The notes under the pieces: model-generated
The model's input: only the letters and a program-made list of their open reading frames with translations
What the model was told of the DNA's origin: nothing
Database searches by the model: none
Program-made: the position numbers and the translations under genes
NCBI RefSeq assembly: GCF_014191255.1
Contig: NZ_JACHWH010000003.1
Coordinates: forward strand, 563,501-627,500
Reading direction: 5' to 3'
DNA from: Amycolatopsis bartoniae
Lineage (GTDB): Bacteria > Actinomycetota > Actinomycetes > Mycobacteriales > Pseudonocardiaceae
DNA length: 64,000 nucleotides
Shown here: positions 1 to 64,000 of the stretch, piece by piece
Layout: every line of letters starts with the position of its first letter
Numbering within the stretch: position 1 is the first letter of the stretch

Positions 1-1770
1 CGTGAGCGGGAGGTGCTCGACTTCGCGCGCGAGAACGGGCTGACGGTGCTGGGGCCGAACGGGAACGGCTACATCAACGCGGCCGCGAAGATCACCCCGT
101 ACGGGCTGCCGATCCTGAGCTCCCTGGCCGGCGGCTCGGTCGGCGTCGTGCTGCAGAGCGGCGCCCTGGCCAGCTCCATCCTCGCCTTCGCCCAGGCGCG
201 GAACGTGGGCATCAGCCTGCTCACCGCGATGGGCAACGAGGCGATGATCTCGGTGACCGACGTGCTGGAGTACCTGATCGACGATCCGGCGACCAAGGTC
301 ATCGCGCTGTTCCTGGAGTCGGTCCGCCGTCCGGACGAGTTCGCGGCGGCGGCCCGGCGGGCGGCCGCGGCGGGCAAACCGGTCGTCGCGCTCAAGATCG
401 GCGCCAGCCAGCTCGCGTCCCGCACCGCGCAGGCGCACACCGGCGCCCTGGTCGGCGACGACAGCGTGATCGACGCGGCGTTCCGGCAGCTGGGCGTGAT
501 CCGGGTGCGCTCGCTGGAGGACCTGATCATCACGTCCGGCCTCCTCGCCGCGACCCCGCCGCTGCCGGGCCGCCGGGTCGGCGTGGTGACCCCGTCCGGG
601 GGCGCATCGGAGATCATCGCCGACCGGGCCGAGCAGGAAGGGCTGGTGCTGCCGGAGTTCGCGCCGGAGACGGTGGCGCGGCTGAAGGAGATCCTGCCGG
701 AGTTCGCGACCGTGCAGAACCCGCTGGACGTCACCGGGTACGTCGTGGTCGACCGGACCCTGCTGAGCCGCGCGCTCGCGATCGTGGCCGACGACCCGGG
801 CATCGACGAGGTCATGCTGCTGTCCGACCTGCCGCGTGGGGTGCCGCCCGACCCGGAGCTGACGCTGTCGGTGTACCAGACGAGCTCCCGGCTCATCCGC
901 GAGTCGCCGCGGCCGGTGGTGGTCGTGAGCAACGTGCTGGTCGACGTGAGCGAGTTCGGGCGGACCGTGCAGCGGGAGACCGGCTACCCCTATGTGGCGG
1001 GCGGGATCGAGCACGGCCTCGGCGCACTCGGCGCCGCCGTGCGCTGGTCGGAACGGACCCGCGAGGTGGCGTCCTGGCAGCCGGTGCCGGTGCCCGCCGT
1101 GCCCGAGCTGCCCGGCGAGCCCACCGGCACCTGGGTGGAGCACGAGGCGGCGGCTTTCCTGGCCCGCAACGGGATTCCCGTGGTGCCGGCCGAACTGGCC
1201 GGCGACGAGGACAGGGCGGTCGAGGCCGCGAACCGGTTCGGTTATCCGGTGGTGCTCAAGGCGGTCGCCGACGGGCTGGGCCACAAGAGTGACATCGGCG
1301 GCGTGCGGCTCGGGCTGGCGAGCGACGACGAGGTGCGGCGGGCGCACCGCGAGATCACCGCGTCCTTGCGCGCCTTGTCCGCCAAGGGGATCGGCACCCT
1401 CGTACAACCGCAGCGTTCGGGCGGTGTCGAACTGCTCGTCGGCGTGGTGCGGGATCCGGCGTGGGGGCCGGTGCTGGCGGTCGGGCTCGGTGGCATCTGG
1501 GTGGAAGTGCTTCGCGACGCGGCACAACGACTGTTGCCCGTCAGCGCGGCGGATGTCCGGTCCGCGCTCGGTGAACTGCGGGGTGCCGCCGTTCTGCGTG
1601 GCTCCCGGGGCCGGGAACCGGCCGATTTGGACAGTGTCGCCGAGGTCGTGACGCGGGTGGGAGACCTTGCCCTCGCGCTGGGTGATCGGCTGGAATCGTT
1701 GGAGATCAATCCGTTGCTGGTGCGGGGTTCGCGGGTGGAGGCGCTGGACGCGCTGATCACCTGGCGCTGA
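1..1770 (+). CDS. acyl-CoA synthetase, NDP-forming (5' end outside window)
   Basis: ADP-forming acyl-CoA synthetase family, which links an organic acid, CoA and ATP through a phospho-histidine intermediate. The frame is open to base 1, so the N-terminal CoA-binding part is cut by the window edge; the GTG at 13 is internal. The visible 589 codons hold the succinyl-CoA-synthetase-like ligase domain. The candidate phosphorylated His lies in TAQAHTGALVG (codon at 436-438). An ATP-grasp domain follows from about base 1130, with the FGYPVVLKAV and GHKSDIGGVRLGL motifs. Domain order and the C-terminal ATP-grasp match the single-chain family. The substrate cannot be read from sequence; the catabolic neighbours suggest an aliphatic or steroid-derived acid. 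The MFS gene follows 14 bp later and is probably co-transcribed. Confidence 0.88.
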   Translation, partial: REREVLDFARENGLTVLGPNGNGYINAAAKITPYGLPILSSLAGGSVGVVLQSGALASSILAFAQARNVGISLLTAMGNEAMISVTDVLEYLIDDPATKVIALFLESVRRPDEFAAAARRAAAAGKPVVALKIGASQLASRTAQAHTGALVGDDSVIDAAFRQLGVIRVRSLEDLIITSGLLAATPPLPGRRVGVVTPSGGASEIIADRAEQEGLVLPEFAPETVARLKEILPEFATVQNPLDVTGYVVVDRTLLSRALAIVADDPGIDEVMLLSDLPRGVPPDPELTLSVYQTSSRLIRESPRPVVVVSNVLVDVSEFGRTVQRETGYPYVAGGIEHGLGALGAAVRWSERTREVASWQPVPVPAVPELPGEPTGTWVEHEAAAFLARNGIPVVPAELAGDEDRAVEAANRFGYPVVLKAVADGLGHKSDIGGVRLGLASDDEVRRAHREITASLRALSAKGIGTLVQPQRSGGVELLVGVVRDPAWGPVLAVGLGGIWVEVLRDAAQRLLPVSAADVRSALGELRGAAVLRGSRGREPADLDSVAEVVTRVGDLALALGDRLESLEINPLLVRGSRVEALDALITWR

Positions 1771-1784
1771 GGGAAGGATGGCGA

Positions 1785-3494
1785 GTGGGCGGGGCGGCGG
1801 TACGGGGTGAGAGGTACAAATGGGTGGCGCTGACCAACACGACGATCGGCGTCCTGCTGGCCACGATCGACTCGTCGATCATGCTGATCGCGATGCCGGA
1901 CATCTTCCGCGGCATCCACCTCGACCCGTTGCTGCCGGAGAACAGTTTCTACCTGCTGTGGATGATCCTCGGTTACCTCGTGACGAGCAGCGTGCTGGTG
2001 GTCAGCGTCGGGCGGCTGGGTGACCTGTTCGGCCGGGTGCGGATGTACAATCTCGGGTTCGTCATCTACACCTTCGCCTCGCTGCTGCTCACCATCGACT
2101 GGATGAGCGGGCACGCGGGCGCGATCTGGTTGCTGGTGTGGCGGATCGTGCAGGGCGTCGGCGGCGCGTTCCTGGTGGGCAACTCGGGCGCGATCCTGAC
2201 CGACGCGTTCCCGGCGCACCAGCGCGGGCTCGCGCTCGGCATCAACAACGTGGCCGGGATCAGTGGCACCTTCATCGGGCTCGTGCTGGGCGGGCTGCTC
2301 GCGCCGATCAACTGGCGGCTGGTGTTCCTGATCTCCGTGCCGTGCGGGGTGTTCGGGGCGGTGTGGGCGTACCGGCGGCTGCACGACCTGTCCCGCCGCT
2401 CCGGCGAACCGATCGACTGGCTGGGCAACATCACCTTCGCGGTCGGCCTGATCCTGGTCATGATCGGCATCACACACGGGATCCAGCCCTATGCGGGGCA
2501 CACGATGGGCTGGACCAGTCCGGTCGTCGTCGGCTGCCTCGCCGCGGGGGTGGCGCTGCTGGTGGCGTTCGGGATCATCGAGACGCGGGTGCGGTTCCCG
2601 ATGTTCCGCCTGCCGCTGTTCAAGATCCGGGCGTTCACCTTCGGCACGCTCTCGACGTTCCTGTCCGCGCTCGGCCGCGGTGGGCTGATGTTCATGCTGA
2701 TCATCTGGCTGCAGGGGATCTGGTTGCCGCTGCACGGCTACAGCTTCGAGTCGACGCCGTTGTGGGCCGGCATCCACATGCTGCCGCTGACGGTCGGTTT
2801 CCTCGCGGCGGGGCCGGTCTCCGGGTACCTGTCGGACCGGTTTGGCGCGCGGCCGTTCGCGACGGCGGGCATGCTCGCGGCCGCGACGACCTTCCTGTTG
2901 CTGGAGTTGCTGCCGATCGACTTCCCGTACCCGGCGTTCGCCGCGATCCTGCTGCTGAACGGGCTGGCGATGGGCTGTTTCGCGTCGCCGAACCGGGCGG
3001 CGGTGATGAACAGCCTGCCGATCAGCCACCGCGGTGCCGGCGGCGGGATGAACTCGACCTTCCAGAACTCGGCGCAGGTGTTCTCGATCGGCATCTTCTT
3101 CTCGCTGATGATCACCGGCCTCGCGGCGACCCTGCCCTCGGCGCTGACGACTGGGCTGGAGGCGCACCACGTCCCGCCGGCGGCGGCCGCGGCGGTGGCG
3201 GGCAGCCCGCCGGTGTCGGTGCTGTTCGCGGCGTTCCTGGGTTACAACCCGATGCAACATCTGCTGGGGGACAACGTGATCTCGCACCTGCCGCCCGCCG
3301 ACGCGGCGGCGCTGACCGGCCACGCGTTCTTCCCGGACCTGATCTCGGGGCCGTTCCAGGCGGGTCTGCACATCGCTTTCGCGTTCGCCATCGCGGCGTG
3401 CCTCATCGCGGCGGGCGCGAGCGCCTTCCGAGGGAGTCGGTACGTGGCGGCGGAGCTGGAGGCGCCGGTGTTGTCCCACGAGAAGGCTTCGTGA
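1785..3494 (+). CDS. MFS transporter, DHA2 (14-TM) drug-exporter type
   Basis: Integral membrane transporter of 569 residues, the usual size for 14-helix EmrB/QacA-type proton antiporters. The first helix carries the TIDSSIMLIAMPDI family signature, and GRLGDLFGRVRMYN matches the loop 2-3 motif of the superfamily. Start GTG 1785 sits 8 nt after a GGGAAGG ribosome site. The ATG at 1778 is out of frame and stops after ten codons. The C-terminal half has a long Ala/Pro-rich extracellular loop (about residues 450-515) before the last helix, larger than in QacA. Its position just after an acyl-CoA synthetase suggests efflux or uptake of a related acid, but substrate is not determinable. Confidence 0.88.
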   Translation: MGGAAVRGERYKWVALTNTTIGVLLATIDSSIMLIAMPDIFRGIHLDPLLPENSFYLLWMILGYLVTSSVLVVSVGRLGDLFGRVRMYNLGFVIYTFASLLLTIDWMSGHAGAIWLLVWRIVQGVGGAFLVGNSGAILTDAFPAHQRGLALGINNVAGISGTFIGLVLGGLLAPINWRLVFLISVPCGVFGAVWAYRRLHDLSRRSGEPIDWLGNITFAVGLILVMIGITHGIQPYAGHTMGWTSPVVVGCLAAGVALLVAFGIIETRVRFPMFRLPLFKIRAFTFGTLSTFLSALGRGGLMFMLIIWLQGIWLPLHGYSFESTPLWAGIHMLPLTVGFLAAGPVSGYLSDRFGARPFATAGMLAAATTFLLLELLPIDFPYPAFAAILLLNGLAMGCFASPNRAAVMNSLPISHRGAGGGMNSTFQNSAQVFSIGIFFSLMITGLAATLPSALTTGLEAHHVPPAAAAAVAGSPPVSVLFAAFLGYNPMQHLLGDNVISHLPPADAAALTGHAFFPDLISGPFQAGLHIAFAFAIAACLIAAGASAFRGSRYVAAELEAPVLSHEKAS

Positions 3495-3540
3495 GGGGTG
3501 GCTGTCGAGGCGAGTCCGGAAAGGGCAGTCCGGCGGCCAC

Positions 3541-4149
3541 TCAGAACCGCGGCGCGTGGGGCCGGTACTCGCCGTGCACGACGGCCGAGCGCAGCGCCGC
3601 GAGGAATTCGCGCGGGCCGTCGAAGTCCGGCATCTCCAGGTACGCCGCGCCGATGCCCGCCGGGTCGTGGGCGTCCGAGCCCGCCGTCCCCGGCAGGTCG
3701 TACGCCCGAGCCGTGGCCAGCGCCGCCGCGTTCACCGCGGGGTCCGCGATCTTCGCGTTGAACACCTCCACCGCGTCGATCAAGCCCGCCTCGCACAGCG
3801 ACGGCAGCTCCGCGCCCACCCCGCCGCGCAGCGGGTCGTACGGGTGCGGCGCGCACACGAGCCCGCCCTGCGCCCGGATGCGCGCCACCACCTCCTCCGC
3901 CGGCAGCACGTACGGCACGCGCTCCCGCAGGAACAACCCGATCAGCTCACCCGACCGCGTCCGGATCTCCTCGCCGACGACCACCCGCGCCCCGACGAGC
4001 CGCGACAGGTCGTAGTCGGCGATGTGGTTGTGCTCCGTCACGCACACGACGTCCAACCGGCACTCGGCAACCCGTTCCGCGAGCTGCTCGACCGTCGTCC
4101 ACGCATCGCCGGACTCGACGGTGTGCAGATGACAGTCGACCCGGATCAC
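3541..4149 (-). CDS. PHP-domain metal-dependent phosphoesterase
   Basis: Small PHP (polymerase and histidinol phosphatase) family protein, 202 aa. The metal ligands are visible: HLH at residues 7-9, EHN at 39-41, the His of PHPYDP at 102, and GSDAH at 157-161. This is the stand-alone PHP form, predicted to hydrolyse phosphoesters (nucleotides or sugar phosphates); the substrate is unknown. The GTG start overlaps the stop of the thiolase gene by 4 bp (GTGA), so translation is probably coupled. A PHP protein at the end of a lipid-type catabolic operon is unusual and its role there is not obvious. It converges with the MFS gene across 46 bp. Confidence 0.85.
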   Translation of the reverse strand: MIRVDCHLHTVESGDAWTTVEQLAERVAECRLDVVCVTEHNHIADYDLSRLVGARVVVGEEIRTRSGELIGLFLRERVPYVLPAEEVVARIRAQGGLVCAPHPYDPLRGGVGAELPSLCEAGLIDAVEVFNAKIADPAVNAAALATARAYDLPGTAGSDAHDPAGIGAAYLEMPDFDGPREFLAALRSAVVHGEYRPHAPRF

Positions 4150-5279
4150 GGCTTGCGGTTGCTCAGCACCAGCGCGCCCGCGGCCATGAACATCCCGCCG
4201 TTGCCCAGCGCGACGCTGACCTCGACGCCCGGCACCTGCGCCGCCGCCTCGCCGCGCAGCTGCCGCACCGACTCCTGGATCAGGAACATCCCGTACATCC
4301 CGGTGTGCGTGTACGACAGCCCGCCGCCGTTGGTGTTCACCGGCAGCGACCCGCCCGGCGACGTGTGCCCCTCCGCGATGAACGGCCCCGCCTCACCGCG
4401 CCCGAGGAAGCCCATGTCCTCCAGGCCGTAGATCGGCACGTGCGCGAACGCGTCGTAGATCATCACGTGGTCCACGTCGCCGACGCCGATCCCCGCCTCG
4501 GCGAACGCGTCCCGGCTCGACCGGCGGAAGGCCGCGGACGTGGTGAAGTCCGCCATCTGCGAGATCAGCGGCGACTCGAAGGTCTCACCGGTGCCGAGGA
4601 TGTGCACCGGCGGCTTGCGCAGGTCCGCCGCCCGCTCGTCCGACGTCACGATCAGCGCGCCACCGCCGTCGGTGACCAGGCAGCACTCCAGCAGGTGGAA
4701 CGGGTAGGAGATCATCCGCGAGGCGAGCACGTCCTCGACCGTGATCGGGTCCCGGTACATCGCGCGCGGGTTCCGTGCGGCCCACTTGCGCTGCGCGACG
4801 GCAACGGACGCGAGCTGCTCGGGCGTCAGCCCGAACTCCTTCATGTACCGCAGCAACGGGATGGTGAACATCGTAGGCGGCCCGAACACCCCGTACGGCG
4901 CCTCGAACTGCGCGTTCGGGCTCGACGCCGGCATCGACCCGCGCGCCGGGCCGACCCGTGACCGCCCCGACTCCCCGTGCGTGATGAGGATCGTGCTGGC
5001 GTGCCCGGCCTCGATCGCCGCGACCGCGTGCCGCACGTGCAACAGGAACGACGTGCCGCCGACGCCGGTGCCGTCGATCCAGCGCGGCTGGACGCCCAGC
5101 GCGTGCGCGACCTGGATCGGGCCCGGCGCGGAGACCGAGGCGATCCCGTCGATGTCCGAGAGCCGCAGGCCCGCGTCTTCGAGCGCGTTGCGCGCACCTT
5201 CGACGTGCAGGCGCAGGGTCGAGTGTTCCGGCAGCACACCGACCCGGTCGGTCTCCGCTGCTCCGGCGATGGCAACCAT
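4146..5279 (-). CDS. lipid-transfer-protein/thiolase-fold enzyme, probable retro-aldolase subunit
   Basis: Thiolase-fold protein of 377 aa in the SCP-x/Ltp2 group. The position where true thiolases carry the nucleophilic Cys reads GVGGTSFLLHVRHA, so the Cys is missing. C-terminal motifs HTSPGGSLPVNTNGGGLS and ALGNGGMFMAAGA match the non-thiolytic lipid-carrier group. In steroid catabolism Ltp2 works as an aldolase in complex with a DUF35 protein, and here the DUF35 gene lies immediately upstream (TGATG, 1-bp overlap). I therefore infer a C-C cleaving aldolase acting on a beta-hydroxyacyl-CoA. Start ATG 5279 is chosen for that overlap and because the conserved sequence begins there. Confidence 0.83.
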   Translation of the reverse strand: MVAIAGAAETDRVGVLPEHSTLRLHVEGARNALEDAGLRLSDIDGIASVSAPGPIQVAHALGVQPRWIDGTGVGGTSFLLHVRHAVAAIEAGHASTILITHGESGRSRVGPARGSMPASSPNAQFEAPYGVFGPPTMFTIPLLRYMKEFGLTPEQLASVAVAQRKWAARNPRAMYRDPITVEDVLASRMISYPFHLLECCLVTDGGGALIVTSDERAADLRKPPVHILGTGETFESPLISQMADFTTSAAFRRSSRDAFAEAGIGVGDVDHVMIYDAFAHVPIYGLEDMGFLGRGEAGPFIAEGHTSPGGSLPVNTNGGGLSYTHTGMYGMFLIQESVRQLRGEAAAQVPGVEVSVALGNGGMFMAAGALVLSNRKP

Positions 5280-5686
5280 CAATGGCCTCCGGCGGGGGTG
5301 AACTGCGGGATCGTGACGTCGCCGCGCTGCTCGAAGGTGACTTCCAGGTCCATGTCGAGCACGAGGTTGTCCGGGGTGTTCTCGATGCCGACGATGTTCG
5401 CCATCATCCGTGGCCCCTCTGCCAGCTGCACCACGGCGATCGCGTACGGCGCGTCGTTCTCGAAGCCCGGCGCGGGCCGGTGGTTGATCGTGTACGAGTA
5501 CAGCGTCGCGCGGCCGCTCGCGGTGAACCACTCCACCGCGCCCGAGGCGCAGAACGGGCAGCTCGGGCGCGGGTAGAAGAAAGGCTGTCCGCAGTCGGCG
5601 CAGCGCTGGATGCGCAGCTCGCCGGCCGCGGCGCCGTCGAAGAACGGCTTGGTCTCCGGCGTCGGCACGGGAACGGGTTTGCCCAT
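5279..5686 (-). CDS. Zn-ribbon DUF35/OB-fold protein, partner of the thiolase-fold enzyme
   Basis: 135-aa DUF35 protein. The N-terminal rubredoxin-like zinc ribbon has C29-x2-C32 and C43-x2-C46, and an acyl-CoA-binding OB fold follows (residues 55-125). Such proteins bind the acyl-CoA and activate Ltp2/OleC-like thiolase-fold partners. ATG 5686 follows GAGGAG (5695-5700) by 8 nt. Stop overlaps the thiolase start by one base, which strongly implies a stoichiometric complex. Upstream is an SDR gene 14 bp away, giving one operon running 7327 to 3541. Confidence 0.88.
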   Translation of the reverse strand: MGKPVPVPTPETKPFFDGAAAGELRIQRCADCGQPFFYPRPSCPFCASGAVEWFTASGRATLYSYTINHRPAPGFENDAPYAIAVVQLAEGPRMMANIVGIENTPDNLVLDMDLEVTFEQRGDVTIPQFTPAGGH

Positions 5687-5700
5687 CGGTCGCACTCCTC

Positions 5701-6453
5701 CTAGTTCGGGGCGAGTTCGGCGAGGATCTCCTGCGAGTAGGCGATGCGGCCGCTCGGTGCGCCGGACCGGCACAGTGCGAGCGCCGCGGCCGCCATCACC
5801 GACGGCGGTTCCGCCTTCGGGTCGTCCTCGGTGGTGAGGTGGTGGAACAGCGTGCCGGGCGTGGGCACGACCTTGCTCGGCGAAAGCGCGTTCACGGTGA
5901 TGCCGTCGGCGTGCAGCTCCGCGGCCAGCCCGGTGCTGAACCGCTCGATCGCGGCCTTGCACATGCCGTACACCGTCCCGCCGCGCCGCCCGGAGTCCGG
6001 CGCCGGATGGCGCGCGGCGCCCGAGGAGATGTTGAGGATCCAGCCCTCGCCGCGCATTCCCGGCGTGCACAGCTGCGCCAGGTGCACGGGCGCGGTGACC
6101 TGCACCTCGAACATCAACGCGAACCGCCGGGCGGAGAACTCCTCGATCGGCGTGAAGTAGGTGACCGCCGCGTTGTTGACGAGGATGTCGACCGGACCGG
6201 CCGCCGCCGCGAGCCGTTCGCGATCGTCGCGTTGGGACAGGTCCGCCGCGATCGCCTCGGCCGCGCCGCCCGCCGCTGTGATCCGGCCGACCGTGTCGGA
6301 GATGGTGCCGGGCAACCGGCTCTGCTCCGGGGTCACGGTGCGGGCGGTGACCACGACGCGCGCACCCTCGGCGGCGAACAGCTCCGCGATGGCCGCGCCG
6401 ATGCCCCGGCTTGCGCCGGTGACCAGCGCGACCCGGCCGTCGAGCGCACCCAT
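5701..6453 (-). CDS. SDR family NAD(P)-dependent oxidoreductase
   Basis: 250-aa classical short-chain dehydrogenase. The nucleotide motif TGASRGIG is at residues 12-19, NNAA at 93-96, the Ser of NISS at 143-144, and the catalytic Y162-x3-K166. Probably oxidises or reduces a hydroxyl on a CoA-linked intermediate in the same pathway as its neighbours. A second SDR gene lies 1 bp upstream. The proline-rich substitution after the catalytic helix (LSPSKVVPTPGT) differs from the usual PG motif and may mark a specialised substrate loop. Confidence 0.87.
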   Translation of the reverse strand: MGALDGRVALVTGASRGIGAAIAELFAAEGARVVVTARTVTPEQSRLPGTISDTVGRITAAGGAAEAIAADLSQRDDRERLAAAAGPVDILVNNAAVTYFTPIEEFSARRFALMFEVQVTAPVHLAQLCTPGMRGEGWILNISSGAARHPAPDSGRRGGTVYGMCKAAIERFSTGLAAELHADGITVNALSPSKVVPTPGTLFHHLTTEDDPKAEPPSVMAAAALALCRSGAPSGRIAYSQEILAELAPN

Positions 6454-6454
6454 G

Positions 6455-7327
6455 TCAGCGCCCCAGCAGGGGGCCGAAGGACGACTCGAGGTGCGTGGCG
6501 AGCGAGTCGAGGTCCCACGGGGCGGTGCCGACGATGCGGCTGATCGGTTCCGGGTTGCTGTAGAGCGCGACCTGGTAGCCCGCCGAATGCAGGATGCGGC
6601 CGTTGATCCAGCCCGAACCCGTACCCGCCAGATAGGCCACGACGGGCGCGACGTTGTCGGGCGAACGCTCGTCGGTCCGCGGGCTCCTGCGCCGCTCGCC
6701 CGGGATCGACGCGGTCATCCGGGTGGCGGCGCCGGGCGAGATCGCGTTGACCGTGACGCCGTACTTGGCCAGCGCGTTGGCGCTGGAGTAGGTCAGGCCG
6801 ACGATGCCCATCTTCGCCGCCGCGTAGTTGGGCTGACCCGGCGCGCCGTGCAGCCCGGAGACCGAGGTGAAGTTGATGATCCGGTTCTGCGCGGCCTCTT
6901 CCCGCAGCGAGCGCCAGTGCGCGGCCGCGAACTTGGTCGTGTTGAACGTGCCCTTCAGGTGCACTCGGATGACGTCGTCCCATTCGCGCTCGGCCATGTT
7001 GAACACCATGCGGTCGCGCAGGATGCCGGCCACGTTCACCACCACGTCGAGCCTGCCGAACTGGCCGATCGCGGTCGCCACCAGCTCCTCGGCGGCGGCG
7101 TGGTCGGAGACGTCGGAGAAGTTCGCGATCGCCTTGCCGCCCGCCTCGGTGATCTCGGCGACCACCCCGGCGGCCGGTCCGTCGTCGACGCCCGAGCCGT
7201 CCAGCTGCGCGCCGAGATCGTTCACCACGACCAGCGCGCCCTCCCCGGCCAGCAGGCGCGCGACCGAGGCTCCGATGCCGCGGCCCGCGCCCGTCACGAT
7301 CGCGACCCGCCCGTCCAGCCGACCCAT
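6455..7327 (-). CDS. SDR family oxidoreductase, multifunctional-enzyme type
   Basis: 290-aa short-chain dehydrogenase with TGAGRGIG at 12-19, NVAG at 98-101, Ser155 and Y168-x3-K172. The long insert after the second strand (about residues 40-70) and the C-terminal extension with GYQVALYSNPEP resemble the (3R)-hydroxyacyl-CoA dehydrogenase domain of peroxisomal multifunctional enzyme type 2. That fits with the MaoC hydratase encoded across the divergent promoter. First gene of the leftward operon; ATG 7327 lies 182 bp from the divergent acyl-CoA dehydrogenase start. Confidence 0.86.
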   Translation of the reverse strand: MGRLDGRVAIVTGAGRGIGASVARLLAGEGALVVVNDLGAQLDGSGVDDGPAAGVVAEITEAGGKAIANFSDVSDHAAAEELVATAIGQFGRLDVVVNVAGILRDRMVFNMAEREWDDVIRVHLKGTFNTTKFAAAHWRSLREEAAQNRIINFTSVSGLHGAPGQPNYAAAKMGIVGLTYSSANALAKYGVTVNAISPGAATRMTASIPGERRRSPRTDERSPDNVAPVVAYLAGTGSGWINGRILHSAGYQVALYSNPEPISRIVGTAPWDLDSLATHLESSFGPLLGR

Positions 7328-7353
7328 GATGACCGCCCTTCGTCGCCCGGTTC

Positions 7354-7367
7354 TAGAACACGCTTCT
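7354..7367. promoter_or_regulatory. degenerate KstR-like half-palindrome
   Basis: TAGAACACGCTTCT lies 27 bp upstream of the leftward SDR start. It resembles the KstR consensus T-n2-AAC-n2-GTT-n2-A with two mismatches. KstR controls steroid and lipid catabolism in actinobacteria. The match is imperfect, so this is only a candidate TetR-family site. Confidence 0.3.
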
Positions 7368-7416
7368 GAAATCAGCTTCGGCCGCCGGGCGTGGCCCTGT
7401 CAAGGTGGCGGGGGTA

Positions 7417-7445
7417 TTGACACCGGTATCCGGCAGGAGTCTGAT
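7417..7445 (+). promoter_or_regulatory. candidate SigA-type promoter of the acyl-CoA dehydrogenase operon
   Basis: TTGACA at 7417-7422, a 17-bp spacer, then TCTGAT at 7440-7445 (4 of 6 matches to the -10 consensus). The expected start site falls at about 7452, inside the palindrome at 7449-7461. That arrangement would let a repressor block transcription of the rightward operon. Confidence 0.45.
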
Positions 7446-7448
7446 GTA

Positions 7449-7461
7449 AGAATCAGATTCT
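7449..7461. promoter_or_regulatory. palindromic operator AGAATC-A-GATTCT
   Basis: Perfect 6-bp inverted repeat with a one-base centre, in an AT-rich patch that stands out from the GC-rich surroundings. It overlaps the predicted transcription start of the acyl-CoA dehydrogenase operon. A TetR- or MarR-type regulator is the likely ligand; none is encoded adjacent. Confidence 0.45.
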
Positions 7462-7509
7462 AATATTGAGATCGACGCGATCGTCGCAGCGGAGCGAGGA
7501 GCACGCGCC

Positions 7510-8715
7510 ATGGAACTGGACCTGGGCCCCGAGATCGACGCGTTCCGCGCCGATCTGCGCTCGTGGATCACCGCACACACCCCCGACGGGCTGCCGAACC
7601 TGGTCAGCTGGGAGGCGGCGCTGATCACCGGCGGCCGCCGCGCGCCCGGCGTGGACGAGGCGCTGGCCGACCCCCGTTACCGGGAGTGGGAGCAGCACCT
7701 GCTCGAGGCGAAACTGATCTGCCCCCAATGGCCCGCCGAGTACGGCGGTCAGGACATGGACGCCGTGCGCGTCGCGGTGCTCAACGAGGAGTTCGCGCGT
7801 GCCGGCGTCCCGCGGGTGGTGCGGGGGATGGGGGAGACCCTCGTCGGCCCCGCCATCCTCGTGCACGCCACACCCGAGCAGAAAGCGGCGTTCCTGCCCC
7901 GGATCGTCTCCGGCGAGGACGTCTACTGCCAGGGCTTCTCCGAACCGGGCCACGGTTCCGACCTCGCCGCCGTGCAGACCCGCGGGGTGGTCGACGGCGA
8001 CGACATCGTGGTCACCGGGCAGAAGGTGTGGACCTCCGGCGCCGCGCGAGCCAACAAGATGTTCGTGCTGTGCCGCACCGACCCCGAGGCGCCCAAGCAC
8101 CGCGGCCTGTCCTACGTGCTGGTGCCCTTCACCGGGCCCGAGGTGCAGTACCGGCCGATCCGCCAGATGTCCGGCGCGGCCGAGTTCTGCGAGGACTTCC
8201 TGGACGGGGTGCGCGCACCGCTGTTCAACGTCATCGGTGGGCTGAACAACGGCTGGCGGGTCGCGATGACCACCCTCGGGCACGAGCGCGGCGGCCGCGC
8301 GACCGTGCAGCACCTGCGGTTCGAGCGCGAGTTCTGGTCACTGGTCGAGACTGCCCGCAAGTACGGCAGGCACGAGGACCCGCTGGTGCGCCAGCAGCTC
8401 GCCTGGGCCTACACCCAGGTGCAGCTGATGCGCTTCAGCGGGCTGCGCACGCTCGCGCAGGTCGCCCAGGGCACCCAGCCGGGGCCCGAGGCGTCGATCA
8501 ACAAGCTGTTCTGGAGCGAGTACCACAAGCGGCTCGGCGAGCTCGCGATGAGCATCATCGGCACGCACGGGCTGGTCCGCCCCGAGGGGGAGGACTACCC
8601 GACCACCCCGTGGCAGAACACGTTCCTGGCCAGCCGGGCGGGCACCATCTACTCCGGCACCAGCGAGATCCAGCGCAACATCATCGCCGAGCGGGCGCTC
8701 GGCCTGCCCAGATGA
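7510..8715 (+). CDS. acyl-CoA dehydrogenase, large subunit of a pair
   Basis: FAD-dependent acyl-CoA dehydrogenase of 401 aa that would introduce the alpha,beta double bond into an acyl-CoA. Family motifs are visible: YCQGFSEPGHGSDLA in the middle beta domain and the C-terminal RAGTIYSGTSEIQRNIIAER that closes the FAD site. AGGAG lies about 9 nt before ATG 7510. A second, shorter family member follows after 15 bp. Such pairs in actinobacteria form alpha2beta2 enzymes (FadE26/27 and ChsE types) that handle bulky steroid or branched side chains, so I infer a heteromeric enzyme here. Confidence 0.9.
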   Translation: MELDLGPEIDAFRADLRSWITAHTPDGLPNLVSWEAALITGGRRAPGVDEALADPRYREWEQHLLEAKLICPQWPAEYGGQDMDAVRVAVLNEEFARAGVPRVVRGMGETLVGPAILVHATPEQKAAFLPRIVSGEDVYCQGFSEPGHGSDLAAVQTRGVVDGDDIVVTGQKVWTSGAARANKMFVLCRTDPEAPKHRGLSYVLVPFTGPEVQYRPIRQMSGAAEFCEDFLDGVRAPLFNVIGGLNNGWRVAMTTLGHERGGRATVQHLRFEREFWSLVETARKYGRHEDPLVRQQLAWAYTQVQLMRFSGLRTLAQVAQGTQPGPEASINKLFWSEYHKRLGELAMSIIGTHGLVRPEGEDYPTTPWQNTFLASRAGTIYSGTSEIQRNIIAERALGLPR

Positions 8716-8730
8716 TCCGGGAGAGCCGCC

Positions 8731-9825
8731 ATGCAGTTCACGGAAAGCCCTGAACAGTCCGAACTTCGCTCGTCGGTGCGCCGGTTCCTCGCGGAGAAGT
8801 CGCCCAGCACGGCGGTCCGGGAGCAGATGGAGACCGTCGCCGGGTACGACGACGCGGTCTGGAAGCAGCTGTCGGTGCAGCTCGGCCTGCCCTCGCTGGC
8901 GATCCCCGAGGAGTACGGCGGCGCCGGGTTCAGCTTCGTCGAGCAGTGCATCGTGCTCGAGGAGATGGGTCGCACCCTCTACTGTGGACCGTTCTTCGCC
9001 AGCGCGGTGCTGGCCGCGACCGTGCTGCTGAAGTCCGGCGACGAACAGGCGAAGAGCCGGTACCTGCCGGGCATCGCGAGCGGGGAGACCATCGCGACCC
9101 TCGCGTTCACCGACGACAGCGGCGGCTGGAGCGGCAACGGTTCCGGCCTCTCCGCCGCCGACGGAAAGCTCACCGGGCACAGGAACTTCGTGCTCGACGG
9201 GCACAACGCGGCGCTGGTGCTGGCCACCGCCCGCACACCGGAAGGGTTGTTCCTGTACGCGGTCGACGCGCACGCGGCCGGGCTGACCGCGACCGCACTG
9301 CCCACTTTGGACCAGACGCGACGCCTCGCGCGGCTGGAGTTCGACGGTGTCGAGGCGGAGCTGATCGGGCCCGCGGAAGCGGCGCTGGCCGCCACCCTGG
9401 ACGTCGCCGCGCTGGCGCTGGCCGCCGAACAGCTCGGCGGTGCGCAGGCCGCGCTCGACATGGCGGTGGCGTACGGCAAGATCCGGGAACAGTTCGGCAA
9501 GCCCATCGGCAGCTTCCAGGCGCTCAAGCACCGCTGCGCGGACCTGCTGCTGGAGGTCGAGTCGACCCGCTCGGCGGTGATCTACGGTTCCTGGGCCGTC
9601 GCGGAGGACGCCGACGAGGTACCGGTCGTCGCGTCGCTGGCCAAGGCGTACGCGTCGGAGACGTTCTTCCACGCCGCGGCGGAGAACATCCAGCTGCACG
9701 GCGGGATCGGGTTCACCTGGGAGCACGACGCGCACCTGTACTTCAAGCGTGCCAAGGCGAGCGAGCTGCTGTTCGGCGACCCCGCCTACCACCGCGAGCG
9801 GCTCGCCGGACGGATCGGCATCTGA
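8731..9825 (+). CDS. acyl-CoA dehydrogenase, small subunit of a pair
   Basis: 364-aa acyl-CoA dehydrogenase family protein. The N-terminal helical domain has the GLPSLAIPEEYGGAGFSF motif and the C-terminal domain REQFGKPIGSFQALKHRCAD, with ENIQLHGGIGFTWEHDAHLY near the end. It is shorter than its neighbour and lacks the well-formed middle-domain FAD signature seen there, as expected for the second chain of an alpha2beta2 enzyme. Stop overlaps the start of the MaoC gene by one base (TGATG). Confidence 0.88.
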   Translation: MQFTESPEQSELRSSVRRFLAEKSPSTAVREQMETVAGYDDAVWKQLSVQLGLPSLAIPEEYGGAGFSFVEQCIVLEEMGRTLYCGPFFASAVLAATVLLKSGDEQAKSRYLPGIASGETIATLAFTDDSGGWSGNGSGLSAADGKLTGHRNFVLDGHNAALVLATARTPEGLFLYAVDAHAAGLTATALPTLDQTRRLARLEFDGVEAELIGPAEAALAATLDVAALALAAEQLGGAQAALDMAVAYGKIREQFGKPIGSFQALKHRCADLLLEVESTRSAVIYGSWAVAEDADEVPVVASLAKAYASETFFHAAAENIQLHGGIGFTWEHDAHLYFKRAKASELLFGDPAYHRERLAGRIGI

Positions 9826-10676
9826 TGACGCTCAACCACGACCTGGTCGGCGTCGAGTCCGAACCGGTGGAGCGGACCTGGACGAGCAAGGACACGCTGC
9901 TCTACGCCGTCGGGGTTGGTGCCGGCCTCGGCGACCCGGCCCAGGAACTCGCCTTCACCACCGAGAACTCGGCCGGCCTCACTCAGCAGGTGCTGCCCAC
10001 GTTCGCCGTACTGGCCGCGCAGGGCGGCCGCCGCGGCGACCTCGGCGACTTCGACCGCGCGATGCTCGTGCACGCCGAGCAGGCCTTCGAACTGCACCGC
10101 CCGCTCTCCCCGGCGGGCACCGCGCAGGTGACGTCCAAGATCACCGGTATCTACGACAAGGGCTCCGGTGCGCTGGTGGTGACCGAGGCGACGGCGGTCG
10201 ACGCGGCGTCCGGCGAGCTGCTGGTCACCTCGCGCAGTTCGGTGTTCATCCGCGGCGAGGGCGGCTTCGGCGGCGACCGCGGGCCCGCGCCCGACTGGAA
10301 GGAGCCCGCCCGCGCCCCCGACCACCAGGTCACCTACCCGACCCGCCCGGAGCAGGCCCTGCTCTACCGGCTCTCCGGCGACCGCAACCCGCTGCACTCC
10401 GACCCCGCGTTCGCCGCGCGGGCGGGGTTCCCGCGGCCGATCCTGCACGGCCTGTGCACCTACGGCGTCACCGGTCGCGCGCTGCTGCACACGCTCGCCG
10501 GTTCGGATCCCGCGCGGTTCGCCGGGATGTCCGGCCGGTTCAGCGCCCCCGTGTTCCCGGGCGAGTCGCTGACCGTGTCGATGTGGACCGACGGCGATAC
10601 CGCCACCTTCCGGTCCACAAAGGACGACGGCACCGTGGTGCTCGACCGGGGAGTGGTATTCCTCCGTCCCCAGTGA
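9825..10676 (+). CDS. MaoC-like enoyl-CoA hydratase (double hot-dog)
   Basis: 283-aa hydratase-2 family enzyme with two hot-dog folds. The N-terminal half is the decorated non-catalytic repeat. The C-terminal half carries the hydratase-2 motif, with D186 and H191 in SGDRNPLHSDPAFAARAGF followed by PRPILHGLCTYG. It would hydrate the enoyl-CoA made by the preceding dehydrogenase pair to a 3-hydroxyacyl-CoA, the substrate for either the SDR or the Ltp2/DUF35 aldolase encoded leftward. ATG 9825 overlaps the upstream stop. Confidence 0.88.
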   Translation: MTLNHDLVGVESEPVERTWTSKDTLLYAVGVGAGLGDPAQELAFTTENSAGLTQQVLPTFAVLAAQGGRRGDLGDFDRAMLVHAEQAFELHRPLSPAGTAQVTSKITGIYDKGSGALVVTEATAVDAASGELLVTSRSSVFIRGEGGFGGDRGPAPDWKEPARAPDHQVTYPTRPEQALLYRLSGDRNPLHSDPAFAARAGFPRPILHGLCTYGVTGRALLHTLAGSDPARFAGMSGRFSAPVFPGESLTVSMWTDGDTATFRSTKDDGTVVLDRGVVFLRPQ

Positions 10677-10686
10677 AGGGAAGCCG

Positions 10687-12183
10687 ATGCGCAGCCGGTT
10701 GTGTCTCCTGCTCGCACTCGTCCTCGCCGCCGCGCCGCTGACCGCCCAGGCGGCACCGGCGCACGGCGCACCACCGACGGTCTCGCCCGGTGCGGGACCC
10801 GCGACCATCACCGGCCCGATCCCGGCGGCCGGCGAGCCGGGCGACCCGGCGCACGACTACGTGTTCTATTCGACTCCCTATGACCTGAAGAAGGCGGGCT
10901 ACGAGGAGCTCGAGTTCTTCATCTCCGGCACCGCGACGCGCTACAACCCGAACCCGACGATCGACCAGCAACAGCAGGCGGCCACCCCGCTGGGCACGAC
11001 GCCGTACACGACGCGGATCGTGGTGCGGCGGCCGGTCAAGCCATCGAAGTCGGCGGGGGTCGCGGTGGTCGACTGGCAGAACGTGACGGCCGGGCACGAC
11101 ATCGACACCGAGTGGGGTACCAGCGCGGACTACTTCGTGCGCAACGGCTGGACGTGGGTCGGCGCCTCGGTGCAGCACGTCGGCGTCAACGGCGCGCCGT
11201 CTGGTCCGACGGCCGGGCTCGGCCTGACCGAGTGGAGCCCGCGGCGGTACGGTTCGCTGGACGTCACCGACCACGGCGCGGTGCTCGACGACTCGCAGTC
11301 GTTCGACATCTACACCCAGATCGCGCAGCTGCTGAAGGGCCACGCCCGGACGAACCCGTTGGCGGACCTCGGAATTTCGCAGGTCTACGCGGGTGGCGCG
11401 TCGCAGTCGGGCCGGTACCTCGGCGTGTACTACAACACGGTGCAGCCGATCCAGCACGTGTACGACGGGTTCCTGTTCGCGCTGTCGGACAGCTCGCTGC
11501 CGGCGCGGCCGGGTGTGGGCACGAAGGCGATCCGGGTGTTCACCGAGAACGACATCTACCGGGGCGCCGGGGTGCCGAGCAAGCAGGCGCCGGACTCGAA
11601 CACGTTGCGTACCTGGGAGATCGCGGGCGCGTCGCACGTCCCGGCGTATTCGACGGGCACCGATCCGGGCGATTTCCGCGCGACGCTGGGCGCCATCCAG
11701 ACGCGGGAGTTCGGCCCGGCGCCGCCGGTCGACTGCACCAACCCGGGGCCGAGCCAGGTCGAGTCGTGGGCGGTGTTCCATGCCGCGTACGACGCGTTGG
11801 ACAAGTGGGTGCGCCGTGGCGTCGCGCCGCGGCTCGCCCCGCCGCTGGCGATCATCGACCCGGGGCCGCCGGCTTCGCTGGCGCGGGACAGCTTCGGCAT
11901 CGCCGAGGGCGGGATCCGGTTGCCGGACGTGGAGGTGCCGGTGGGGCTCAACGACGGGATCAACTCGCCCGCGAGCCTGACCAACCCGCTGAGCTCGTTC
12001 TGCGTGCTGTACGGGACGCACCGGGACTTCACGGCGGCGCAGCTGGGGTCGTTGTACTACAGCGATCGTGACTACCAGCAGCAGGTGCGGGACGTGGTGC
12101 AGCGCTTGGTGGGGCAGCACTTCGTCCTGCCGGAGGACGGGCAGGTCCTGATCGACCAGGCCCGCCACCGGCGGCCGGTGTAA
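10687..12183 (+). CDS. secreted alpha/beta-hydrolase-domain protein
   Basis: 498 aa with a cleavable signal peptide (hydrophobic residues 5-22, likely cut after a QAAPA-type site). The mature protein matches the large actinobacterial alpha/beta hydrolase domain family: nucleophile elbow ASQSGRYLG with Ser at about 241, and a C-terminal His in GASHVPAYS. Start ATG 10687 follows AAGGGAAG. An exported esterase or lactonase ending the acyl-CoA dehydrogenase operon suggests it feeds the pathway, for example by de-esterifying the external substrate, but this is inference. Followed by a strong terminator. Confidence 0.75.
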   Translation: MRSRLCLLLALVLAAAPLTAQAAPAHGAPPTVSPGAGPATITGPIPAAGEPGDPAHDYVFYSTPYDLKKAGYEELEFFISGTATRYNPNPTIDQQQQAATPLGTTPYTTRIVVRRPVKPSKSAGVAVVDWQNVTAGHDIDTEWGTSADYFVRNGWTWVGASVQHVGVNGAPSGPTAGLGLTEWSPRRYGSLDVTDHGAVLDDSQSFDIYTQIAQLLKGHARTNPLADLGISQVYAGGASQSGRYLGVYYNTVQPIQHVYDGFLFALSDSSLPARPGVGTKAIRVFTENDIYRGAGVPSKQAPDSNTLRTWEIAGASHVPAYSTGTDPGDFRATLGAIQTREFGPAPPVDCTNPGPSQVESWAVFHAAYDALDKWVRRGVAPRLAPPLAIIDPGPPASLARDSFGIAEGGIRLPDVEVPVGLNDGINSPASLTNPLSSFCVLYGTHRDFTAAQLGSLYYSDRDYQQQVRDVVQRLVGQHFVLPEDGQVLIDQARHRRPV

Positions 12184-12190
12184 CCGGTGC

Positions 12191-12224
12191 GATCCGCCCC
12201 GGATGGCAGGGCCCGGGGCGGATC
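12191..12224. terminator. rho-independent-type hairpin between convergent genes
   Basis: Perfect 12-bp stem (GATCCGCCCCGG with its complement) and a 10-nt loop, followed by TCTTCG. It lies 8 bp after the hydrolase stop and before the convergent XRE gene, so it can serve both strands. Confidence 0.75.
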
Positions 12225-12272
12225 TCTTCGTGCGCGGTTCGTCTGTGCGGGACCTTCGGGTGAGGTCCCGGG

Positions 12273-13076
12273 TTATCGGATCACGAGTTCGGTGAGGGTG
12301 GCGGCCGTCGCCTCGTCGGCGGGGAGGAACGCCTCCAGCCGTAGTTCGGCGATCGTGACGTCGACGGCGGTGCCGAAGTGGGTCAGCGTGGTGATGAGCC
12401 GCAGCTCGCCGTCGTTGTCCCCGTCGCCTGTGCGCAGCCGCAGCGGAACGGCGAAACCGAGGTAGTCCGGTGCCGGTTGGCGTGGGCGGTCCGGCACCAG
12501 CTCGGTGAGTTCGGCGACCAGGCGCTGGAGCCGGTCGTTCGGATTCCGCACCGTCTCGGTGTGGAGCCGGTCGATGATGTGCCAGGCCCACTCGTCGAGG
12601 TTGACGATCCTGGGTGCGAGGCCGTGCGGGTGCAGCAGCACCCGAGGGACGCTGACCGGCGGTACCAGCAGCGGTGGCGCCACGGTGTCGGTCAGCGCGT
12701 GGAAGCCGGCGTTGGCCATGACCAGATCACCGCATCGGTCGACGACCACCGCCGGGTACGGCAGGTGGCCTGCCAGGATGCGTTCCAGGGCGGTGCGGAC
12801 CGGTCCGAGGCCGGGATCGTCCAGCCGGGTCTGCGGGTAGGCCGGGGCGAAACCCGCCGCGAGGAGCAGGACGTTGCGTTCCCGGACGGGCACCTCCAGC
12901 GATTCGGCCAGCCGGATAACCATGGACCGGCCCGGCAGTGAGCGCCCGCTCTCGATGAAACTGACGTGCCGCTGTGTCGTACCCGCGCGTGCGGCGAGCT
13001 CCAACTGGCTCACGCGTCGCCGCGTGCGCCACGCACGCAAGGCGTCGGCGAACCCGTCCTTCGATCCGGTGATCAT
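12273..13076 (-). CDS. XRE-family regulator with MmyB-like ligand-binding domain
   Basis: 267 aa. N-terminal helix-turn-helix at residues 13-67 (LRAWRTRRRVSQLELAARAG, then TQRHVSFIESGRS). It is followed by the MmyB-type PAS-like domain with the family signatures VVVDRCGDLVMANAGF and RIVNLDEWAWHI. This family binds acyl ligands and commonly represses a divergent oxidoreductase. Here a SnoaL-like gene and an MDR reductase start 117 bp away on the other strand, so they are the probable targets. Confidence 0.88.
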   Translation of the reverse strand: MITGSKDGFADALRAWRTRRRVSQLELAARAGTTQRHVSFIESGRSLPGRSMVIRLAESLEVPVRERNVLLLAAGFAPAYPQTRLDDPGLGPVRTALERILAGHLPYPAVVVDRCGDLVMANAGFHALTDTVAPPLLVPPVSVPRVLLHPHGLAPRIVNLDEWAWHIIDRLHTETVRNPNDRLQRLVAELTELVPDRPRQPAPDYLGFAVPLRLRTGDGDNDGELRLITTLTHFGTAVDVTIAELRLEAFLPADEATAATLTELVIR

Positions 13077-13193
13077 TGCCCCTGTCTACCCGTGCGGACG
13101 CTGCTCGACCATTCCCTGCGAGGAATTGCCCGGCCGCCGGCCTCGGCAGCACAGTCGTGGCCGAACCCGACCACACCGACCAAGGGACTCGTC

Positions 13194-13613
13194 ATGGCTG
13201 ACATCGACCCGCAGGAGCTGACCGACCGCTATGTCGCGGTCTGGAACGAGCCGGACGCCGACATGCGCCGCCACACCATCCGGGAACTCTGGGCCAAGGG
13301 TGCCACGCACGTCCTGCGGCCACCGCAGGACGTCCGGACGGCCGCCGAAGGGCTCGGCTTCGTCTCCGCGACCCTCGAAGCTCGCGGGTACGCCGCCCTG
13401 GAGTTCCGCGTGACCCGGACCTACCAGGAGTTCGTCGCGCCGGGCACTTTCACCTTCAGGTCCCGGCGCAACGCCGACAGGCTTCACGACATCGTCAAGT
13501 TCAACTGGGAAATGGTCTCCCGCAGCGGTGAGGTGGCCGGGGTCGGTCTGGAGGTCCTCGTCCTCGACGAGGACGGCCGCATCCGCACCGACTACCAGTT
13601 CATCGAAGGCTGA
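13194..13613 (+). CDS. SnoaL-like / NTF2-fold protein
   Basis: 139-aa protein with an NTF2-like cone fold: an N-terminal helix pair containing DRYVAVWNEPDADMRRHTIRE, then strands ending in VLDEDGRIRTDYQFIEG. Members are small isomerases, hydrolases or binding proteins; catalytic residues are not diagnostic here. The gene is divergent from the XRE/MmyB regulator and only 2 bp upstream of an oxidoreductase, forming a two-gene operon typical of that regulator type. Confidence 0.75.
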   Translation: MADIDPQELTDRYVAVWNEPDADMRRHTIRELWAKGATHVLRPPQDVRTAAEGLGFVSATLEARGYAALEFRVTRTYQEFVAPGTFTFRSRRNADRLHDIVKFNWEMVSRSGEVAGVGLEVLVLDEDGRIRTDYQFIEG

Positions 13614-13615
13614 TC

Positions 13616-14650
13616 GTGACGATCGCGATGTGGCCATCGGCTGTGCGCAGTTATCACGTGACCACCGGCGCGGGCATCGACGGACTGTCCTTGCGCAGTG
13701 ATGAGCCACGGAGTCCGGCACCGGGCGAGGTCGTGGTGGCGGTCCACGCCACCTCCCTCAGCTTCCGTGAACTCCTCGTGCTGCGCGGCCAGTACGTCCT
13801 GCCCGTCAAGCCTGATGTCATCCCGATCTCCGACGGCGCCGGCGAGGTCGTCGCCGTCGGTACGGGTGTCCGGCGGGTACGGCCGGGCGACCAGGTCGCC
13901 GCCACGCTGTTCCCGAGTTGGCTGGACGGCCCGTTCCGGCCTTCGCATCTGCCGCAGTTGGGTGGCTCGCTGGACGGCATGCTCACCGAATTCGCGGTCC
14001 TCCCGGAAGCAGCACTCGTACCGATCCCGGAACACCTCTCCTACGCGGAGGCCGCGACACTTCCCTGCGCCGCCGTCACCGCCTGGAATGCCCTGACCGG
14101 TGACGGTCGCGGGGTCCGGCGCGGGCAGACGGTCCTCACACTCGGCTCCGGCGGCGTGTCGCTGTTCGCACTGCAGTTCGCCAAGCTCCTCGGCGCCAGG
14201 GTGATCGCCACGACAGGGCGGGCGGACAAGGAGCAGCGCCTCCGCGACCTCGGTGCCGACGAGGTCGTCAACTACCGTGACGTCCCGGACTGGCACATCG
14301 CCGTCCGTGAACTCACCGCGGGACAAGGCGTAGACCGCGTCGTCGACGTCGCCGGAACGTTGGAGCAGTCCCTCAGGTCGGTCGCCATCGACGGGCATGT
14401 CGCCTTCGTCGGGTCCGTCACCGGCGCCTGGCCCTCGATCGACCCCCGGCTGCTGTTCGGCGCCGCGGCGACAATCCGGGCGGTTACCGTCGGCAGCCGG
14501 GCCCAGTTCGTCGAGATGAACCACACCATCGCGGCACATCACCTCAAACCCGTCATCGACCGGGTGTTTCCCTTCGAGGAGGCCGCCGCGGCCTACCGCT
14601 ACTACGAGTCCGGCAACCCATTCGGCAAGGTGATCATCGCGACCAGATAA
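13616..14650 (+). CDS. zinc-independent MDR alcohol dehydrogenase / quinone oxidoreductase-like
   Basis: 344-aa medium-chain dehydrogenase/reductase. NAD(P)-binding motif in LTLGSGGVSLFALQFAKLLGA and C-terminal YESGNPFGKVIIATR. The usual catalytic zinc Cys motif is replaced by LSFRELLV and there is no four-Cys structural lobe. It belongs to the zinc-free NADPH-dependent reductase branch. Starts GTG 13616, two bases after the SnoaL stop. It is the last gene that looks like host DNA before the decayed element starts. Confidence 0.84.
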   Translation: MTIAMWPSAVRSYHVTTGAGIDGLSLRSDEPRSPAPGEVVVAVHATSLSFRELLVLRGQYVLPVKPDVIPISDGAGEVVAVGTGVRRVRPGDQVAATLFPSWLDGPFRPSHLPQLGGSLDGMLTEFAVLPEAALVPIPEHLSYAEAATLPCAAVTAWNALTGDGRGVRRGQTVLTLGSGGVSLFALQFAKLLGARVIATTGRADKEQRLRDLGADEVVNYRDVPDWHIAVRELTAGQGVDRVVDVAGTLEQSLRSVAIDGHVAFVGSVTGAWPSIDPRLLFGAAATIRAVTVGSRAQFVEMNHTIAAHHLKPVIDRVFPFEEAAAAYRYYESGNPFGKVIIATR

Positions 14651-14675
14651 CCCAGCCGACCGGGCCGCCGGACCG

Positions 14676-15492
14676 ATCCGGAGGCCACCTGCGGCAGCGA
14701 GATAGTCGTCACCGTTCCACCGATACTGGATGGGCTGTCCGAAGTCTGGTGCGTGCACCATCTCGCCCGCACCGATGTACAGGCCGACGTGGTGGACGAG
14801 TGCCGGGCGGTCGAGCTGGGACAGCGCGTCGGCCAGCGCCCGGCGCGCGGTCGTTTCGCGGCGGTGGGTGGGTAGCCATACCAGGACCGGGGTGGTGATC
14901 CCGTTGCGGTGGCGAGTTTTTCGTAGCCGTAGAGCTTGCGGCCGAGTGTGGCGAGGTCTTCGGTGCCGAAGTCGAATTCGAGGAAGAACTCGATCTGCTG
15001 GCCGTCCTCGCGCCATCGGCCGTAGGCGTCGGGGCGGACCATGTCGCCGAAGAGTCGGCCGCAGTGCAGCTCGGACCACCACGCGGTCAGTCGTCCCCGT
15101 GCGCCGGACTGTCGGCTGAGCGCGATCAGGGTGGTGAAGAAGCCGTTGATCCCGACGGTGTGGGCCAGGCGCAGGGAGTGTGCGATCCCGAGACCGTCTT
15201 CGTAGGCCAGGGCGACCGCTCCGGCGATGTCGAGCACGTAGTGCATCGGCGCGGTGCCGGAGCTGACGAACGGTTGGAACCGGTCGATGACCCGCCACTC
15301 GAACAGGTCGAGCAGTCGGTGATTGGCCGCGCGCATGCTCGGATAGCACAGCTCGACGATCTGCTGCGTGGTGAACACCTTGTGTTCGTGCAGCATCCGG
15401 GCCAGCCACCGGTCCCGGAGCGTGAGCCGGCCGGCGAGCTGGGCGTGGTGCTCTCCGGTGGTGGCGGCTCGTGGGGTGTGGCGCTGCGCCAT
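14676..15492 (-). pseudogene. replication-relaxation protein fused out of frame to an NlpC/P60 tail
   Basis: From ATG 15492 the frame encodes the N-terminal winged-helix part of a replication-relaxation family protein (WLARMLHEHKVFTTQQIVEL, then the GRLFGDMVRPDAYGRW core). At about 14912 the recognisable sequence shifts frame and continues as WLPTHRRETTARRALADAL. It then changes abruptly into the end of an NlpC/P60 domain (VHHVGLYIGAGEMVHAPDFG, then QPIQYRWNGDDYL). So the locus carries a frameshift plus a deletion that joins two genes usually separate in conjugative elements. Not expected to make a functional product. Confidence 0.72.
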
Positions 15493-15595
15493 GTGTCAGC
15501 GCAACGCCCGCTGAGGGGTGGGGTTGGAAATCATGGGTACACACCTCCCGGAGACGGGCAGCAGTGGCAAACGGGCGAGGGCAGGTCATGCGGAG

Positions 15596-16120
15596 CTAGG
15601 CCGCGCGGCGTGGGTCCACAGTGGTCTGCGCACCGTGACCCGCGACCGTGGCGATGTGGGTGACGGGGGGACGGGTGTTGACTCTGGCGGCCTTGCGGAT
15701 TGCTCTGGCGCGGCCGGGAATCACGGGTGGGAGTTTCTCGGTCACCGCGGTGAACGGTGGTGCTTCCTCGCCGCCCAGGACGAGTCGGGTGGCGACGTGG
15801 TAGACCCCGAGGTTGGAGAGGTCGTGATCAGAGAGCCGTGGCATGGTGTGGCGGGTCAGCTTCTTCGCGTCCTCCGGTGAGGCGTTGAAGAATATTTTGC
15901 TGCGGGCGTTGGTGCTGATGCCTTCCTCGAGTTCCTTGGGGAGCTGGCCGAGGTATTGGTGGGAAGGCCATCGAGAGCCGGTAACCGCGGGCCTCGGTGA
16001 GCATGTCTTCCAGCGGGTAGGCGAGGTTGAGGAAGTTGTGGCACTCGTCGATGTACAGTCCGCAGTCGCGACGTTGACGCTGCGGGACACGGGCCCGGCG
16101 AGTCGCGGCCTGCCAGGTGC
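15596..16120 (-). pseudogene. conjugal T4SS-type ATPase remnant
   Basis: C-terminal part of a VirB4/TraM-like conjugation ATPase. The Walker B region CGLYIDECHNFLNLAYPLED is followed by TEARGYRLSM in one frame. Near 15968 the homology moves to another frame with YLGQLPKELEEGISTNARSK, then FFNASPEDAKKLTRHTMP. The Walker A half is absent upstream, where unrelated sequence begins at about 16120. Truncated and frameshifted, so inactive. Confidence 0.7.
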
Positions 16121-16269
16121 GCGCCACGACGATCGCCACCGGGGGAGGAGCCGCCGGTGCCGCCGCTGTCGGTCTGGCCGACAGGCCAGCGCGACCCGCT
16201 CGCGCAACTGCGCGACGCCTGCTACGTGCCCGGCACCGAGCGGATTCCGCCCGCCGTCGCCGACCTGCA

Positions 16270-16674
16270 ATGTCGGCGAACCTCTGTCCCGCGGCAAGCA
16301 CAGGATGGCGAACCTGACGACCCGTTCACCCAGGGCCTGCGAGCCACAAGCGGACTGCGCTGCAAGCTGTGGCCGAGCTCGACGCCACCGGTGACCTCGA
16401 AGGCCGCATGCCCAGCGACGACGAGGTGGCCTTGCTCGATGCCCTGCCGTATGTCGCGGTCAACCTGGCCGAGGCGCCCGAGAACCAGCTGCGGCGCCTG
16501 TTCGAGAACCTCCAGTTCACCGTCCGCCTGATCGGTGACACCAACCAGGTCCACCTCGAGATCCGGCTGCCGGCCGAGGATCTGCCCGAAGTCACCAACA
16601 CCGTGGAAACGACTGGCTGTGTGGATGCTGTACGTGCCCCCGCCGGGACTACCAAAGGATGGGAACGGGTCTGA
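16270..16674 (+). pseudogene. C-terminal fragment of a large serine recombinase
   Basis: Reading frames spell a recombinase C-terminal coiled coil and end domain: DPFTQGLR, then after a frameshift near 16342 HKRTALQAVAELDATGDLEG, DEVALLDALPYVAVNLAEAP and LEIRLPAEDLPEV. The intact recombinase at 26538 has the matching LLDALPIGPIEVDQLPED segment, so both belong to one family. The catalytic domain is absent. This is probably the original integrase of an older insertion. Confidence 0.65.
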
Positions 16675-16746
16675 CCTGCGGTTTTCGACCGGCCAGTTGG
16701 TTGTCGAGGCGACGTTCGACCTTTCCGCGCCGGGAGGTGGGTCGCA

Positions 16747-17637
16747 GTGACTGTGGAGCGAGCAGCACCGCGGCGCCCCGACGCGGAGTCGGCCGCCGGC
16801 CAAGCCGCCGTCGTCCAGGCTGTCACGGCGATCATGGGAACGGTCGTCGGTCTCACGTTCCTTTTCGGCTTCGGGAACGTACTTGACCTGGCATTGCGGC
16901 TTGGCGTTCCGGTCTGGGTGGCGCCGCTGGTGGCGCCTGCGGTGGACCTGTCGATCCTGGGACTGCTCCTTGGTACCCGCCACCTGGTGGTTCAGGGGGT
17001 TGAGCTGGACTCGTTGCGCGGCGCGCGACGTTTATTGATCTTCGCCAGCTTCGTGACGCTGGCCCTGAATGTCGCGGACCCGCTGGTCAGGGGCAGCTTG
17101 GCAAGGCTGCGTTCGATGCTACTGATCGGTTGGTCGGAGGTCGGACCCAGCCTGCTTCACGCCCTCAGCGCCTCCACCAGCGCAAATTTGGGTGATTCCC
17201 CGGACGGAACGGAGGTTCAAGCCGCCCCGCCAGTGCAGGACGCTCTTGCCGGACTGCCGGACCACCCGGATTCTTCGGGCAGCGACGCTACCGCAACGGT
17301 CCAACGCATTGAGACGGCAAGCCACCTGCTAGATCGTGCTCGCGAAGAGGATCTCCGCCACCGGTTGGAGCACCAGCGCCCGATCTCCGCCGAGACGCTG
17401 CGTCGGCGGCTGCGCATTGGTGCCGATTGTTCACGCCAGTTGGTTGCCCAGGTCCGTCGGGAGACACAGCAGGCGATACCTGCACGGGCAGACGAGAGAG
17501 TGGACCGCATCTACCGTAGCTGTGAGCAGAGCGCCATCGGGGGACCGGTCGAAACCAGCGGAGTCAGTACGAACCGGCCGGCAAACACAGCCGCGACGCG
17601 CACGCACGCTGCCGGCGTAGCTTCGGTGCCGGCGTAG
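16747..17637 (+). CDS. DUF2637/Spd-like membrane protein of mobile elements
   Basis: 296 aa with about four N-terminal membrane helices (residues 25-135, including GTVVGLTFLFGFGNVL and VAPLVAPAVDLSILGLLLG), then a linker and a C-terminal helical region with SAETLRRRLRIGADCSRQLV. This layout is typical of DUF2637 proteins found next to conjugation and excision genes of actinomycete elements. The frame is uninterrupted and contains a rare TTA codon (about 17032). Function in spreading or regulation of transfer is inferred. It lies among decayed genes, so its own activity is doubtful. Confidence 0.65.
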   Translation: MTVERAAPRRPDAESAAGQAAVVQAVTAIMGTVVGLTFLFGFGNVLDLALRLGVPVWVAPLVAPAVDLSILGLLLGTRHLVVQGVELDSLRGARRLLIFASFVTLALNVADPLVRGSLARLRSMLLIGWSEVGPSLLHALSASTSANLGDSPDGTEVQAAPPVQDALAGLPDHPDSSGSDATATVQRIETASHLLDRAREEDLRHRLEHQRPISAETLRRRLRIGADCSRQLVAQVRRETQQAIPARADERVDRIYRSCEQSAIGGPVETSGVSTNRPANTAATRTHAAGVASVPA

Positions 17638-17702
17638 CACCCATTGGACTCAAGGGGACACCCTCGTGCTGGGCGTACTCGATCAGCGCGCATCCTTGGC
17701 AC

Positions 17703-18140
17703 GTGACTTCGCCGACGGCGACCATACCCGACCTACCGGTCGGTGAGGTGCTGCTACGCCCGCTGGAGTCGGGCGACGCCAGCGCGCTCGAACCGATGCC
17801 TCAACGATCCCGATCGGCGCGCCATGTTCGGCCACTCTGCCGCCGGGCACACCACGGGTGCGGACTGGATCGCTGGGCAACTCCAACTCCAGCAGGACAA
17901 CGCCACGGTGACCAGGCACTTCGCCTGGGCAGTCGTCCGCAGCGAATCCGACACGGTGATCGGGTGGACCACCTTAGCCAACATCAACTTCTATGACGGT
18001 GGCGAGGTGGAGGTGGTCATCGATCCGGCCCACCGCTGCCACGGCTACGGGGGCCTGGTACTGACCGAGGTGATCCGCTGGGCGTTCGAGGAGTTGGTCC
18101 CCACGTTTACGATCGATCCACACGGCGCGTGGACCAGCGA
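17703..18140 (+). pseudogene. GNAT acetyltransferase, frameshifted
   Basis: The start MTSPTATIPDLPVGEVLLRP and then LESGDASALE are in one frame. One extra base at about 17796 moves the homology into the next frame, which continues RCLNDPDRRAMFGHSAAGH and then the GNAT core EVVIDPAHRCHGYGGLVLTE (the acetyl-CoA binding region). The last strands of the fold are missing after 18110, where unrelated sequence follows up to 18309. Likely inactive. Confidence 0.6.
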
Positions 18141-18342
18141 TCCACATGCTGACCAAGACCCCGCTGGTCGACCAGTGGACCAGCCGCGCCCGGCTGCTAA
18201 CAGGAGTGCCTCCGTGCGTCCCGACCATGATGCTGGCGTGTCCCACGGGGAAGTGCACGGCTGCCCGCCGCTCCTGCCGGGTAACGGCAGATGTGGGGTG
18301 AACCGATAGCCCACTACGGTTACAGCGAGTAGAAAGGGCCTC

Positions 18343-20772
18343 ATGGTCGACTACCTGGAGGACGAGACATGCCGCCGGTTCGTGCTCCCCGCGCTCGATA
18401 GAGCCGGGTGGAACGAGGACCAGATCGCCCCCCAGTACACGATCAACGCTGGCCGTATCCGGGTTACGGCGCGAGGCCACCAGCGGGATCAGGAGCTGCG
18501 CGCCGACTACGCCTTGGAGTACGAGCCGGGCCTGGTCATCGGCGTCGTAGAGGCGAAGCGGACCCGCAAGGATGCCCAAGACGGCATCGAGCAGGCCAAG
18601 CGGTACGCGGTCAAGCTGGACGTGCCCTTCGCGTACGCCACCAATGGCACGATGATCTACGAGATCGACTTGGCGACGGGCATGATTACGGAGGTCCAGG
18701 GCTTTCCCAGCCCGGACGAACTCTGGTCGCGGTACCGGTCAGCCAAGGGCGTCGCCGACGGTCTGCCGAGTGAACTGCTCACAGCACCTTTCGACGCAAG
18801 CTTGCGGAACTGGGACAATACGCCCAAACGACCTCGTTATTACCAGCAAGTAGCCGTCAACCGTGCCGTCCACGCGATCGCCCGGGGTGACACACGCATC
18901 CTGCTGGTCCTGGCGACCGGTACGGGCAAGACGCTGGCCGCATTCCAAATTGTCTCGAAGCTGTGGCATTCCCGGTGGACCCGTGGGCGTAAACCTCGCG
19001 TACTGTACCTGGCTGACCGGAACATCCTGGTGGACCAACCCAAGGACGAGTACTTCGAACCGGTATTTGGTGAGGCCGTCTACAAATTGGGTGGCGGTGA
19101 GGCCAAACACGGCCGCAACATCTACTTCGCACTCTACCAGTCCATGGACCAGCCCGGCGACCAAGAAGCACTGTTCAAGCAGTACGACCCCGACTACTTT
19201 GACCTCATCATTGTCGACGAATGCCACCGCGGCAGTGCCCGCGAAGACTCGCAGTGGCGGAATATCTTGGAGCACTTCTCGCCGGCGACCCAGATTGGTC
19301 TCACTGCCACGCCCGTCAGCTCACGTGACGCGGATACGTACCACTACTTCGGCGACCCGATCTATGAATACTCACTGGCACAAGGAATCGAAGATGGGTT
19401 CTTGGCGCCATACCGGGTCCGAAAGGTGCGCCTCAATGTCGACATGACAGGCTGGCGACCTGAGCCAGGCCAGCGCGACATCTACGGCAAAGAACTTCCC
19501 GACGATCTATACGGCCCGCGCGAGTACGAGCGAATTATAGCGATTCTGGAACGTACGGGAGAAGCGGCGCAGTATCTCACCGAATATTTGTATAATGCCG
19601 ACCGTATGGGTAAAACCATTGTGTTCTGTGAGAACACAGACCATGCCGGCCGGATGATGCAGGCGCTACACAATGCAAATCGAGACATGGTGCGACGGTA
19701 TCCTAACTATGTCTGTCGTATTACCGCCAGGGACGAGTCAGTAGGCAGGGCCTTGCTGGACGGTTTCCGAAAGGTTGACAGCGATCAACCCGTTATCGCT
19801 GTGACATCCAGACTGTTGTCGACTGGTGTTGACATCCCCACCGTCCGTAACATCGTGCTGTTTCGCCGCATCGCGTCAATGCCCGAGTTCAAGCAGGTCA
19901 TCGGCCGCGGCACCCGCTTGTTCGAGGATGCGGGCAAGCTGAGTTTTGACATCATCGATTTCGTCGAGGCCACCAGGCTGTTCAACGATCCCGGCTTCGA
20001 CGGCATCCCCATCCGTGTATTCCGCGATGATACCGACGAAACCGGTCACCTGATTGAAACGGAGGCCGAGGAAACCGAGCAGGACGCCGAGGGGGAGGTC
20101 ACCTCTGAATGTGACGACTCAGCGCCGACTCCTGACGACCCGCGCCCGGCGGACCAGGTTGTCGACCCTGACCAGATCAACAACATCATCGCACGCGGAC
20201 GTCGGTACTACGTCAAGGACGTGCCGGTTTACGTCTGGGGCGATGCCTTCTACCTGGCCGAAGGCGATGGCACCCGGCTCCGGCTGGTCGAGTACCGACA
20301 GTACGTCAAGGAGCGAGTGCTTGAGCTGCACCTCAGCCCGACCGAGCTGCGCAGCCAATGGGCTCAGGCCAAGGCCCGCGGCGAGCTCACCGAGAAGCTG
20401 GGGGGCGAGTACGGGGTCAGCGTCGAGGAGTTGGCGGAGCAACTCGGCCGACCCGAGGCCGACCCAATCGACCTCCTGATCCATGTTGCGTGGGACGCCG
20501 CGCTAGTGACCAGGGAAGAGCGTGCCCGGCGGGTGCGCCGTGAGCACCGCAAGTTCTTGGAGTCGTTCGGCCCGGAAGCGGAGCAGATCCTGGAGCGGGT
20601 ACTGGAGCAGTACGCATCGCACGGCCCCGATGAGCTTTCACCGCAGGTCCTGCGGCTTGCGCCATTCACCGAGATGGGCAGCGTCGTTGAACTCGCTGGT
20701 AGGTTCGGCGGCGCTGAGGATCTGAAGCAGGCCCTTGACCAGCTCGGACAGCACATCTACGACGTGGCGTAA
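18343..20772 (+). CDS. hsdR: type I restriction endonuclease R subunit (EcoEI type)
   Basis: 809-aa motor/nuclease subunit. The N-terminal HSDR_N nuclease has D55 and E70-x-K72 (PD-ExK type). The SF2 helicase shows ATGTGKT at 191-197, DECH at 292-295, TATP at 321-324 and VIGRGTR near 520. The C-terminal EcoEI_R_C region binds the methylase. With HsdM and HsdS it translocates and cuts unmethylated DNA. All motifs are intact and length suits the type IB family. An 86-bp gap separates it from hsdM. Codon use is less GC-biased than in flanking core genes, consistent with acquisition. Confidence 0.93.
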   Translation: MVDYLEDETCRRFVLPALDRAGWNEDQIAPQYTINAGRIRVTARGHQRDQELRADYALEYEPGLVIGVVEAKRTRKDAQDGIEQAKRYAVKLDVPFAYATNGTMIYEIDLATGMITEVQGFPSPDELWSRYRSAKGVADGLPSELLTAPFDASLRNWDNTPKRPRYYQQVAVNRAVHAIARGDTRILLVLATGTGKTLAAFQIVSKLWHSRWTRGRKPRVLYLADRNILVDQPKDEYFEPVFGEAVYKLGGGEAKHGRNIYFALYQSMDQPGDQEALFKQYDPDYFDLIIVDECHRGSAREDSQWRNILEHFSPATQIGLTATPVSSRDADTYHYFGDPIYEYSLAQGIEDGFLAPYRVRKVRLNVDMTGWRPEPGQRDIYGKELPDDLYGPREYERIIAILERTGEAAQYLTEYLYNADRMGKTIVFCENTDHAGRMMQALHNANRDMVRRYPNYVCRITARDESVGRALLDGFRKVDSDQPVIAVTSRLLSTGVDIPTVRNIVLFRRIASMPEFKQVIGRGTRLFEDAGKLSFDIIDFVEATRLFNDPGFDGIPIRVFRDDTDETGHLIETEAEETEQDAEGEVTSECDDSAPTPDDPRPADQVVDPDQINNIIARGRRYYVKDVPVYVWGDAFYLAEGDGTRLRLVEYRQYVKERVLELHLSPTELRSQWAQAKARGELTEKLGGEYGVSVEELAEQLGRPEADPIDLLIHVAWDAALVTREERARRVRREHRKFLESFGPEAEQILERVLEQYASHGPDELSPQVLRLAPFTEMGSVVELAGRFGGAEDLKQALDQLGQHIYDVA

Positions 20773-20858
20773 CGTCCCGACTACAAACTTCCGGCACAAG
20801 CACGGCGAGGCCGGCTGGCCGACGTGACCATGTTCGATACGGTAGCGCGACTATCGAC

Positions 20859-22466
20859 GTGAGCGAAGATCGACGTGAGCAAGATGGAGCTGTTGTGACC
20901 ACCGAGCAGGGTGAACTGATCTCTCTACCGCCGCAGGCGCGAGGAGGGCGACGAGCATCTCGTAAGGCCCGCAACGGCCAGACCACTAGTGCGCGCCTCA
21001 GCGCGGTGATCAAGTCCGCGCGGGACCTGATGCGCACCGATGAGGGTCTCAACAGTGACTTGGAGCGTCTGCCGCAGCTCTCCTGGCTGCTCTTCCTCCG
21101 GGCGTTCGATGCGCTGGAGGCCGAGCGCGAGATCACTGAAGTGAACTATCGCCCGGCGATTGAGGCCCCATACCGATGGCGGGACTGGGCAGCCGACCCT
21201 GACTTCACTGGTGACGATCTCCTCACATTCGTCAACAGCCACCTGCCGGACGACCGAGACAAGCCCGGTCTGCTCCCGTATCTGCGCAGCCTGTCAAGCG
21301 ACAAGGCCGACGACCCTCGTAACGTGCTCTCCGCCGTGTTCCAGGAGATCTACAACCGGATGCTCTCCGGCTTCCTCCTCCGTGATCTGGTCACCAAGAT
21401 TGACGAGATCGACTTCACGTCGGCTGATGACATCCACACTATGGCGTACCTATACGAGTCGCTGCTCAAGGAGGTTCGTGACGCCGCTGGTGACTCGGGT
21501 GAGTTCTACACGCCGCGGCCGGTCATCCGCTTCATGGTGGAGCAGAGCTTCCTGGAACTCGGTGAAAGTATTCTTGATCCGGCGTGCGGCACTGGTGGCT
21601 TCTTGCTTGAAGCATATGAGGAGCTGGAGAAAAAAGTCCGGACAGTTGTACAACGTCGGCAACTGCACAAGAACCTCCGCGGTATCGAGAAGAAACCGCA
21701 ACCTTACCTTATGTGCATGATGAACCTCGTGCTACACGGCATCGAGTCGCCTAATGTCATCCGCACCAATGCTCTCGTCAGGATGAGTGATGAGAACAAC
21801 CCAGCATCTCGTGTAAATGTCGTTTTGACTAACCCGCCATTCGGTGGCGAGGAAGAAAATTCGGTCTCGCAGCGATTTGCTGAAGGGTATCGCACGAAGG
21901 AAACTGCGTGGTTGTTCCTCCAGGCGGTTATCGACAAGCTGAAGCCTGGCGGCCGATGCGCAATCGTGTTGCCGAACGGTATTCTGTTCGGCGATGGCGT
22001 AGGAATTCGCATCAAGGAAAAGCTACTGCGTGAATGCAATCTACATACAGTCGTTCGCCTACCTCAAGGCGTCTTCGCGCCGTATACGCTAATCCCTGCG
22101 AACCTCTTGTTCTTTGAAAAGTCCGGCCCAACAAAGGATGTGTGGTTTTACGAGATTCTTCCTCCCGAGGGGCGCAAAGGCTACACCAAGACAAAGCCAA
22201 TGCGGTACGAAGAGTTCGCTGACTGTGCCGCATGGTGGGGTGGCAAGGACCGCGTTAGTCGTATAGAGAATGGTCGCGCGTGGCGGACGTCAGTCGCTGA
22301 CCTGACGGCTAACGGTTACAACCTTGACCTGACCAACCCAACTGCTGCGGATGATCTTGCCCATCGGCCACCCCAAGAACTTCTGGCTGATCTTGTCGCC
22401 ACCGAGAGGGAAGTCCTCGATCTTCTAACCGAGCTTGAGAAGAAACTGGAGGCGGGGCGTGACTAA
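20859..22466 (+). CDS. hsdM: type I DNA adenine methyltransferase M subunit
   Basis: 535 aa. N-terminal HsdM helical domain, then SAM motif DPACGTGGF at 240-248 and the N6-adenine motif NPPF at 325-328. Methylates the recognition site chosen by HsdS. The start GTG 20859 is the first of several candidates; a later GTG at 20874 is possible, since residues 1-30 are not conserved. The end overlaps hsdS by 8 bp, so M and S are translationally coupled. Intact. Confidence 0.94.
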   Translation: MSEDRREQDGAVVTTEQGELISLPPQARGGRRASRKARNGQTTSARLSAVIKSARDLMRTDEGLNSDLERLPQLSWLLFLRAFDALEAEREITEVNYRPAIEAPYRWRDWAADPDFTGDDLLTFVNSHLPDDRDKPGLLPYLRSLSSDKADDPRNVLSAVFQEIYNRMLSGFLLRDLVTKIDEIDFTSADDIHTMAYLYESLLKEVRDAAGDSGEFYTPRPVIRFMVEQSFLELGESILDPACGTGGFLLEAYEELEKKVRTVVQRRQLHKNLRGIEKKPQPYLMCMMNLVLHGIESPNVIRTNALVRMSDENNPASRVNVVLTNPPFGGEEENSVSQRFAEGYRTKETAWLFLQAVIDKLKPGGRCAIVLPNGILFGDGVGIRIKEKLLRECNLHTVVRLPQGVFAPYTLIPANLLFFEKSGPTKDVWFYEILPPEGRKGYTKTKPMRYEEFADCAAWWGGKDRVSRIENGRAWRTSVADLTANGYNLDLTNPTAADDLAHRPPQELLADLVATEREVLDLLTELEKKLEAGRD

Positions 22467-23610
22467 CTACCCGCGGCGGGCTCTCGGTGAAGCATTGGCG
22501 CTCGACTTGGACGAAGTTCGAGTCGATGACAATAGTACCTACAAGATTGCGGGTGTATACGGGTTCGGTCGCGGACTCTTTAAGCGAGAAGCAATTAAAG
22601 GAAATGATACTAGTTACAAGAAACTCAATCGCCTCCATGGTGGCCATATTGTAATGAGTAGGCTGAAGGCATTTGAGGGTGCCATCGCGGCGGTGCCTGA
22701 TCAGTTTGAGGGCTGGTTTCTGTCGCAGGAGTTCCCGACTTTCCGCGTCGACGAATCTCAAGCTTACGTCGGATACATTCGATACATTTGCGGATGGCCA
22801 GAATTCTGGACGATGCTGAGCAGTGAGTCCAAAGGGATCGGATCTCGTCGGGAGCGTGTTAGTGCCGAACGTCTTCTGTCAATCAGGGTTCCACTCCCGA
22901 ATCTAGAAGAGCAGCATCGGATCGCCGCAGAATTGGATTCTGCCTTTAGCAACCTCGATCGGGCTCACCAATTGCGATCCCAGATGCGAAGGAAATCTGC
23001 TGCATTAGTCGAAGCGCTGATGTCTACTTCCGTCGACAGTGCAGAAAACGAGGTTCGCCTGTGTGATGTTCTCCGGCTTGAGCGCCGGCCGGTCCAAGTA
23101 AACCCAAGCGGCAATTACCGTGAGATCGGAGTCAAGTCGTTCGGAAAGGGAATCTTTCACAAGGCGCCTATCTCCGGCGTCGAATTGGGCGCCAAGCGAG
23201 TATTCCACATCGAGCCAGGTGATTTGGTCTTCAGTAACGTATTCGCATGGGAGGGTGCGGTGGCCGTCGCCTCCGAGGCAGAGCGCGGCTTCATTGGTTC
23301 TCATCGGTTTATGACTTACCGCGTTAACAGTGAAATCGCGGATCGTGACTACCTCTTTCACTACTTTACTAGCAGGCTGGGACTTGAAACGATCAGGCGA
23401 GCTTCACCAGGATCGGCCGGACGTAATAGAACGCTTGGTATTGAAGCATTCGCTCGTGAAAAAGTACGCCTGCCCGATACTGAGAAGCAAAAGAATATTG
23501 GAGCCATGCTGACCGCGTTGCGAGAGAAATTGGAGTCCGCTAAAAGTGATGAGCATCTGGAGGCGTTGCGCTTGTCACTCCTGAATGCTGCGTTCACAGG
23601 CCAGTTGTGA
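22459..23610 (+). CDS. hsdS: type I specificity subunit S
   Basis: 383 aa with two target recognition domains (about 5-150 and 200-345). Each is followed by a conserved helical spacer: RVPLPNLEEQHRIAAELD, then a coiled coil with RAHQLRSQMRR, and at the end VRLPDTEKQKNIGAMLTAL. The GTG at 22459 overlaps hsdM. This is the most AT-rich stretch of the window (43% GC at 22561-22620) and it uses TTA codons, the usual sign of recently exchanged specificity genes. The DNA target cannot be predicted from sequence alone. Confidence 0.9.
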   Translation: MTNYPRRALGEALALDLDEVRVDDNSTYKIAGVYGFGRGLFKREAIKGNDTSYKKLNRLHGGHIVMSRLKAFEGAIAAVPDQFEGWFLSQEFPTFRVDESQAYVGYIRYICGWPEFWTMLSSESKGIGSRRERVSAERLLSIRVPLPNLEEQHRIAAELDSAFSNLDRAHQLRSQMRRKSAALVEALMSTSVDSAENEVRLCDVLRLERRPVQVNPSGNYREIGVKSFGKGIFHKAPISGVELGAKRVFHIEPGDLVFSNVFAWEGAVAVASEAERGFIGSHRFMTYRVNSEIADRDYLFHYFTSRLGLETIRRASPGSAGRNRTLGIEAFAREKVRLPDTEKQKNIGAMLTALREKLESAKSDEHLEALRLSLLNAAFTGQL

Positions 23611-23636
23611 AGCAGGTTCGAAGTAACCTGGGAATG

Positions 23637-25262
23637 CTAATATTTCTCTCCCATCAACTTCATCGCCCGCTGGTGGAGAGTCTTTGAGCGAGCAACCAGG
23701 AAGCCTTCGTAGTCGTCTCGCATGGCAGCGTCGAACGCCTCATCCGAGACGAGGCAGGAAGTAAGCCGCTCACGTACCACGTCCTCACCATCCGTATCGC
23801 ACAGATCCTGCAAGTATCGGGACGGCACCTGGTCAGAGATCCAGATGTTGCTGATCGATGTCAGCATGATGATGTTGGCAGGAACATTCGCCTGGTCAGC
23901 GGAGACGCCTTGGCGTTTGAGGAACGCCTTCGGGAAGAAGTGGTGCCACTCTTTATCATTAGCCCATAGCAGGGCCTTACCAGGGTCAATGGCGAGGCCG
24001 GTGCGTAGGTCCATAGGACCGGCACCAGCCAGCATCAAGGCGAGCATCTTCGAGATGGCGTTGTCCGAGCGGAACGGCGTGCGCCGCCAGATATCGCTGC
24101 GGGGCAGCGCAAGCGGGGCACCAACCTCGTCCGTGGTACCGGCCGCAAACTCACGAATTGCCTCACGATCGGCCGCCATCTGCGGCGTACCCCATCCGCC
24201 GCGGAAGCGACCATCCAGGACTGAGCGCCAGAACCAGCGCCGGATCGCCGCGTACTGGACGGAGTTCGGCTTGGGAAGCCGTCCGAAGATGGTGGTCAGT
24301 ACCGCGAACTGGGCGTCGTATGGAAGGGCCACCGATGTGGGGGTCTTGATCTCGGTTGTGAGGAAGTCGACGGCGTGCCGGGCTGCGTCGCCAGTTTGCC
24401 TAACGACAGCATCCAGGGCGTCCTTCTCAAGGCTGCGGAGTTGCTCGATGTTCTCCCGTGAGAAGCCGAAGCCGGCAACAGCCGAGATGGCGCGCAGGAG
24501 CACCTTAGAGTCGATCTTGCCGTAGTTCTTCTCATCGAGAACAGCGAGAATAGCGTCAATTGAGTCAAGCAGGTCGAAATCTGGGCGCCATGTCGCGGCC
24601 CGCATGAGCTCAACGATCGTGAGCGGCGTGCCGGTGCTGTTGATGCGCTCAAAAACCGGTGCAATGGCCTCGATCGGCATGTCGCCGAGAGTGACAACAG
24701 CGATTGAATAATCCTGGAACACGTTGAGGAGCCGGTCGCCTTCATCCCGCAACTCCTGACTGTCCAGCCTGCTCAACCAGCGAAAGTAGGCACTCGGGTC
24801 AGACAGCAACCGTACAGGCACCTGGTGAGGCGGCGGGTCATCCAGCGAGTTGACATGGAGAAACGACTGCTGTTCCAAGTCGTAGGCCACGTTCCATTGG
24901 CTGACGGGGTCTCCGTTTGGTCGCCAGTACAAGGCACCGCAGATGGTGGAGAGCCGCTGCTGTCCGTCCAACAAGTAGTTGACCGGGTAGCCGGGAGGCC
25001 GTGAAGCGATTGAGAGTCCCGCGATGGTCCGTTCGCTGGCCAGTTCCTGCGTGCTGCGCCAAAGCAGAATGCTGCCGATGGGATAGTTCCGCGCGACCGA
25101 GTCCAGAAGATCGAGTACCTGCTTCCGGTTCCACACGAATCCCCGCTGGAACTTCGGCAACAGGATGTCACCGTCCAGTACACGGTGCGCCAGCTTGGCG
25201 ATCCGAGGAACGCTCGGCTCCGGATCACGGGCGACGGGGTCGCGTCCGAGGCTGGGCAACAT
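23637..25262 (-). CDS. DUF262 / GmrSD-like restriction nuclease
   Basis: 541 aa. The N-terminal ParB-like DUF262 domain has FQRGFVWNRKQVLDLLDSV and the DGQQR motif at 99-103. The C-terminal HNH-like DUF1524-type domain carries WHHFFPK at 439-445 with downstream Asn residues in SISNIWISDQVPSRY. GmrSD-type (type IV) enzymes use NTP hydrolysis by the DUF262 part and cut modified phage DNA. The gene faces hsdS with a 26-bp gap, so the type I system and a modification-dependent nuclease would cover both unmodified and modified phage DNA. Activity and target are inferred. Confidence 0.82.
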   Translation of the reverse strand: MLPSLGRDPVARDPEPSVPRIAKLAHRVLDGDILLPKFQRGFVWNRKQVLDLLDSVARNYPIGSILLWRSTQELASERTIAGLSIASRPPGYPVNYLLDGQQRLSTICGALYWRPNGDPVSQWNVAYDLEQQSFLHVNSLDDPPPHQVPVRLLSDPSAYFRWLSRLDSQELRDEGDRLLNVFQDYSIAVVTLGDMPIEAIAPVFERINSTGTPLTIVELMRAATWRPDFDLLDSIDAILAVLDEKNYGKIDSKVLLRAISAVAGFGFSRENIEQLRSLEKDALDAVVRQTGDAARHAVDFLTTEIKTPTSVALPYDAQFAVLTTIFGRLPKPNSVQYAAIRRWFWRSVLDGRFRGGWGTPQMAADREAIREFAAGTTDEVGAPLALPRSDIWRRTPFRSDNAISKMLALMLAGAGPMDLRTGLAIDPGKALLWANDKEWHHFFPKAFLKRQGVSADQANVPANIIMLTSISNIWISDQVPSRYLQDLCDTDGEDVVRERLTSCLVSDEAFDAAMRDDYEGFLVARSKTLHQRAMKLMGEKY

Positions 25263-26537
25263 GTGAGCTCCTAGGTGATCAAGTCGTGACCAGCGATTCT
25301 ACTGCCGACCATGCCACAGGGGGCCGACAGAACAGCCTGTCGGGTCAAGAAAACGCACCACCACTGATGTGCAGGCCCGTCATCCCTTGGTCGTGCCCGT
25401 GCTGATGGTCACCGTGCTGGTGCCCCCAAGACCGGCCGGGCGGCGGCTACGTCTATGGCCGATGCCAGGCCACCGAATTGCGCCGCGCCGCCCTGATAAA
25501 CATCGCCCCGGCCTTGTGATGCTGGCCGCCAAACAGGCCGTCCGCAACCAGGCTCGCCTGGCCACGCCGCCGACGCCACCGCTGCTCGGGCAGCCTTCGA
25601 TCGAGCACCCGACCTAACGCCCTGAGCGTCCGATCGTGCTGGAAGGGCGTTACGCCGGAGGCGGCACACGCCCGCCGACCCGGTAGGGGCTGGGCCAACA
25701 GGGCGGCCGTGACTGGCGTCAACACGTTGCGCTCCGCGGCTGATCAACCGGGCCAGCGGCGGGCACTGTCCTGTGATGACGACGGGCGCCGTGGCCTGTC
25801 CAACATTCTCATGCTGAAATGATCAGAGCCAGCCGACCTCACGTTCGGAGGCAGGTCGCCACTGTGCGGCAGGTGGGGGGGCATATCGCCGAATGCCCAT
25901 TGTTGGACCAGCAGCCGCAATTGCGGAATCGAAATGAACGATTCCGTTGGAAACCGCTTCACAACTGGGTTTGCGGCATCTTGGGTCAGCAGGACGTCGT
26001 CGCGGCCGGCATCGCCATGCGTCACCCGCTTTTACTATGATCTGCCGATTCTCGGTGACGAGACGATCGAGCTGGCCGTCTACAGTGCTGGCGGCCCCCG
26101 TCGATACGGAGGTTGGGATGAGCTAGCGGCTACATTGCCGACGCTAGACCGCGGATTCGACCTGATCCTCTGCGCAGAGCCGCAGCGCTTCTTTACCCGC
26201 AAGGCCGCAGTTGGACTCCGGCGCGAACAGGTTGCCGCCCAGCACGGTGGGTCGGTCGTGTTCACCGACGAGCCGTGGCTTGACCATCTGCCGCCGTTGT
26301 CGGCCAGCCGACGTGTGCTCGACCGGGTTCGGATCGCGCTCGCCGAGGAGGACTTCCTGACCGCCCGGCATCAGAGGTGGGTCGGCGATGGGTGATGGGC
26401 CACGTCGCGACGAGGTGACGGGGCGACTGGAACCCCGTCCCCGACCCGGAGATGGTCTTCGGCATCCAGACTCTCGACGGGCCGGAAGGCCAACGGCTGG
26501 CTGAACAGCAGACACGAGTCATGAGGGAGGTGATCGA
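25263..26537. other. low-information stretch between restriction island and recombinase
   Basis: About 1.27 kb without a convincing gene up to 25933. An open frame from 25369 to 25617 encodes LAAKQAVRNQARLATPPTPP and may be the tail of a lost gene, but I do not recognise it. The second half holds two weak candidate genes listed separately (25934 and 26452). I see no terminator or inverted repeat of note here. It is probably eroded element DNA. Confidence 0.5.
25934..26395 (+). CDS. hypothetical element protein
   Basis: 153-codon frame, not recognised. The first 30 residues look random; from about base 26030 the sequence becomes protein-like (LPILGDETIELAVYSAGG, FDLILCAEPQRFFTRKAAVG, FTDEPWLDHLPP). 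The real gene may therefore begin elsewhere or be a fragment. It lies upstream of the recombinase in the same direction, the usual place for small element-borne helper genes. No domain assignment is offered. Confidence 0.35.
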   Translation: MNDSVGNRFTTGFAASWVSRTSSRPASPCVTRFYYDLPILGDETIELAVYSAGGPRRYGGWDELAATLPTLDRGFDLILCAEPQRFFTRKAAVGLRREQVAAQHGGSVVFTDEPWLDHLPPLSASRRVLDRVRIALAEEDFLTARHQRWVGDG

Positions 26538-26586
26538 ATGGCTAGCCTGGAACAAATCCAGGCGTGGGCACGACAATGCGGCGTAG
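26452..26586 (+). CDS. small hypothetical peptide overlapping the recombinase start
   Basis: 44 codons beginning MVFGIQTLDGPEGQRLAEQQ and continuing TRVMREVIEWLAWNKSRR. The composition looks coding, and the frame ends 49 bp inside the recombinase gene. A TGA at 26416 sits upstream in frame, so ATG 26452 is the only start available and its ribosome site is poor. It may be the tail of a longer gene that has lost its front. Confidence 0.3.
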   Translation: MVFGIQTLDGPEGQRLAEQQTRVMREVIEWLAWNKSRRGHDNAA

Positions 26587-28637
26587 GACGCCCTCGCAGC
26601 CGTTACCGGGCAGACGACGGCGACGATCGCCCCGCATCCCAACCGACGATCTTGCGGTTCGCCTGGATGGCCCGAGTCTCCACAAAGGACATGCAGGACC
26701 CCACGCTGTCGCTACCGCGCCAACTGTCAAGCTGCCAACGCACGTTGCCTGACAAGGCCGTGATCGTCTGCAACTTCTACGACGTGGAATCCGGCCGCAT
26801 GGACCTCGACGCCCGTGGGCGCGGGAATCTCCACGAGCTGTTCGATATTCCCATTCCCCGCGACGGCGGCATCGCTGACCTGCTGGCCGAAGCCGAACGT
26901 CCCGACCGGCGATTCGACTACGTGATCTGCGAGGGCATCGACCGCACCGCTCGGCATATGTTCTACGGGGTCACCATCGAGCACCGCCTGGAACAGGCCG
27001 GCGTGCGGCTGCTGGCCGCGGACGAGCCTTTCCAACTCGCCACCCGCGACGGGCGCAAGCCCAAGATGGCCACCCAGTTGCTCACCCGGCGGGTCAAGCA
27101 GAGCATCGCCGAGTTCTACGTGGTGGATCTGCTGGAGAAGTCCTGGGACGGCTTCGCCGAACACACCGAACAGGGCTACAACGTCGGCAAACCCTGTTAT
27201 GACTACCGCGCCCGTCAGATCCCGCACCCGGTACTGGCCAAGCGCGCCAAAGGGGTCAAGAAGACCTTCCTGGAACCCGACGCGGACCAGGCGCCTGCCG
27301 TGCGGCAAGCGTTTGCGTGGCGCGTCGATGAACGACTCGGGTACCAGGCGATCGCCGATCGACTCAACCTCGACCTGGCCACCTATCCACCGCCGGTGCC
27401 GGTCTCACCGACTCGCGCGGTCGGCCGCTGGACCTACTCCAACGTGCGCGACATCCTGACCAACCCCAAGTACACCGGATACATGGTGTGGAACCGGCGC
27501 GGGCGCAAGAGCCGCGGCAACCGGATCAATCCCATTTCCGAATGGATCTGGTCCCCCTGCCCGGTCCACGAGGCGTTGATTGATCTGGAGACTTGGCTGC
27601 GCGCCCAGGACGTCAGCGGGCACCGATTCGGCTCCCGCAGTACCAGCACGCTGAATGTCAACCATCCGGACACCAAGCGGTTCTACCTGTTGCGCACCTA
27701 CCTGTTCTGTGGCCAATGCGGTCGGCGCATGTCGGGCAAGGCGGTCTATTACAACTGTCAGCCCAAGAAGCTCTACCGGTTTGAAGGGCACCCGAACGGC
27801 CTGTGGGTTCGTGAAGACGGGCTGGTCGGCCAACTCAACGGTTTTCTGAGCCAGCATGTGTTCGGCACCTACCGTCGGATGCTGCTCGACAGCGAGCTGC
27901 GGCGGTTGGACGTGACTGTGCAGCAGGAACGGGAACAACGTGTGGCGGCGCTGCGCCGTAAGATCGCCGATGTCGAGACCCGCAGCAACAAGAACCTCAT
28001 CCGCAGCCTGGAGTCGATGCCCGAGCCCGATCAGGACTTCTTCCGGGAACTCAACGAGCGGCGTGCCGAGCTGCGGGAGGAGAAGGCTCGGCTGGAAGCC
28101 GACCTCGGCGATGTCGAGCAGCAGATCGAGGAAGCCCCGAACGCGGACCTGCTCGACGCGCTACCCATCGGGCCGATCGAGGTCGATCAACTTCCCGAGG
28201 ACATGGCCCGCCGACTGTTCGAGGCCCCGCGTCTAGAGATCCACTACGACAGGTTCACCAACCGGGCCACCTGCCGGATCACCCTGTTCGGCTCCACGAT
28301 GCCCGCGATCCAACGCGCCGCCCACGACGCGGTCGTCATCCCACTTCAACGCACCAAAGAGGGCCGTCGCAGCGCGACGGCCCTCTTTGGTGACAACATG
28401 GACTCCGCCGATGGAAACAAGGAGGAAGGTGTCTACCCTTACTCCTGTTCCCATCCTCGTAGTGCCCCCGGTGAGATTCGAACTCACACTGGACGGGTTT
28501 TGAATCCGTTGCCTCTGCCAGTTGGGCTACGGGGGCGGCGCCGCCAGACTCTACCGTTCCGACCTGGACCCGAAGCACAGGGGTCGCACTGCGTGATCAC
28601 CGCTTACACCGGATCGGCGGCTGACACCACGTGGTGA
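26538..28637 (+). CDS. large serine recombinase with read-through C-terminus
   Basis: Site-specific recombinase, 699 codons as read. Resolvase domain with nucleophile Ser48 in WMARVSTKDM and the DRTAR motif at 135-139. The recombinase domain follows (AIADRLNLD, ILTNPKYTGYMVWNRR), then a zinc ribbon starting CGQCGRRMSG (C391, C394) and a coiled coil (residues 455-540). GGGAGG precedes ATG 26538. The natural protein probably ends near residue 605. Beyond that the frame crosses the hairpin at 28352-28392 and the tRNA-Leu gene in antisense (PGEIRTHTGRVLNPLPLPVG), ending only at 28637. I take the tail as a by-product of the insertion. Confidence 0.85.
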   Translation: MASLEQIQAWARQCGVGRPRSRYRADDGDDRPASQPTILRFAWMARVSTKDMQDPTLSLPRQLSSCQRTLPDKAVIVCNFYDVESGRMDLDARGRGNLHELFDIPIPRDGGIADLLAEAERPDRRFDYVICEGIDRTARHMFYGVTIEHRLEQAGVRLLAADEPFQLATRDGRKPKMATQLLTRRVKQSIAEFYVVDLLEKSWDGFAEHTEQGYNVGKPCYDYRARQIPHPVLAKRAKGVKKTFLEPDADQAPAVRQAFAWRVDERLGYQAIADRLNLDLATYPPPVPVSPTRAVGRWTYSNVRDILTNPKYTGYMVWNRRGRKSRGNRINPISEWIWSPCPVHEALIDLETWLRAQDVSGHRFGSRSTSTLNVNHPDTKRFYLLRTYLFCGQCGRRMSGKAVYYNCQPKKLYRFEGHPNGLWVREDGLVGQLNGFLSQHVFGTYRRMLLDSELRRLDVTVQQEREQRVAALRRKIADVETRSNKNLIRSLESMPEPDQDFFRELNERRAELREEKARLEADLGDVEQQIEEAPNADLLDALPIGPIEVDQLPEDMARRLFEAPRLEIHYDRFTNRATCRITLFGSTMPAIQRAAHDAVVIPLQRTKEGRRSATALFGDNMDSADGNKEEGVYPYSCSHPRSAPGEIRTHTGRVLNPLPLPVGLRGRRRQTLPFRPGPEAQGSHCVITAYTGSAADTTW
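28352..28392. terminator. strong bidirectional hairpin, terminator of tRNA-Leu
   Basis: Perfect 19-bp stem (left arm 28352-28370, right arm 28374-28392) with a 3-nt loop. CCAAAGAGGG at the base gives AAA and TTT flanks usable on either strand. It lies 71 bp past the tRNA 3' end on the minus strand. It is also read as protein by the recombinase frame, which marks this DNA as host sequence right of the element junction. Confidence 0.8.
28463..28536 (-). tRNA. tRNA-Leu (CAA)
   Basis: A 74-nt cloverleaf on the minus strand. Acceptor stem 28530-28536 pairs with 28464-28470 (7 bp), discriminator A at 28463. Anticodon loop 28498-28504 reads TTCAAAA, so anticodon CAA is at 28500-28502. T arm GTGAG-TTCGAAT-CTCAC. 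CCA is not encoded. The variable region is short (5 nt), unlike the long arm of most leucine tRNAs, and the 31-39 pair is A-C. Anticodon CAA with a 74-nt body next to an ANTAR regulator and polA resembles the mycobacterial leuX locus (from memory, not checked). Confidence 0.88.
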
Positions 28638-28729
28638 ACACCATCTCACGTTCTGGATCGTTCCGGGTAGGCTCGGACCTGCGGTTGTACCGCACCCACC
28701 CATTCCGTCGAGCACGCAGGAGGACCCCG

Positions 28730-29347
28730 GTGACCGAACAGGCTGCCGAGGCCAACGGTGTCGCCACCGAGCCGCAGCGTCGGGTGCTCGTCGCCGAGGA
28801 CGAGGCACTCATCAGGCTCGACCTGGTCGAGATGTTGCGCGAAGAGGGCTACCAGGTGGTCGGCGAGGCCGGCGACGGCGAGGAAGCCATCAAGCTCGCC
28901 GCCGAGCTCAAGCCCGACCTGGTGATCCTGGACGTCAAGATGCCGAAACTCGACGGCATCGAAGCGGCGTCGAAGATCACCGGCGACCGGATCGCGCCCG
29001 TCGTGATCCTGACCGCGTTCAGCCAGCGCGACCTGGTCGAGCGGGCCCGGGACGCGGGCACCATGGCCTACCTGGTCAAACCCTTCAACAAGCGGGACCT
29101 CGTGCCCGCCATCGAGCTCGCCATCAGCCGGTTCTCCGAGCTGCAGGCGCTCGAGGCCGAGGTCGCGGGCCTCACCGACCGGCTGGAGACCCGCAAGGTC
29201 ATCGACCGCGCCAAGGGCCTGCTGATGACCCAGCAGGGCCTCACCGAGCCGGACGCCTTCCGGTGGATCCAGCGCACGGCGATGGACCGGCGCACCACCA
29301 TGAAGGCCGTGGCACAGGCCGTAGTCGAAAGCATCGGTCAGCGCTAG
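28730..29347 (+). CDS. pdtaR: ANTAR-domain response regulator (PdtaR-like)
   Basis: 205 aa. Receiver domain (about 18-135) with acidic EDE at 23-25 and phospho-acceptor Asp68 in LVILDVKMP. The C-terminal ANTAR RNA-binding domain (150-205) has RKVIDRAKGLLMTQQGLTEP and the TAMDRRTTMKAVAQAVV helix. PdtaR acts as a transcription antiterminator after phosphorylation by the PdtaS kinase, which is not in this window. GTG 28730 follows AGGAGG by about 8 nt. Position between tRNA-Leu and polA matches the conserved actinobacterial context. Confidence 0.92.
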   Translation: MTEQAAEANGVATEPQRRVLVAEDEALIRLDLVEMLREEGYQVVGEAGDGEEAIKLAAELKPDLVILDVKMPKLDGIEAASKITGDRIAPVVILTAFSQRDLVERARDAGTMAYLVKPFNKRDLVPAIELAISRFSELQALEAEVAGLTDRLETRKVIDRAKGLLMTQQGLTEPDAFRWIQRTAMDRRTTMKAVAQAVVESIGQR

Positions 29348-29391
29348 CTGGTTAACCCGCTCGGATGAGCGACTCATTACTGTTCGTCACC

Positions 29392-29420
29392 ACCCGGTTG
29401 TCCTCTTAGGGCAACCGGGT
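29392..29420 (+). terminator. hairpin between pdtaR and the ABC transporter operon
   Basis: 12-bp stem (one T-G wobble) around a TCTTA loop, ACCCGGTTG side at 29392, followed by GTAAATCTT. It ends pdtaR transcription or acts as an attenuator in a 170-nt leader before the substrate-binding protein gene. Two further inverted repeats lie in that leader: 29447-29453 with 29469-29475, and 29527-29532 with 29540-29545. Confidence 0.7.
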
Positions 29421-29588
29421 GTAAATCTTGGGGCAACTTCCCAGCGGACCGTCACGATCTGAACACAAGACGGTCTGCAGCGCTGTGCAGCGCGCCCCGA
29501 GGCGGCTACGTTTTGCGGCCAGTCAGGTTCCCGGCAATGGGGAACGGTCGCACACCTTGGCGGCCAACGGGCATTGGGAGGAAAACGA

Positions 29589-30791
29589 GTGTCAAGAGCA
29601 CGACTCACCGGAGTCATCGTGCTGGCGGCCGCGGCGTCGCTCGCCCTGGGCTCCTGCGCGGCGCGGGATAACGGAGGCTCGTCGAGCGACACCACGGGCT
29701 CGGCGGCCGCTCCCTCGCAGGCGGCGAACGCGGCCAACCCCGCGGGCGACGGCAAGGCCGTCTGCTCGGGCGTCTCGCTGGCGTACGCGGGCACGATCAA
29801 CGGCGACAGCGCCGCGCTGGGCCAGAACATCCTTCGTGGCGCCGACCTGGCCGTGAAGCAGCACAACCAGGCCAACCCGAACTGCCAGGTCACCCTCAAG
29901 CCGTTCGACACGCAGGGCAAGCCCGACCAGGCGCCCGGCATCGTCACCCAGGTCATCAACGAGGCCGACATCATCGGCGTCATCGGCCTGCCGTTCTCCG
30001 GCGAGTCGAAGGCCGCCGGCGGCCTGTTCAACCAGGCCGGCCTGGTCACCATCTCGCCGTCGGCCACCAACCCGGGCCTGGCCAACAACGGCTGGAAGAC
30101 CTTCTTCCGCGGCATGGGCAACGACGCCGTGCAGGGCCCCGCCGCCGCGAAGTTCCTCACCGAGACCCTCAAGGCCAACAAGATCTGCGTCATCGAGGAC
30201 GACTCGGAGTACGGCACCGGTCTCGCCGCGCAGGTCACCCAGGCGCTGGGCGCCAAGGCCACCTGCTCGGACAAGGTCAAGCAGAAGCAGACCGACTTCT
30301 CTGCCGTGGTCAACAAGCTCTCCACCGAGAGCCCGGACGCCATCTTCTACGCCGGGTACTACCAGGAAGCGGCGCCGTTCGCCCAGCAGCTCAACGACAA
30401 GGGTGTCACCGCGAAGTTCGTCGGTCCGGACGGTGTGAAGGACGACGAGTTCATCAAGGGTGCCGGTGCGGGCGCGAACAACGCCTACTTCACCTGCCCC
30501 TGTGTCCCGGCGGACAACTTCAAGGACTTCACCGCCGCCTTCAAGCAGACCGAGGGCGCCGACCCGGGCACCTACTCGCCCGAGGGCTACGACGTCACCA
30601 CGATCATGCTCAAGGGCATCGACTCGGGCATCAAGGACCGTGCCGGCCTGCTGAACTACGTCAAGAACTACGACGGCCAGGGCCTCACCAAGCACTTCAA
30701 GTGGGACGCCAAGGGCGAGCTGTCCGACACGCCGGTCTGGAGCTACCGGGTGGAGAACGGCAAGATCGTCAACAACGGCCAGATCAGCTGA
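29589..30791 (+). CDS. branched-chain amino-acid-type ABC transporter substrate-binding lipoprotein
   Basis: 400 aa. Lipoprotein signal peptide with lipobox LGSC at about residues 22-25, a Ser/Ala/Asn-rich linker, then the periplasmic-binding fold type I (LivJ family) with GVIGLPFSGESKAAGGLFNQ and YYQEAAPFAQQLNDKGV. Binds a branched-chain amino acid, amide or similar solute outside the membrane and delivers it to the permeases encoded next. GTG 29589 is preceded by GGGAGGA. First gene of a five-gene operon. Confidence 0.9.
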   Translation: MSRARLTGVIVLAAAASLALGSCAARDNGGSSSDTTGSAAAPSQAANAANPAGDGKAVCSGVSLAYAGTINGDSAALGQNILRGADLAVKQHNQANPNCQVTLKPFDTQGKPDQAPGIVTQVINEADIIGVIGLPFSGESKAAGGLFNQAGLVTISPSATNPGLANNGWKTFFRGMGNDAVQGPAAAKFLTETLKANKICVIEDDSEYGTGLAAQVTQALGAKATCSDKVKQKQTDFSAVVNKLSTESPDAIFYAGYYQEAAPFAQQLNDKGVTAKFVGPDGVKDDEFIKGAGAGANNAYFTCPCVPADNFKDFTAAFKQTEGADPGTYSPEGYDVTTIMLKGIDSGIKDRAGLLNYVKNYDGQGLTKHFKWDAKGELSDTPVWSYRVENGKIVNNGQIS

Positions 30792-30872
30792 CGCAACCGA
30801 CCGACGCCGGGCATGCACGCGGCCACCGCCGCGTGCATGCCCGATCTCCGTACCCGGGAATAGAGTGAACCC

Positions 30873-31876
30873 TTGCACCCCGCGATGACCGCTGCCCTCG
30901 CCCAGACCGACAGCTGGATCCAGTTCGACGTCTCGGGCCTGGCGGACCAGTTCTGGAACAACACCGTCGACGGGCTCTCGCTCGGGGGGATCTACGCACT
31001 GATCGCCCTGGGCTACACGCTCGTCTACGGCGTGCTCAAGCTCATCAACTTCGCCCACTCGGAAGTGTTCGTGGTGGGCGCTTTCGCCACCTGGCTCACC
31101 TTCTACGTGCTGGGCTTCCGCGCCGGTGCCACACCGGAGCTGTCCGTCTTCGAGATCATCCTCTACCTCGCCATCGCCGGTATCGCCGCGATGGCCGTCT
31201 CCGGCGCCACCGCCGTCGCGCTCGAACGCGTCGCGTACCGCCCGCTGCGCAACCGCAACGCGCCCCGGCTGGTCTTCCTGATCACCGCCATCGGCGCGTC
31301 GTTCGCGATCCAGCAGGCGCTGAAGCTGATCTTCGGCCTCAACCAGCAGCCGCAGATCCGGCTGCTGCAGCCGCACCCGGTGTTCAAGCTCTTCGGCGCC
31401 GCCGTGACCAACGTGCAGATCGTGCTCTTCGTGGCCGCGATCCTGCTGTGGTTCGTCGCCGACCGCTTCGTCAACCGCACGCGCCTGGGCCGCGGCATCC
31501 GCGCCGTCGCGCAGGACCCCGACACCGCGACCCTCATGGGCGTGAACAAGGAACGCGTCATCGTGGTCACGTTCCTCGTCGGGGGGCTGCTCGCCGGCGC
31601 GGCGGCGCTGTTCTACATGATGCGCATCCCGCAGGGCGCCATCTACAACGGCGGGTTCCTGCTGGGTATCAAGGCGTTCGCCGCGGCCGTGCTCGGCGGC
31701 ATCGGCAACCTGCGCGGCGCGCTCGTCGGCGGTTTCCTGCTGGGCCTGGTGGAGAACTACGGCCAGTCGCTGTTCGGCGGCGAGTGGAAGGACGTCGTCG
31801 CGTTCGTCGTGCTGGTGGTCGTCCTGATGTTCCGGCCCACCGGGATCCTGGGCGAGTCGCTGGGGAAGGCAAGGGT

Positions 31877-31880
<4 letters not shown>
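30873..31880 (+). CDS. branched-chain amino-acid-type ABC permease (LivH-like)
   Basis: 335 aa, about eight membrane helices. Contains the LivH signature GLSLGGIYALIALGYTLVYG and the family C-terminal AVLGGIGNLRGALVGGFLLG. The frame opens with TTG 30873; ATG 30885 four codons later is the likelier start. Its stop overlaps the next permease by 4 bp (ATGA). Forms the heterodimeric channel with the LivM-type protein. Confidence 0.9.
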
Positions 31881-32949
<1,069 letters not shown>

Positions 32950-32953
<4 letters not shown>

Positions 32954-33867
32954 CCGAGCCGAACGAGCAGACCACGGAGCTGGGCGGCCTCGTCGCGGAG
33001 GTCGCCCGGATGAGCGCCGCCGAGCGCGCCGAGCACGAGGCGGAGGTCGCCGAGGCCGTCGCGCCGGACCGCGACATGCAGGTCGAGGTCGGGCAGACGC
33101 TGCTGCAGCTCGACGACGTCACACTGAAGTTCGGCGGCCTGACCGCGCTCGACTCGGTCTCCTTCGGTATCCGCCGCGGCGAGATCCTCGGCCTGATCGG
33201 GCCGAACGGCGCGGGCAAGACCACATGCTTCAACGTGATGACCGGCGTCTACCGGCCCACCTCGGGCCGGGTGCTGCTGGAGGACAAGCCGCTGGGCAAG
33301 TCGTCCCGGCACCGCATCACCCAGCTGGGCATCGCCCGCACGTTCCAGAACATCCGCCTGTTCGATGAGATGACGGCGCTGGAGAACGTCGTCGTCGGCG
33401 CCGACGCGCGGGCGAAGACGAGCGTGCTCGGTGCCCTGCTGCGGCTGCCGCGCCACCACCACGAGGAGCGGCAGTCGGTCGAGCGGGCCATGGCGCTGCT
33501 GGAGTTCGTCGGGATCGCCGACCGCGCCGCGGACAAGGCGAAGAACCTCCCGTACGGCTACCAGCGGCGGCTGGAGATCGCCCGCGCGCTGGCGACCGAG
33601 CCGAAGCTGCTGTGCCTCGACGAGCCCGCGGCGGGCTTCAACCCGGCCGAGAAGGAGGAGCTGATGGAGCTGATCCGGCGGATCCGCTCCGACGGCTACA
33701 CCGTCCTGCTCATCGAGCACGACATGAAACTCGTCATGGGCGTGACCGACCGGATCGTCGTCCTCGAGTTCGGGAAGAAGATCGCCGAAGGACTGCCGGC
33801 GCAGATCCGGGAGAACCCCGCGGTCATCGCCGCCTACCTGGGAGTGCCTGACGATGACGCTGCTTGA
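32950..33867 (+). CDS. ABC transporter ATP-binding protein (LivG-like) with N-terminal extension
   Basis: 305 aa. Walker [13 protein letters not shown] signature region [15 protein letters not shown], Walker [14 protein letters not shown] and switch His in LIEHDMKLV. Compared with typical LivG (about 255 aa) it has an extra 50 residues at the N-terminus, strongly acidic and Ala-rich ([20 protein letters not shown]). These begin at the ATG that overlaps livM, so they are probably translated. Powers the LivH/LivM channel. Confidence 0.9.
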
Positions 33868-34567
33868 GCTGTCCGGGGTCTCGGTGCACTACGGCCGCAT
33901 CCAGGCCGTGTCCGAGCTGTCCATCACGGTGGGGGAGGGCGAGATCGTGGCCCTCATCGGCGCGAACGGCGCCGGCAAGTCCACCACCATGCGCGCGATC
34001 TCCGGCATCCGACCGCTGTCGGCCGGCTCGATCACGTTCGCGGGTGAGGACATCACGAAGCTGCGCGCGGACCTGCGGGTCGTGCGCGGCATCTCCCAGG
34101 TGCCCGAGGGCCGCGGCGTGTTCCCGGGCATGACGGTCGCCGAGAACCTCGACATGGGCGCCTACGCCCGCAAGGACCGCAAGAACCTGCAGCCGGACCT
34201 GGACCGGGTCTTCGACCTGTTCCCGCGGCTGAAGGAGCGGCGCACCCAGCCCGGCGGCACCCTGTCGGGTGGTGAGCAGCAGATGCTCGCGATCGGCCGC
34301 GCGCTGATGGCGAAGCCGAAGCTGCTGCTGCTGGACGAGCCGTCGATGGGGCTCGCGCCGCAGTTCATCGCGCAGATCTTCCGGATCGTCACGGAGATCA
34401 ACCAGCAGGGCACGACGGTGCTGCTGGTCGAGCAGAACGCGCAGCAGGCGCTCTCGCGGGCGCACCGCGCGTACGTGCTGGAGACCGGCCGGATCACCCG
34501 GCAGGGCACCGGCCGCGAGCTGCTGGCCGACAGCAGTGTGAAGGAGGCGTACCTCGGCGTCGCCTGA
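33854..34567 (+). CDS. ABC transporter ATP-binding protein (LivF-like)
   Basis: 237 aa. Walker A GANGAGKST, signature LSGGEQQMLAIGRAL, Walker B LLLLDEPSMGLAP and LVEQNAQQAL. Standard LivF size. Overlaps livG by 14 bp and is the last gene of the operon. The convergent thioesterase gene ends 12 bp downstream. Confidence 0.92.
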   Translation: MTLLELSGVSVHYGRIQAVSELSITVGEGEIVALIGANGAGKSTTMRAISGIRPLSAGSITFAGEDITKLRADLRVVRGISQVPEGRGVFPGMTVAENLDMGAYARKDRKNLQPDLDRVFDLFPRLKERRTQPGGTLSGGEQQMLAIGRALMAKPKLLLLDEPSMGLAPQFIAQIFRIVTEINQQGTTVLLVEQNAQQALSRAHRAYVLETGRITRQGTGRELLADSSVKEAYLGVA

Positions 34568-34579
34568 CGGCGGCCGGGG

Positions 34580-35008
34580 TCATCCCTTCGGGTAGTCCCG
34601 GACGATGCAGCTGAGCCGGGCGGTGCACGTGCGCCGCCCGGCTTCGTCCGTCAGCACGATCTCCGTGGTGATCGTGGTGCGCCCGACGTGCAGCGGCACG
34701 GCGGTGCCCGTGACCACCCCTTCGCTCACCCCGCGGTGGTGCGTGCAGGAGAGCTCGAAGCCCACGGTCATCTTGTCGCTGCCGGCGTTGAGCGCGGCGA
34801 CCGTGCTGCCCAGCGCCTCCGCGAGCACTGCGTTGGCGCCACCGTGCAGCAGCCCGTACGGCTGGCGGTTGCCGTCGACCGGCATGGTGCCGACCACCCG
34901 CTCGGGGCTCACCTCGGCGAGGCTGATCCCCAGCTTGTCGTTGAGCTGCTGGCTGGGGTCGAGGCCCGCCATCCGCTCACGGAAGTCCTCCGACAGGTGT
35001 TCGGTCAC
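34580..35008 (-). CDS. hot-dog-fold acyl-CoA thioesterase (PaaI/MenI type)
   Basis: 142 aa single hot-dog domain. The YGLLHGGANAVLAEALGS segment carries the HGG and catalytic Glu of the 4HBT-II/EntH-type thioesterases. In many actinobacteria such an enzyme sits beside polA and may hydrolyse dihydroxynaphthoyl-CoA or phenylacetyl-CoA-like esters. GTG 35008 is the start; polA is divergent with 50 bp between. Confidence 0.84.
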   Translation of the reverse strand: MTEHLSEDFRERMAGLDPSQQLNDKLGISLAEVSPERVVGTMPVDGNRQPYGLLHGGANAVLAEALGSTVAALNAGSDKMTVGFELSCTHHRGVSEGVVTGTAVPLHVGRTTITTEIVLTDEAGRRTCTARLSCIVRDYPKG

Positions 35009-35022
35009 GCACGGCTCCTCAA

Positions 35023-35051
35023 TCGAGACTGTCAGACCCTCACCCTAGACT
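35023..35051 (+). promoter_or_regulatory. candidate polA promoter for a leaderless mRNA
   Basis: TCGAGA at 35023-35028, 17-bp spacer, TAGACT at 35046-35051. The predicted transcription start falls at the GTG start of polA (35059), and no ribosome-binding site precedes that GTG. This is consistent with a leaderless transcript, common in actinobacteria. Confidence 0.45.
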
Positions 35052-35058
35052 CGCTCCC

Positions 35059-37794
35059 GTGAGCCCCAGTCAGAACCGATCCGTAGCGAACGCCACAGCG
35101 ACACTGCCCCGCTCCGAGCGGCCGCGGCTGTTGCTGATCGACGGCCACTCCATGGCCTACCGGGCGTTCTTCGCCCTGCCCGCGGAGAACTTCAAGACCA
35201 AGACGGGGCAGGTCACCAACGCCGTCTTCGGGTTCACCTCCATGCTCATCAACCTGCTGCGCGACGAGCAGCCCACCCACCTCGCGGTGGCGTTCGACGT
35301 GTCGCGGCAGACGTTCCGCTCGGAGACGTACGCGGAGTACAAGGCCGGCCGCTCGGCCACCCCCGACGACTTCAAGGGCCAGGTCGACCTCGTCAAGGAG
35401 GTGCTCGGGGTGCTGGGCATCCCGGTGCTGGCCAAGGAGGGCTTCGAGGCCGACGACATCATCGCCACCCTCACCACGCAGGCCGTGGGCGAGAACTTCG
35501 ACGTGCTCATCTGCACCGGTGACCGGGACGCGCTGCAGCTGGTCAGCGAGTTCGTCACGGTGCTCTACCCGCGCAAGGGCGTGTCCGACCTGGTGCGCTA
35601 CGACCCGGCGGGCGTCAACGACAAGTACGGCCTGACCCCCGAGCAGTACCCGGACTTCGCGGCGCTGCGCGGCGACCCGTCGGACAACCTGCCCGGCATC
35701 CCCGGCGTCGGCGAGAAGACCGCCACCAAGTGGATCCAGCAGTTCGGCTCGCTGGGCACGCTGATCGACCGGGTCGACGAGGTGAAGGGCAAGGTCGGCG
35801 ACGCGCTGCGGGCGCACCTGGACTCGGTGATGCTCAACCGGCGCCTCACCGAGCTGGTGCGGGACGTGCCGCTGGACGCCACGCCGGAGGAGCTGGCGCT
35901 GCGGCCGTGGGACCGCGACGCGGTGCACCGGCTGTTCGACGAGCTGGAGTTCCGGGTGCTGCGCGACAGGCTGTTCGCCACGCTGCAGAGCGCCGAGCCG
36001 GAGGCGGAGCAGGGCTTCGAGGTGGCCGGTGAGGCGGTGCCGACGGGCGCACTGGCCGCCTGGCTCGAAGAGCACGTCGAGGCGGGCAAGCCGGTCGGGA
36101 TGTCCTTCCGCACCACCGGCGCCTCGGTGGCCGCCGACGCGCAGTCGCTCACGCTCGCCGCGCCGGACGGACAGGGCGCGTACATCGACCTGTCCACTTT
36201 GGACGAGTCGGACGAGAAGGCGCTCGCCGCCTGGCTGGCGGACCCGGAGATGCTCAAGGCGGGCCACTCGCTCAAGGTCCCGCTGCACGCGGTGCTCGCC
36301 CGCGGCTGGCGCTTCGCCGGGCTGCACCTGGACACCGAGCTGGCGGCGTACCTCGTGCGCCCGGGTCAGCGCTCCTTCGAGCTCGACGACCTCGTGCTGC
36401 GGTACCTGCAGCGCGAGCTGCGCTCGGAGGACGGCGACGACGACGGGCAGCTGTCGCTGCTCGACTCCGACGACGGCGACCAGAAGGTGGTGCAGGCGGA
36501 GCTGGTGCGCGCCCGCGCGGTCGCCGAGCTGGCCGAGGCGCTGGTGGAGGAGCTGGGCAAGATCGGCGGCCGGGAGCTGCTGCAGCGGATCGAGCTGCCG
36601 CTGCTGGAGGTCATCACCGAGCTGGAGGCCGCGGGCATCGCGGTCGACCTCGACCAGCTGACCGAGCTGGAGTCGCACTACGCGAGCCGCGTGCGCCAGG
36701 CCGAGGCCGACGCGTTCCGGGTCATCGGCAAGCAGATCAACCTCGGTTCGCCGAAGCAGCTGCAGGTCGTGCTGTTCGACGAGCTGGCGATGCCGAAGAC
36801 CAAGCGCACCAAGACCGGCTACACCACCGACGCCGACGCGCTGCAGACGTTGTTCGAGAAGACCGAGCACCCGTTCCTGCAGCACCTCCTGGAGCACCGC
36901 GACGCCACCCGGCTGCGCGTCACCGTCGAGGGGCTGATCAAGTCGATCGCCGACGACGGGCGCATCCACACCACGCTGCACCAGACCATCGCGGCCACCG
37001 GACGACTGTCCTCTGTGGACCCGAACCTGCAGAACATCCCGATCCGCACCGACGAGGGCCGCCGCATCCGCGACGCCTTCGTCGTCGGCCCGGAGTACGC
37101 GGAGCTGATGACCGCGGACTACAGCCAGATCGAGATGCGGATCATGGCCCACCTGTCCGAGGACGCGGCACTGATCGAGGCGTTCCAGTCGGGCTTCGAC
37201 TTCCACGCCGCCACCGCCGCGCGTGTGTTCGGCGTGGAGCCCACGGAGGTCACCGGCGCGCAGCGGGCCAAGATCAAGGCGATGAACTACGGGCTCGCGT
37301 ACGGCCTGTCCGCGTACGGGCTGTCCAACCAGCTGCGCATCTCCACCGAGGAGGCGCGCGGGCTGATGGACGACTACTTCGAGCGCTTCGGCGGGGTGCG
37401 CGACTACCTGCGCGACATCGTGGTGCAGGCGGCCAAGAGCGGCTACACCGAGACGATCTTCGGCCGCCGCCGCTACCTGCCCGACCTCAACAGCGACAAC
37501 CGCCAGCGCCGCGAGATGGCCGAGCGGATGGCGCTCAACGCCCCGATCCAGGGCAGCGCCGCCGACATCATCAAGGTCGCGATGCTGAACGTGCAGCGCG
37601 CCCTCAAGGAGTCGGAGCTGCGCAGCCGCCTGCTGCTGCAGGTGCACGACGAACTGGTGCTGGAGGTCGCCGACGGCGAGCACGCCGCGGTGGAAGCGTT
37701 GGTGCGCAAGGAGATGGGCGCGGCGTACGAGCTGGCGGTGCCGCTGGAGGTCTCCGTCGGCTTCGGCCGCTCCTGGAACGATGCCGCGCACTGA
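35059..37794 (+). CDS. polA: DNA polymerase I
   Basis: 911 aa. N-terminal 5'-3' exonuclease (LLLIDGHSMAYRAFFALP at about 25-45, with GDPSDNLPGIPGVGEKTA), then a degenerate 3'-5' exonuclease-like domain lacking the catalytic acidic residues, as in other actinobacterial enzymes. The family A polymerase domain has DPNLQNIPIRTDEGRRIRDA, TADYSQIEMRIMAHLSED and VHDELVLEV. Fills gaps in repair and removes Okazaki primers. Full length and intact. Confidence 0.96.
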   Translation: MSPSQNRSVANATATLPRSERPRLLLIDGHSMAYRAFFALPAENFKTKTGQVTNAVFGFTSMLINLLRDEQPTHLAVAFDVSRQTFRSETYAEYKAGRSATPDDFKGQVDLVKEVLGVLGIPVLAKEGFEADDIIATLTTQAVGENFDVLICTGDRDALQLVSEFVTVLYPRKGVSDLVRYDPAGVNDKYGLTPEQYPDFAALRGDPSDNLPGIPGVGEKTATKWIQQFGSLGTLIDRVDEVKGKVGDALRAHLDSVMLNRRLTELVRDVPLDATPEELALRPWDRDAVHRLFDELEFRVLRDRLFATLQSAEPEAEQGFEVAGEAVPTGALAAWLEEHVEAGKPVGMSFRTTGASVAADAQSLTLAAPDGQGAYIDLSTLDESDEKALAAWLADPEMLKAGHSLKVPLHAVLARGWRFAGLHLDTELAAYLVRPGQRSFELDDLVLRYLQRELRSEDGDDDGQLSLLDSDDGDQKVVQAELVRARAVAELAEALVEELGKIGGRELLQRIELPLLEVITELEAAGIAVDLDQLTELESHYASRVRQAEADAFRVIGKQINLGSPKQLQVVLFDELAMPKTKRTKTGYTTDADALQTLFEKTEHPFLQHLLEHRDATRLRVTVEGLIKSIADDGRIHTTLHQTIAATGRLSSVDPNLQNIPIRTDEGRRIRDAFVVGPEYAELMTADYSQIEMRIMAHLSEDAALIEAFQSGFDFHAATAARVFGVEPTEVTGAQRAKIKAMNYGLAYGLSAYGLSNQLRISTEEARGLMDDYFERFGGVRDYLRDIVVQAAKSGYTETIFGRRRYLPDLNSDNRQRREMAERMALNAPIQGSAADIIKVAMLNVQRALKESELRSRLLLQVHDELVLEVADGEHAAVEALVRKEMGAAYELAVPLEVSVGFGRSWNDAAH

Positions 37795-37828
37795 CGACGC
37801 CGAGCCGGTCGACCCGAGGAGTGTGAAC

Positions 37829-38407
37829 GTGGACCTTCGTCCCTTCAGTGTCACCGAGTGGCGCGAGTTCCTGCGTGACTACAGTGCGAAGTTCCTGGAC
37901 GACTCGAGTCTGTTGCGCGTGATCGAGAAGAACGGGGCCGGGGAGTTCGTCAGGAGCCATGTCCACCGTGAGGGGTGGATCGGCTACGAGCCGGCCGGCG
38001 AGGACGCCGTCGCGGCCGCCGAGGAGCGGCTCGGCGTCCGGCTGCCGCCGACGTACCGGAACTTCCTGCTGGCCAGCAACGGCTTTTGCTATGCAGGCCA
38101 TGTCGACCTGCTCACCGTGGACGAGATCGGGTGGCTTCCCGACCGCGACCCGGATCTCGTGGAAGCCTGGACCTTCGCCCTCGACGACCCCGAGCGTGAG
38201 CTGATCGAGCGGAGCTTGTTGGTCGCACGGGATGACGGCGGTCCCGGCGTCTGCTGGCTGCTGCATCCGGGCGAAGCGGCGGAGGACGGTGAGTGGGCCG
38301 CGTACGAGTGGTTCACCGGCGATGGCAGCAGTCCTGATGACGATCGCTACGACAACTTCGGTGCGCTGCTGTTGCACGCGACCCGGCTGTTGGACCGGTT
38401 GGCGTGA
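37829..38407 (+). CDS. SMI1/KNR4 (SUKH) family protein
   Basis: 192 aa from GTG 37829, which follows GAGGAG by about 9 nt. An upstream ATG at 37781 would overlap polA by 14 bp but lacks a ribosome site. Core SUKH motif GEDAVAAAEERLGVRLPPTY then RNFLLASNGF. SUKH proteins are best known as immunity proteins to nuclease toxins, but solitary copies also occur; no toxin gene is near. Function unknown beyond protein binding. Confidence 0.75.
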   Translation: MDLRPFSVTEWREFLRDYSAKFLDDSSLLRVIEKNGAGEFVRSHVHREGWIGYEPAGEDAVAAAEERLGVRLPPTYRNFLLASNGFCYAGHVDLLTVDEIGWLPDRDPDLVEAWTFALDDPERELIERSLLVARDDGGPGVCWLLHPGEAAEDGEWAAYEWFTGDGSSPDDDRYDNFGALLLHATRLLDRLA

Positions 38408-38550
38408 GCAGGTGAATGGTTCTTCGGTCTCACCGAGCGTCACGAGTTCGGCGGACGTGAGAACTGCGAGTGACGGGAAGGGAGCGGGTTTCGCGTAAAG
38501 GGCCCGTATGGGGTCCTGCGATCGGAGTAGTGCCGGGTTAGCGTGGTGTC

Positions 38551-39252
38551 ATGACGGGCAGGAGAGCGCTCATCCTGGCGGGTACCGGCATGCTGACGGA
38601 GGTCGCGGAGACGCTGGTCCGGGACGGCTGGCACGTGGTGCTGCCGTGCCGGCGCTACAGGCCCCTCGCGGTGCCGGAACAGCGGACACCGGGAGTGGCG
38701 GCGCTCAAGTCCCTGCGCCCGCGCGGCCACCTGCCGAACGGCGGCATCCCGGCCGGTGGGCCCGCGGGGCGGGCGGGCGCCGGCGGCGGTGGTGTCGACC
38801 GATTCGCGGGGCGGGGGAGTACCAGGGCTCTGGCCGGTGGCTTCGACCGGTCGGCCGGGCGGGCGCTGTGGGTCGAGGCGGAGTGGACCCGCCCGCGGGA
38901 CCTGGCGGCGAAGGCCGGCGCGGCGCTCGGCGGGCCCGCGGATCTGGTGGTGGCGTGGGTGCACGAGCAGTACCGGCGGTCGGTGCTGGGCGCGTGCGAG
39001 CCCCTGCTGGCGCCGCTGGCCCCGGCCGTGGAGGTGCGGACGATCGGCGGCCCGCCGGAGGAGCCGGAACCGCTGCTCACGGCCCACCCGACGCAGCTCG
39101 TGCTGGTCGGAACGCTGTCCGAGCTGCACGACAACCGCCCGCTGTCGCACACCGAGCTGACCGAGGCCGTCCTGCACGCGGTGACCCGCGCCGTGGAGGG
39201 CCGGTCCGCCTCGCTGCACCAGGTCGGCCAGTCCCGCCCGCTCGTGCACTGA
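38551..39252 (+). CDS. Rossmann-fold hypothetical protein with low-complexity insert
   Basis: 233 aa. The N-terminus has a Rossmann-like strand and loop (ALILAGTGMLTEVAETLVRD) resembling short-chain dehydrogenase relatives. The C-terminal half has PADLVVAWVHEQYRRSVLG and TQLVLVGTLSELHD. Residues about 60-108 are a Gly/Ala/Arg-rich, disordered-looking insert in place of the usual central strands. No catalytic Tyr-x3-Lys is seen. No ribosome site is evident, and the short spacing from a TTAGCG element suggests a leaderless start. Product unknown. Confidence 0.6.
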   Translation: MTGRRALILAGTGMLTEVAETLVRDGWHVVLPCRRYRPLAVPEQRTPGVAALKSLRPRGHLPNGGIPAGGPAGRAGAGGGGVDRFAGRGSTRALAGGFDRSAGRALWVEAEWTRPRDLAAKAGAALGGPADLVVAWVHEQYRRSVLGACEPLLAPLAPAVEVRTIGGPPEEPEPLLTAHPTQLVLVGTLSELHDNRPLSHTELTEAVLHAVTRAVEGRSASLHQVGQSRPLVH

Positions 39253-39441
39253 GCCGAGCGAAAGCCACCGCCGCGCTTGCTGGTGCACCGAGCCACCCGA
39301 AGCCCGTTCCGCGGCCCGGCGTCATGAACTACCGCGCCGGGGCAGCCGCTTCACGAGGCGCGCCTCCGCGGCCGCGTCACCCGCCCTCTCCGGGCGGCTG
39401 CCGCCTCAGCGAACGCACCCCCGGGCAGGCCCACCACCACC

Positions 39442-40008
39442 TCAACGCGCCAGACCACGCAGCAGGAGCAGCACCGAGTCCCGCACCTCGGCGCGGCTGC
39501 GGTGCGGCTGGAACACCTGCCAGTCCAGCGCCACGACCAGCAGCGTGCCGAACAGGCCCGCCGCCGCGGTGGGCACCTGCACGCCCTCCGGGAGGCGGCC
39601 CGCGTCGGCCACGCGCTGCAGCTGGTCCTTGACGATCGAGACGATCTGCTCGCGCAGCAGCCCCAGCGTCTCGTGCCACTGGCCCGGCGTCCGCCACATC
39701 TCGCTCACCAGGATCTGCGCGAAACCCCGGTACTCGGCGGCGAACGCGAGCCCGGTGTCCACAAGGGACTCCAGCCCCGTCACGGGATCGGGCTCGTCCG
39801 CGTGCGCGCGCAGCCGCTCGGCCAGCTGCCCCAGCCCGTAGCGCAGCAGGGCGTCGATCAGCCCGTCCTTGCTGCCGAAGTTGTAGTACACCGTGCCCTT
39901 CGCGACCCCGGCCTCGGCGGCGATGTCGTCCACCGTCAGCCCGGCCAGCCCGCGGTCGCTCGCGAGCTTCAGGGTGGCCTCGAACAGGCGTTGCTTGCTG
40001 GTGCTCAC
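39442..40008 (-). CDS. TetR-family regulator of the YhgE/Pip operon
   Basis: 188 aa. N-terminal HTH (DIAAEAGVAKGTVYYNFGSK at about 28-47) and a TetR C-terminal ligand domain. GTG 40008 overlaps the stop of the YhgE gene by 4 bp, so it is the third gene of that operon. The perfect 24-bp palindrome ahead of the operon (42516-42539) is its probable autoregulatory site. Confidence 0.9.
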   Translation of the reverse strand: MSTSKQRLFEATLKLASDRGLAGLTVDDIAAEAGVAKGTVYYNFGSKDGLIDALLRYGLGQLAERLRAHADEPDPVTGLESLVDTGLAFAAEYRGFAQILVSEMWRTPGQWHETLGLLREQIVSIVKDQLQRVADAGRLPEGVQVPTAAAGLFGTLLVVALDWQVFQPHRSRAEVRDSVLLLLRGLAR

Positions 40009-41885
40009 AGAACCAACTCCGGGTGCAGCTTCGACACCGTCCACACGCGCTGCCTGCGCGCGGCGAGCGTGGAGATCACGATCGCGGCCACCAGCCAAGC
40101 ACACAGCACCCCGATGTCGAGCAGGTTCTGCAGCGACGCCCCGGTGTAGAGCAGGTGCCGCAGCCCGTCGACGACGTACCCCATGGGCAGCACCACGTGC
40201 AGCGGGTACAGCGCGGCAGGCAGCGTCTGCCACGGGAACGTCCCACCCGCGCTGACCAGCTGCAGCACCAGCAGCACCAGCCCGAGGAACTTCCCGACCG
40301 CGCCGAACATCGCGTTCAGCGCGTGCACGATCGCCGTGAACGTCAGCGACGCCAGCACCGCGAACCCGATCGCGGCCAGCGGGTGCGCCACGTGGATGCC
40401 CACCAGCCACGTCACCGCCCCGAACAGCACCAGCACCTGCGCCACCCCCAGCACCGCCGACGCCAGCCAGCCGCCGACCGCGACCCGCAGCGGCGCGACC
40501 CCGGCGGCGAGCGCCCGCGCCGACAACGGTCGCAGCAGCAGGAACAGCACGAACGCGCCGATCCACGTCGCCAGCGAGATGAAGAACGGCGCCAGCCCGG
40601 CCCCGTACGTGCCCGCCGACGCGACCCCGGCCGAGTCGACGGCCACCGGGTCGGCGATCGTGTCGGCGGTCGCCGTGCGGGCCGGGTCGCTGGGGTTCGG
40701 AATCTGCTTCAACCCCTCGTTGAGCCCGTCCCGCAGCTGGTTCGCGCCCGTGGACAGCTGCCGCGTGCCGTCGAGTGCGGTCTTCTCGCCGTCGTCCAGC
40801 TTCGCGGCGCCGGTGGACAGCGTGTTCGCCCCGTCCGCGGCCTGCGAGATCCCATCCGTCAGCTGGGGTGCGGACGCGGCCAGCGCGGCGGCGCCCGCGG
40901 CGACCTGCCGCGAGCCGTCGGCGAGGCGGCCGAGCTGGTTCGACGCGTCCTGCACCTTGGCGTTCGCGTCGTCGACGGGGGAACGCAGGTCGTGCAGCAC
41001 CGACAGCACCTGCTGGACCTGCGCCTCCGGCACGCCGCTGCCGCGCAGCCGCTGCGCGAGCCGGTCGTCGACGTTGTCCAGCTCGTGCTGCAGGTCCGCC
41101 GACCCGCTCGCCAGGGTCGCGCCGACGGCGGCGACCTGCGCGTTCCCGGCGGACACCTGCGCCGCGCCGTCCGCGAGCTGCTGCGTCTTCGCCGGCAGTG
41201 CCGCCGTGCTGCTGCGCAACGTGTTCAGCCCGGCCGAGAGCTGCGTGCTGCCCGTGGCCAGCTGCCCGGCCCCGTCGGCCAGTTGCTGCTGCCCGCCGAG
41301 CAGCTGGTTCGCGCCGTCGGCGAGCTGCGTGGCGCCGTTCGCGGCCTCCTGCGTCTTGCCGTAGATCGTGGAGAAGCCCATGAGGAACCGGTTCGCCGCC
41401 TCGGCACCGACCTTCTCCGCGATCGTGCCGCGGATCTGCTCGGCGACCTGGTCGGCGATCGTGTGGGACAGGTAGTTGTTGGCGTCGTTGGTGGTCAGCC
41501 GGATCGTCGCCTGCTCCGGCGTGAAGTTGCCGGAGGACAGCAGCGCCGCCGAGAAGTTCGCGGGAATCGTGATGGCGAAGGAGTACCGGCCGTCGCGCAC
41601 GCCCTGCTGCGCCTCGTCCCCGGACGTCTCGTGCCAGCCGAAGGTGCCGGACTTCACCACCTCGCCGGTCACCTCCCGCCCGACGTTGCGGTTCTGCGCC
41701 CCGGTGTCCTCGTTGACGATCGCGGCGGGCAGCTTGCTCAGCCTGCCGTAGGGGTCGTAGTTGGCGTACAGGTAGAACGACGCGTACAGCAGGGGAACCA
41801 GGACGAGCGCGGCCATGGCGAGCTTCGGCAGCTTGCCCGCGGTGAGCCGGCGCAGCTCGTTGGCGGCGATCCGGAAGCTGGTCAC
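40005..41885 (-). CDS. YhgE/Pip-domain membrane protein
   Basis: 626 aa. One N-terminal membrane helix, then a large extracellular part with many heptad-like repeats of the type QLADGAxQL (about residues 180-400), and five C-terminal helices of the ABC-2 permease type (LRVAVGGWLASAVLGVAQVL). This is the layout of phage infection protein (Pip) and of type VII-associated YhgE proteins. It pairs with the upstream ATPase-like protein; whether it exports a substrate or acts at the cell wall is unknown. Confidence 0.88.
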   Translation of the reverse strand: MTSFRIAANELRRLTAGKLPKLAMAALVLVPLLYASFYLYANYDPYGRLSKLPAAIVNEDTGAQNRNVGREVTGEVVKSGTFGWHETSGDEAQQGVRDGRYSFAITIPANFSAALLSSGNFTPEQATIRLTTNDANNYLSHTIADQVAEQIRGTIAEKVGAEAANRFLMGFSTIYGKTQEAANGATQLADGANQLLGGQQQLADGAGQLATGSTQLSAGLNTLRSSTAALPAKTQQLADGAAQVSAGNAQVAAVGATLASGSADLQHELDNVDDRLAQRLRGSGVPEAQVQQVLSVLHDLRSPVDDANAKVQDASNQLGRLADGSRQVAAGAAALAASAPQLTDGISQAADGANTLSTGAAKLDDGEKTALDGTRQLSTGANQLRDGLNEGLKQIPNPSDPARTATADTIADPVAVDSAGVASAGTYGAGLAPFFISLATWIGAFVLFLLLRPLSARALAAGVAPLRVAVGGWLASAVLGVAQVLVLFGAVTWLVGIHVAHPLAAIGFAVLASLTFTAIVHALNAMFGAVGKFLGLVLLVLQLVSAGGTFPWQTLPAALYPLHVVLPMGYVVDGLRHLLYTGASLQNLLDIGVLCAWLVAAIVISTLAARRQRVWTVSKLHPELVL

Positions 41886-42499
41886 GAGGGGTCTCCGATC
41901 CGGGCGGGGGTGGCCGGCAGCGCGGCCGGGGGAGTGGTGGCCGTCAGCACCACGACGGCGAGGCCGCGGTCGGCCTGGGCGCGGGCGGTGGCCACCCAGC
42001 TGTCCACGTCGCTGGTGTGCCGGTCCGGCGTGTCGAGCACGAGCAGGCGCACGCCCTCGCGGCCCGCGGCGAGCTCGGTCAGCAGGCGGGTGCGGACGGG
42101 CGCCTCGACGTTCTCGAACCGCACGTTCGCCAGCCCCGCCACGTCGTGCTCGGCGAGCCAGCGCGCGACGTCGTCCTTGCCGGCGGGGCGCCCGCCCAGC
42201 GCGAGCTCCTCACCGACGACGACACGCAGCGGCAGCGCGTCCTCCGGCTCGCTGACGCCGGGCGCGTCGACCACGGCGGAGCACTGCCGCAGCTTCGCCG
42301 CGTCGGCCGCACCGTCGACCGTCACCGTGCCGGTGGCGGGCTTGAGCCGCCCGGTCAGCGCGAGGCCGAAGGCGGTCACGCCGGGCCCGGGCTCCCCGTG
42401 CACGAACTCCAGGCCGCCCTCTTCGACCTTCACCGAGGTCGGGGGCAGCACGGGACCGTGGGGTCCGGCGACGGTCACGCTGTCCGCGCACACCTGCAC
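41882..42499 (-). CDS. ABC ATPase-like protein with degenerate Walker A
   Basis: About 205 aa. Shape and Walker B region (VRLLVLDTPDRHTSDVDSW) follow ABC ATPases, but the P-loop reads GEPGPGVTA, with the essential Lys missing, and no LSGGQ signature is visible. So it is probably a non-hydrolysing partner of the YhgE protein. GTG 42499 has AGAGG seven bases upstream; GTG 42505 is in frame but too close to it. Overlaps the YhgE start by 4 bp. Confidence 0.72.
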   Translation of the reverse strand: MQVCADSVTVAGPHGPVLPPTSVKVEEGGLEFVHGEPGPGVTAFGLALTGRLKPATGTVTVDGAADAAKLRQCSAVVDAPGVSEPEDALPLRVVVGEELALGGRPAGKDDVARWLAEHDVAGLANVRFENVEAPVRTRLLTELAAGREGVRLLVLDTPDRHTSDVDSWVATARAQADRGLAVVVLTATTPPAALPATPARIGDPS

Positions 42500-42515
42500 G
42501 AGCACACCTCTTCGA

Positions 42516-42539
42516 TTTGAACTGACTGGTCAGTTCAAA
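42516..42539. promoter_or_regulatory. perfect 24-bp TetR-type operator
   Basis: TTTGAACTGAC, two central bases TG, then the exact reverse complement GTCAGTTCAAA. It lies 17 bp before the first gene of the ABC-like/YhgE/TetR operon, in an AT-rich patch. The TetR protein encoded third in the operon is the expected ligand. Confidence 0.8.
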
Positions 42540-42588
42540 CGATACGGCGGGCGGAGACACCCGGCAACGCGGGATACCCCGGATGTGG

Positions 42589-43509
42589 TCAGCGCAACGC
42601 CGAGGCGGGCTCGACCTCCCAGAACGTCCACAGTGGACGGTAGCCCTGCCGGGGCCAGAACACCGAGGACAGCGGGTTCGTCGGGTTGTAGTACAGGTAC
42701 GTGCCGACGGCCCCGCGTCGCGCGAAGTCGCGGTGCACGACCGACATCAGCGCGCGCCCGACGCCGCGCCCGCGGGCCTCGGGACGGGTGGCCACGTTGT
42801 TCACGTACCCCCAGTGCCCGTGCGGCAGCAGCTCCGCCGCCCACGTGCCGGGCGCGGAGTCAATCCACCCGCAGTCCGCGAGCGCCGTCGCCACGCCGGC
42901 GGTCTCGGCGAGCCAGATCGGCGCGCCCGCGGCGAGGTTGCGCCGCAGCTGCGGGGTCATCAGCTCGCGCGCCTCCGGCCGCCCGCGCACGGTCACCAGC
43001 GCGGTGTAGTCGAAGGTCAGGCCCGTCAGGTCGAGGACCTCCTCGAAGTCCTCGGGCCGGGCCTGGCGCACGGTGACGCCGTCGGCCGTGGCCTCCGGCG
43101 GCGGGGGCGCGGTGCGGATCGCGAGCACTGAGGCGGGCACCATGCCGTGGTTCAGGAACGCCCGGATCGCCGCGGCGTCCCGGCTGGGCCAGGTGACGGT
43201 GCAGGCGGAGTCCGGGCCCGGCGACTCGGCGTCCATCCGGTGCCGCCACGCCCGCAGCAGCGCGTCCACGCCCTCGGTCCCGGTCTCGCCGGGGAACGGG
43301 AACAGCTGCCACACCCGCTGCGCCGACCACAGCAGGTCCAGCGTGCGCGGCGCGTGGGACTTCTCCTGCAGCACGGCGGCGACCCGCTCGCCGGAGGCGG
43401 TGGCGGCCGTCAGCAGCTCCCCGTCCGGCGGCCCCGGCGGGGCGGGCACGAGCGGGTCGGCGGCCGCGAACCGGGCGCGCTGCGCGGCGAGGAGGCGCTC
43501 GCCGATCAC
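42589..43509 (-). CDS. GNAT N-acetyltransferase
   Basis: 306 aa. The C-terminal half is a GNAT domain with the acetyl-CoA motif NVATRPEARGRGVGRALMS and WPRQGYRPLWTFWEVEP at the end. The N-terminal half (1-140) is an unrecognised helical region seen in larger actinobacterial GNAT proteins. GTG 43509 overlaps the methyltransferase stop by 4 bp. Substrate unknown. Confidence 0.82.
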   Translation of the reverse strand: MIGERLLAAQRARFAAADPLVPAPPGPPDGELLTAATASGERVAAVLQEKSHAPRTLDLLWSAQRVWQLFPFPGETGTEGVDALLRAWRHRMDAESPGPDSACTVTWPSRDAAAIRAFLNHGMVPASVLAIRTAPPPPEATADGVTVRQARPEDFEEVLDLTGLTFDYTALVTVRGRPEARELMTPQLRRNLAAGAPIWLAETAGVATALADCGWIDSAPGTWAAELLPHGHWGYVNNVATRPEARGRGVGRALMSVVHRDFARRGAVGTYLYYNPTNPLSSVFWPRQGYRPLWTFWEVEPASALR

Positions 43510-44348
43510 GGGCCGGCCCGGCGGGTGACGAAGATCGCCGTGCCGGGGAAGAGCTTGCCGCGCAACGGGCTCCACTGCCCCCACAGGCGGGTGTGCCCCT
43601 CGGGCCACTCCGGCTCGACGAGGTCCTCCAGCACGAAGCCCGCGGCCGTCAGCGCGCGCACCCAGTCGCCCAGCGTCCGGTGGTACTCCACGTAGGTGGC
43701 GCGGCCCTCGGCGTCGACCTCGACGTACGGGGTGCGGTCGAAGTACGGCTGGGTGGCGGTGAGCCCGTTCGGGCCCGGGTCGTCGGGGAAGATCCAGCGC
43801 ATCGGGTGCGTCACCGAGAACACCCACGGGCTGCCGGGGCGCAGCACCCGGTGCAGCTCCTCGAAGACCGTCCGGGGCGAGGCGACGAACGGCAGGGCGC
43901 CGAACGCCGAGCACGCCGCGTCCATGCTGGCGGTGGCCAGCGGCAGCTCCTCGGCGCTCGCCTGGAGCAGGGGAATACCGATCCCGGTCCGGGTGTTGGC
44001 CTCCAGTGCATGACGAAGCATTCCACCGGACAGGTCCAGGGCGACCGGGTGCGCGCCCGCGCGGGCCAGCCAGCGCGCGCACGCCGCCTGTCCGCAGCCG
44101 ATCTCCACGACGCGCCTGCCCCGCACGTCGCCCAGCAGGGCGGCGTCGGCCTCGCGCAACCCCTCGGGACACCACACGAACTCGGCGTCCCCGAGGAACT
44201 CGCCGTGGGTGGCCTGGTAGTCGTCGGCGTCGGCGTCCCACCAGGCCAGATTGGCCGCGGTGGCCTCCCGCGCGCCCACCGGGCGGGCGGCGACGCCGAC
44301 GGTGCCCAGCCGGTGCTCTGCCGAGTCGTGCCTGTCCTGTGCGGTCAC
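43506..44348 (-). CDS. class I SAM-dependent methyltransferase
   Basis: 280 aa. Motif I VVEIGCGQAACARWLARAG, then HPVALDLSGGML, motif with ALPFVASP, and post-motif VLRPGSPWVFSVTHPMRW. The substrate is small or unknown. GTG 44348 is chosen because similarity starts near there; an in-frame ATG at 44408 would add 20 residues but has its ribosome site too close. In many actinobacteria a methyltransferase of this kind lies divergent from rpsA, as here. Confidence 0.85.
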   Translation of the reverse strand: MTAQDRHDSAEHRLGTVGVAARPVGAREATAANLAWWDADADDYQATHGEFLGDAEFVWCPEGLREADAALLGDVRGRRVVEIGCGQAACARWLARAGAHPVALDLSGGMLRHALEANTRTGIGIPLLQASAEELPLATASMDAACSAFGALPFVASPRTVFEELHRVLRPGSPWVFSVTHPMRWIFPDDPGPNGLTATQPYFDRTPYVEVDAEGRATYVEYHRTLGDWVRALTAAGFVLEDLVEPEWPEGHTRLWGQWSPLRGKLFPGTAIFVTRRAGP

Positions 44349-44397
44349 GGTCGCATTCTGTCCCAGCCCGGCGCGGGCCGGGCAGAGGTGACCCTGT

Positions 44398-44427
44398 TTG
44401 TGCCGCATACTCCCGGCCGCGTACGAT
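44398..44427 (+). promoter_or_regulatory. candidate rpsA promoter
   Basis: TTGTGC at 44398-44403, 18-bp spacer, TACGAT at 44422-44427. It would give a leader of about 190 nt before rpsA, long enough for the translational control that S1 genes often have. No known riboswitch is recognised. Confidence 0.35.
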
Positions 44428-44622
44428 ATCTCCAGCGCAGTGGGTTCGCGCTACCTTCCTCCCGGCACAGCTCGAAGCCGGGGTCCGGGTCGCGCACCGT
44501 CGGCGGTGGGGTTTCGCGCCCGTTCACGTGGCCGTGAGCACCGTTTGCCGTCGCTCGCTCGCCGCGCGCCAGCAACTGCACACCCCTCCTAATTCCAAGC
44601 CGTTACCGGAGCAACCCACCTA

Positions 44623-46122
44623 ATGACCACCGACACCACCACCGTCCCGACGACCGGATCGCAGGCCCAGCAGGTCGCGATCAACGACATCGGGTCGGAG
44701 GAAGACTTCCTCGCGGCGATCGACAAGACGATCAAGTACTTCAACGATGGCGACATCGTCGAGGGCACCATCGTCAAGGTCGATCGCGACGAGGTGCTGC
44801 TCGACATCGGGTACAAGACCGAGGGCGTCATCCCCTCGCGTGAGCTGTCGATCAAACACGATGTCGACCCCGGCGAGGTCGTCAGCGTCGGTGACGAGGT
44901 CGAGGCTCTGGTCCTCCAGAAGGAGGACAAGGAAGGCCGCCTGATCCTGTCCAAGAAGCGCGCGCAGTACGAGCGCGCCTGGGGCACGATCGAGGAGCTC
45001 AAGGAGAAGGACGAGCCCGTCAAGGGCACCGTCATCGAGGTCGTCAAGGGCGGCCTGATCCTCGACATCGGCCTCCGCGGCTTCCTGCCTGCCTCGCTCG
45101 TCGAGATGCGCCGCGTGCGCGACCTGCAGCCGTACGTCGGGCGCGAGCTCGAGGCCAAGATCATCGAGCTGGACAAGAACCGCAACAACGTGGTCCTGTC
45201 GCGGCGGGCCTACCTCGAGCAGACCCAGTCCGAGGTGCGCAGCGAGTTCCTCAACAACCTCGCCAAGGGCCAGGTCCGCAAGGGCGTCGTGTCCTCGATC
45301 GTCAACTTCGGTGCGTTCGTGGACCTCGGCGGCGTCGACGGCCTGGTGCACGTCTCGGAGCTGTCCTGGAAGCACATCGACCACCCGTCCGAGGTCGTCG
45401 AGGTCGGCCAGGAGGTCACCGTCGAGGTGCTGGACGTCGACATGGACCGCGAGCGCGTGTCCCTGTCGCTGAAGGCGACCCAGGAAGACCCGTGGCGCCA
45501 GTTCGCCCGCACCCACGCGATCGGCCAGATCGTGCCGGGCAAGGTCACCAAGCTCGTCCCGTTCGGCGCGTTCGTCCGCGTCGAGGAGGGCATCGAGGGC
45601 CTGGTGCACATCTCCGAGCTGGCCGAGCGCCACGTGGAGATCCCGGAGCAGGTCGTGCAGGTCGGCAGCGAGGTCATGGTCAAGGTCATCGACATCGACC
45701 TCGAGCGTCGCCGCATCTCGCTGTCGCTGAAGCAGGCGAACGAGGGTGTCACGCCCGACACCGAGTTCGACCCGACCCAGTACGGCATGGCCGCCGAGTA
45801 CGACGACCAGGGCAACTACATCTACCCCGAGGGCTTCGACCCCGACACGCAGGAGTGGCAGGAAGGCTACGAGAAGCAGCGGGAGGAGTGGGAGCGCCAG
45901 TACGCCGAGGCGCAGTCCCGCTACGAGGCGCACATGCGCCAGGTCGCGAAGGCCGCCGAGGCCGACGCCGCCGCCGCTGCGGACGCCGCCACCGGTGTCG
46001 ACGGGGGCGAGCAGAGCTACAGCTCCTCGGCCTCGGACGCGGGCTCCCAGTCCAGCGGCGGCACGCTCGCCTCGGACGAGCAGCTGGCCGCCCTGCGGGA
46101 GAAGCTCTCCGGCGGTGCGTGA
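44623..46122 (+). CDS. rpsA: 30S ribosomal protein S1
   Basis: 499 aa with four S1 RNA-binding domains, beginning near residues 44 (GDIVEGTIVKVDRDE), 130 (VKGTVIEVVKGGLILDIGLR), 215 (VSSIVNFGAFVDLGGVDGLV) and 300 (VTKLVPFGAFVRVEEGIEGL). A C-terminal tail rich in Glu, Ala and Ser follows, typical of actinobacterial S1, which lacks the fifth and sixth repeats of E. coli. Binds mRNA on the small subunit. ATG 44623 is preceded by weak GGAG. Followed by a strong terminator. Confidence 0.96.
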   Translation: MTTDTTTVPTTGSQAQQVAINDIGSEEDFLAAIDKTIKYFNDGDIVEGTIVKVDRDEVLLDIGYKTEGVIPSRELSIKHDVDPGEVVSVGDEVEALVLQKEDKEGRLILSKKRAQYERAWGTIEELKEKDEPVKGTVIEVVKGGLILDIGLRGFLPASLVEMRRVRDLQPYVGRELEAKIIELDKNRNNVVLSRRAYLEQTQSEVRSEFLNNLAKGQVRKGVVSSIVNFGAFVDLGGVDGLVHVSELSWKHIDHPSEVVEVGQEVTVEVLDVDMDRERVSLSLKATQEDPWRQFARTHAIGQIVPGKVTKLVPFGAFVRVEEGIEGLVHISELAERHVEIPEQVVQVGSEVMVKVIDIDLERRRISLSLKQANEGVTPDTEFDPTQYGMAAEYDDQGNYIYPEGFDPDTQEWQEGYEKQREEWERQYAEAQSRYEAHMRQVAKAAEADAAAAADAATGVDGGEQSYSSSASDAGSQSSGGTLASDEQLAALREKLSGGA

Positions 46123-46153
46123 GGTGCGCAAGCCCTAGCCTGACGGCTCTCGA

Positions 46154-46189
46154 CGACCCCCGGTTCCGCTTCTGCGGAACCGGGGGTCG
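46154..46189 (+). terminator. rpsA terminator
   Basis: Perfect 16-bp stem (CGACCCCCGGTTCCGC with its complement) and TTCT loop, followed by TTTGGTTTT. Textbook rho-independent terminator 31 bp after the rpsA stop. Confidence 0.92.
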
Positions 46190-46289
46190 TTTGGTTTTGG
46201 GGTGTCGGCAGGGGGCACCGGTGGTGGCGGAGGGGGCGTGCTTGCTCTCGCCGGGGTCGAGGGTGCCGGTTGCGGGACGGGCGGAGGCG

Positions 46290-46373
46290 GAAAGCGCTTT
46301 CTCGGCGGCCGGACCGACCGGCGGTGCCGGTGTCGAGTCAGAAAGCGCTTTCTCGCGTGCGGAAAGCGCTTTT
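46290..46373. repeat. three copies of a 12-bp palindrome GAAAGCGCTTTC
   Basis: Copies at 46290-46301 and 46341-46352 are identical perfect palindromes. A third at 46362-46373 ends in T instead of C. Centre spacings are 51 and 21 bp. The core AAAGCGCTTT resembles LacI-family operators, but no gene start lies within reach, so an iterated genomic palindrome is equally possible. Confidence 0.75.
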
Positions 46374-46476
46374 TCGGCGTCTAGCGACCGCGGTGGGACC
46401 GAGACCGCCGGTTGGGCGCTCACGGTCCCACCGCCGTCGCCAACGGCAGGGGCGGGCCGCAGTGTTTGCCTGTCCC

Positions 46477-46508
46477 TGCTTGCCTGCTTGCCTGCTTGCC
46501 TGCTTGCC
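46477..46508. repeat. 8-bp tandem repeat TGCTTGCC x4
   Basis: Four uninterrupted head-to-tail copies in the rpsA-TetR spacer, preceded by the related TGTTTGCCTGTCCC. Likely length-variable by slippage. Confidence 0.85.
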
Positions 46509-46647
46509 CGGTCGACGGTGTCCGGCATCGCCGCGCCGCGCCGCGCCGCTCGCGCTCAGCCCTCGGCGTCGTCTCCGGCCATCACCCAAGGCCACTGGCG
46601 CTCCGCCCTACCTGCACCCCGGGGCCTGCGGCCACCGCAGGCGGGCA

Positions 46648-47307
46648 TCACCTCCCGAAGAGGCGTCCCGGTGGGTCCTGCCTCGCCGCCAAACCGGCGA
46701 GGGCCGTGAGGATGCCTTCCTGGAAAATGTGGCCGTACGAGTCGTCACCGGGCTTCAGGAACCAGCCCGGCGGGGGCGTCCGCGCGCGGTGGGTCAGTTC
46801 GAGGCTCACCAGGCCGTGCATGGTCGTCCACACGAGGTAGCTCGCGCTGTCCGTGTCGAGCACCGGGCCCGCCGCGGGGCGGACGCGCTCCACCAGCAGG
46901 TCGTAGCTGTTGCGCTGCGCCAGCATCCGCAGGTCGGGGTCCGGGTCGTAGCCCGGCACTGCGCGCTCGAACATGAACGCGTACCGCGCCGGGCTCTCCA
47001 GTGCGAACTCCCGGTACGCGCGCGCGAACGCCAGCACGTCCGGCAGCGGGTCGCCGGACACCGGGGGCAACTTCACCAGTTCCTCGTGCAGCAGCTCGAA
47101 CGTGCGCTCGTACAACGCGTCCAGCACGCCGGTCCGGCCGCCGAACCGGGTGTACACCCCGATGGTGGAACTGCCCGCCGCTCCGGCGAGGCCCCGCACG
47201 GTGAGCCCCGCGACACCCTGTTCGACGAGCACGGTCAGCGCGGCCTGCAGCAACCGTTCCCTGCTGGAGGCTTCGGCAGGCCCGGCCTGGCCGTGACGAG
47301 TGGCCAT
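46648..47307 (-). CDS. TetR-family regulator
   Basis: 219 aa. HTH at about residues 32-60 (LAGAAGSSTIGVYTRFGGRT) and a WHG/TetR_C_33-type ligand domain. ATG 47307 follows AGGGGG. The gene is divergent from folP2 with an 88-bp gap that contains the inverted repeat AACG-CC-CGTT at 47351-47360, a possible operator fragment. It may control folP2 or itself. Confidence 0.85.
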   Translation of the reverse strand: MATRHGQAGPAEASSRERLLQAALTVLVEQGVAGLTVRGLAGAAGSSTIGVYTRFGGRTGVLDALYERTFELLHEELVKLPPVSGDPLPDVLAFARAYREFALESPARYAFMFERAVPGYDPDPDLRMLAQRNSYDLLVERVRPAAGPVLDTDSASYLVWTTMHGLVSLELTHRARTPPPGWFLKPGDDSYGHIFQEGILTALAGLAARQDPPGRLFGR

Positions 47308-47395
47308 CCGTGCACCCCCTTCGGGTCTCCTGGGAAGCAACTTAGGCTATAACGCCCGTTCTCGCGGAACCGGGATCCCGGGGCAGAATGTGCGG

Positions 47396-48268
47396 GTGTC
47401 CCTCGTCGAACTCGAATTCCGCGGCAGGCCGCTGGTGCGCGACCGCGCGCTGGTCATGGCCATCGTCAACCGCACCCCCGACTCCTTCTACGACCACGGC
47501 GCCTCGTTCGAGGACGAGCCCGCCCTCGCCGCCGTCGACCGCGCCGTCGCCGAAGGGGCCGACATCGTCGACATCGGCGGCGTGAAGGCGGGACCGGGCC
47601 AGGAGGTCGGCGTCGCCGAGGAGATCCGGCGCGTGGTGCCGTTCGTCGCCGAGATCCGCCGCCGCCACCCGGACCTCGTGATCAGCGTCGACACGTGGCG
47701 GCACGAGGTCGGACGGCCCGCGTGCGAGGCCGGCGCGGACCTGCTCAACGACACGTGGGCGGGCGCCGACCCGAAGCTCGCGGAGGTCGCCGCCGAGTTC
47801 GGCGCCGGCTACGTCTGCTCCCACACCGGCGGCGCCGCGCCCCGCAGCCGCCCCTTCCGCGTGCGCTACGACGACCTCGTGCGCGAGGTGATCGAGGAAA
47901 CCACCCGGCGGGCCGAAGAGGTGGTCGCGCTCGGGGTGCCGCGCGGCGGCGTGCTGATCGACCCCACCCACGACTTCGGCAAGAACACCTGGCACAGCCT
48001 CGCCCTGCTGCGCCACGCCGCCGCGCTCACGGACACCGGCTGGCCCGTCCTGATGGCACTGTCCAACAAGGACTTCGTCGGCGAGGCGCTCGGCGTGGAG
48101 CTGACCGACCGTCTGGACGGGACACTCGCCGCCACGGCGCTCGCCGCCCGCGACGGGGCGCGCGTGTTCCGCGTGCACGAGGTGCGCCAGACCCGGCACG
48201 TGCTCGAAATGGTGGCCGCCATCGACGGCGAGCGGCCGCCGGCCCGCGCGATCCGCGGCCTGGCCTGA
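47396..48268 (+). CDS. folP2: dihydropteroate synthase paralogue (FolP2-like)
   Basis: 290 aa TIM barrel. DHPS signatures: LVMAIVNRTPDSFYDHGAS near the N-terminus, DIVDIGGVKAGPGQEV, and VISVDTWRHEV. The changes at the pterin and PABA loops (DHGASF instead of DGG-type) and the C-terminal NKDFVGEALGVELTDRLDGT match the FolP2 group of actinobacteria, whose mycobacterial member lacks DHPS activity. GTG 47396 is very close to a CAGAAT -10-like element, so a leaderless mRNA is possible. Confidence 0.85.
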   Translation: MSLVELEFRGRPLVRDRALVMAIVNRTPDSFYDHGASFEDEPALAAVDRAVAEGADIVDIGGVKAGPGQEVGVAEEIRRVVPFVAEIRRRHPDLVISVDTWRHEVGRPACEAGADLLNDTWAGADPKLAEVAAEFGAGYVCSHTGGAAPRSRPFRVRYDDLVREVIEETTRRAEEVVALGVPRGGVLIDPTHDFGKNTWHSLALLRHAAALTDTGWPVLMALSNKDFVGEALGVELTDRLDGTLAATALAARDGARVFRVHEVRQTRHVLEMVAAIDGERPPARAIRGLA

Positions 48269-48275
48269 AAAACGC

Positions 48276-48776
48276 TCAGCCGCCGTTGCCGCGGTTGAGT
48301 CCGTACAGGACGCGCTGCAGGATCTGCGAGTCGGCGTCCATCCGCGGCTGCTCCGGCTGGTACTCCACCGCCGGGGTGCGGTTGGGCGCGCGCTGCGGCA
48401 GCGGCACGGCGGCCGCGGACATGCCGGTGGGCAACGGCAGCTCCGACCACATGTTGCGCCGCGAACCGGGCAGCTTCACGGCGTTGATCTGGGCGCCGGG
48501 CAGCTCGGGCGGCTCGCCCGAGAGGTCGTCGTCGAGCTCCAGCACCAGCGCGTCGCCGTGCAGCCGCAGCCGCACGGTGAGGAACCGCGGGCTCCCCGGG
48601 TCGCTGGCCTCGACCGAAGCCGCGACCAGGTGCCGCACGATCCGGGAGGCCTCCGGGATCAGCGACCGCAGGGACCACTCGGCGAGCGCGAAGCGCACGA
48701 ACATGTCCGCGCAGTTGACGGCACTGGGCAGCGCGACGAGCCGCAGGTCGTCCACCTGAGTGGTCTGGCCGATCAC
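48276..48776 (-). CDS. RsbW-like anti-sigma / ATP-binding-fold protein
   Basis: 166 aa. The N-terminal 100 residues resemble the histidine-kinase-like ATPase fold of actinobacterial anti-sigma regulators ([20 protein letters not shown], then [16 protein letters not shown]), but a clear N box and G box are not seen. A Pro/Arg-rich tail follows. GTG 48776 is preceded by GGAGGA. Convergent with folP2. Role in sigma-factor control is inferred only. Confidence 0.6.
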
Positions 48777-48859
48777 GGGTGTCCTCCGTTTCGCCTGGCG
48801 CGGGCCTGTCCAGTGCACGAGTCGCCACGCATAGTGGCGGACGGCGCGTGCACTGGCTG

Positions 48860-49612
48860 TTAAGGGAGCGTGCGGGACAGCGTAAGGGCAGTGGTCCGAA
48901 CCGCGGGAGCCACCCGCTCGGCGCGCACCCGGTTGCTCCAGCCGGAGATCGAGACGGCCGCCCGCGCGGCTCCCGACCGGTCGAGCACCGGGCTGGCGAC
49001 GCAGAGCACGCCCGCCACCGATTCTTCCCGCTCGTACGCGATGCCTTCCTCACCCACCTTCGTCAGCTGCCTGCGCAACAGGCCCGGTGCGGTGAGGGTC
49101 CGCGGCCCGACCCGGGGCAGGCCCGCAGAGATTACCGCCTCCAGCACCGGACGGGGAGAGTGCGCGATGATCGCTTTTCCGACGGCCGTGGCGTGCGCGG
49201 GAAACCGGCCGCCGATGCGCGACGGCAGCGCCGGCGCGTCGGGGCCGCGCACGATGTCGAGGTAGACCACCTCGGTGCCCTCCAGCACCGCCAGGTGGAC
49301 GGTGTTGCGGGTGGCTTCGCGCAGGTCCGCGAGGTAGGGGCGCGCCGCGTCGACGAACCCGCTGCCGCGCACGGCGAGCTGTCCGATCTCGAACAGCTTG
49401 AGGCCCAGCCGGACACCGGCACCGTCCCTTTCGAGCAGTCCCTGCGCGACGAGGTGGCGGGTCAGCCGGTGCGCGGACGACTTGGGCATGCCGGTGCGCC
49501 GGGCCAGCTCGGACACCCCGAGCCGGTCGTCGCCCGCGGCGAACGCGCTCAGCAGCGCCGCGAGGCGGGCCGCGGTCACGCCCGCGGAGCCGTCCCGCTC
49601 AGCGGCACACAT
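48860..49612 (-). CDS. IclR-family regulator
   Basis: 250 aa. Winged HTH at 12-70 ([20 protein letters not shown]) and IclR effector domain with [20 protein letters not shown] and [17 protein letters not shown] 49612 lies 39 bp from the divergent acetaldehyde dehydrogenase gene. IclR proteins commonly control aromatic ring-cleavage genes, which fits those neighbours. Confidence 0.9.
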
Positions 49613-49651
49613 GCGTTGATGATGCCCGACGGCGCGGCGGAGGGTAAGGGC

Positions 49652-50551
49652 ATGAGCAAAACCGTCGCGGCGATCGTCGGTCCCGGCAACATCGGGACCG
49701 ACCTGCTCGCCAAGCTCCGCCGGAGCGAGTTCGTGGACGTGCGCTACATGGTCGGGGTGGATCCGGCGTCGGAGGGGCTCGCGCGGGCCGCGGAGCTGGG
49801 CCTGGAGACCTCCGCCGAGGGCGTGGACTGGTTGCTGTCCCGCGCCGAGCCGCCGGAGCTGGTGTTCGAGGCGACCTCGGCGAAGGCGCACCTGGCCCAC
49901 GCGCCGCGCTACGCCGAGGCGGGCATCCAGGCGGTGGACCTGACGCCGGCCGCCGTCGCGCCGTACACGTGCCCGGCGGTGACCGAGCCCGAGCAGCTCG
50001 ACACGCCGAACTTCAACATGATCACCTGCGGTGGGCAGGCCACGATCCCCATCGTGCACGCGGTTTCGCGCGTGACACCGGTGCCGTACGCGGAGATCGT
50101 GGCGTCGGTGTCGTCGCGCTCGGCGGGGCCGGGGACGCGCGCGAACATCGACGAGTTCACCGAGACCACCGCCCGCGGGATCGAGCAGGTCGGCGGGGCG
50201 GAGCGCGGCAAGGCGATCATCATCATTAACCCGGTCGAGCCGCCGATGATCATGCGCGACACGGTGTTCTGCGCCATCGGCCCGGACGCCGACCGCGACG
50301 CGATCACCGCGTCGGTCGAGCGCATGGTCGCGACGGTGCAGGAGTACGTGCCCGGCTACACGCTCAAGGCGGCGCCGCAGTTCGACGACCCGCGGCCGGG
50401 GTGGCAGGGCAGGGCGCGGGTCGCGGTGTTCCTGGAGGTCGCGGGCAACGGCGACTACCTGCCGCCGTACGCGGGGAACCTCGACATCATGACGGCCGCC
50501 GCGGCCCGTGTCGGCGAACTGGTGGCACGGCGGAAGGCGGTGGCGGCATGA
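49652..50551 (+). CDS. acetaldehyde dehydrogenase (acetylating)
   Basis: 299 aa DmpF/MhpF-type enzyme converting acetaldehyde, NAD and CoA to acetyl-CoA. Nucleotide loop GPGNIG at 10-15, catalytic Cys126 in [10 protein letters not shown], and [11 protein letters not shown] near residue 195. It channels the aldehyde from the aldolase encoded next; the genes overlap by 4 bp (ATGA). Together they finish the meta-cleavage lower pathway (or its steroid counterpart HsaF/HsaG). Confidence 0.92.
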
Positions 50552-51576
50552 GCTGGGCCGAAGACGGGCGGGAGGTGCGGATCGTCGACACGTCGCTGCG
50601 GGACGGCAGTCACGCGATGGCGCATCAGTTCACCGAGGACAACGTGCGCGACACCGTGCGGGCGCTCGACGACGCCGGGGTGTCGCTGATCGAGGTCACC
50701 CACGGCGACGGGCTGGGCGGGTCGACGTTCAACTATGGCTTCTCGCTCGTGGACGAGCGGAAGCTGATCGCGACCGCGGTCGCCGAGGCGAAGCAGGCGA
50801 AGATCGCGGTGCTGCTGCTGCCGGGGCTGGGCACGGTGACCGACCTGAAGGCCGCCGCGGACCTCGGTGCGGGCGCGGTGCGCATCGCGACGCACTGCAC
50901 CGAGGCCGACGTGTCGATCCAGCACTTCACCGAGGCGCGCAACCTGGGCCTGGAGACCGTCGGGTTCCTGATGCTGTCGCACATGTCCACTCCGGACGCG
51001 CTGGCGAAGCAGGGCCGCATCATGGTCGACGCCGGGTGCCAGTGCGTGTACATCGTGGACTCCGCGGGGGCGCTGATCCTGGAGGACGCGGCGGAGCGGG
51101 TCGAGGCGCTGGTGGCGGAGTTCGGCGGCGAGGCGCAGGTCGGTTACCACGGGCACCAGAACCTCAGCTTCGGCGTGGCCAACTCGGTGCTCGCCTACCG
51201 TGCGGGGGCCCGGCAGATCGACGGTTCGCTGGTGGCGCTCGGCGCGGGCGCGGGCAACTCGCCGACGGAGGTGCTGGCGGCGGTGTTCGAGCGGCTCGGC
51301 GTCCGGACGGGCGTGGACAAGGACGTGCTGATGGACGCCGCGGAGAACGTGGTCAAGCCGTACATCACGCGCCTGCCGGTGATGGACCGCTCGTCGATCG
51401 TGCAGGGCTTCGCCGGGGTGTACTCGAGCTTCCTGCTGCACGCCGAACGCGCGGCGGAGCGCTACGGCGTGCCCGCGCACGAGATCCTGTACCGCGTGGG
51501 GGAGAACCGCTACGTCGGCGGCCAGGAGGACATGATCATCGACATCGCGCTGCAGCTGGTCGCGGAGCGGGGCTAG
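50548..51576 (+). CDS. 4-hydroxy-2-oxovalerate aldolase
   Basis: 342 aa DmpG/HsaF-type aldolase splitting 4-hydroxy-2-oxoacids into pyruvate and an aldehyde. Metal-site motifs [17 protein letters not shown] (residues 12-28) and [18 protein letters not shown]-terminal dimerisation region [18 protein letters not shown] contacts the dehydrogenase. The partner hydratase gene (2-oxopent-4-enoate hydratase) is not in the window. Confidence 0.93.
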
Positions 51577-51630
51577 GAGGTTTTCGAAGCGGCGGAGCCG
51601 ATTGCTGTAGGGCCGTCAACCGGCACCGCT

Positions 51631-51729
51631 GCGGGTTCTGAGGTGGCTCCTGGCGAGGACAGCTCCGAAGTGGTGACCTGGCGGTCATGATGAGGAGATC
51701 CCGGAGCCAGGGGCCGCCTCAGGTTCCGC
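51631..51729. repeat. imperfect inverted repeat, possible MITE or hairpin
   Basis: Arms 51631-51654 and 51706-51729 match at 19 of 24 positions when one is reverse-complemented, sharing CTGAGG-GG-CCTGGC blocks. They enclose 51 bp. No transposase is near. It may be a small non-autonomous insertion remnant or a long terminator for the aldolase operon. Confidence 0.5.
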
Positions 51730-51767
51730 TACTCGCACCGCCGCGCAGATCACGACTGGAAACATTC

Positions 51768-52358
51768 CTAGGAACCGGCTCTGGCGAGGAGGTGGACGCA
51801 GTGGGCGATGAGGCGCTCGCGGGACGCGGTGAGCGTGCCCGCGAGGTGGCCGGTGAACAGGTTCGCCAGCGCGCCGACGAGCCCGAGCGCCGTCATCTCC
51901 CGCTCGTCGGCCGCCATCCGCTCCGGCAGCTGTTCGCGCACCAGCGCGGCGAACGCGGGCAGCAGGGCCACCCCGCGCGCGGACAGCGCAGGGTCACTGA
52001 CCGGGGCCAGCAGCAGGACGCGGCCCTTGCGCGGGTCGTCCACGGCCAGCTCGAAGAACGCGTGCACCGCCGCTTCGGCGCGGGCCACCGGGTCGGCGCG
52101 GTTGTCGGGCACGGCGTCGACCAGCGCCTGGCGCAGCTCGGCGGCGACCTGCTCGTAGAGCGCGACCACGAGCTGCTCCCGGTCGGCGAAGCTCTCGTAG
52201 AAGTAGCGCTCGGTGAGCTTCGCCCGGCGGCAGACGGCCCGCACGCTCACCGCCGCGCTGCCGTCCGTGCCCAGCAGGTCGAGCGCGGCGGCCAGCAACC
52301 GGTCCCGCCGCGCGGCCTGCCGGTCGGCCAGCGTGGTGCCCGCCCAGGTCCTGGTCAT
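51768..52358 (-). CDS. TetR-family regulator
   Basis: 196 aa. HTH at about 32-60 (VRAVCRRAKLTERYFYESFA) and a C-terminal ligand domain of the TetR_C_33 kind. ATG 52358 is followed upstream by a near-palindrome at 52373-52390, probably its operator. The divergent side now holds a broken oxygenase gene and then an LLM oxidoreductase. Confidence 0.88.
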   Translation of the reverse strand: MTRTWAGTTLADRQAARRDRLLAAALDLLGTDGSAAVSVRAVCRRAKLTERYFYESFADREQLVVALYEQVAAELRQALVDAVPDNRADPVARAEAAVHAFFELAVDDPRKGRVLLLAPVSDPALSARGVALLPAFAALVREQLPERMAADEREMTALGLVGALANLFTGHLAGTLTASRERLIAHCVHLLARAGS

Positions 52359-52372
52359 CGCGTCCCCTCAAT

Positions 52373-52390
52373 TGACTACGCGTGTTGTCA
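52373..52390. promoter_or_regulatory. TetR-type near-palindrome
   Basis: TGACTACGCGTGTTGTCA agrees with its own reverse complement at 14 of 18 positions, with perfect TGAC/GTCA ends. It lies 15 bp ahead of the TetR start and faces the broken oxygenase fragment. Confidence 0.5.
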
Positions 52391-52409
52391 CATCGTAGCG
52401 TGCCGGTGA

Positions 52410-52690
52410 TGTCACCGCACGCTCGCGAAACGGCTATTGCCGGACTGGGCGTGGCGGCCGCTGAGGGCGGTCCTCGCGCGCGGTTTCGTGTGGCGGACGG
52501 TGGTGGGGTCGTACCCGGAGGTCGTGCGCGAGCGGCTGGGCTACTCGTGGTCCGCCACCGACGAACGGCACCACCGGCCGCTCGGCCTCGCCTTCCGGTT
52601 CGTGCCGCACGACCGCCGCTACCACCCGCGGCGAGTCCGTGCCGCTGCCGGAGATCCCGGCCCGCACCCTCCCGCCGCTGTCCGAGCGGG
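52410..52690 (+). pseudogene. C-terminal fragment of an oxygenase MpaB-like (DUF2236) protein
   Basis: The frame reads LAKRLLPDWAWRPLRAVLAR, then TVVGSYPEVVRERLGYSWSA and TDERHHRPLGLAFRFVPHDR. This resembles the end of DUF2236 heme oxygenases. No start or catalytic N-terminal region remains. It directly follows a TetR gene and operator, so the regulator has apparently lost most of its original target. The frame continues into the LLM gene without a stop. Confidence 0.5.
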
Positions 52691-52724
52691 ACAATCCGAC
52701 GCACTACTCACCGCAGGAGGCCCC

Positions 52725-53750
52725 GTGAAGCTCGGCTACCACATCGGCTACTGGCAGTCCGGCCCGCCGCAGGGCGCGCTGGAGTCGATCCTCGCCGCCG
52801 AGGAGCTCGGTTTCGATTCGGTGTGGACGGCCGAGGCGTACGGCTCGGACGCGTTCACCCCGCTCGCGTGGTGGGGTGCCTCGACGAGCCGGATCAAGCT
52901 GGGCACCAACATCGTGCAGATGTCCGCGCGGACGCCGGCGGCGGTCGCGATGAGCGCGCTGACCCTGGACCACCTGTCGGGCGGGCGGTTCGTGCTCGGG
53001 CTCGGCGTGTCCGGGCCGCAGGTCGTCGAGGGCTGGTACGGCCAGCCGTACCCGAAGCCGCTCGCGCGCACGCGCGAATACGTCGACATCGTGCGGCAGG
53101 TGATCGCGCGCAAGGAGCCCGTGACCTCCGAGGGCCCGTTCTACCCGCTGCCGCTGAAGGGCGGCACCGGGCTGGGCAAGCCGCTCAAGTCCACCGTGCA
53201 CCCGCTGCGCGAGGAGATCCCGGTCTACCTCGCCGCGGAGGGGCCGAAGAACGTGGCGCTGGCGGCCGAGATCGGCGACGGCTGGCTGCCGTTGTTCTTC
53301 TCGCCCAAGGCCGACGGGTTCTACCGCGCCGCGCTGGAAGAAGGCTTCGCGCGGCCGGGTGCGCGGCACACGGCGGCGGACTTCGAGGTGGTCGCGTCGG
53401 TTCCGGTGATCGTGCACGACGACGTCGAGCAGGCGGCGGGGTTCATGAAGCCGTCGCTGGCGTTGTACATCGGCGGCATGGGCGCGAAGGAGGTGAACTT
53501 CCACCACGACGTGTTCGCGCGCCTGGGCTACGCCGACGTCGCGGACGAGGTGCAGGAGCTCTACCTCGCGGGCCGAAAGGCCGAAGCGGCGCAGGCGATC
53601 CCGACGAGCCTCGTCGAGGACACCGCGCTGATCGGGCCGCCGGACAAGATCCGCGAGGAGCTGGCCCGCTGGGAGGACACGGTGATCACGACGCTGCTCC
53701 TGCGCGGCGACGCGAACACCCTGCGTGCGGTGGCGCCGATCCTGTCCTGA
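52725..53750 (+). CDS. LLM-class F420-dependent oxidoreductase
   Basis: 341 aa luciferase-like TIM barrel. MKLGYHIGYWQSGPP start, WTAEAYGSDAFTPLAWWG, GTNIVQMSARTPAAVAMSA and the LDHLSGGRFVLGLGVSGPQV motif that shapes the F420 pocket. GTG 52725 follows GCAGGAGG. The longer frame upstream belongs to the oxygenase remnant. Substrate unknown; actinobacterial members act on lipids, nitro compounds or steroids. Confidence 0.88.
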   Translation: MKLGYHIGYWQSGPPQGALESILAAEELGFDSVWTAEAYGSDAFTPLAWWGASTSRIKLGTNIVQMSARTPAAVAMSALTLDHLSGGRFVLGLGVSGPQVVEGWYGQPYPKPLARTREYVDIVRQVIARKEPVTSEGPFYPLPLKGGTGLGKPLKSTVHPLREEIPVYLAAEGPKNVALAAEIGDGWLPLFFSPKADGFYRAALEEGFARPGARHTAADFEVVASVPVIVHDDVEQAAGFMKPSLALYIGGMGAKEVNFHHDVFARLGYADVADEVQELYLAGRKAEAAQAIPTSLVEDTALIGPPDKIREELARWEDTVITTLLLRGDANTLRAVAPILS

Positions 53751-53828
53751 GCGTTGGTGGCCCCGGTCACCACGCGGGCGGGCGGCGATGACACGATTCG
53801 TCGCGGTTCCCGCGGGCGAAGGAGGGTC

Positions 53829-55133
53829 ATGGCCGCACTGGGCGCTTCGACGAGGTTCGGGTACGCCCTCGGGTCGTTGACCACGGGCGCCTTCGGCACC
53901 GTGCCCGGCCTGCTGCTGCTGCCGTACCTGACCGACACGATGGCGGTCCCCGGCGCGGTCGCGGGCGTGATCGTGCTCGTGCCCAAGGCGTGGGACGTCG
54001 TGTTCAACCCGTTCGCCGGGCGGCTGTCCGACGCGGACCTCGTCCGGTCCGGCAGCCGCCGCCGGTTCCTGCTGTCCGGCGGGATCGGCGTCGCGGTGCT
54101 GTTCGCCGTGCTCTTCGCCCACCCCGGGTTCGGTGGCACGGCCGCGGACGCCACCTACGTCGTGGTCGCGTTCCTGTTGTGCGCCACCGCCTTTGCCCTC
54201 TTCCAGGTGCCCTACAACGCGCTGCCCGCCGAGCTCACCGCCTCCTACGACGAGCGGACCCGGCTCACCAGCTGGCGCATCGGCCTGCTCGCGGTCGCCA
54301 TCCTGATCTCCGGCGGAGTCGCGCCCGCGATCACCGACAGCGTCGGCGGCGTGATGGGCTACCGGGTGATGGGTGTCGTGATCGGACTGGTGATCCTGGC
54401 CGGCACGATCGGCGTGTTCCTCGGCACCCGCGGCGCCCCCGTCGGCGACCGGCGGCCGCCGACGACGGGCTGGCGCGACCTGCTGGCCACGATGCGCGCG
54501 TGGAGCTCGTTCCGCTGGCTGCTGGGTGTCTACTTCGTGCAGTCGCTGGGCACCGCCACCCTGCTGGCCGGCGTCAACTACGCGGCGCGCCAGGTGTTCG
54601 GCGACGCCGGGCTGCAGACGGTGCTGTTCGTCGGCTTCGTCGGTCCCGCGTTGCTGACCATGCCGCTGTGGCCCCGCGTCGGGGCGCGCTGGGGCAAGCT
54701 GTGGGGCTTCCGCTTCGCGTGCATCGCGTTCGCGGTGGCGATGCTCGGCCTGGTCGCGGCGCTGGTGCTGCCGTTCGGCGTGTCGATCGTGTTCGTGGCG
54801 CTCGCCGGGGTCGGCTACGCGGGCATCCAGGTGTTCCCGCTGGCGATCCTGCCCGACCTGATCAGCGCCGAGGAGGAACGCACCGGCGCGACGCGGGCCG
54901 GGATCGCGGCCGGGGTGTGGACGGCCGCGGACACGCTCGGCCTCGCACTCGGGCCGGGCCTGTTCGGGCTGATCCTGTCCGCAGGTGGCTATGTGTCCAG
55001 TGTGGACTCTTCGGCGGCGCAGCCGCACAGCGCGGTGGTCGCGATCCTGCTCGGTTTCTCGCTGCTGCCGGGAATCCTGGTGACACTGGGCATTCCGCTG
55101 CTGCGCCGCTCGGTGCTGGAGCCCGCGCGGTGA
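53829..55133 (+). CDS. MFS / GPH-type cation symporter
   Basis: 434 aa, about 12 helices, MFS_2 (glycoside-pentoside-hexuronide) type. Signature loop KAWDVVFNPFAGRLSDADLV and VPYNALPAELTASYDERTRL in helices 4-5. AGGAGG precedes ATG 53829. Its stop overlaps the PLP decarboxylase start by 4 bp (GTGA), suggesting uptake of the decarboxylase substrate or export of its product. Confidence 0.84.
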   Translation: MAALGASTRFGYALGSLTTGAFGTVPGLLLLPYLTDTMAVPGAVAGVIVLVPKAWDVVFNPFAGRLSDADLVRSGSRRRFLLSGGIGVAVLFAVLFAHPGFGGTAADATYVVVAFLLCATAFALFQVPYNALPAELTASYDERTRLTSWRIGLLAVAILISGGVAPAITDSVGGVMGYRVMGVVIGLVILAGTIGVFLGTRGAPVGDRRPPTTGWRDLLATMRAWSSFRWLLGVYFVQSLGTATLLAGVNYAARQVFGDAGLQTVLFVGFVGPALLTMPLWPRVGARWGKLWGFRFACIAFAVAMLGLVAALVLPFGVSIVFVALAGVGYAGIQVFPLAILPDLISAEEERTGATRAGIAAGVWTAADTLGLALGPGLFGLILSAGGYVSSVDSSAAQPHSAVVAILLGFSLLPGILVTLGIPLLRRSVLEPAR

Positions 55134-56521
55134 CGGACGTCCTCGCCGAGCTGCGGGCCCTGCGGGCGGGAGACCTGCCGACGCACGGCGGCCGCACGCT
55201 CGCCTACGTCTACGACAGCGGGCTGGCCGGGCTCGACGAGCTGGCCGGCGAGGCGCACGCGCTCGCGTCGTCGGCGAACGCGCTGGACCCGACGGCGTTC
55301 CCGAGCCTGCTGAAGCTGGAGAACGACCTCGTGGCCGCGGCGGCCCGGCTGCTCGGCGGCGGGGCCGGCACGGTGACCTCCGGTGGCACGGAGTCCTGCC
55401 TGCTCGCGGTCCTCGCCGCCCGCGGCGACGCGCCCGAGCCGAACATGGTGCTCCCGTCGACGGCCCACGCGGCGTTCCACAAGGCAGCGCACCTGTTCGG
55501 CGTGCGGCCGGTCGTCGTGCCGGCCGACCCGCGGACCTTCCGCGCCGACGCCGGCGCGATGGCCGCCGCGATCGACGAGTCGACAGTTCTCGTCGTGGCC
55601 AGCGCGCCCTCCTACGCCCACGGCGTGCTCGATCCGGTCGCGGAGATCGCCGCCACGGCCGCCGCCCGCGGGGTCCGGATGCACGTCGACGCCTGCATCG
55701 GCGGCTGGGTGCTGCCGTACTTCCGGCGCCTGGGCCGGGACGTGCCCGAGTTCGGGTTCGCCGTCGACGGCGTCACGAGCGTTTCGGTCGACCTGCACAA
55801 GTACGCCTACTGCCCGAAGGGCGTCTCCGTGCTGCTGCACCGCGACGCCGGGCTGCGCCGCGGGCACTACTTCGCGAGCGCGCGCTGGCCCGGGTACACG
55901 ATGCTCAACACCACGCTCCAGTCCACGCGGTCGGGTGGTCCGCTCGCCGCCGCGTGGGCGGTGCTGCGGAAGATCGGCGACGAGGGCTACCTCCGGCTCG
56001 CCGAGGAGACGCTCACCGCCGTGACGCGGATCCGGGACGGCGTCGAAGGAATCGACGGCCTGCGGGTGCTCGGCGAGCCGGACTCCACACTGCTCGCGCT
56101 CGCGGCGGCGACGGACGAGTTCGACCTGTTCACCGTCGCGGACGAGATGCGCGAGCGCGGCTGGTACGTGCAGCCGCAGTTCGCGCACGAGTCCTCGCCG
56201 GTCAACCTGCACCTGACCGTGACGGCGGCGAACCGGGGGAGCGAGGACGAGTTCCTCGCCGACCTCGCGGCCTCGGTCGCCGCCGCCCGCGCCGCCGGTC
56301 CCGTGCGCGTGGATCCGGACGTCGCGGCGTTCGTCGCCGCGCTGGACCCGGACACCCTGACGGCCGAGCAGTTCGCCGGGCTGCTCACCGCGGCGGGCCT
56401 CACCGGCGGCGGCGCGCCGCCCGCCCGCATGGCGGAGATCAACACGCTGCTCGCCGCGGCGCCGCCCGCCCTGCGGGAACGGCTGCTGCTGGAGTTCCTG
56501 GGCGCGCTCTACCGGCCCTGA
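55130..56521 (+). CDS. PLP-dependent decarboxylase / sphingosine-phosphate lyase-like
   Basis: 463 aa fold-type I PLP enzyme of the group II decarboxylase family. PLP Lys224 in [13 protein letters not shown], Asp187 in [10 protein letters not shown], His113 in [13 protein letters not shown], and [12 protein letters not shown] for the phosphate. Closest in layout to sphingosine-1-phosphate lyase rather than glutamate decarboxylase. The C-terminal 90 residues (from about 375) are a variable helical tail. Translationally coupled to the MFS carrier. Ends 13 bp inside the convergent rpmF gene. Confidence 0.83.
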
Positions 56522-56661
56522 AAGTGCCGGATCAGCTTGCGCGGCACCAGCTTGCGCTCGCCGTCGACCACGATCGGCACGAGGTCCGGCGCGGTGGCCT
56601 GCCACCGCGCCCGGCGGGTCCGGGTGTTGCTGCGCGACATCCTGCGCTTCGGCACGGCCAT
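56509..56661 (-). CDS. rpmF: 50S ribosomal protein L32, zinc-independent form
   Basis: 50 aa, [20 protein letters not shown] and then [13 protein letters not shown]. It lacks the four Cys of the zinc-binding L32, so it is the Cys-minus paralogue made under zinc limitation. ATG 56661 overlaps the stop of the rpmE2 remnant by one base (TGATG). It overlaps the convergent PLP gene by 13 bp. One of three intact members of this cluster. Confidence 0.88.
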
Positions 56662-56795
56662 CAGGAACGCCCTCCCCGTCGCCCGTAACGGCGGTGGAAC
56701 TTCTCGACCTGCCCCGCCGTGTCCATCACGCGCCGCGAGCCGGTCCAGAACGGGTGCGAGGACGAGCTGACGTCGACCAGCACGATGCTTCCCTT
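56661..56795 (-). pseudogene. rpmE2: 50S ribosomal protein L31 type B, N-terminal half deleted
   Basis: The frame ends [20 protein letters not shown] and [18 protein letters not shown], the C-terminal half of L31B. The first 40 or so residues (normally starting MK-GIHP-YR) are missing; upstream is the tail of the MRF gene. A GTG at 56783 with AAGGGAAG before it could still start a 40-residue peptide, but it would lack the part that enters the ribosome. Confidence 0.8.
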
Positions 56796-56799
56796 TCGC

Positions 56800-57634
56800 C
56801 GGGTACTTCGGCCCACGACCCGAACGGGTCGGGGTAGGCGCGCCAGGCACCGGGCCCGGCCGCCAGCTCTTCGTCGGTGAGCAGCGCGCCTGCCAGCGCG
56901 CCGGAGACCTCCTCGGGCGTGGTCCGGTCGGTCACCACGACCAGTTCCTGCGCCCGGTCGCCGAACACCGGGTCCCAGCGCAGCGGCGCCAGCGCGCCGG
57001 TCCGGCGACACGTCGTCCCAGCCCGGCCCGTCGTCGGCGTCGAGCCACGGGCCCGCGTCGCCGACACCGAGGCCGCCGCCCGCGGACTCGATCCACAGCG
57101 CGGTGTCCGGCTGGCTGGCGACCCACGCGCGGCCGCGGGTGCGGACCACGCCGTCGAGCAGGACGTCGATCGCCTCGTGCAGGCGCGCGGGGTGGAACGG
57201 GCGCCGCGCGGTGAACAGCAGCACCGAGATCCCGCAGTCGGGGTGCAGCGGCGGCTCACCGGCCAGCAGCGGGCCGTGCAGGTCGGTGACCTCGCCGCGG
57301 CGCGCGTCCGCCGGGAGCGGAGGCAGGGGATCGGCGATGTCGGCGCACAGTGCGGCGGGCGCGACGCGGTCGAGCACCGCGGCGGTGCGCATCACCTGCG
57401 CTCGTCCTCGGGACTGGCCTGGCGGCCGCGCTCGGCGAGCGTGTCGTCGCCCATGGCGTCCGCCAGCCAGCTCGACTCGTCGAGCCGGAGCACGATGCGC
57501 GCCACCTCCGGCATGCCCGCGAGGCGGCGCAGCAGCGGCAGCAGGTCCTCGCGCAGGGTGCAGGACACGCAGCCGTGCGCGAGCTCCAGCGTCACGGGCG
57601 TGCGGGGGTCGGGAAGGTTTCCATGGCTGTGTAC
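56800..57634 (-). pseudogene. mrf: MRF-type CobW-like GTPase, truncated and frameshifted
   Basis: Pieces in three frames match the ribosome-hibernation-factor-recruiting GTPase of Zur-controlled ribosomal operons. 57634-57392 encodes [20 protein letters not shown] to [19 protein letters not shown], then stops. 57395-57010 continues [29 protein letters not shown] and [19 protein letters not shown]. After a shift near 57008, [16 protein letters not shown] to [17 protein letters not shown] follows. About 50 N-terminal residues and a middle block between the first two pieces are missing. The CxSC metal motif survives. Not expected to be functional. Confidence 0.8.
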
Positions 57635-57640
57635 GTTAGA

Positions 57641-57655
57641 TGAAAATGAAAACCA
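57641..57655. promoter_or_regulatory. Zur-box-like site between rpmB and the mrf remnant
   Basis: TGAAAATGAAAACCA resembles the actinobacterial Zur consensus (TGAAAATG-n-TTTTCA type): the left half is perfect and the right half degraded. It sits 21 bp before rpmB in the divergent gap, the usual place for Zur control of Cys-minus ribosomal genes. Confidence 0.55.
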
Positions 57656-57675
57656 ATGCTAACTACGGGTGGTCG

Positions 57676-57912
57676 ATGAACAGGATCTGCCAGGTCACCG
57701 GCAGCAGGCCGGGCTACGGCAAACAGGTCTCGCACTCGCACCGGCGCACGGCGCGCCGCTGGGAGCCGAACCTGCAGAACCGCCGGTTCTTGCTGCCGGG
57801 CGAAGGCCGCTGGATCCGGCTGAGGGTGTCCGCCCAGGGCATCAAGACGATCGACAAGCGCGGCATCGAAGCCGTCGCCGCTGAACTGAAGGCCAAGGGA
57901 GTGAAGCTGTAA
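57676..57912 (+). CDS. rpmB: 50S ribosomal protein L28, alternative form
   Basis: 78 aa, [20 protein letters not shown] then [20 protein letters not shown]. Only one Cys, so zinc-independent. ATG 57676 is chosen by the L28 N-terminus; the open frame upstream to 57640 crosses the Zur box. Full length. Stop overlaps rpmG by one base (TAATG). Confidence 0.92.
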
Positions 57913-58076
57913 TGGCGAAGAACGACGTACGCCCCGTCATCAAGCTGCGGTCCACCGCGGGCACCGGCTACACCTACGTGACGCGCAAGAACCGCCGCAA
58001 CGACCCGGACCGGATGGTCGTGCGCAAGTACGACCCGATGGTGCGCCGGCACGTCGAGTTCCGGGAAGAGCGCTGA
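57912..58076 (+). CDS. rpmG: 50S ribosomal protein L33, alternative form
   Basis: 54 aa, [40 protein letters not shown] and HVEFREER at the end. No Cys pairs, so the zinc-free paralogue. Intact. Its TGA overlaps the ATG of the rpsN remnant (TGATG). Confidence 0.92.
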
Positions 58077-58146
58077 TGGCGAGCCCCGTGCGGCTGTTTC
58101 CGCAAGTTCGGGCTGTCCCGGGTCCGGCTGCGGGAGGTGGCCGCCA
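58076..58146 (+). pseudogene. rpsN: 30S ribosomal protein S14, internal deletion
   Basis: Starts ATG GCG, then jumps to SPVRL, normally about residue 55 of S14, and after a second deletion and frame change to RKFGLSRVRLREVA (normally about residue 75 to 90). About 70 of 100 codons are gone. The initial overlap with rpmG is kept. Confidence 0.8.
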
Positions 58147-58247
58147 CGTCCCGTCAAGCGCAGGAAGAACCTGCTGACCACTACGGGGGTGTCCGGAGTG
58201 GACTGGAAGGACACCGAGCTGCTGCGCTGCCCTACGGCACGCGCTGA
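58147..58247 (+). pseudogene. rpsR: 30S ribosomal protein S18, start lost and internal deletion
   Basis: Begins RPVKRRKNLLTTTGVSGVDW and KDTELLR (normally residues 3-30), without a start codon. It then passes out of frame straight into LPYGTR and TGA (58245-58247), the natural last residues of S18. About 40 central codons are deleted. The S14 tail and S18 head are also joined by a deletion at about 58146. Confidence 0.82.
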
Positions 58248-58361
58248 CGGTGGTGGGCACGGGGCCGCCCGTGCCCACCACCCGTTCGCGGGACTACGGG
58301 GTTGCTCACACTCCCGCGCCCCTGACCCCGTGATCCGCCGGCCGTCCCGCAGAATGGGGCC

Positions 58362-59579
58362 ATGTCGGAAGACCACTACCTCGTCGGCCTCGACCTGGCC
58401 GGGCGGCGCGTCGTCCTGGTCGGCGGGGGCACCGTCGCCCAGCGCCGGCTGCCCCGGCTGATCGGCGCGGGCGCCGCGGTCGAGCTGATCTCACCGCACA
58501 CCACCGCCGCGGTGGGAGCGATGGCCGACGCGGGCGAGGTGGTCTGGCACCGCCGCCGCTACACCGACGGCGACCTCGAAGGCGCGTGGTACGCGCTCGC
58601 CTGCACTGACGACCCGCAGGTCAACGCCGCTGTCTGTGCCGAGGCCGAGCGCCGCCGCGTGTTCTGCGTGCGCGCCGACGCCGGCACCGAGGGCACCGCC
58701 GTCACCGCTGCTTCCGGACGGCACGAAGGGCTCGTCGTCGGCGTGCTCTCCGGCGGCGAGCCGCTGCGCTCGGCCGCCGTCCGCGACAACATCGTCGCGG
58801 CACTGGACAGCGGCCTGATCGCCGACACCGTGCCGCGCCGGGACGGCGAGCTGCCCGGCGTCGCGCTCGTCGGCGGCGGGCCCGGCGACCCCGAGCTGAT
58901 CACCGTCAAGGGCCGCCGCCTGCTCGCCCGCGCCGACGTCGTGGTCGCCGACCGGCTCGGCCCGCGCGAGCTGCTCGACGAGCTGCGCCCCGACGTCGAG
59001 ATCGTCGACGCCGCGAAGATCCCCTACGGCCGTGCCGCGAGCCAGGACTTCATCAACCAGACGCTGATCGAGCACGCCAAGGCGGGCCGGTTCGTGGTGC
59101 GCCTCAAGGGCGGCGACCCGTACGTGTTCGGCCGCGGCTTCGAGGAGCTGCTGGCCTGCGCGGAGGCGGGCGTGCCCGTCACCGTCGTCCCCGGTATCAC
59201 CAGCGCGTTCTCGGTGCCCGCGATCGCCGGGGTGCCCGTCACCCACCGCGGCGTCGCGCACGAGGTCGTCGTGGTGTCCGGGCACGTGCCGCCGGGCCAC
59301 GAAGCCTCGCTGACCGACTGGGACGCGCTCGGCCGGATGCGCGGCACGATCGTGCTCATGATGGGCGTGGACAAGCTCGACCGCTTCGCCGGCGCGCTGC
59401 TCGCCGCGGGCCGCCCCGGCGACACGCCCGTCGCGATCGTCGAGAACGGCACCATGCCCACCCAGCGCATCACGAGGTCCACATTGGACACCGTGGCCGC
59501 CGACGCGGAGGCCGCGGGCGTGCGCCCGCCCGCGGTCACCGTCATCGGCCCGGTGGCCGGCCTGTCTCAGAACTCGTAG
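58362..59579 (+). CDS. cobA: siroheme synthase: precorrin-2 dehydrogenase + uroporphyrinogen-III C-methyltransferase
   Basis: 405 aa fusion. Residues 1-150 are the CysG N-terminal NAD domain (RRVVLVGGGTVAQRRLPRLI). Residues 165-400 are SUMT with VALVGGGPGDPELITVKGRR, VVRLKGGDPYVFGRG and VVPGITSAFSVPAIAGVPVT. It makes sirohydrochlorin (precorrin-2 level) for siroheme or cobalamin; the CysG ferrochelatase-associated dimerisation domain is shortened. A CAGAAT element 6 bp before the ATG suggests a leaderless start. Converges with the hydrolase gene, overlapping by 13 bp. Confidence 0.92.
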   Translation: MSEDHYLVGLDLAGRRVVLVGGGTVAQRRLPRLIGAGAAVELISPHTTAAVGAMADAGEVVWHRRRYTDGDLEGAWYALACTDDPQVNAAVCAEAERRRVFCVRADAGTEGTAVTAASGRHEGLVVGVLSGGEPLRSAAVRDNIVAALDSGLIADTVPRRDGELPGVALVGGGPGDPELITVKGRRLLARADVVVADRLGPRELLDELRPDVEIVDAAKIPYGRAASQDFINQTLIEHAKAGRFVVRLKGGDPYVFGRGFEELLACAEAGVPVTVVPGITSAFSVPAIAGVPVTHRGVAHEVVVVSGHVPPGHEASLTDWDALGRMRGTIVLMMGVDKLDRFAGALLAAGRPGDTPVAIVENGTMPTQRITRSTLDTVAADAEAAGVRPPAVTVIGPVAGLSQNS

Positions 59580-60394
59580 CGCCGCCGCACGAAGTCCACG
59601 ATCACCTCGGTCAGCCGTTCCGGGTCGAACCGCAGCTCCACGGGACTGCGCGCCTGCACGAACTCCGCGTCCGGCAGATCCGCGGCGAGCGTGTCCGCGT
59701 CACCGAACGGGTGAATCGGGTCGCGCTGGTGCCCGATCACCAGCGCGGGCACCTTGATGCGCTGCCGCACGGCCTTCGGCGGCGCGATCCGTCCGAACAG
59801 GACTCCGTGCAGCAGCGCGGCCATCGACTCCGGCCGCTGTTCGAGGGTGTCGGTGACGACGTCCACCCACTGGCTGCCGTGCGGGATCCGGGCCGCCGCG
59901 GCCGCCACCCCGGCGACCGTGACGGGCAGGAAGCGCGCGGCGAACAGCAGCGGCGCGAAGGTCAGCAGGCCGGCCACGATCGCGTTGTCCAGCACCGGCA
60001 TCTCGACGACCATCCCGTGCAGGCGCTCCGGCGCGGTCACCGCCACCTCCAGCGCCACGTTGGCCCCCAGCGACGTCCCGCCGACCACCGCCCGCTCGAT
60101 GTCCAGGTGGTCCATCAGCGCCTGCACCTGCAGGCCGAACGCGGGCATCGAGTAGCGCCACGACTCGGTGGGCCGGTCCGACTCGCCGTGCCCGAGCAGG
60201 TCGAGCGTGATCGTACGGAAGCCCTCGGCGGCGAGTCTGCGGGCGAGCGGGGCGTGCATGCGCCGGGTGAACATGATCCCGTGCGTCAGCACGACCACGC
60301 GGTCGCTGCCGGCCTCGCCTGCGTACTCGGTGTAGGCCAGCCGGTGCCCCTCGAACGTGAAGGACCCGGCGAGCTCCAGCTGGTGCGGGGTCAT
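59567..60394 (-). CDS. alpha/beta hydrolase
   Basis: 275 aa. Oxyanion HGIM (after VVVLTHG), nucleophile Ser108 in VVGGTSLGANVALEV, acid Asp in IGHQRDPIHPFGDA, with a His candidate before the PHG/DVV lid region. A lid of helices lies at about 130-190. Likely an esterase or thioesterase-like enzyme. Divergent from the enoyl-CoA hydratase gene with a 30-bp gap. Confidence 0.83.
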   Translation of the reverse strand: MTPHQLELAGSFTFEGHRLAYTEYAGEAGSDRVVVLTHGIMFTRRMHAPLARRLAAEGFRTITLDLLGHGESDRPTESWRYSMPAFGLQVQALMDHLDIERAVVGGTSLGANVALEVAVTAPERLHGMVVEMPVLDNAIVAGLLTFAPLLFAARFLPVTVAGVAAAAARIPHGSQWVDVVTDTLEQRPESMAALLHGVLFGRIAPPKAVRQRIKVPALVIGHQRDPIHPFGDADTLAADLPDAEFVQARSPVELRFDPERLTEVIVDFVRRRYEF

Positions 60395-60424
60395 GTACTC
60401 AGGAAACCATGCCGGTGGTCCATC

Positions 60425-61264
60425 ATGGTACTTATGAGTAACTTCGCCGACCTCGTCTCGCTCCGCGTCGAGCACTCCGGCCCCGTGGCCGAGGTGACCC
60501 TGCTGGGTCCGTCCAAAGGCAACGCCATGGGTCCCGACTTCTGGCGCGAGCTGCCACTGGTGTTCCGCGAGCTGGACGAGGACCCGCAGGTGAGGGCCGT
60601 CGTGCTGACCGGCAGCGGGCGCAACTTCTCCTACGGTCTCGACCTGCCCGCGATGACCGGCAGCTGGGGGCCGCTGCTGTCCGGCGACTCCCTCGCCGCG
60701 CCGCGCACCGGCTTCCTGAAGGAGATCCGGAAGCTGCAGGACTCCGTCACCGCGCTCGCCGAATGCCGCAAGCCGGTGATCGCCGCCGTCTCCGGCTGGT
60801 GCATCGGTGGCGGGGTCGACGTGATCGCGGCCGCCGACGTGCGGCTGGCCAGCGCGGACGCCAAGTTCAGCGTGCGGGAGGCCAAGGTCGCCATCGTCGC
60901 GGACCTGGGCAGCCTGCAGCGGCTCGCCGGGATCATCGGCGAGGGCCACCTGCGGGAGCTCGCGCTGACGGGCAAGGACATCGACGCCGCCCGCGCCGAG
61001 CGGATCGGCCTGGTCAACGACGTGTACTCCGACCAGGAGGCCGTGCTCGCCGCCGCCCGCGAGCTGGCGGGCGAGATCGCCGCCAACCCGCCGCTGGTCG
61101 TGCAGGGCGTCAAGGACGTGCTGGCGCTGAACTCGCGGCAGCGGGTCGAGGACGGGTTACGGTACGTCTCGGCATGGAACGCCGCCTTCCTGCCCAGCAA
61201 GGACCTGGGTGAGGCGGTGCAGGCGTTCGTGGAGCGGCGGAAGCCGGAGTTCAAGGGAGAATAG
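60425..61264 (+). CDS. enoyl-CoA hydratase/isomerase family, dienoyl-CoA isomerase-like
   Basis: 279 aa crotonase fold. Oxyanion-hole motifs SYGLDLPAM and SGWCIGGGVD. The segment KFSVREAKVAIVADLGSLQR has the Glu and Asp pattern of delta3,5-delta2,4-dienoyl-CoA isomerase (ECH1). ATG 60425 has GGTGG seven bases upstream; ATG 60434 three codons later is an alternative. One base separates it from the acyl-CoA ligase, so the two form an operon for lipid or acid catabolism. Confidence 0.87.
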   Translation: MVLMSNFADLVSLRVEHSGPVAEVTLLGPSKGNAMGPDFWRELPLVFRELDEDPQVRAVVLTGSGRNFSYGLDLPAMTGSWGPLLSGDSLAAPRTGFLKEIRKLQDSVTALAECRKPVIAAVSGWCIGGGVDVIAAADVRLASADAKFSVREAKVAIVADLGSLQRLAGIIGEGHLRELALTGKDIDAARAERIGLVNDVYSDQEAVLAAARELAGEIAANPPLVVQGVKDVLALNSRQRVEDGLRYVSAWNAAFLPSKDLGEAVQAFVERRKPEFKGE

Positions 61265-61265
61265 G

Positions 61266-62960
61266 GTGAGCAGCGACGCTTTCCGTCAGGCGCGGGACTA
61301 CCTCCTCGCACACCGCGAGGACTACGACACCGCCTATCGCGAGTTCTCCTGGCCCGAGCTCGGCGAGTTCAACTGGGCGCTGGACTGGTTCGACGTCATC
61401 GCCCGCGACCCGGCGAACGCCGGGCGGTACGCGCTGTGGATCGTCGAGGAGGACGGGTCCGAGGGCCGCTGGACCTTCCCGGAGTTGTCCGAGCGGTCGG
61501 ACCGGGTGGCGAACTGGCTGCGCGGGCACGGGGTGCGCCGCGGGGACCGGCTGATCCTCATGCTCGGCAACCAGGTCGAGCTGTGGGAGACCATCCTCGC
61601 CGCGATCAAGCTCGGCGCCGTGATCATCCCCGCGTCCACCCTGCTGGGCCCCGAAGACCTGCGGGACCGCGTCGACCGCGGCGCGGCGAAGCACGTCGTG
61701 GTGCGCTCGGCGGACGTGCCGAAGTTCGCGGACGTGAGCGGTGAGTACACGCGGATCGCGGTGGGGGAGCCGGCCGAGGGCTGGCTGTCCTTTGCGGACG
61801 CGTATTCGGCTCCCGCGGAGTTCACCCCGGACGGCGTCACCGCGGCGACCGACCCGCTGCTGCTGTACTTCACCTCGGGCACCACCGCGAAGCCGAAGCT
61901 GGTGCAGCACACGCACATCTCGTACCCGGTGGGACATCTGTCCACGATGTACTGGATCGGGCTCGAACCGGGCGACGTGCACCTCAACATCTCCTCGCCG
62001 GGCTGGGCGAAACACGCCTGGAGCAACGTGTTCGCGCCGTGGAACGCCGAGGCGACGGTGTTCCTGTACAACTACAGCCGCTTCGACGCGGTCGCGTTGA
62101 TGGCCCAGATGGACCGGTGTGGCGTGACGAGTTTCTGCGCCCCGCCGACGGTGTGGCGGATGCTCATCCAGGCCGACCTGACCGCGCTGAAGACGCCGCC
62201 GAGCAAGGTGGTCGGCGCGGGGGAGCCGCTGAACCCCGAGGTCATCGAGCAGGTGGCGAAGGCGTGGGGCGTGACCATCCGCGACGGCTTCGGGCAGACC
62301 GAGAGCAGCGTGCAGATCGCGAACACGCCGGGCCAGCCGGTGAAGGCCGGGTCGATGGGCCGCCCACTGCCCGGGTTCGCCGTCGCGCTGGTCGACCCGG
62401 TGACGGGGGAGCGGGCGAGCGAGGGCGAGATCTGCCTGGACCTGGCGAAGCGCCCGGTCGGGCTGATGACCGGGTACGCCGACGACGACGAGCGCACGGC
62501 GAAGGCGTTCGAGAACGGCTTCTACCACACCGGTGACGTCGGTTCGATCGACGAGGACGGCTACATCACGTACGTCGGCCGCACGGACGACGTGTTCAAG
62601 GCGTCAGACTACCGGATCTCGCCGTTCGAGCTGGAAAGCGTGCTGCTGGAACACGACGCGGTCGCCGAGGCGGCGGTGGTACCGGCCCCGGACCCGATCC
62701 GGCTCGCGGTGCCGAAGGCGTACGTCGTGCTGGCCGCGGGGCACGCGCCGGACGCCGCGACGGCCGAGAGCATCCTCGCGTTCTGCCGCGAGCACCTGGC
62801 GCCGTACAAGCGGATCCGGCGGCTGGAGTTCACGGACCTGCCGAAGACGATCTCGGGCAAGATCCGCCGCGTCGAGCTGCGCAGCCAGGAGGAGTCCCGC
62901 GCCGACGGCCGCGCGCCGGGCGAGTTCCGCGAGGAGGACTTCCCGGGTTTGAAGTCCTGA
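61266..62960 (+). CDS. AMP-dependent acyl-CoA synthetase
   Basis: 564 aa ANL-superfamily ligase. P-loop YFTSGTTAKPKLVQHTH, GAGEPLNPEV, DGFGQTESS, hinge region TGDVGSIDEDGYITYVGR and C-terminal Lys in PKTISGKIRR. Residues 1-40 carry the EFSWPELGEFNWALDWFD segment typical of acetyl-CoA-synthetase-like medium-chain ligases. Activates a carboxylic acid to its CoA ester. GTG 61266 lies in AGGGTGAG context. Ends 6 bp before a hairpin. Confidence 0.92.
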   Translation: MSSDAFRQARDYLLAHREDYDTAYREFSWPELGEFNWALDWFDVIARDPANAGRYALWIVEEDGSEGRWTFPELSERSDRVANWLRGHGVRRGDRLILMLGNQVELWETILAAIKLGAVIIPASTLLGPEDLRDRVDRGAAKHVVVRSADVPKFADVSGEYTRIAVGEPAEGWLSFADAYSAPAEFTPDGVTAATDPLLLYFTSGTTAKPKLVQHTHISYPVGHLSTMYWIGLEPGDVHLNISSPGWAKHAWSNVFAPWNAEATVFLYNYSRFDAVALMAQMDRCGVTSFCAPPTVWRMLIQADLTALKTPPSKVVGAGEPLNPEVIEQVAKAWGVTIRDGFGQTESSVQIANTPGQPVKAGSMGRPLPGFAVALVDPVTGERASEGEICLDLAKRPVGLMTGYADDDERTAKAFENGFYHTGDVGSIDEDGYITYVGRTDDVFKASDYRISPFELESVLLEHDAVAEAAVVPAPDPIRLAVPKAYVVLAAGHAPDAATAESILAFCREHLAPYKRIRRLEFTDLPKTISGKIRRVELRSQEESRADGRAPGEFREEDFPGLKS

Positions 62961-63105
62961 CCCGGGCGCCGGGCCCGTCCGCGCTGAGCGGCCGGGCCCG
63001 GCGGTGACTCCGTGGCAGTCGGCTGGATGAGTTCGTGCGGGCTTTCGGGGTCCTGGCCCGGGCGCCGGGCCTGTCCGCGCTCAGCGGGCGGGCTCGGCGG
63101 CGACC
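62957..63105. repeat. imperfect direct repeat covering the end of a lipoprotein gene
   Basis: TCCTGACCCGGGCGCCGGGC and the following 35 bases (about 62955-63006) recur at about 63051-63105 with a handful of changes. The second copy forms the last codons of the lipoprotein (EVAAEPAR), so the first copy is a duplicated gene tail in the spacer. Confidence 0.6.
62967..63003. terminator. GC-rich hairpin between convergent genes
   Basis: Perfect 11-bp stem (CGCCGGGCCCG with its complement) and a 15-nt loop, no T tract. It ends the acyl-CoA ligase operon, and a related, imperfect hairpin at 63061-63100 overlaps the end of the convergent lipoprotein gene. Confidence 0.6.
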
Positions 63106-63491
63106 TCGCGGCCGTCCTCGGTCGAGCAGGTGGCGGTGGCGACGGAGGCGGGCTCGCTGCCGCACGTCCACTCGCCGACCGCGATCGGGCCGGCGCCGTC
63201 GGGGCTCGCGGCCGCGGCCGGGGTCACGCGCGCGAAATACTGCGTCAGCAGCGTGACCGCCTCCGCGCACTCGACCTCGCCCAGGCGGATCACCACCTTC
63301 GCCTCGTCGCCGTCCCCGGTGGGCACGGTGCCGCACGGGACGTCCTGCGTGGGCGGTTCGGCGAGCACGGCCTCCGCGCCGCCGGTGACGACGGGCAGGG
63401 GCGCCGGGGCGGGCTGGCTGCCGCAGGCACTGAGCGTGAGCACGCACGCGGCGGCAGAACCGATCGAGCGAAGCAGGAACTTTCCGGGCAC
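63081..63491 (-). CDS. small Cys-rich lipoprotein, paralogue of the next gene
   Basis: 136 aa. Signal peptide with lipobox LSAC (about residues 19-22) so anchored outside the membrane. Mature part has VPCGTV, EVECAEAVTLL, VGEWTCGSEPAS and ATATCSTEDG, that is four Cys that can form two disulfides. GTG 63491. No known domain. Shares its Cys pattern with the gene 23 bp upstream, so the pair arose by tandem duplication. Confidence 0.72.
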   Translation of the reverse strand: MPGKFLLRSIGSAAACVLTLSACGSQPAPAPLPVVTGGAEAVLAEPPTQDVPCGTVPTGDGDEAKVVIRLGEVECAEAVTLLTQYFARVTPAAAASPDGAGPIAVGEWTCGSEPASVATATCSTEDGREVAAEPAR

Positions 63492-63514
63492 GGGGGATTC
63501 CTCAGGGAGCAGGG

Positions 63515-63982
63515 TCACTCGGTCACGACGCCGGCGAACACCGTCTGGTCCTGCCGGCTGCAGGTGGTGCCGCCCTGGGACGCGGGCGGGCCGGAGACGC
63601 ACAGCCAGCCGTCGACGGTGGCGCTCGCGGGCTGGTCCGAGCCCGCGGGCTGGCGGCCGGCAAGCTGGGCCTGGAAGCGGGCGACCAGCTGGTTCGCCTC
63701 GTCGCACGGCAGGTTCGGGGTGGGCAGGACCTGGAGGGTGAGGCCGCTGGCCGCGGCGACGGTGCCGCAGTCGTCCTGCGCCGACCGGCTCCCGGGTGCG
63801 GGGCTCGTGGTGGTCACGGGGGCGAGGGCTCGCGCGGCCGGAGGCTCGGAGCTGCCGGGCGCGGGGGCGGCGGGGCGCGGGGTCGCGACCTGGACGACGG
63901 GGTCGTCGTCCCGCGTGCTGCAGCCGGCCGCGGCGAGCAGGAGCAGGGCTCCCGCGGCGAACCGGCCTGGTCCGGCACCCAT
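63515..63982 (-). CDS. small Cys-rich lipoprotein
   Basis: 155 aa. Lipobox AAGC at about 18-21, then a Pro/Ala/Thr-rich linker (residues 30-65), and a C-terminal domain with DDCGTVAAASG, NLPCDEANQLVARF, VDGWLCVSGPPAS and GTTCSRQDQ. The four Cys and the W-x-C spacing match the downstream lipoprotein. Function unknown; similar sets in actinobacteria are lipoproteins of unknown role. The start ATG lies 18 bp from the window edge, so its promoter is out of view. Confidence 0.72.
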   Translation of the reverse strand: MGAGPGRFAAGALLLLAAAGCSTRDDDPVVQVATPRPAAPAPGSSEPPAARALAPVTTTSPAPGSRSAQDDCGTVAAASGLTLQVLPTPNLPCDEANQLVARFQAQLAGRQPAGSDQPASATVDGWLCVSGPPASQGGTTCSRQDQTVFAGVVTE

Positions 63983-64000
63983 CCCGTGGTCTCCCCTCGT

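Follow-up and report, generated by a model that had tools for sequence, protein, structure and literature searches.

Zur-type clusters of alternative ribosomal proteins are normally spare sets of ribosomal genes for times of zinc scarcity, and the MRF/COG0523 GTPase that accompanies them, whose gene is broken in the genome studied here, brings a hibernation factor to ribosomes. In the accessible text of one report, the Zur-regulated genes of Streptomyces coelicolor are listed, without their order, as rpmE2, rpmF2, yciC (COG0523), rpmB2, rpmG2, rpsN2 and rpsR2 (PMC6103462). The mycobacterial altRP operon, as far as the accessible text of a second report describes it, consists of S14-2, S18-2, L28-2 and L33-2 and is conserved among mycobacteria (PMC5912738). 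The locus that we analysed in Amycolatopsis bartoniae holds the same seven gene kinds as that S. coelicolor list and, similarly, between two arms, a putative control region that carries a Zur-like box. Unlike the S. coelicolor set, however, it has four of its seven genes broken, and Zur control of the cluster is predicted here from sequence alone. Its right-hand arm carries the same four genes as the mycobacterial operon, which, in contrast to the conservation described in that text, are eroded in A. bartoniae and absent from 5 of 19 genomes of the genus. We conclude with considerable confidence that this Amycolatopsis Zur-type cluster has been caught early in decay, with L31B, the GTPase, S14 and S18 removed by deletions. 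It is one stage in the natural, repeated loss of a known cluster within a genus and not a new kind of system.

The window, a stretch of 64,000 nucleotides on contig C3 of the 7.76-Mb draft genome of A. bartoniae (G000; 23 contigs), was compared with other genomes of the same genus (G001-G018). The locus at 56,509-58,247 is the known actinobacterial Zur-type alternative (zinc-free) ribosomal protein cluster, with rpmF2-rpmE2-COG0523 on one strand and rpmB2-rpmG2-rpsN2-rpsR2 on the other. The minus-strand arm comprises an open L32 gene (rpmF2-type, 50 aa, 56,509-56,661), which overlaps the end of the convergent decarboxylase gene, followed by remnants of L31B (rpmE2-type, 56,661-56,786) and of a COG0523/CobW-type GTPase (MRF/yciC-like, 56,806-57,624). 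On the plus strand lie the open C-minus genes L28 (rpmB2-type, 78 aa, 57,676-57,912) and L33 (rpmG2-type, 54 aa, 57,912-58,076) and the remnants of S14 (rpsN2-type, 58,076-58,141) and S18 (rpsR2-type, 58,142-58,247). The divergent promoter region between the arms contains a sequence at 57,636-57,663 that we take to be a Zur-like box and that overlaps the 29-bp core compared below. The site is bounded on the left by what is presumably a PLP-type decarboxylase gene (55,133-56,521, plus strand) and on the right by a siroheme-synthase-like gene that we assume to be cobA (58,362-59,579, plus strand). L28 and L33 scored above their Pfam cut-offs in a search of the window, as did L32 in a whole-genome search. 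The GTPase remnant matched one CobW domain, PF07683, at 38.4 bits (cut-off 22) and another, PF02492, weakly at 19.0 bits (cut-off 20.7); its position in the cluster and these CobW hits suggest that it is MRF.

Damage was read, in window coordinates, by pairwise alignment with the sister genome G011 (G011:C32:26350-29150). The first-pass annotation had described four of the seven genes as broken by internal deletions, and the alignment bore this out for L31B, the GTPase, S14 and S18, all of which have disrupted reading frames, as pseudogenes do. Relative to G011, 7 or 8 blocks of 38-200 bp are missing from the cluster, and there are small indels that include a 2-bp frameshift. L31B has indeed lost its first half, with residues 1-44 and the start codon gone (break at 56,784/56,805) and residues 45-85 remaining. 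The GTPase is internally deleted and frame-shifted, as had been noted; its N-terminus was also reported lost, but the first few codons are retained and it is the block just behind them that is gone. Its three large deletions remove ~79 bp (57,396/57,397), ~108 bp (57,473/57,474) and ~153 bp (57,590/57,591), and a 2-bp deletion lies near 56,998 and a 2-bp insertion near 57,608. S14 is reduced, as described, to short blocks, namely the two opening codons, residues ~71-88 and, arguably, an SPVRL block. Because this loss can be read either as deletions of 159 and 38 bp or as a single deletion of ~200 bp, the number of large deletions is given as 7 or 8. A further 52 bp are gone where S14 joins S18 (58,141/58,142), and S18, which has lost its own start, keeps residues ~6-33 and then makes the reported jump to its last six residues, with 112 bp missing at 58,225/58,226. 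L28, L33 and L32 had been called complete, and all three are open; the last residues of L32, however, differ from those of G011 (HFQGR-stop versus HFHRSAR-stop). The start/stop overlaps between genes are kept, as had been seen, with TAATG at L28/L33 and TGATG at L33/S14.

Elsewhere in G000 we found cysteine-bearing forms of L33, L28, S18, L31, L32 and S14. Each of these primary copies carries 3-4 cysteines and one CxxC or more, which suggests that they bind zinc, whereas the cluster L33 and the cluster L32 residues shown have no cysteine and the cluster L28 has one cysteine and no CxxC. Genome searches with the ribosomal proteins and the GTPase found no second complete zinc-free set elsewhere in G000, and at E 1e-10 there was no GTPase homologue beyond the cluster pieces. 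A weak GTPase match (23% identity, E 0.002) was observed at G000:C3:611,001.

In a comparison with other Amycolatopsis genomes, which the first-pass annotation had proposed as a check, several relatives proved to be eroded or empty at the same site. Among 19 genomes of the genus including G000, 11 have every gene, 3 are partial (G000, G003 and G012) and 5 are without the cluster (G002, G004, G007, G010 and G016). The 11 intact genomes include G009, in which L32 and L31B lie on another contig, and G013, whose retrieved stretches did not show the usual flanking genes. In the 5 of 18 other genomes without the cluster, the decarboxylase gene and cobA are present with no cluster between them, at a spacing of ~100-200 bp in G002, G004, G007 and G016 and ~3 kb in G010; a 36-base scrap of L33 is the sole gene scrap matched at the empty site of G002. 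L33 is the only gene left in G003. In G012, L33 and S14 are open, L28 is gone, S18 lies in two frames and the decarboxylase gene is mostly lost. Thus, the three partial states have in common an open L33 and a broken or missing S18. The 29-bp Zur-like core of G000 shows 0-2 differences from those of G001, G009, G011 and G012 (0-3 among all five), and a different sequence occupies the box position in the other group, of seven species, and in G013. In G003, by contrast, divergence of the Zur-like box was roughly on a par with that of third codon positions.

A tree of rpoB and cobA placed G000 as sister to G011 (99/98), the empty G007 with the intact G018 (100/100), and G003, G004, G009 and G012 in one group (96/99). 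The pairing of G000 with G011 rests on adding cobA, since in the rpoB-only tree the placement of G000 was without support (52/27). On the combined tree, the lost-or-eroded and intact states require at least 6 changes, or 8 if eroded and absent are kept separate. The change count gives no direction; the remnants do, and the cluster was therefore most likely lost several times in the genus, in G000 after the split from G011.

To describe selection on the surviving sequence, codon models with F3x4 codon frequencies were fitted on one tree, some branches of which are weak, in three ways: with free branches, with all relative branch lengths fixed to the species tree, and with all lengths fixed except that of the tested branch. 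The S18 set comprised nine intact genomes and G000 (G012, G013 and G018 were left out), and the G000 S14 pieces were kept outside the fits. The free-branch fit was unstable on 54 codons, G000 alone giving a near-zero branch and an omega of 7.4. With fixed relative lengths, omega on the G000 branch was 0.078 for the GTPase pieces, as compared to a background of 0.074, and 0.075 for L28, L33 and L32 jointly, as compared to 0.045 (p 0.09). Single-gene values for G000 and background were 0.029 and 0.024 for L33, 0.107 and 0.060 for L28, and 0.089 and 0.052 for L32, none of them significantly different. The neutral share of the G000 branch (f), placed at its most recent end, was best fitted at 0, with an upper limit of ~0.05, for the GTPase and S18 pieces, and at 0.06 (range ~0-0.22) for the open genes, for which f = 0 was 2.04 log units worse. 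Relaxed amino-acid substitution was not found in the broken pieces, either from the GTPase omega or from the neutral share of GTPase and S18. The open genes do not look more constrained than the broken ones on the G000 branch and, if anything, look slightly more relaxed. The lack of surplus amino-acid changes in the broken pieces indicates that the deletions are recent, and decay in G000 thus appears both recent and deletion-driven. Oddly, neutral substitutions number no more than a few tens (~0.06 per codon as the upper bound) beside these 7 or 8 large deletions.

Copy numbers were also counted by eye across the family (150 genomes). Both L33 and S18 were present at least twice in 103, one L33 with at most one S18 in 38, two L33 with one S18 in 7, and one L33 with two S18 in 2; the difference between 7 and 2 was not significant in a sign test done by hand on these family copy counts. 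We read the loci of six of the seven genomes with two L33 and one S18 (G000 aside) and that of G060, which has three L33. In 5 of the 6, an open L33 lies in a 3-kb locus where S18, S14 or L28 was either damaged or undetected; the sixth, G146, still has S18 in the cluster and was set aside. The GTPase of G060 is mostly missing, and for G099 and G112, which show the reverse pattern, only a distant L33 was found. Because the set was picked by L33, it is not in itself proof that L33 is the last to be lost.

Neutral drift does not usually yield large deletions without a corresponding decay by point mutation, and such a pattern would also be expected if sequencing or assembly had gone wrong in this GC-rich DNA, the organism's own cluster being intact. 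Such an artefact would predict just what was seen, deletions without relaxed substitution, and the G000 assembly is a draft in 23 contigs. We nevertheless consider it very unlikely. Islands of ~60, 77 and 84 bp between the deletions are too short for stitched contigs, the flanking decarboxylase and cobA-like genes are full length relative to those of relatives, and the single-contig assemblies G003, G007 and G016 are eroded or empty as well. Dropout of GC-rich sequence was rejected, as the deleted stretches have a GC content of 66-84% against 72% overall and are not markedly GC-richer, the 38-bp one (84%) excepted. Microhomology-driven deletion found no support: the breakpoints share 0-3 identical bases per junction, with a mean over 8 junctions of 1.1 (G011 serving as ancestor stand-in, so that some shared bases may be missed), close to the random mean of 0.89. 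With breakpoint identity this near to random, misjoins through overlaps would not be expected. The alignment to G011 covered 177 kb, drawn from one 400-kb stretch of the 7.76-Mb genome, and contained 13 events of 30-400 bp in which G000 is shorter, 6 of them inside the cluster, and 5 in which G011 is shorter, none in the cluster; the concentration of deletions in the cluster is more than chance. Genome-wide assembly trouble was set aside, only 7 more G000-shorter events lying outside the cluster in the aligned 177 kb. Thus, the deletions most likely lie in real DNA.

If the deletions are real, the open genes might have been kept for a function. The first-pass annotation had proposed relaxed selection on the 30S and hibernation genes with possible retention of the 50S set, but the omega of the broken GTPase pieces equals the background, and L31B, a 50S protein, is broken too. 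A clean split by ribosomal subunit was rejected on the evidence of L31B and of G012, which has S14 (30S) open and L28 (50S) lost. Because constraint on the open genes does not exceed that on the broken ones, and because they fit a neutral share of which zero is only borderline, the main support for a retained 50S set falls. Selective retention of L28, L33 and L32 as a 50S subset that spares zinc, with 30S and hibernation functions given up, is thus unlikely, even though all three are open, none has an omega significantly over background, the Zur-like core is almost unchanged (0-2 differences in 29 bp), and L33 without a second S18 outnumbers the reverse by 7 to 2 in the family copy counts. A different possibility, which we regard as worth entertaining but not as probable, is that only L33 is under continuing selection, the rest being dispensable and L33 the last to go. 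L33 is open in all three partial genomes of the genus, the lone scrap in the emptied G002 site derives from it, it is the sole open gene of G000 without a raised omega, and it is open beside damaged or undetected S18, S14 or L28 in 5 of the 6 family genomes selected for their two L33 and single S18. In G003, its omega was 0.077 with fixed lengths (background 0.022, p 0.02; against 1, p 3e-14) and 0.038 with free branches; full neutrality of the branch was 5.25 log units worse. However, L33 is a short gene that easily escapes deletion, the family count is biased by the choice of genomes on L33 presence, and five genomes of the genus yielded no C-minus L33. Its omega is also above background in G003 and borderline so in G012 (p 0.053). 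The fixed-length fit rejects an omega of 1 in G012, but with the tested branch length free the data also allow complete neutrality; the best neutral share there is ~0.3, full neutrality being 0.17 and zero 3.67 log units worse. In the free-branch fit, neutrality of L33 was not rejected singly in G000 (p 0.68) or G012 (p 0.27). The Zur-like core of G003 differs at 7-8 of 29 sites from that of each of five relatives, which differ among themselves at 0-3, as compared to 5-10 of 108 first and second and 10-18 of 54 third codon positions of L33 (box versus first and second positions, Fisher p 0.001 to 0.05 over the five comparisons). These small numbers suggest that L33 of G003 may have outlived its zinc switch. 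Two linked readings, that the cluster decays in deletion bursts outpacing point mutation and that the zinc-free L33 outlives both the rest and its own zinc switch, together seem to us rather doubtful.

The reading that we prefer remains early decay of the whole cluster by deletion. The lineage may have stopped needing ribosome remodelling under zinc limitation, in which case the deletions would have been tolerated; the three open genes have probably not yet been hit, rather than been kept as a set, and L33 may be kept longer than the rest. As in ordinary bacterial gene decay by deletion, there are a frameshift, internal deletions and relatives that range from intact to an empty site. Unlike ordinary decay, the locus shows several large deletions without a measurable amino-acid excess and appears more deletion-rich than drift would suggest. 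At the level of titles and abstract openings, we found no report in the literature of decay of a Zur-type ribosomal cluster in Amycolatopsis.

Intact, partial and empty sites among the 19 genomes make up a natural series, with several state changes in one genus, and offer a clean case for measuring deletion against substitution in gene decay. If the reading that favours L33 is true, the zinc-independent L33 of G003 may be a permanent second ribosomal protein uncoupled from zinc. The series makes it possible to ask which of the zinc-free ribosomal proteins merit retention on their own, and it bears on whether soil actinomycetes can dispense with ribosome remodelling under zinc limitation.

In the window, a single open frame of 244 codons (56,661-57,395) joins fragments of the COG0523/MRF GTPase and L31B genes. 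This fused frame results from the frameshift together with the L31B deletion, and we take it to be a product of chance.

In the sister genome, G011, the decarboxylase gene that marks the left side of the cluster site is separated from L32 by genes (G011:C32:22,840-26,510) that we presume from their sequence to be transporter-like. In seven other species, the place of these genes beside L32 is taken by a second COG0523-like GTPase match, which shares 26-29% identity with the GTPase of the cluster.

Upstream of the lone L33 gene of G003 lies a Zur-like core of 29 sites (locus L161; G003:C1:3,062,655-3,062,766). Comparison with five other genomes showed 7-8 differences in this core in every case. 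At the emptied site of G002, a 36-base scrap of L33 persists between the decarboxylase and cobA-like genes (locus L158; G002:C46:87,500-87,725). G013 carries an additional, heavily truncated copy of the cluster approximately 5 kb from the complete one (locus L164; G013:C57:38908-39628), consisting of L31B, a middle part of the GTPase and the start of L28.

Left-arm genes were located apart from the main cluster in two genomes, L32 with L31B in G009 (G009:C134:25,578-25,974) and L31B alone in G012 (G012:C18:437,919-438,155). Thus, the left arm has been relocated or duplicated in the clade that holds G009 and G012.
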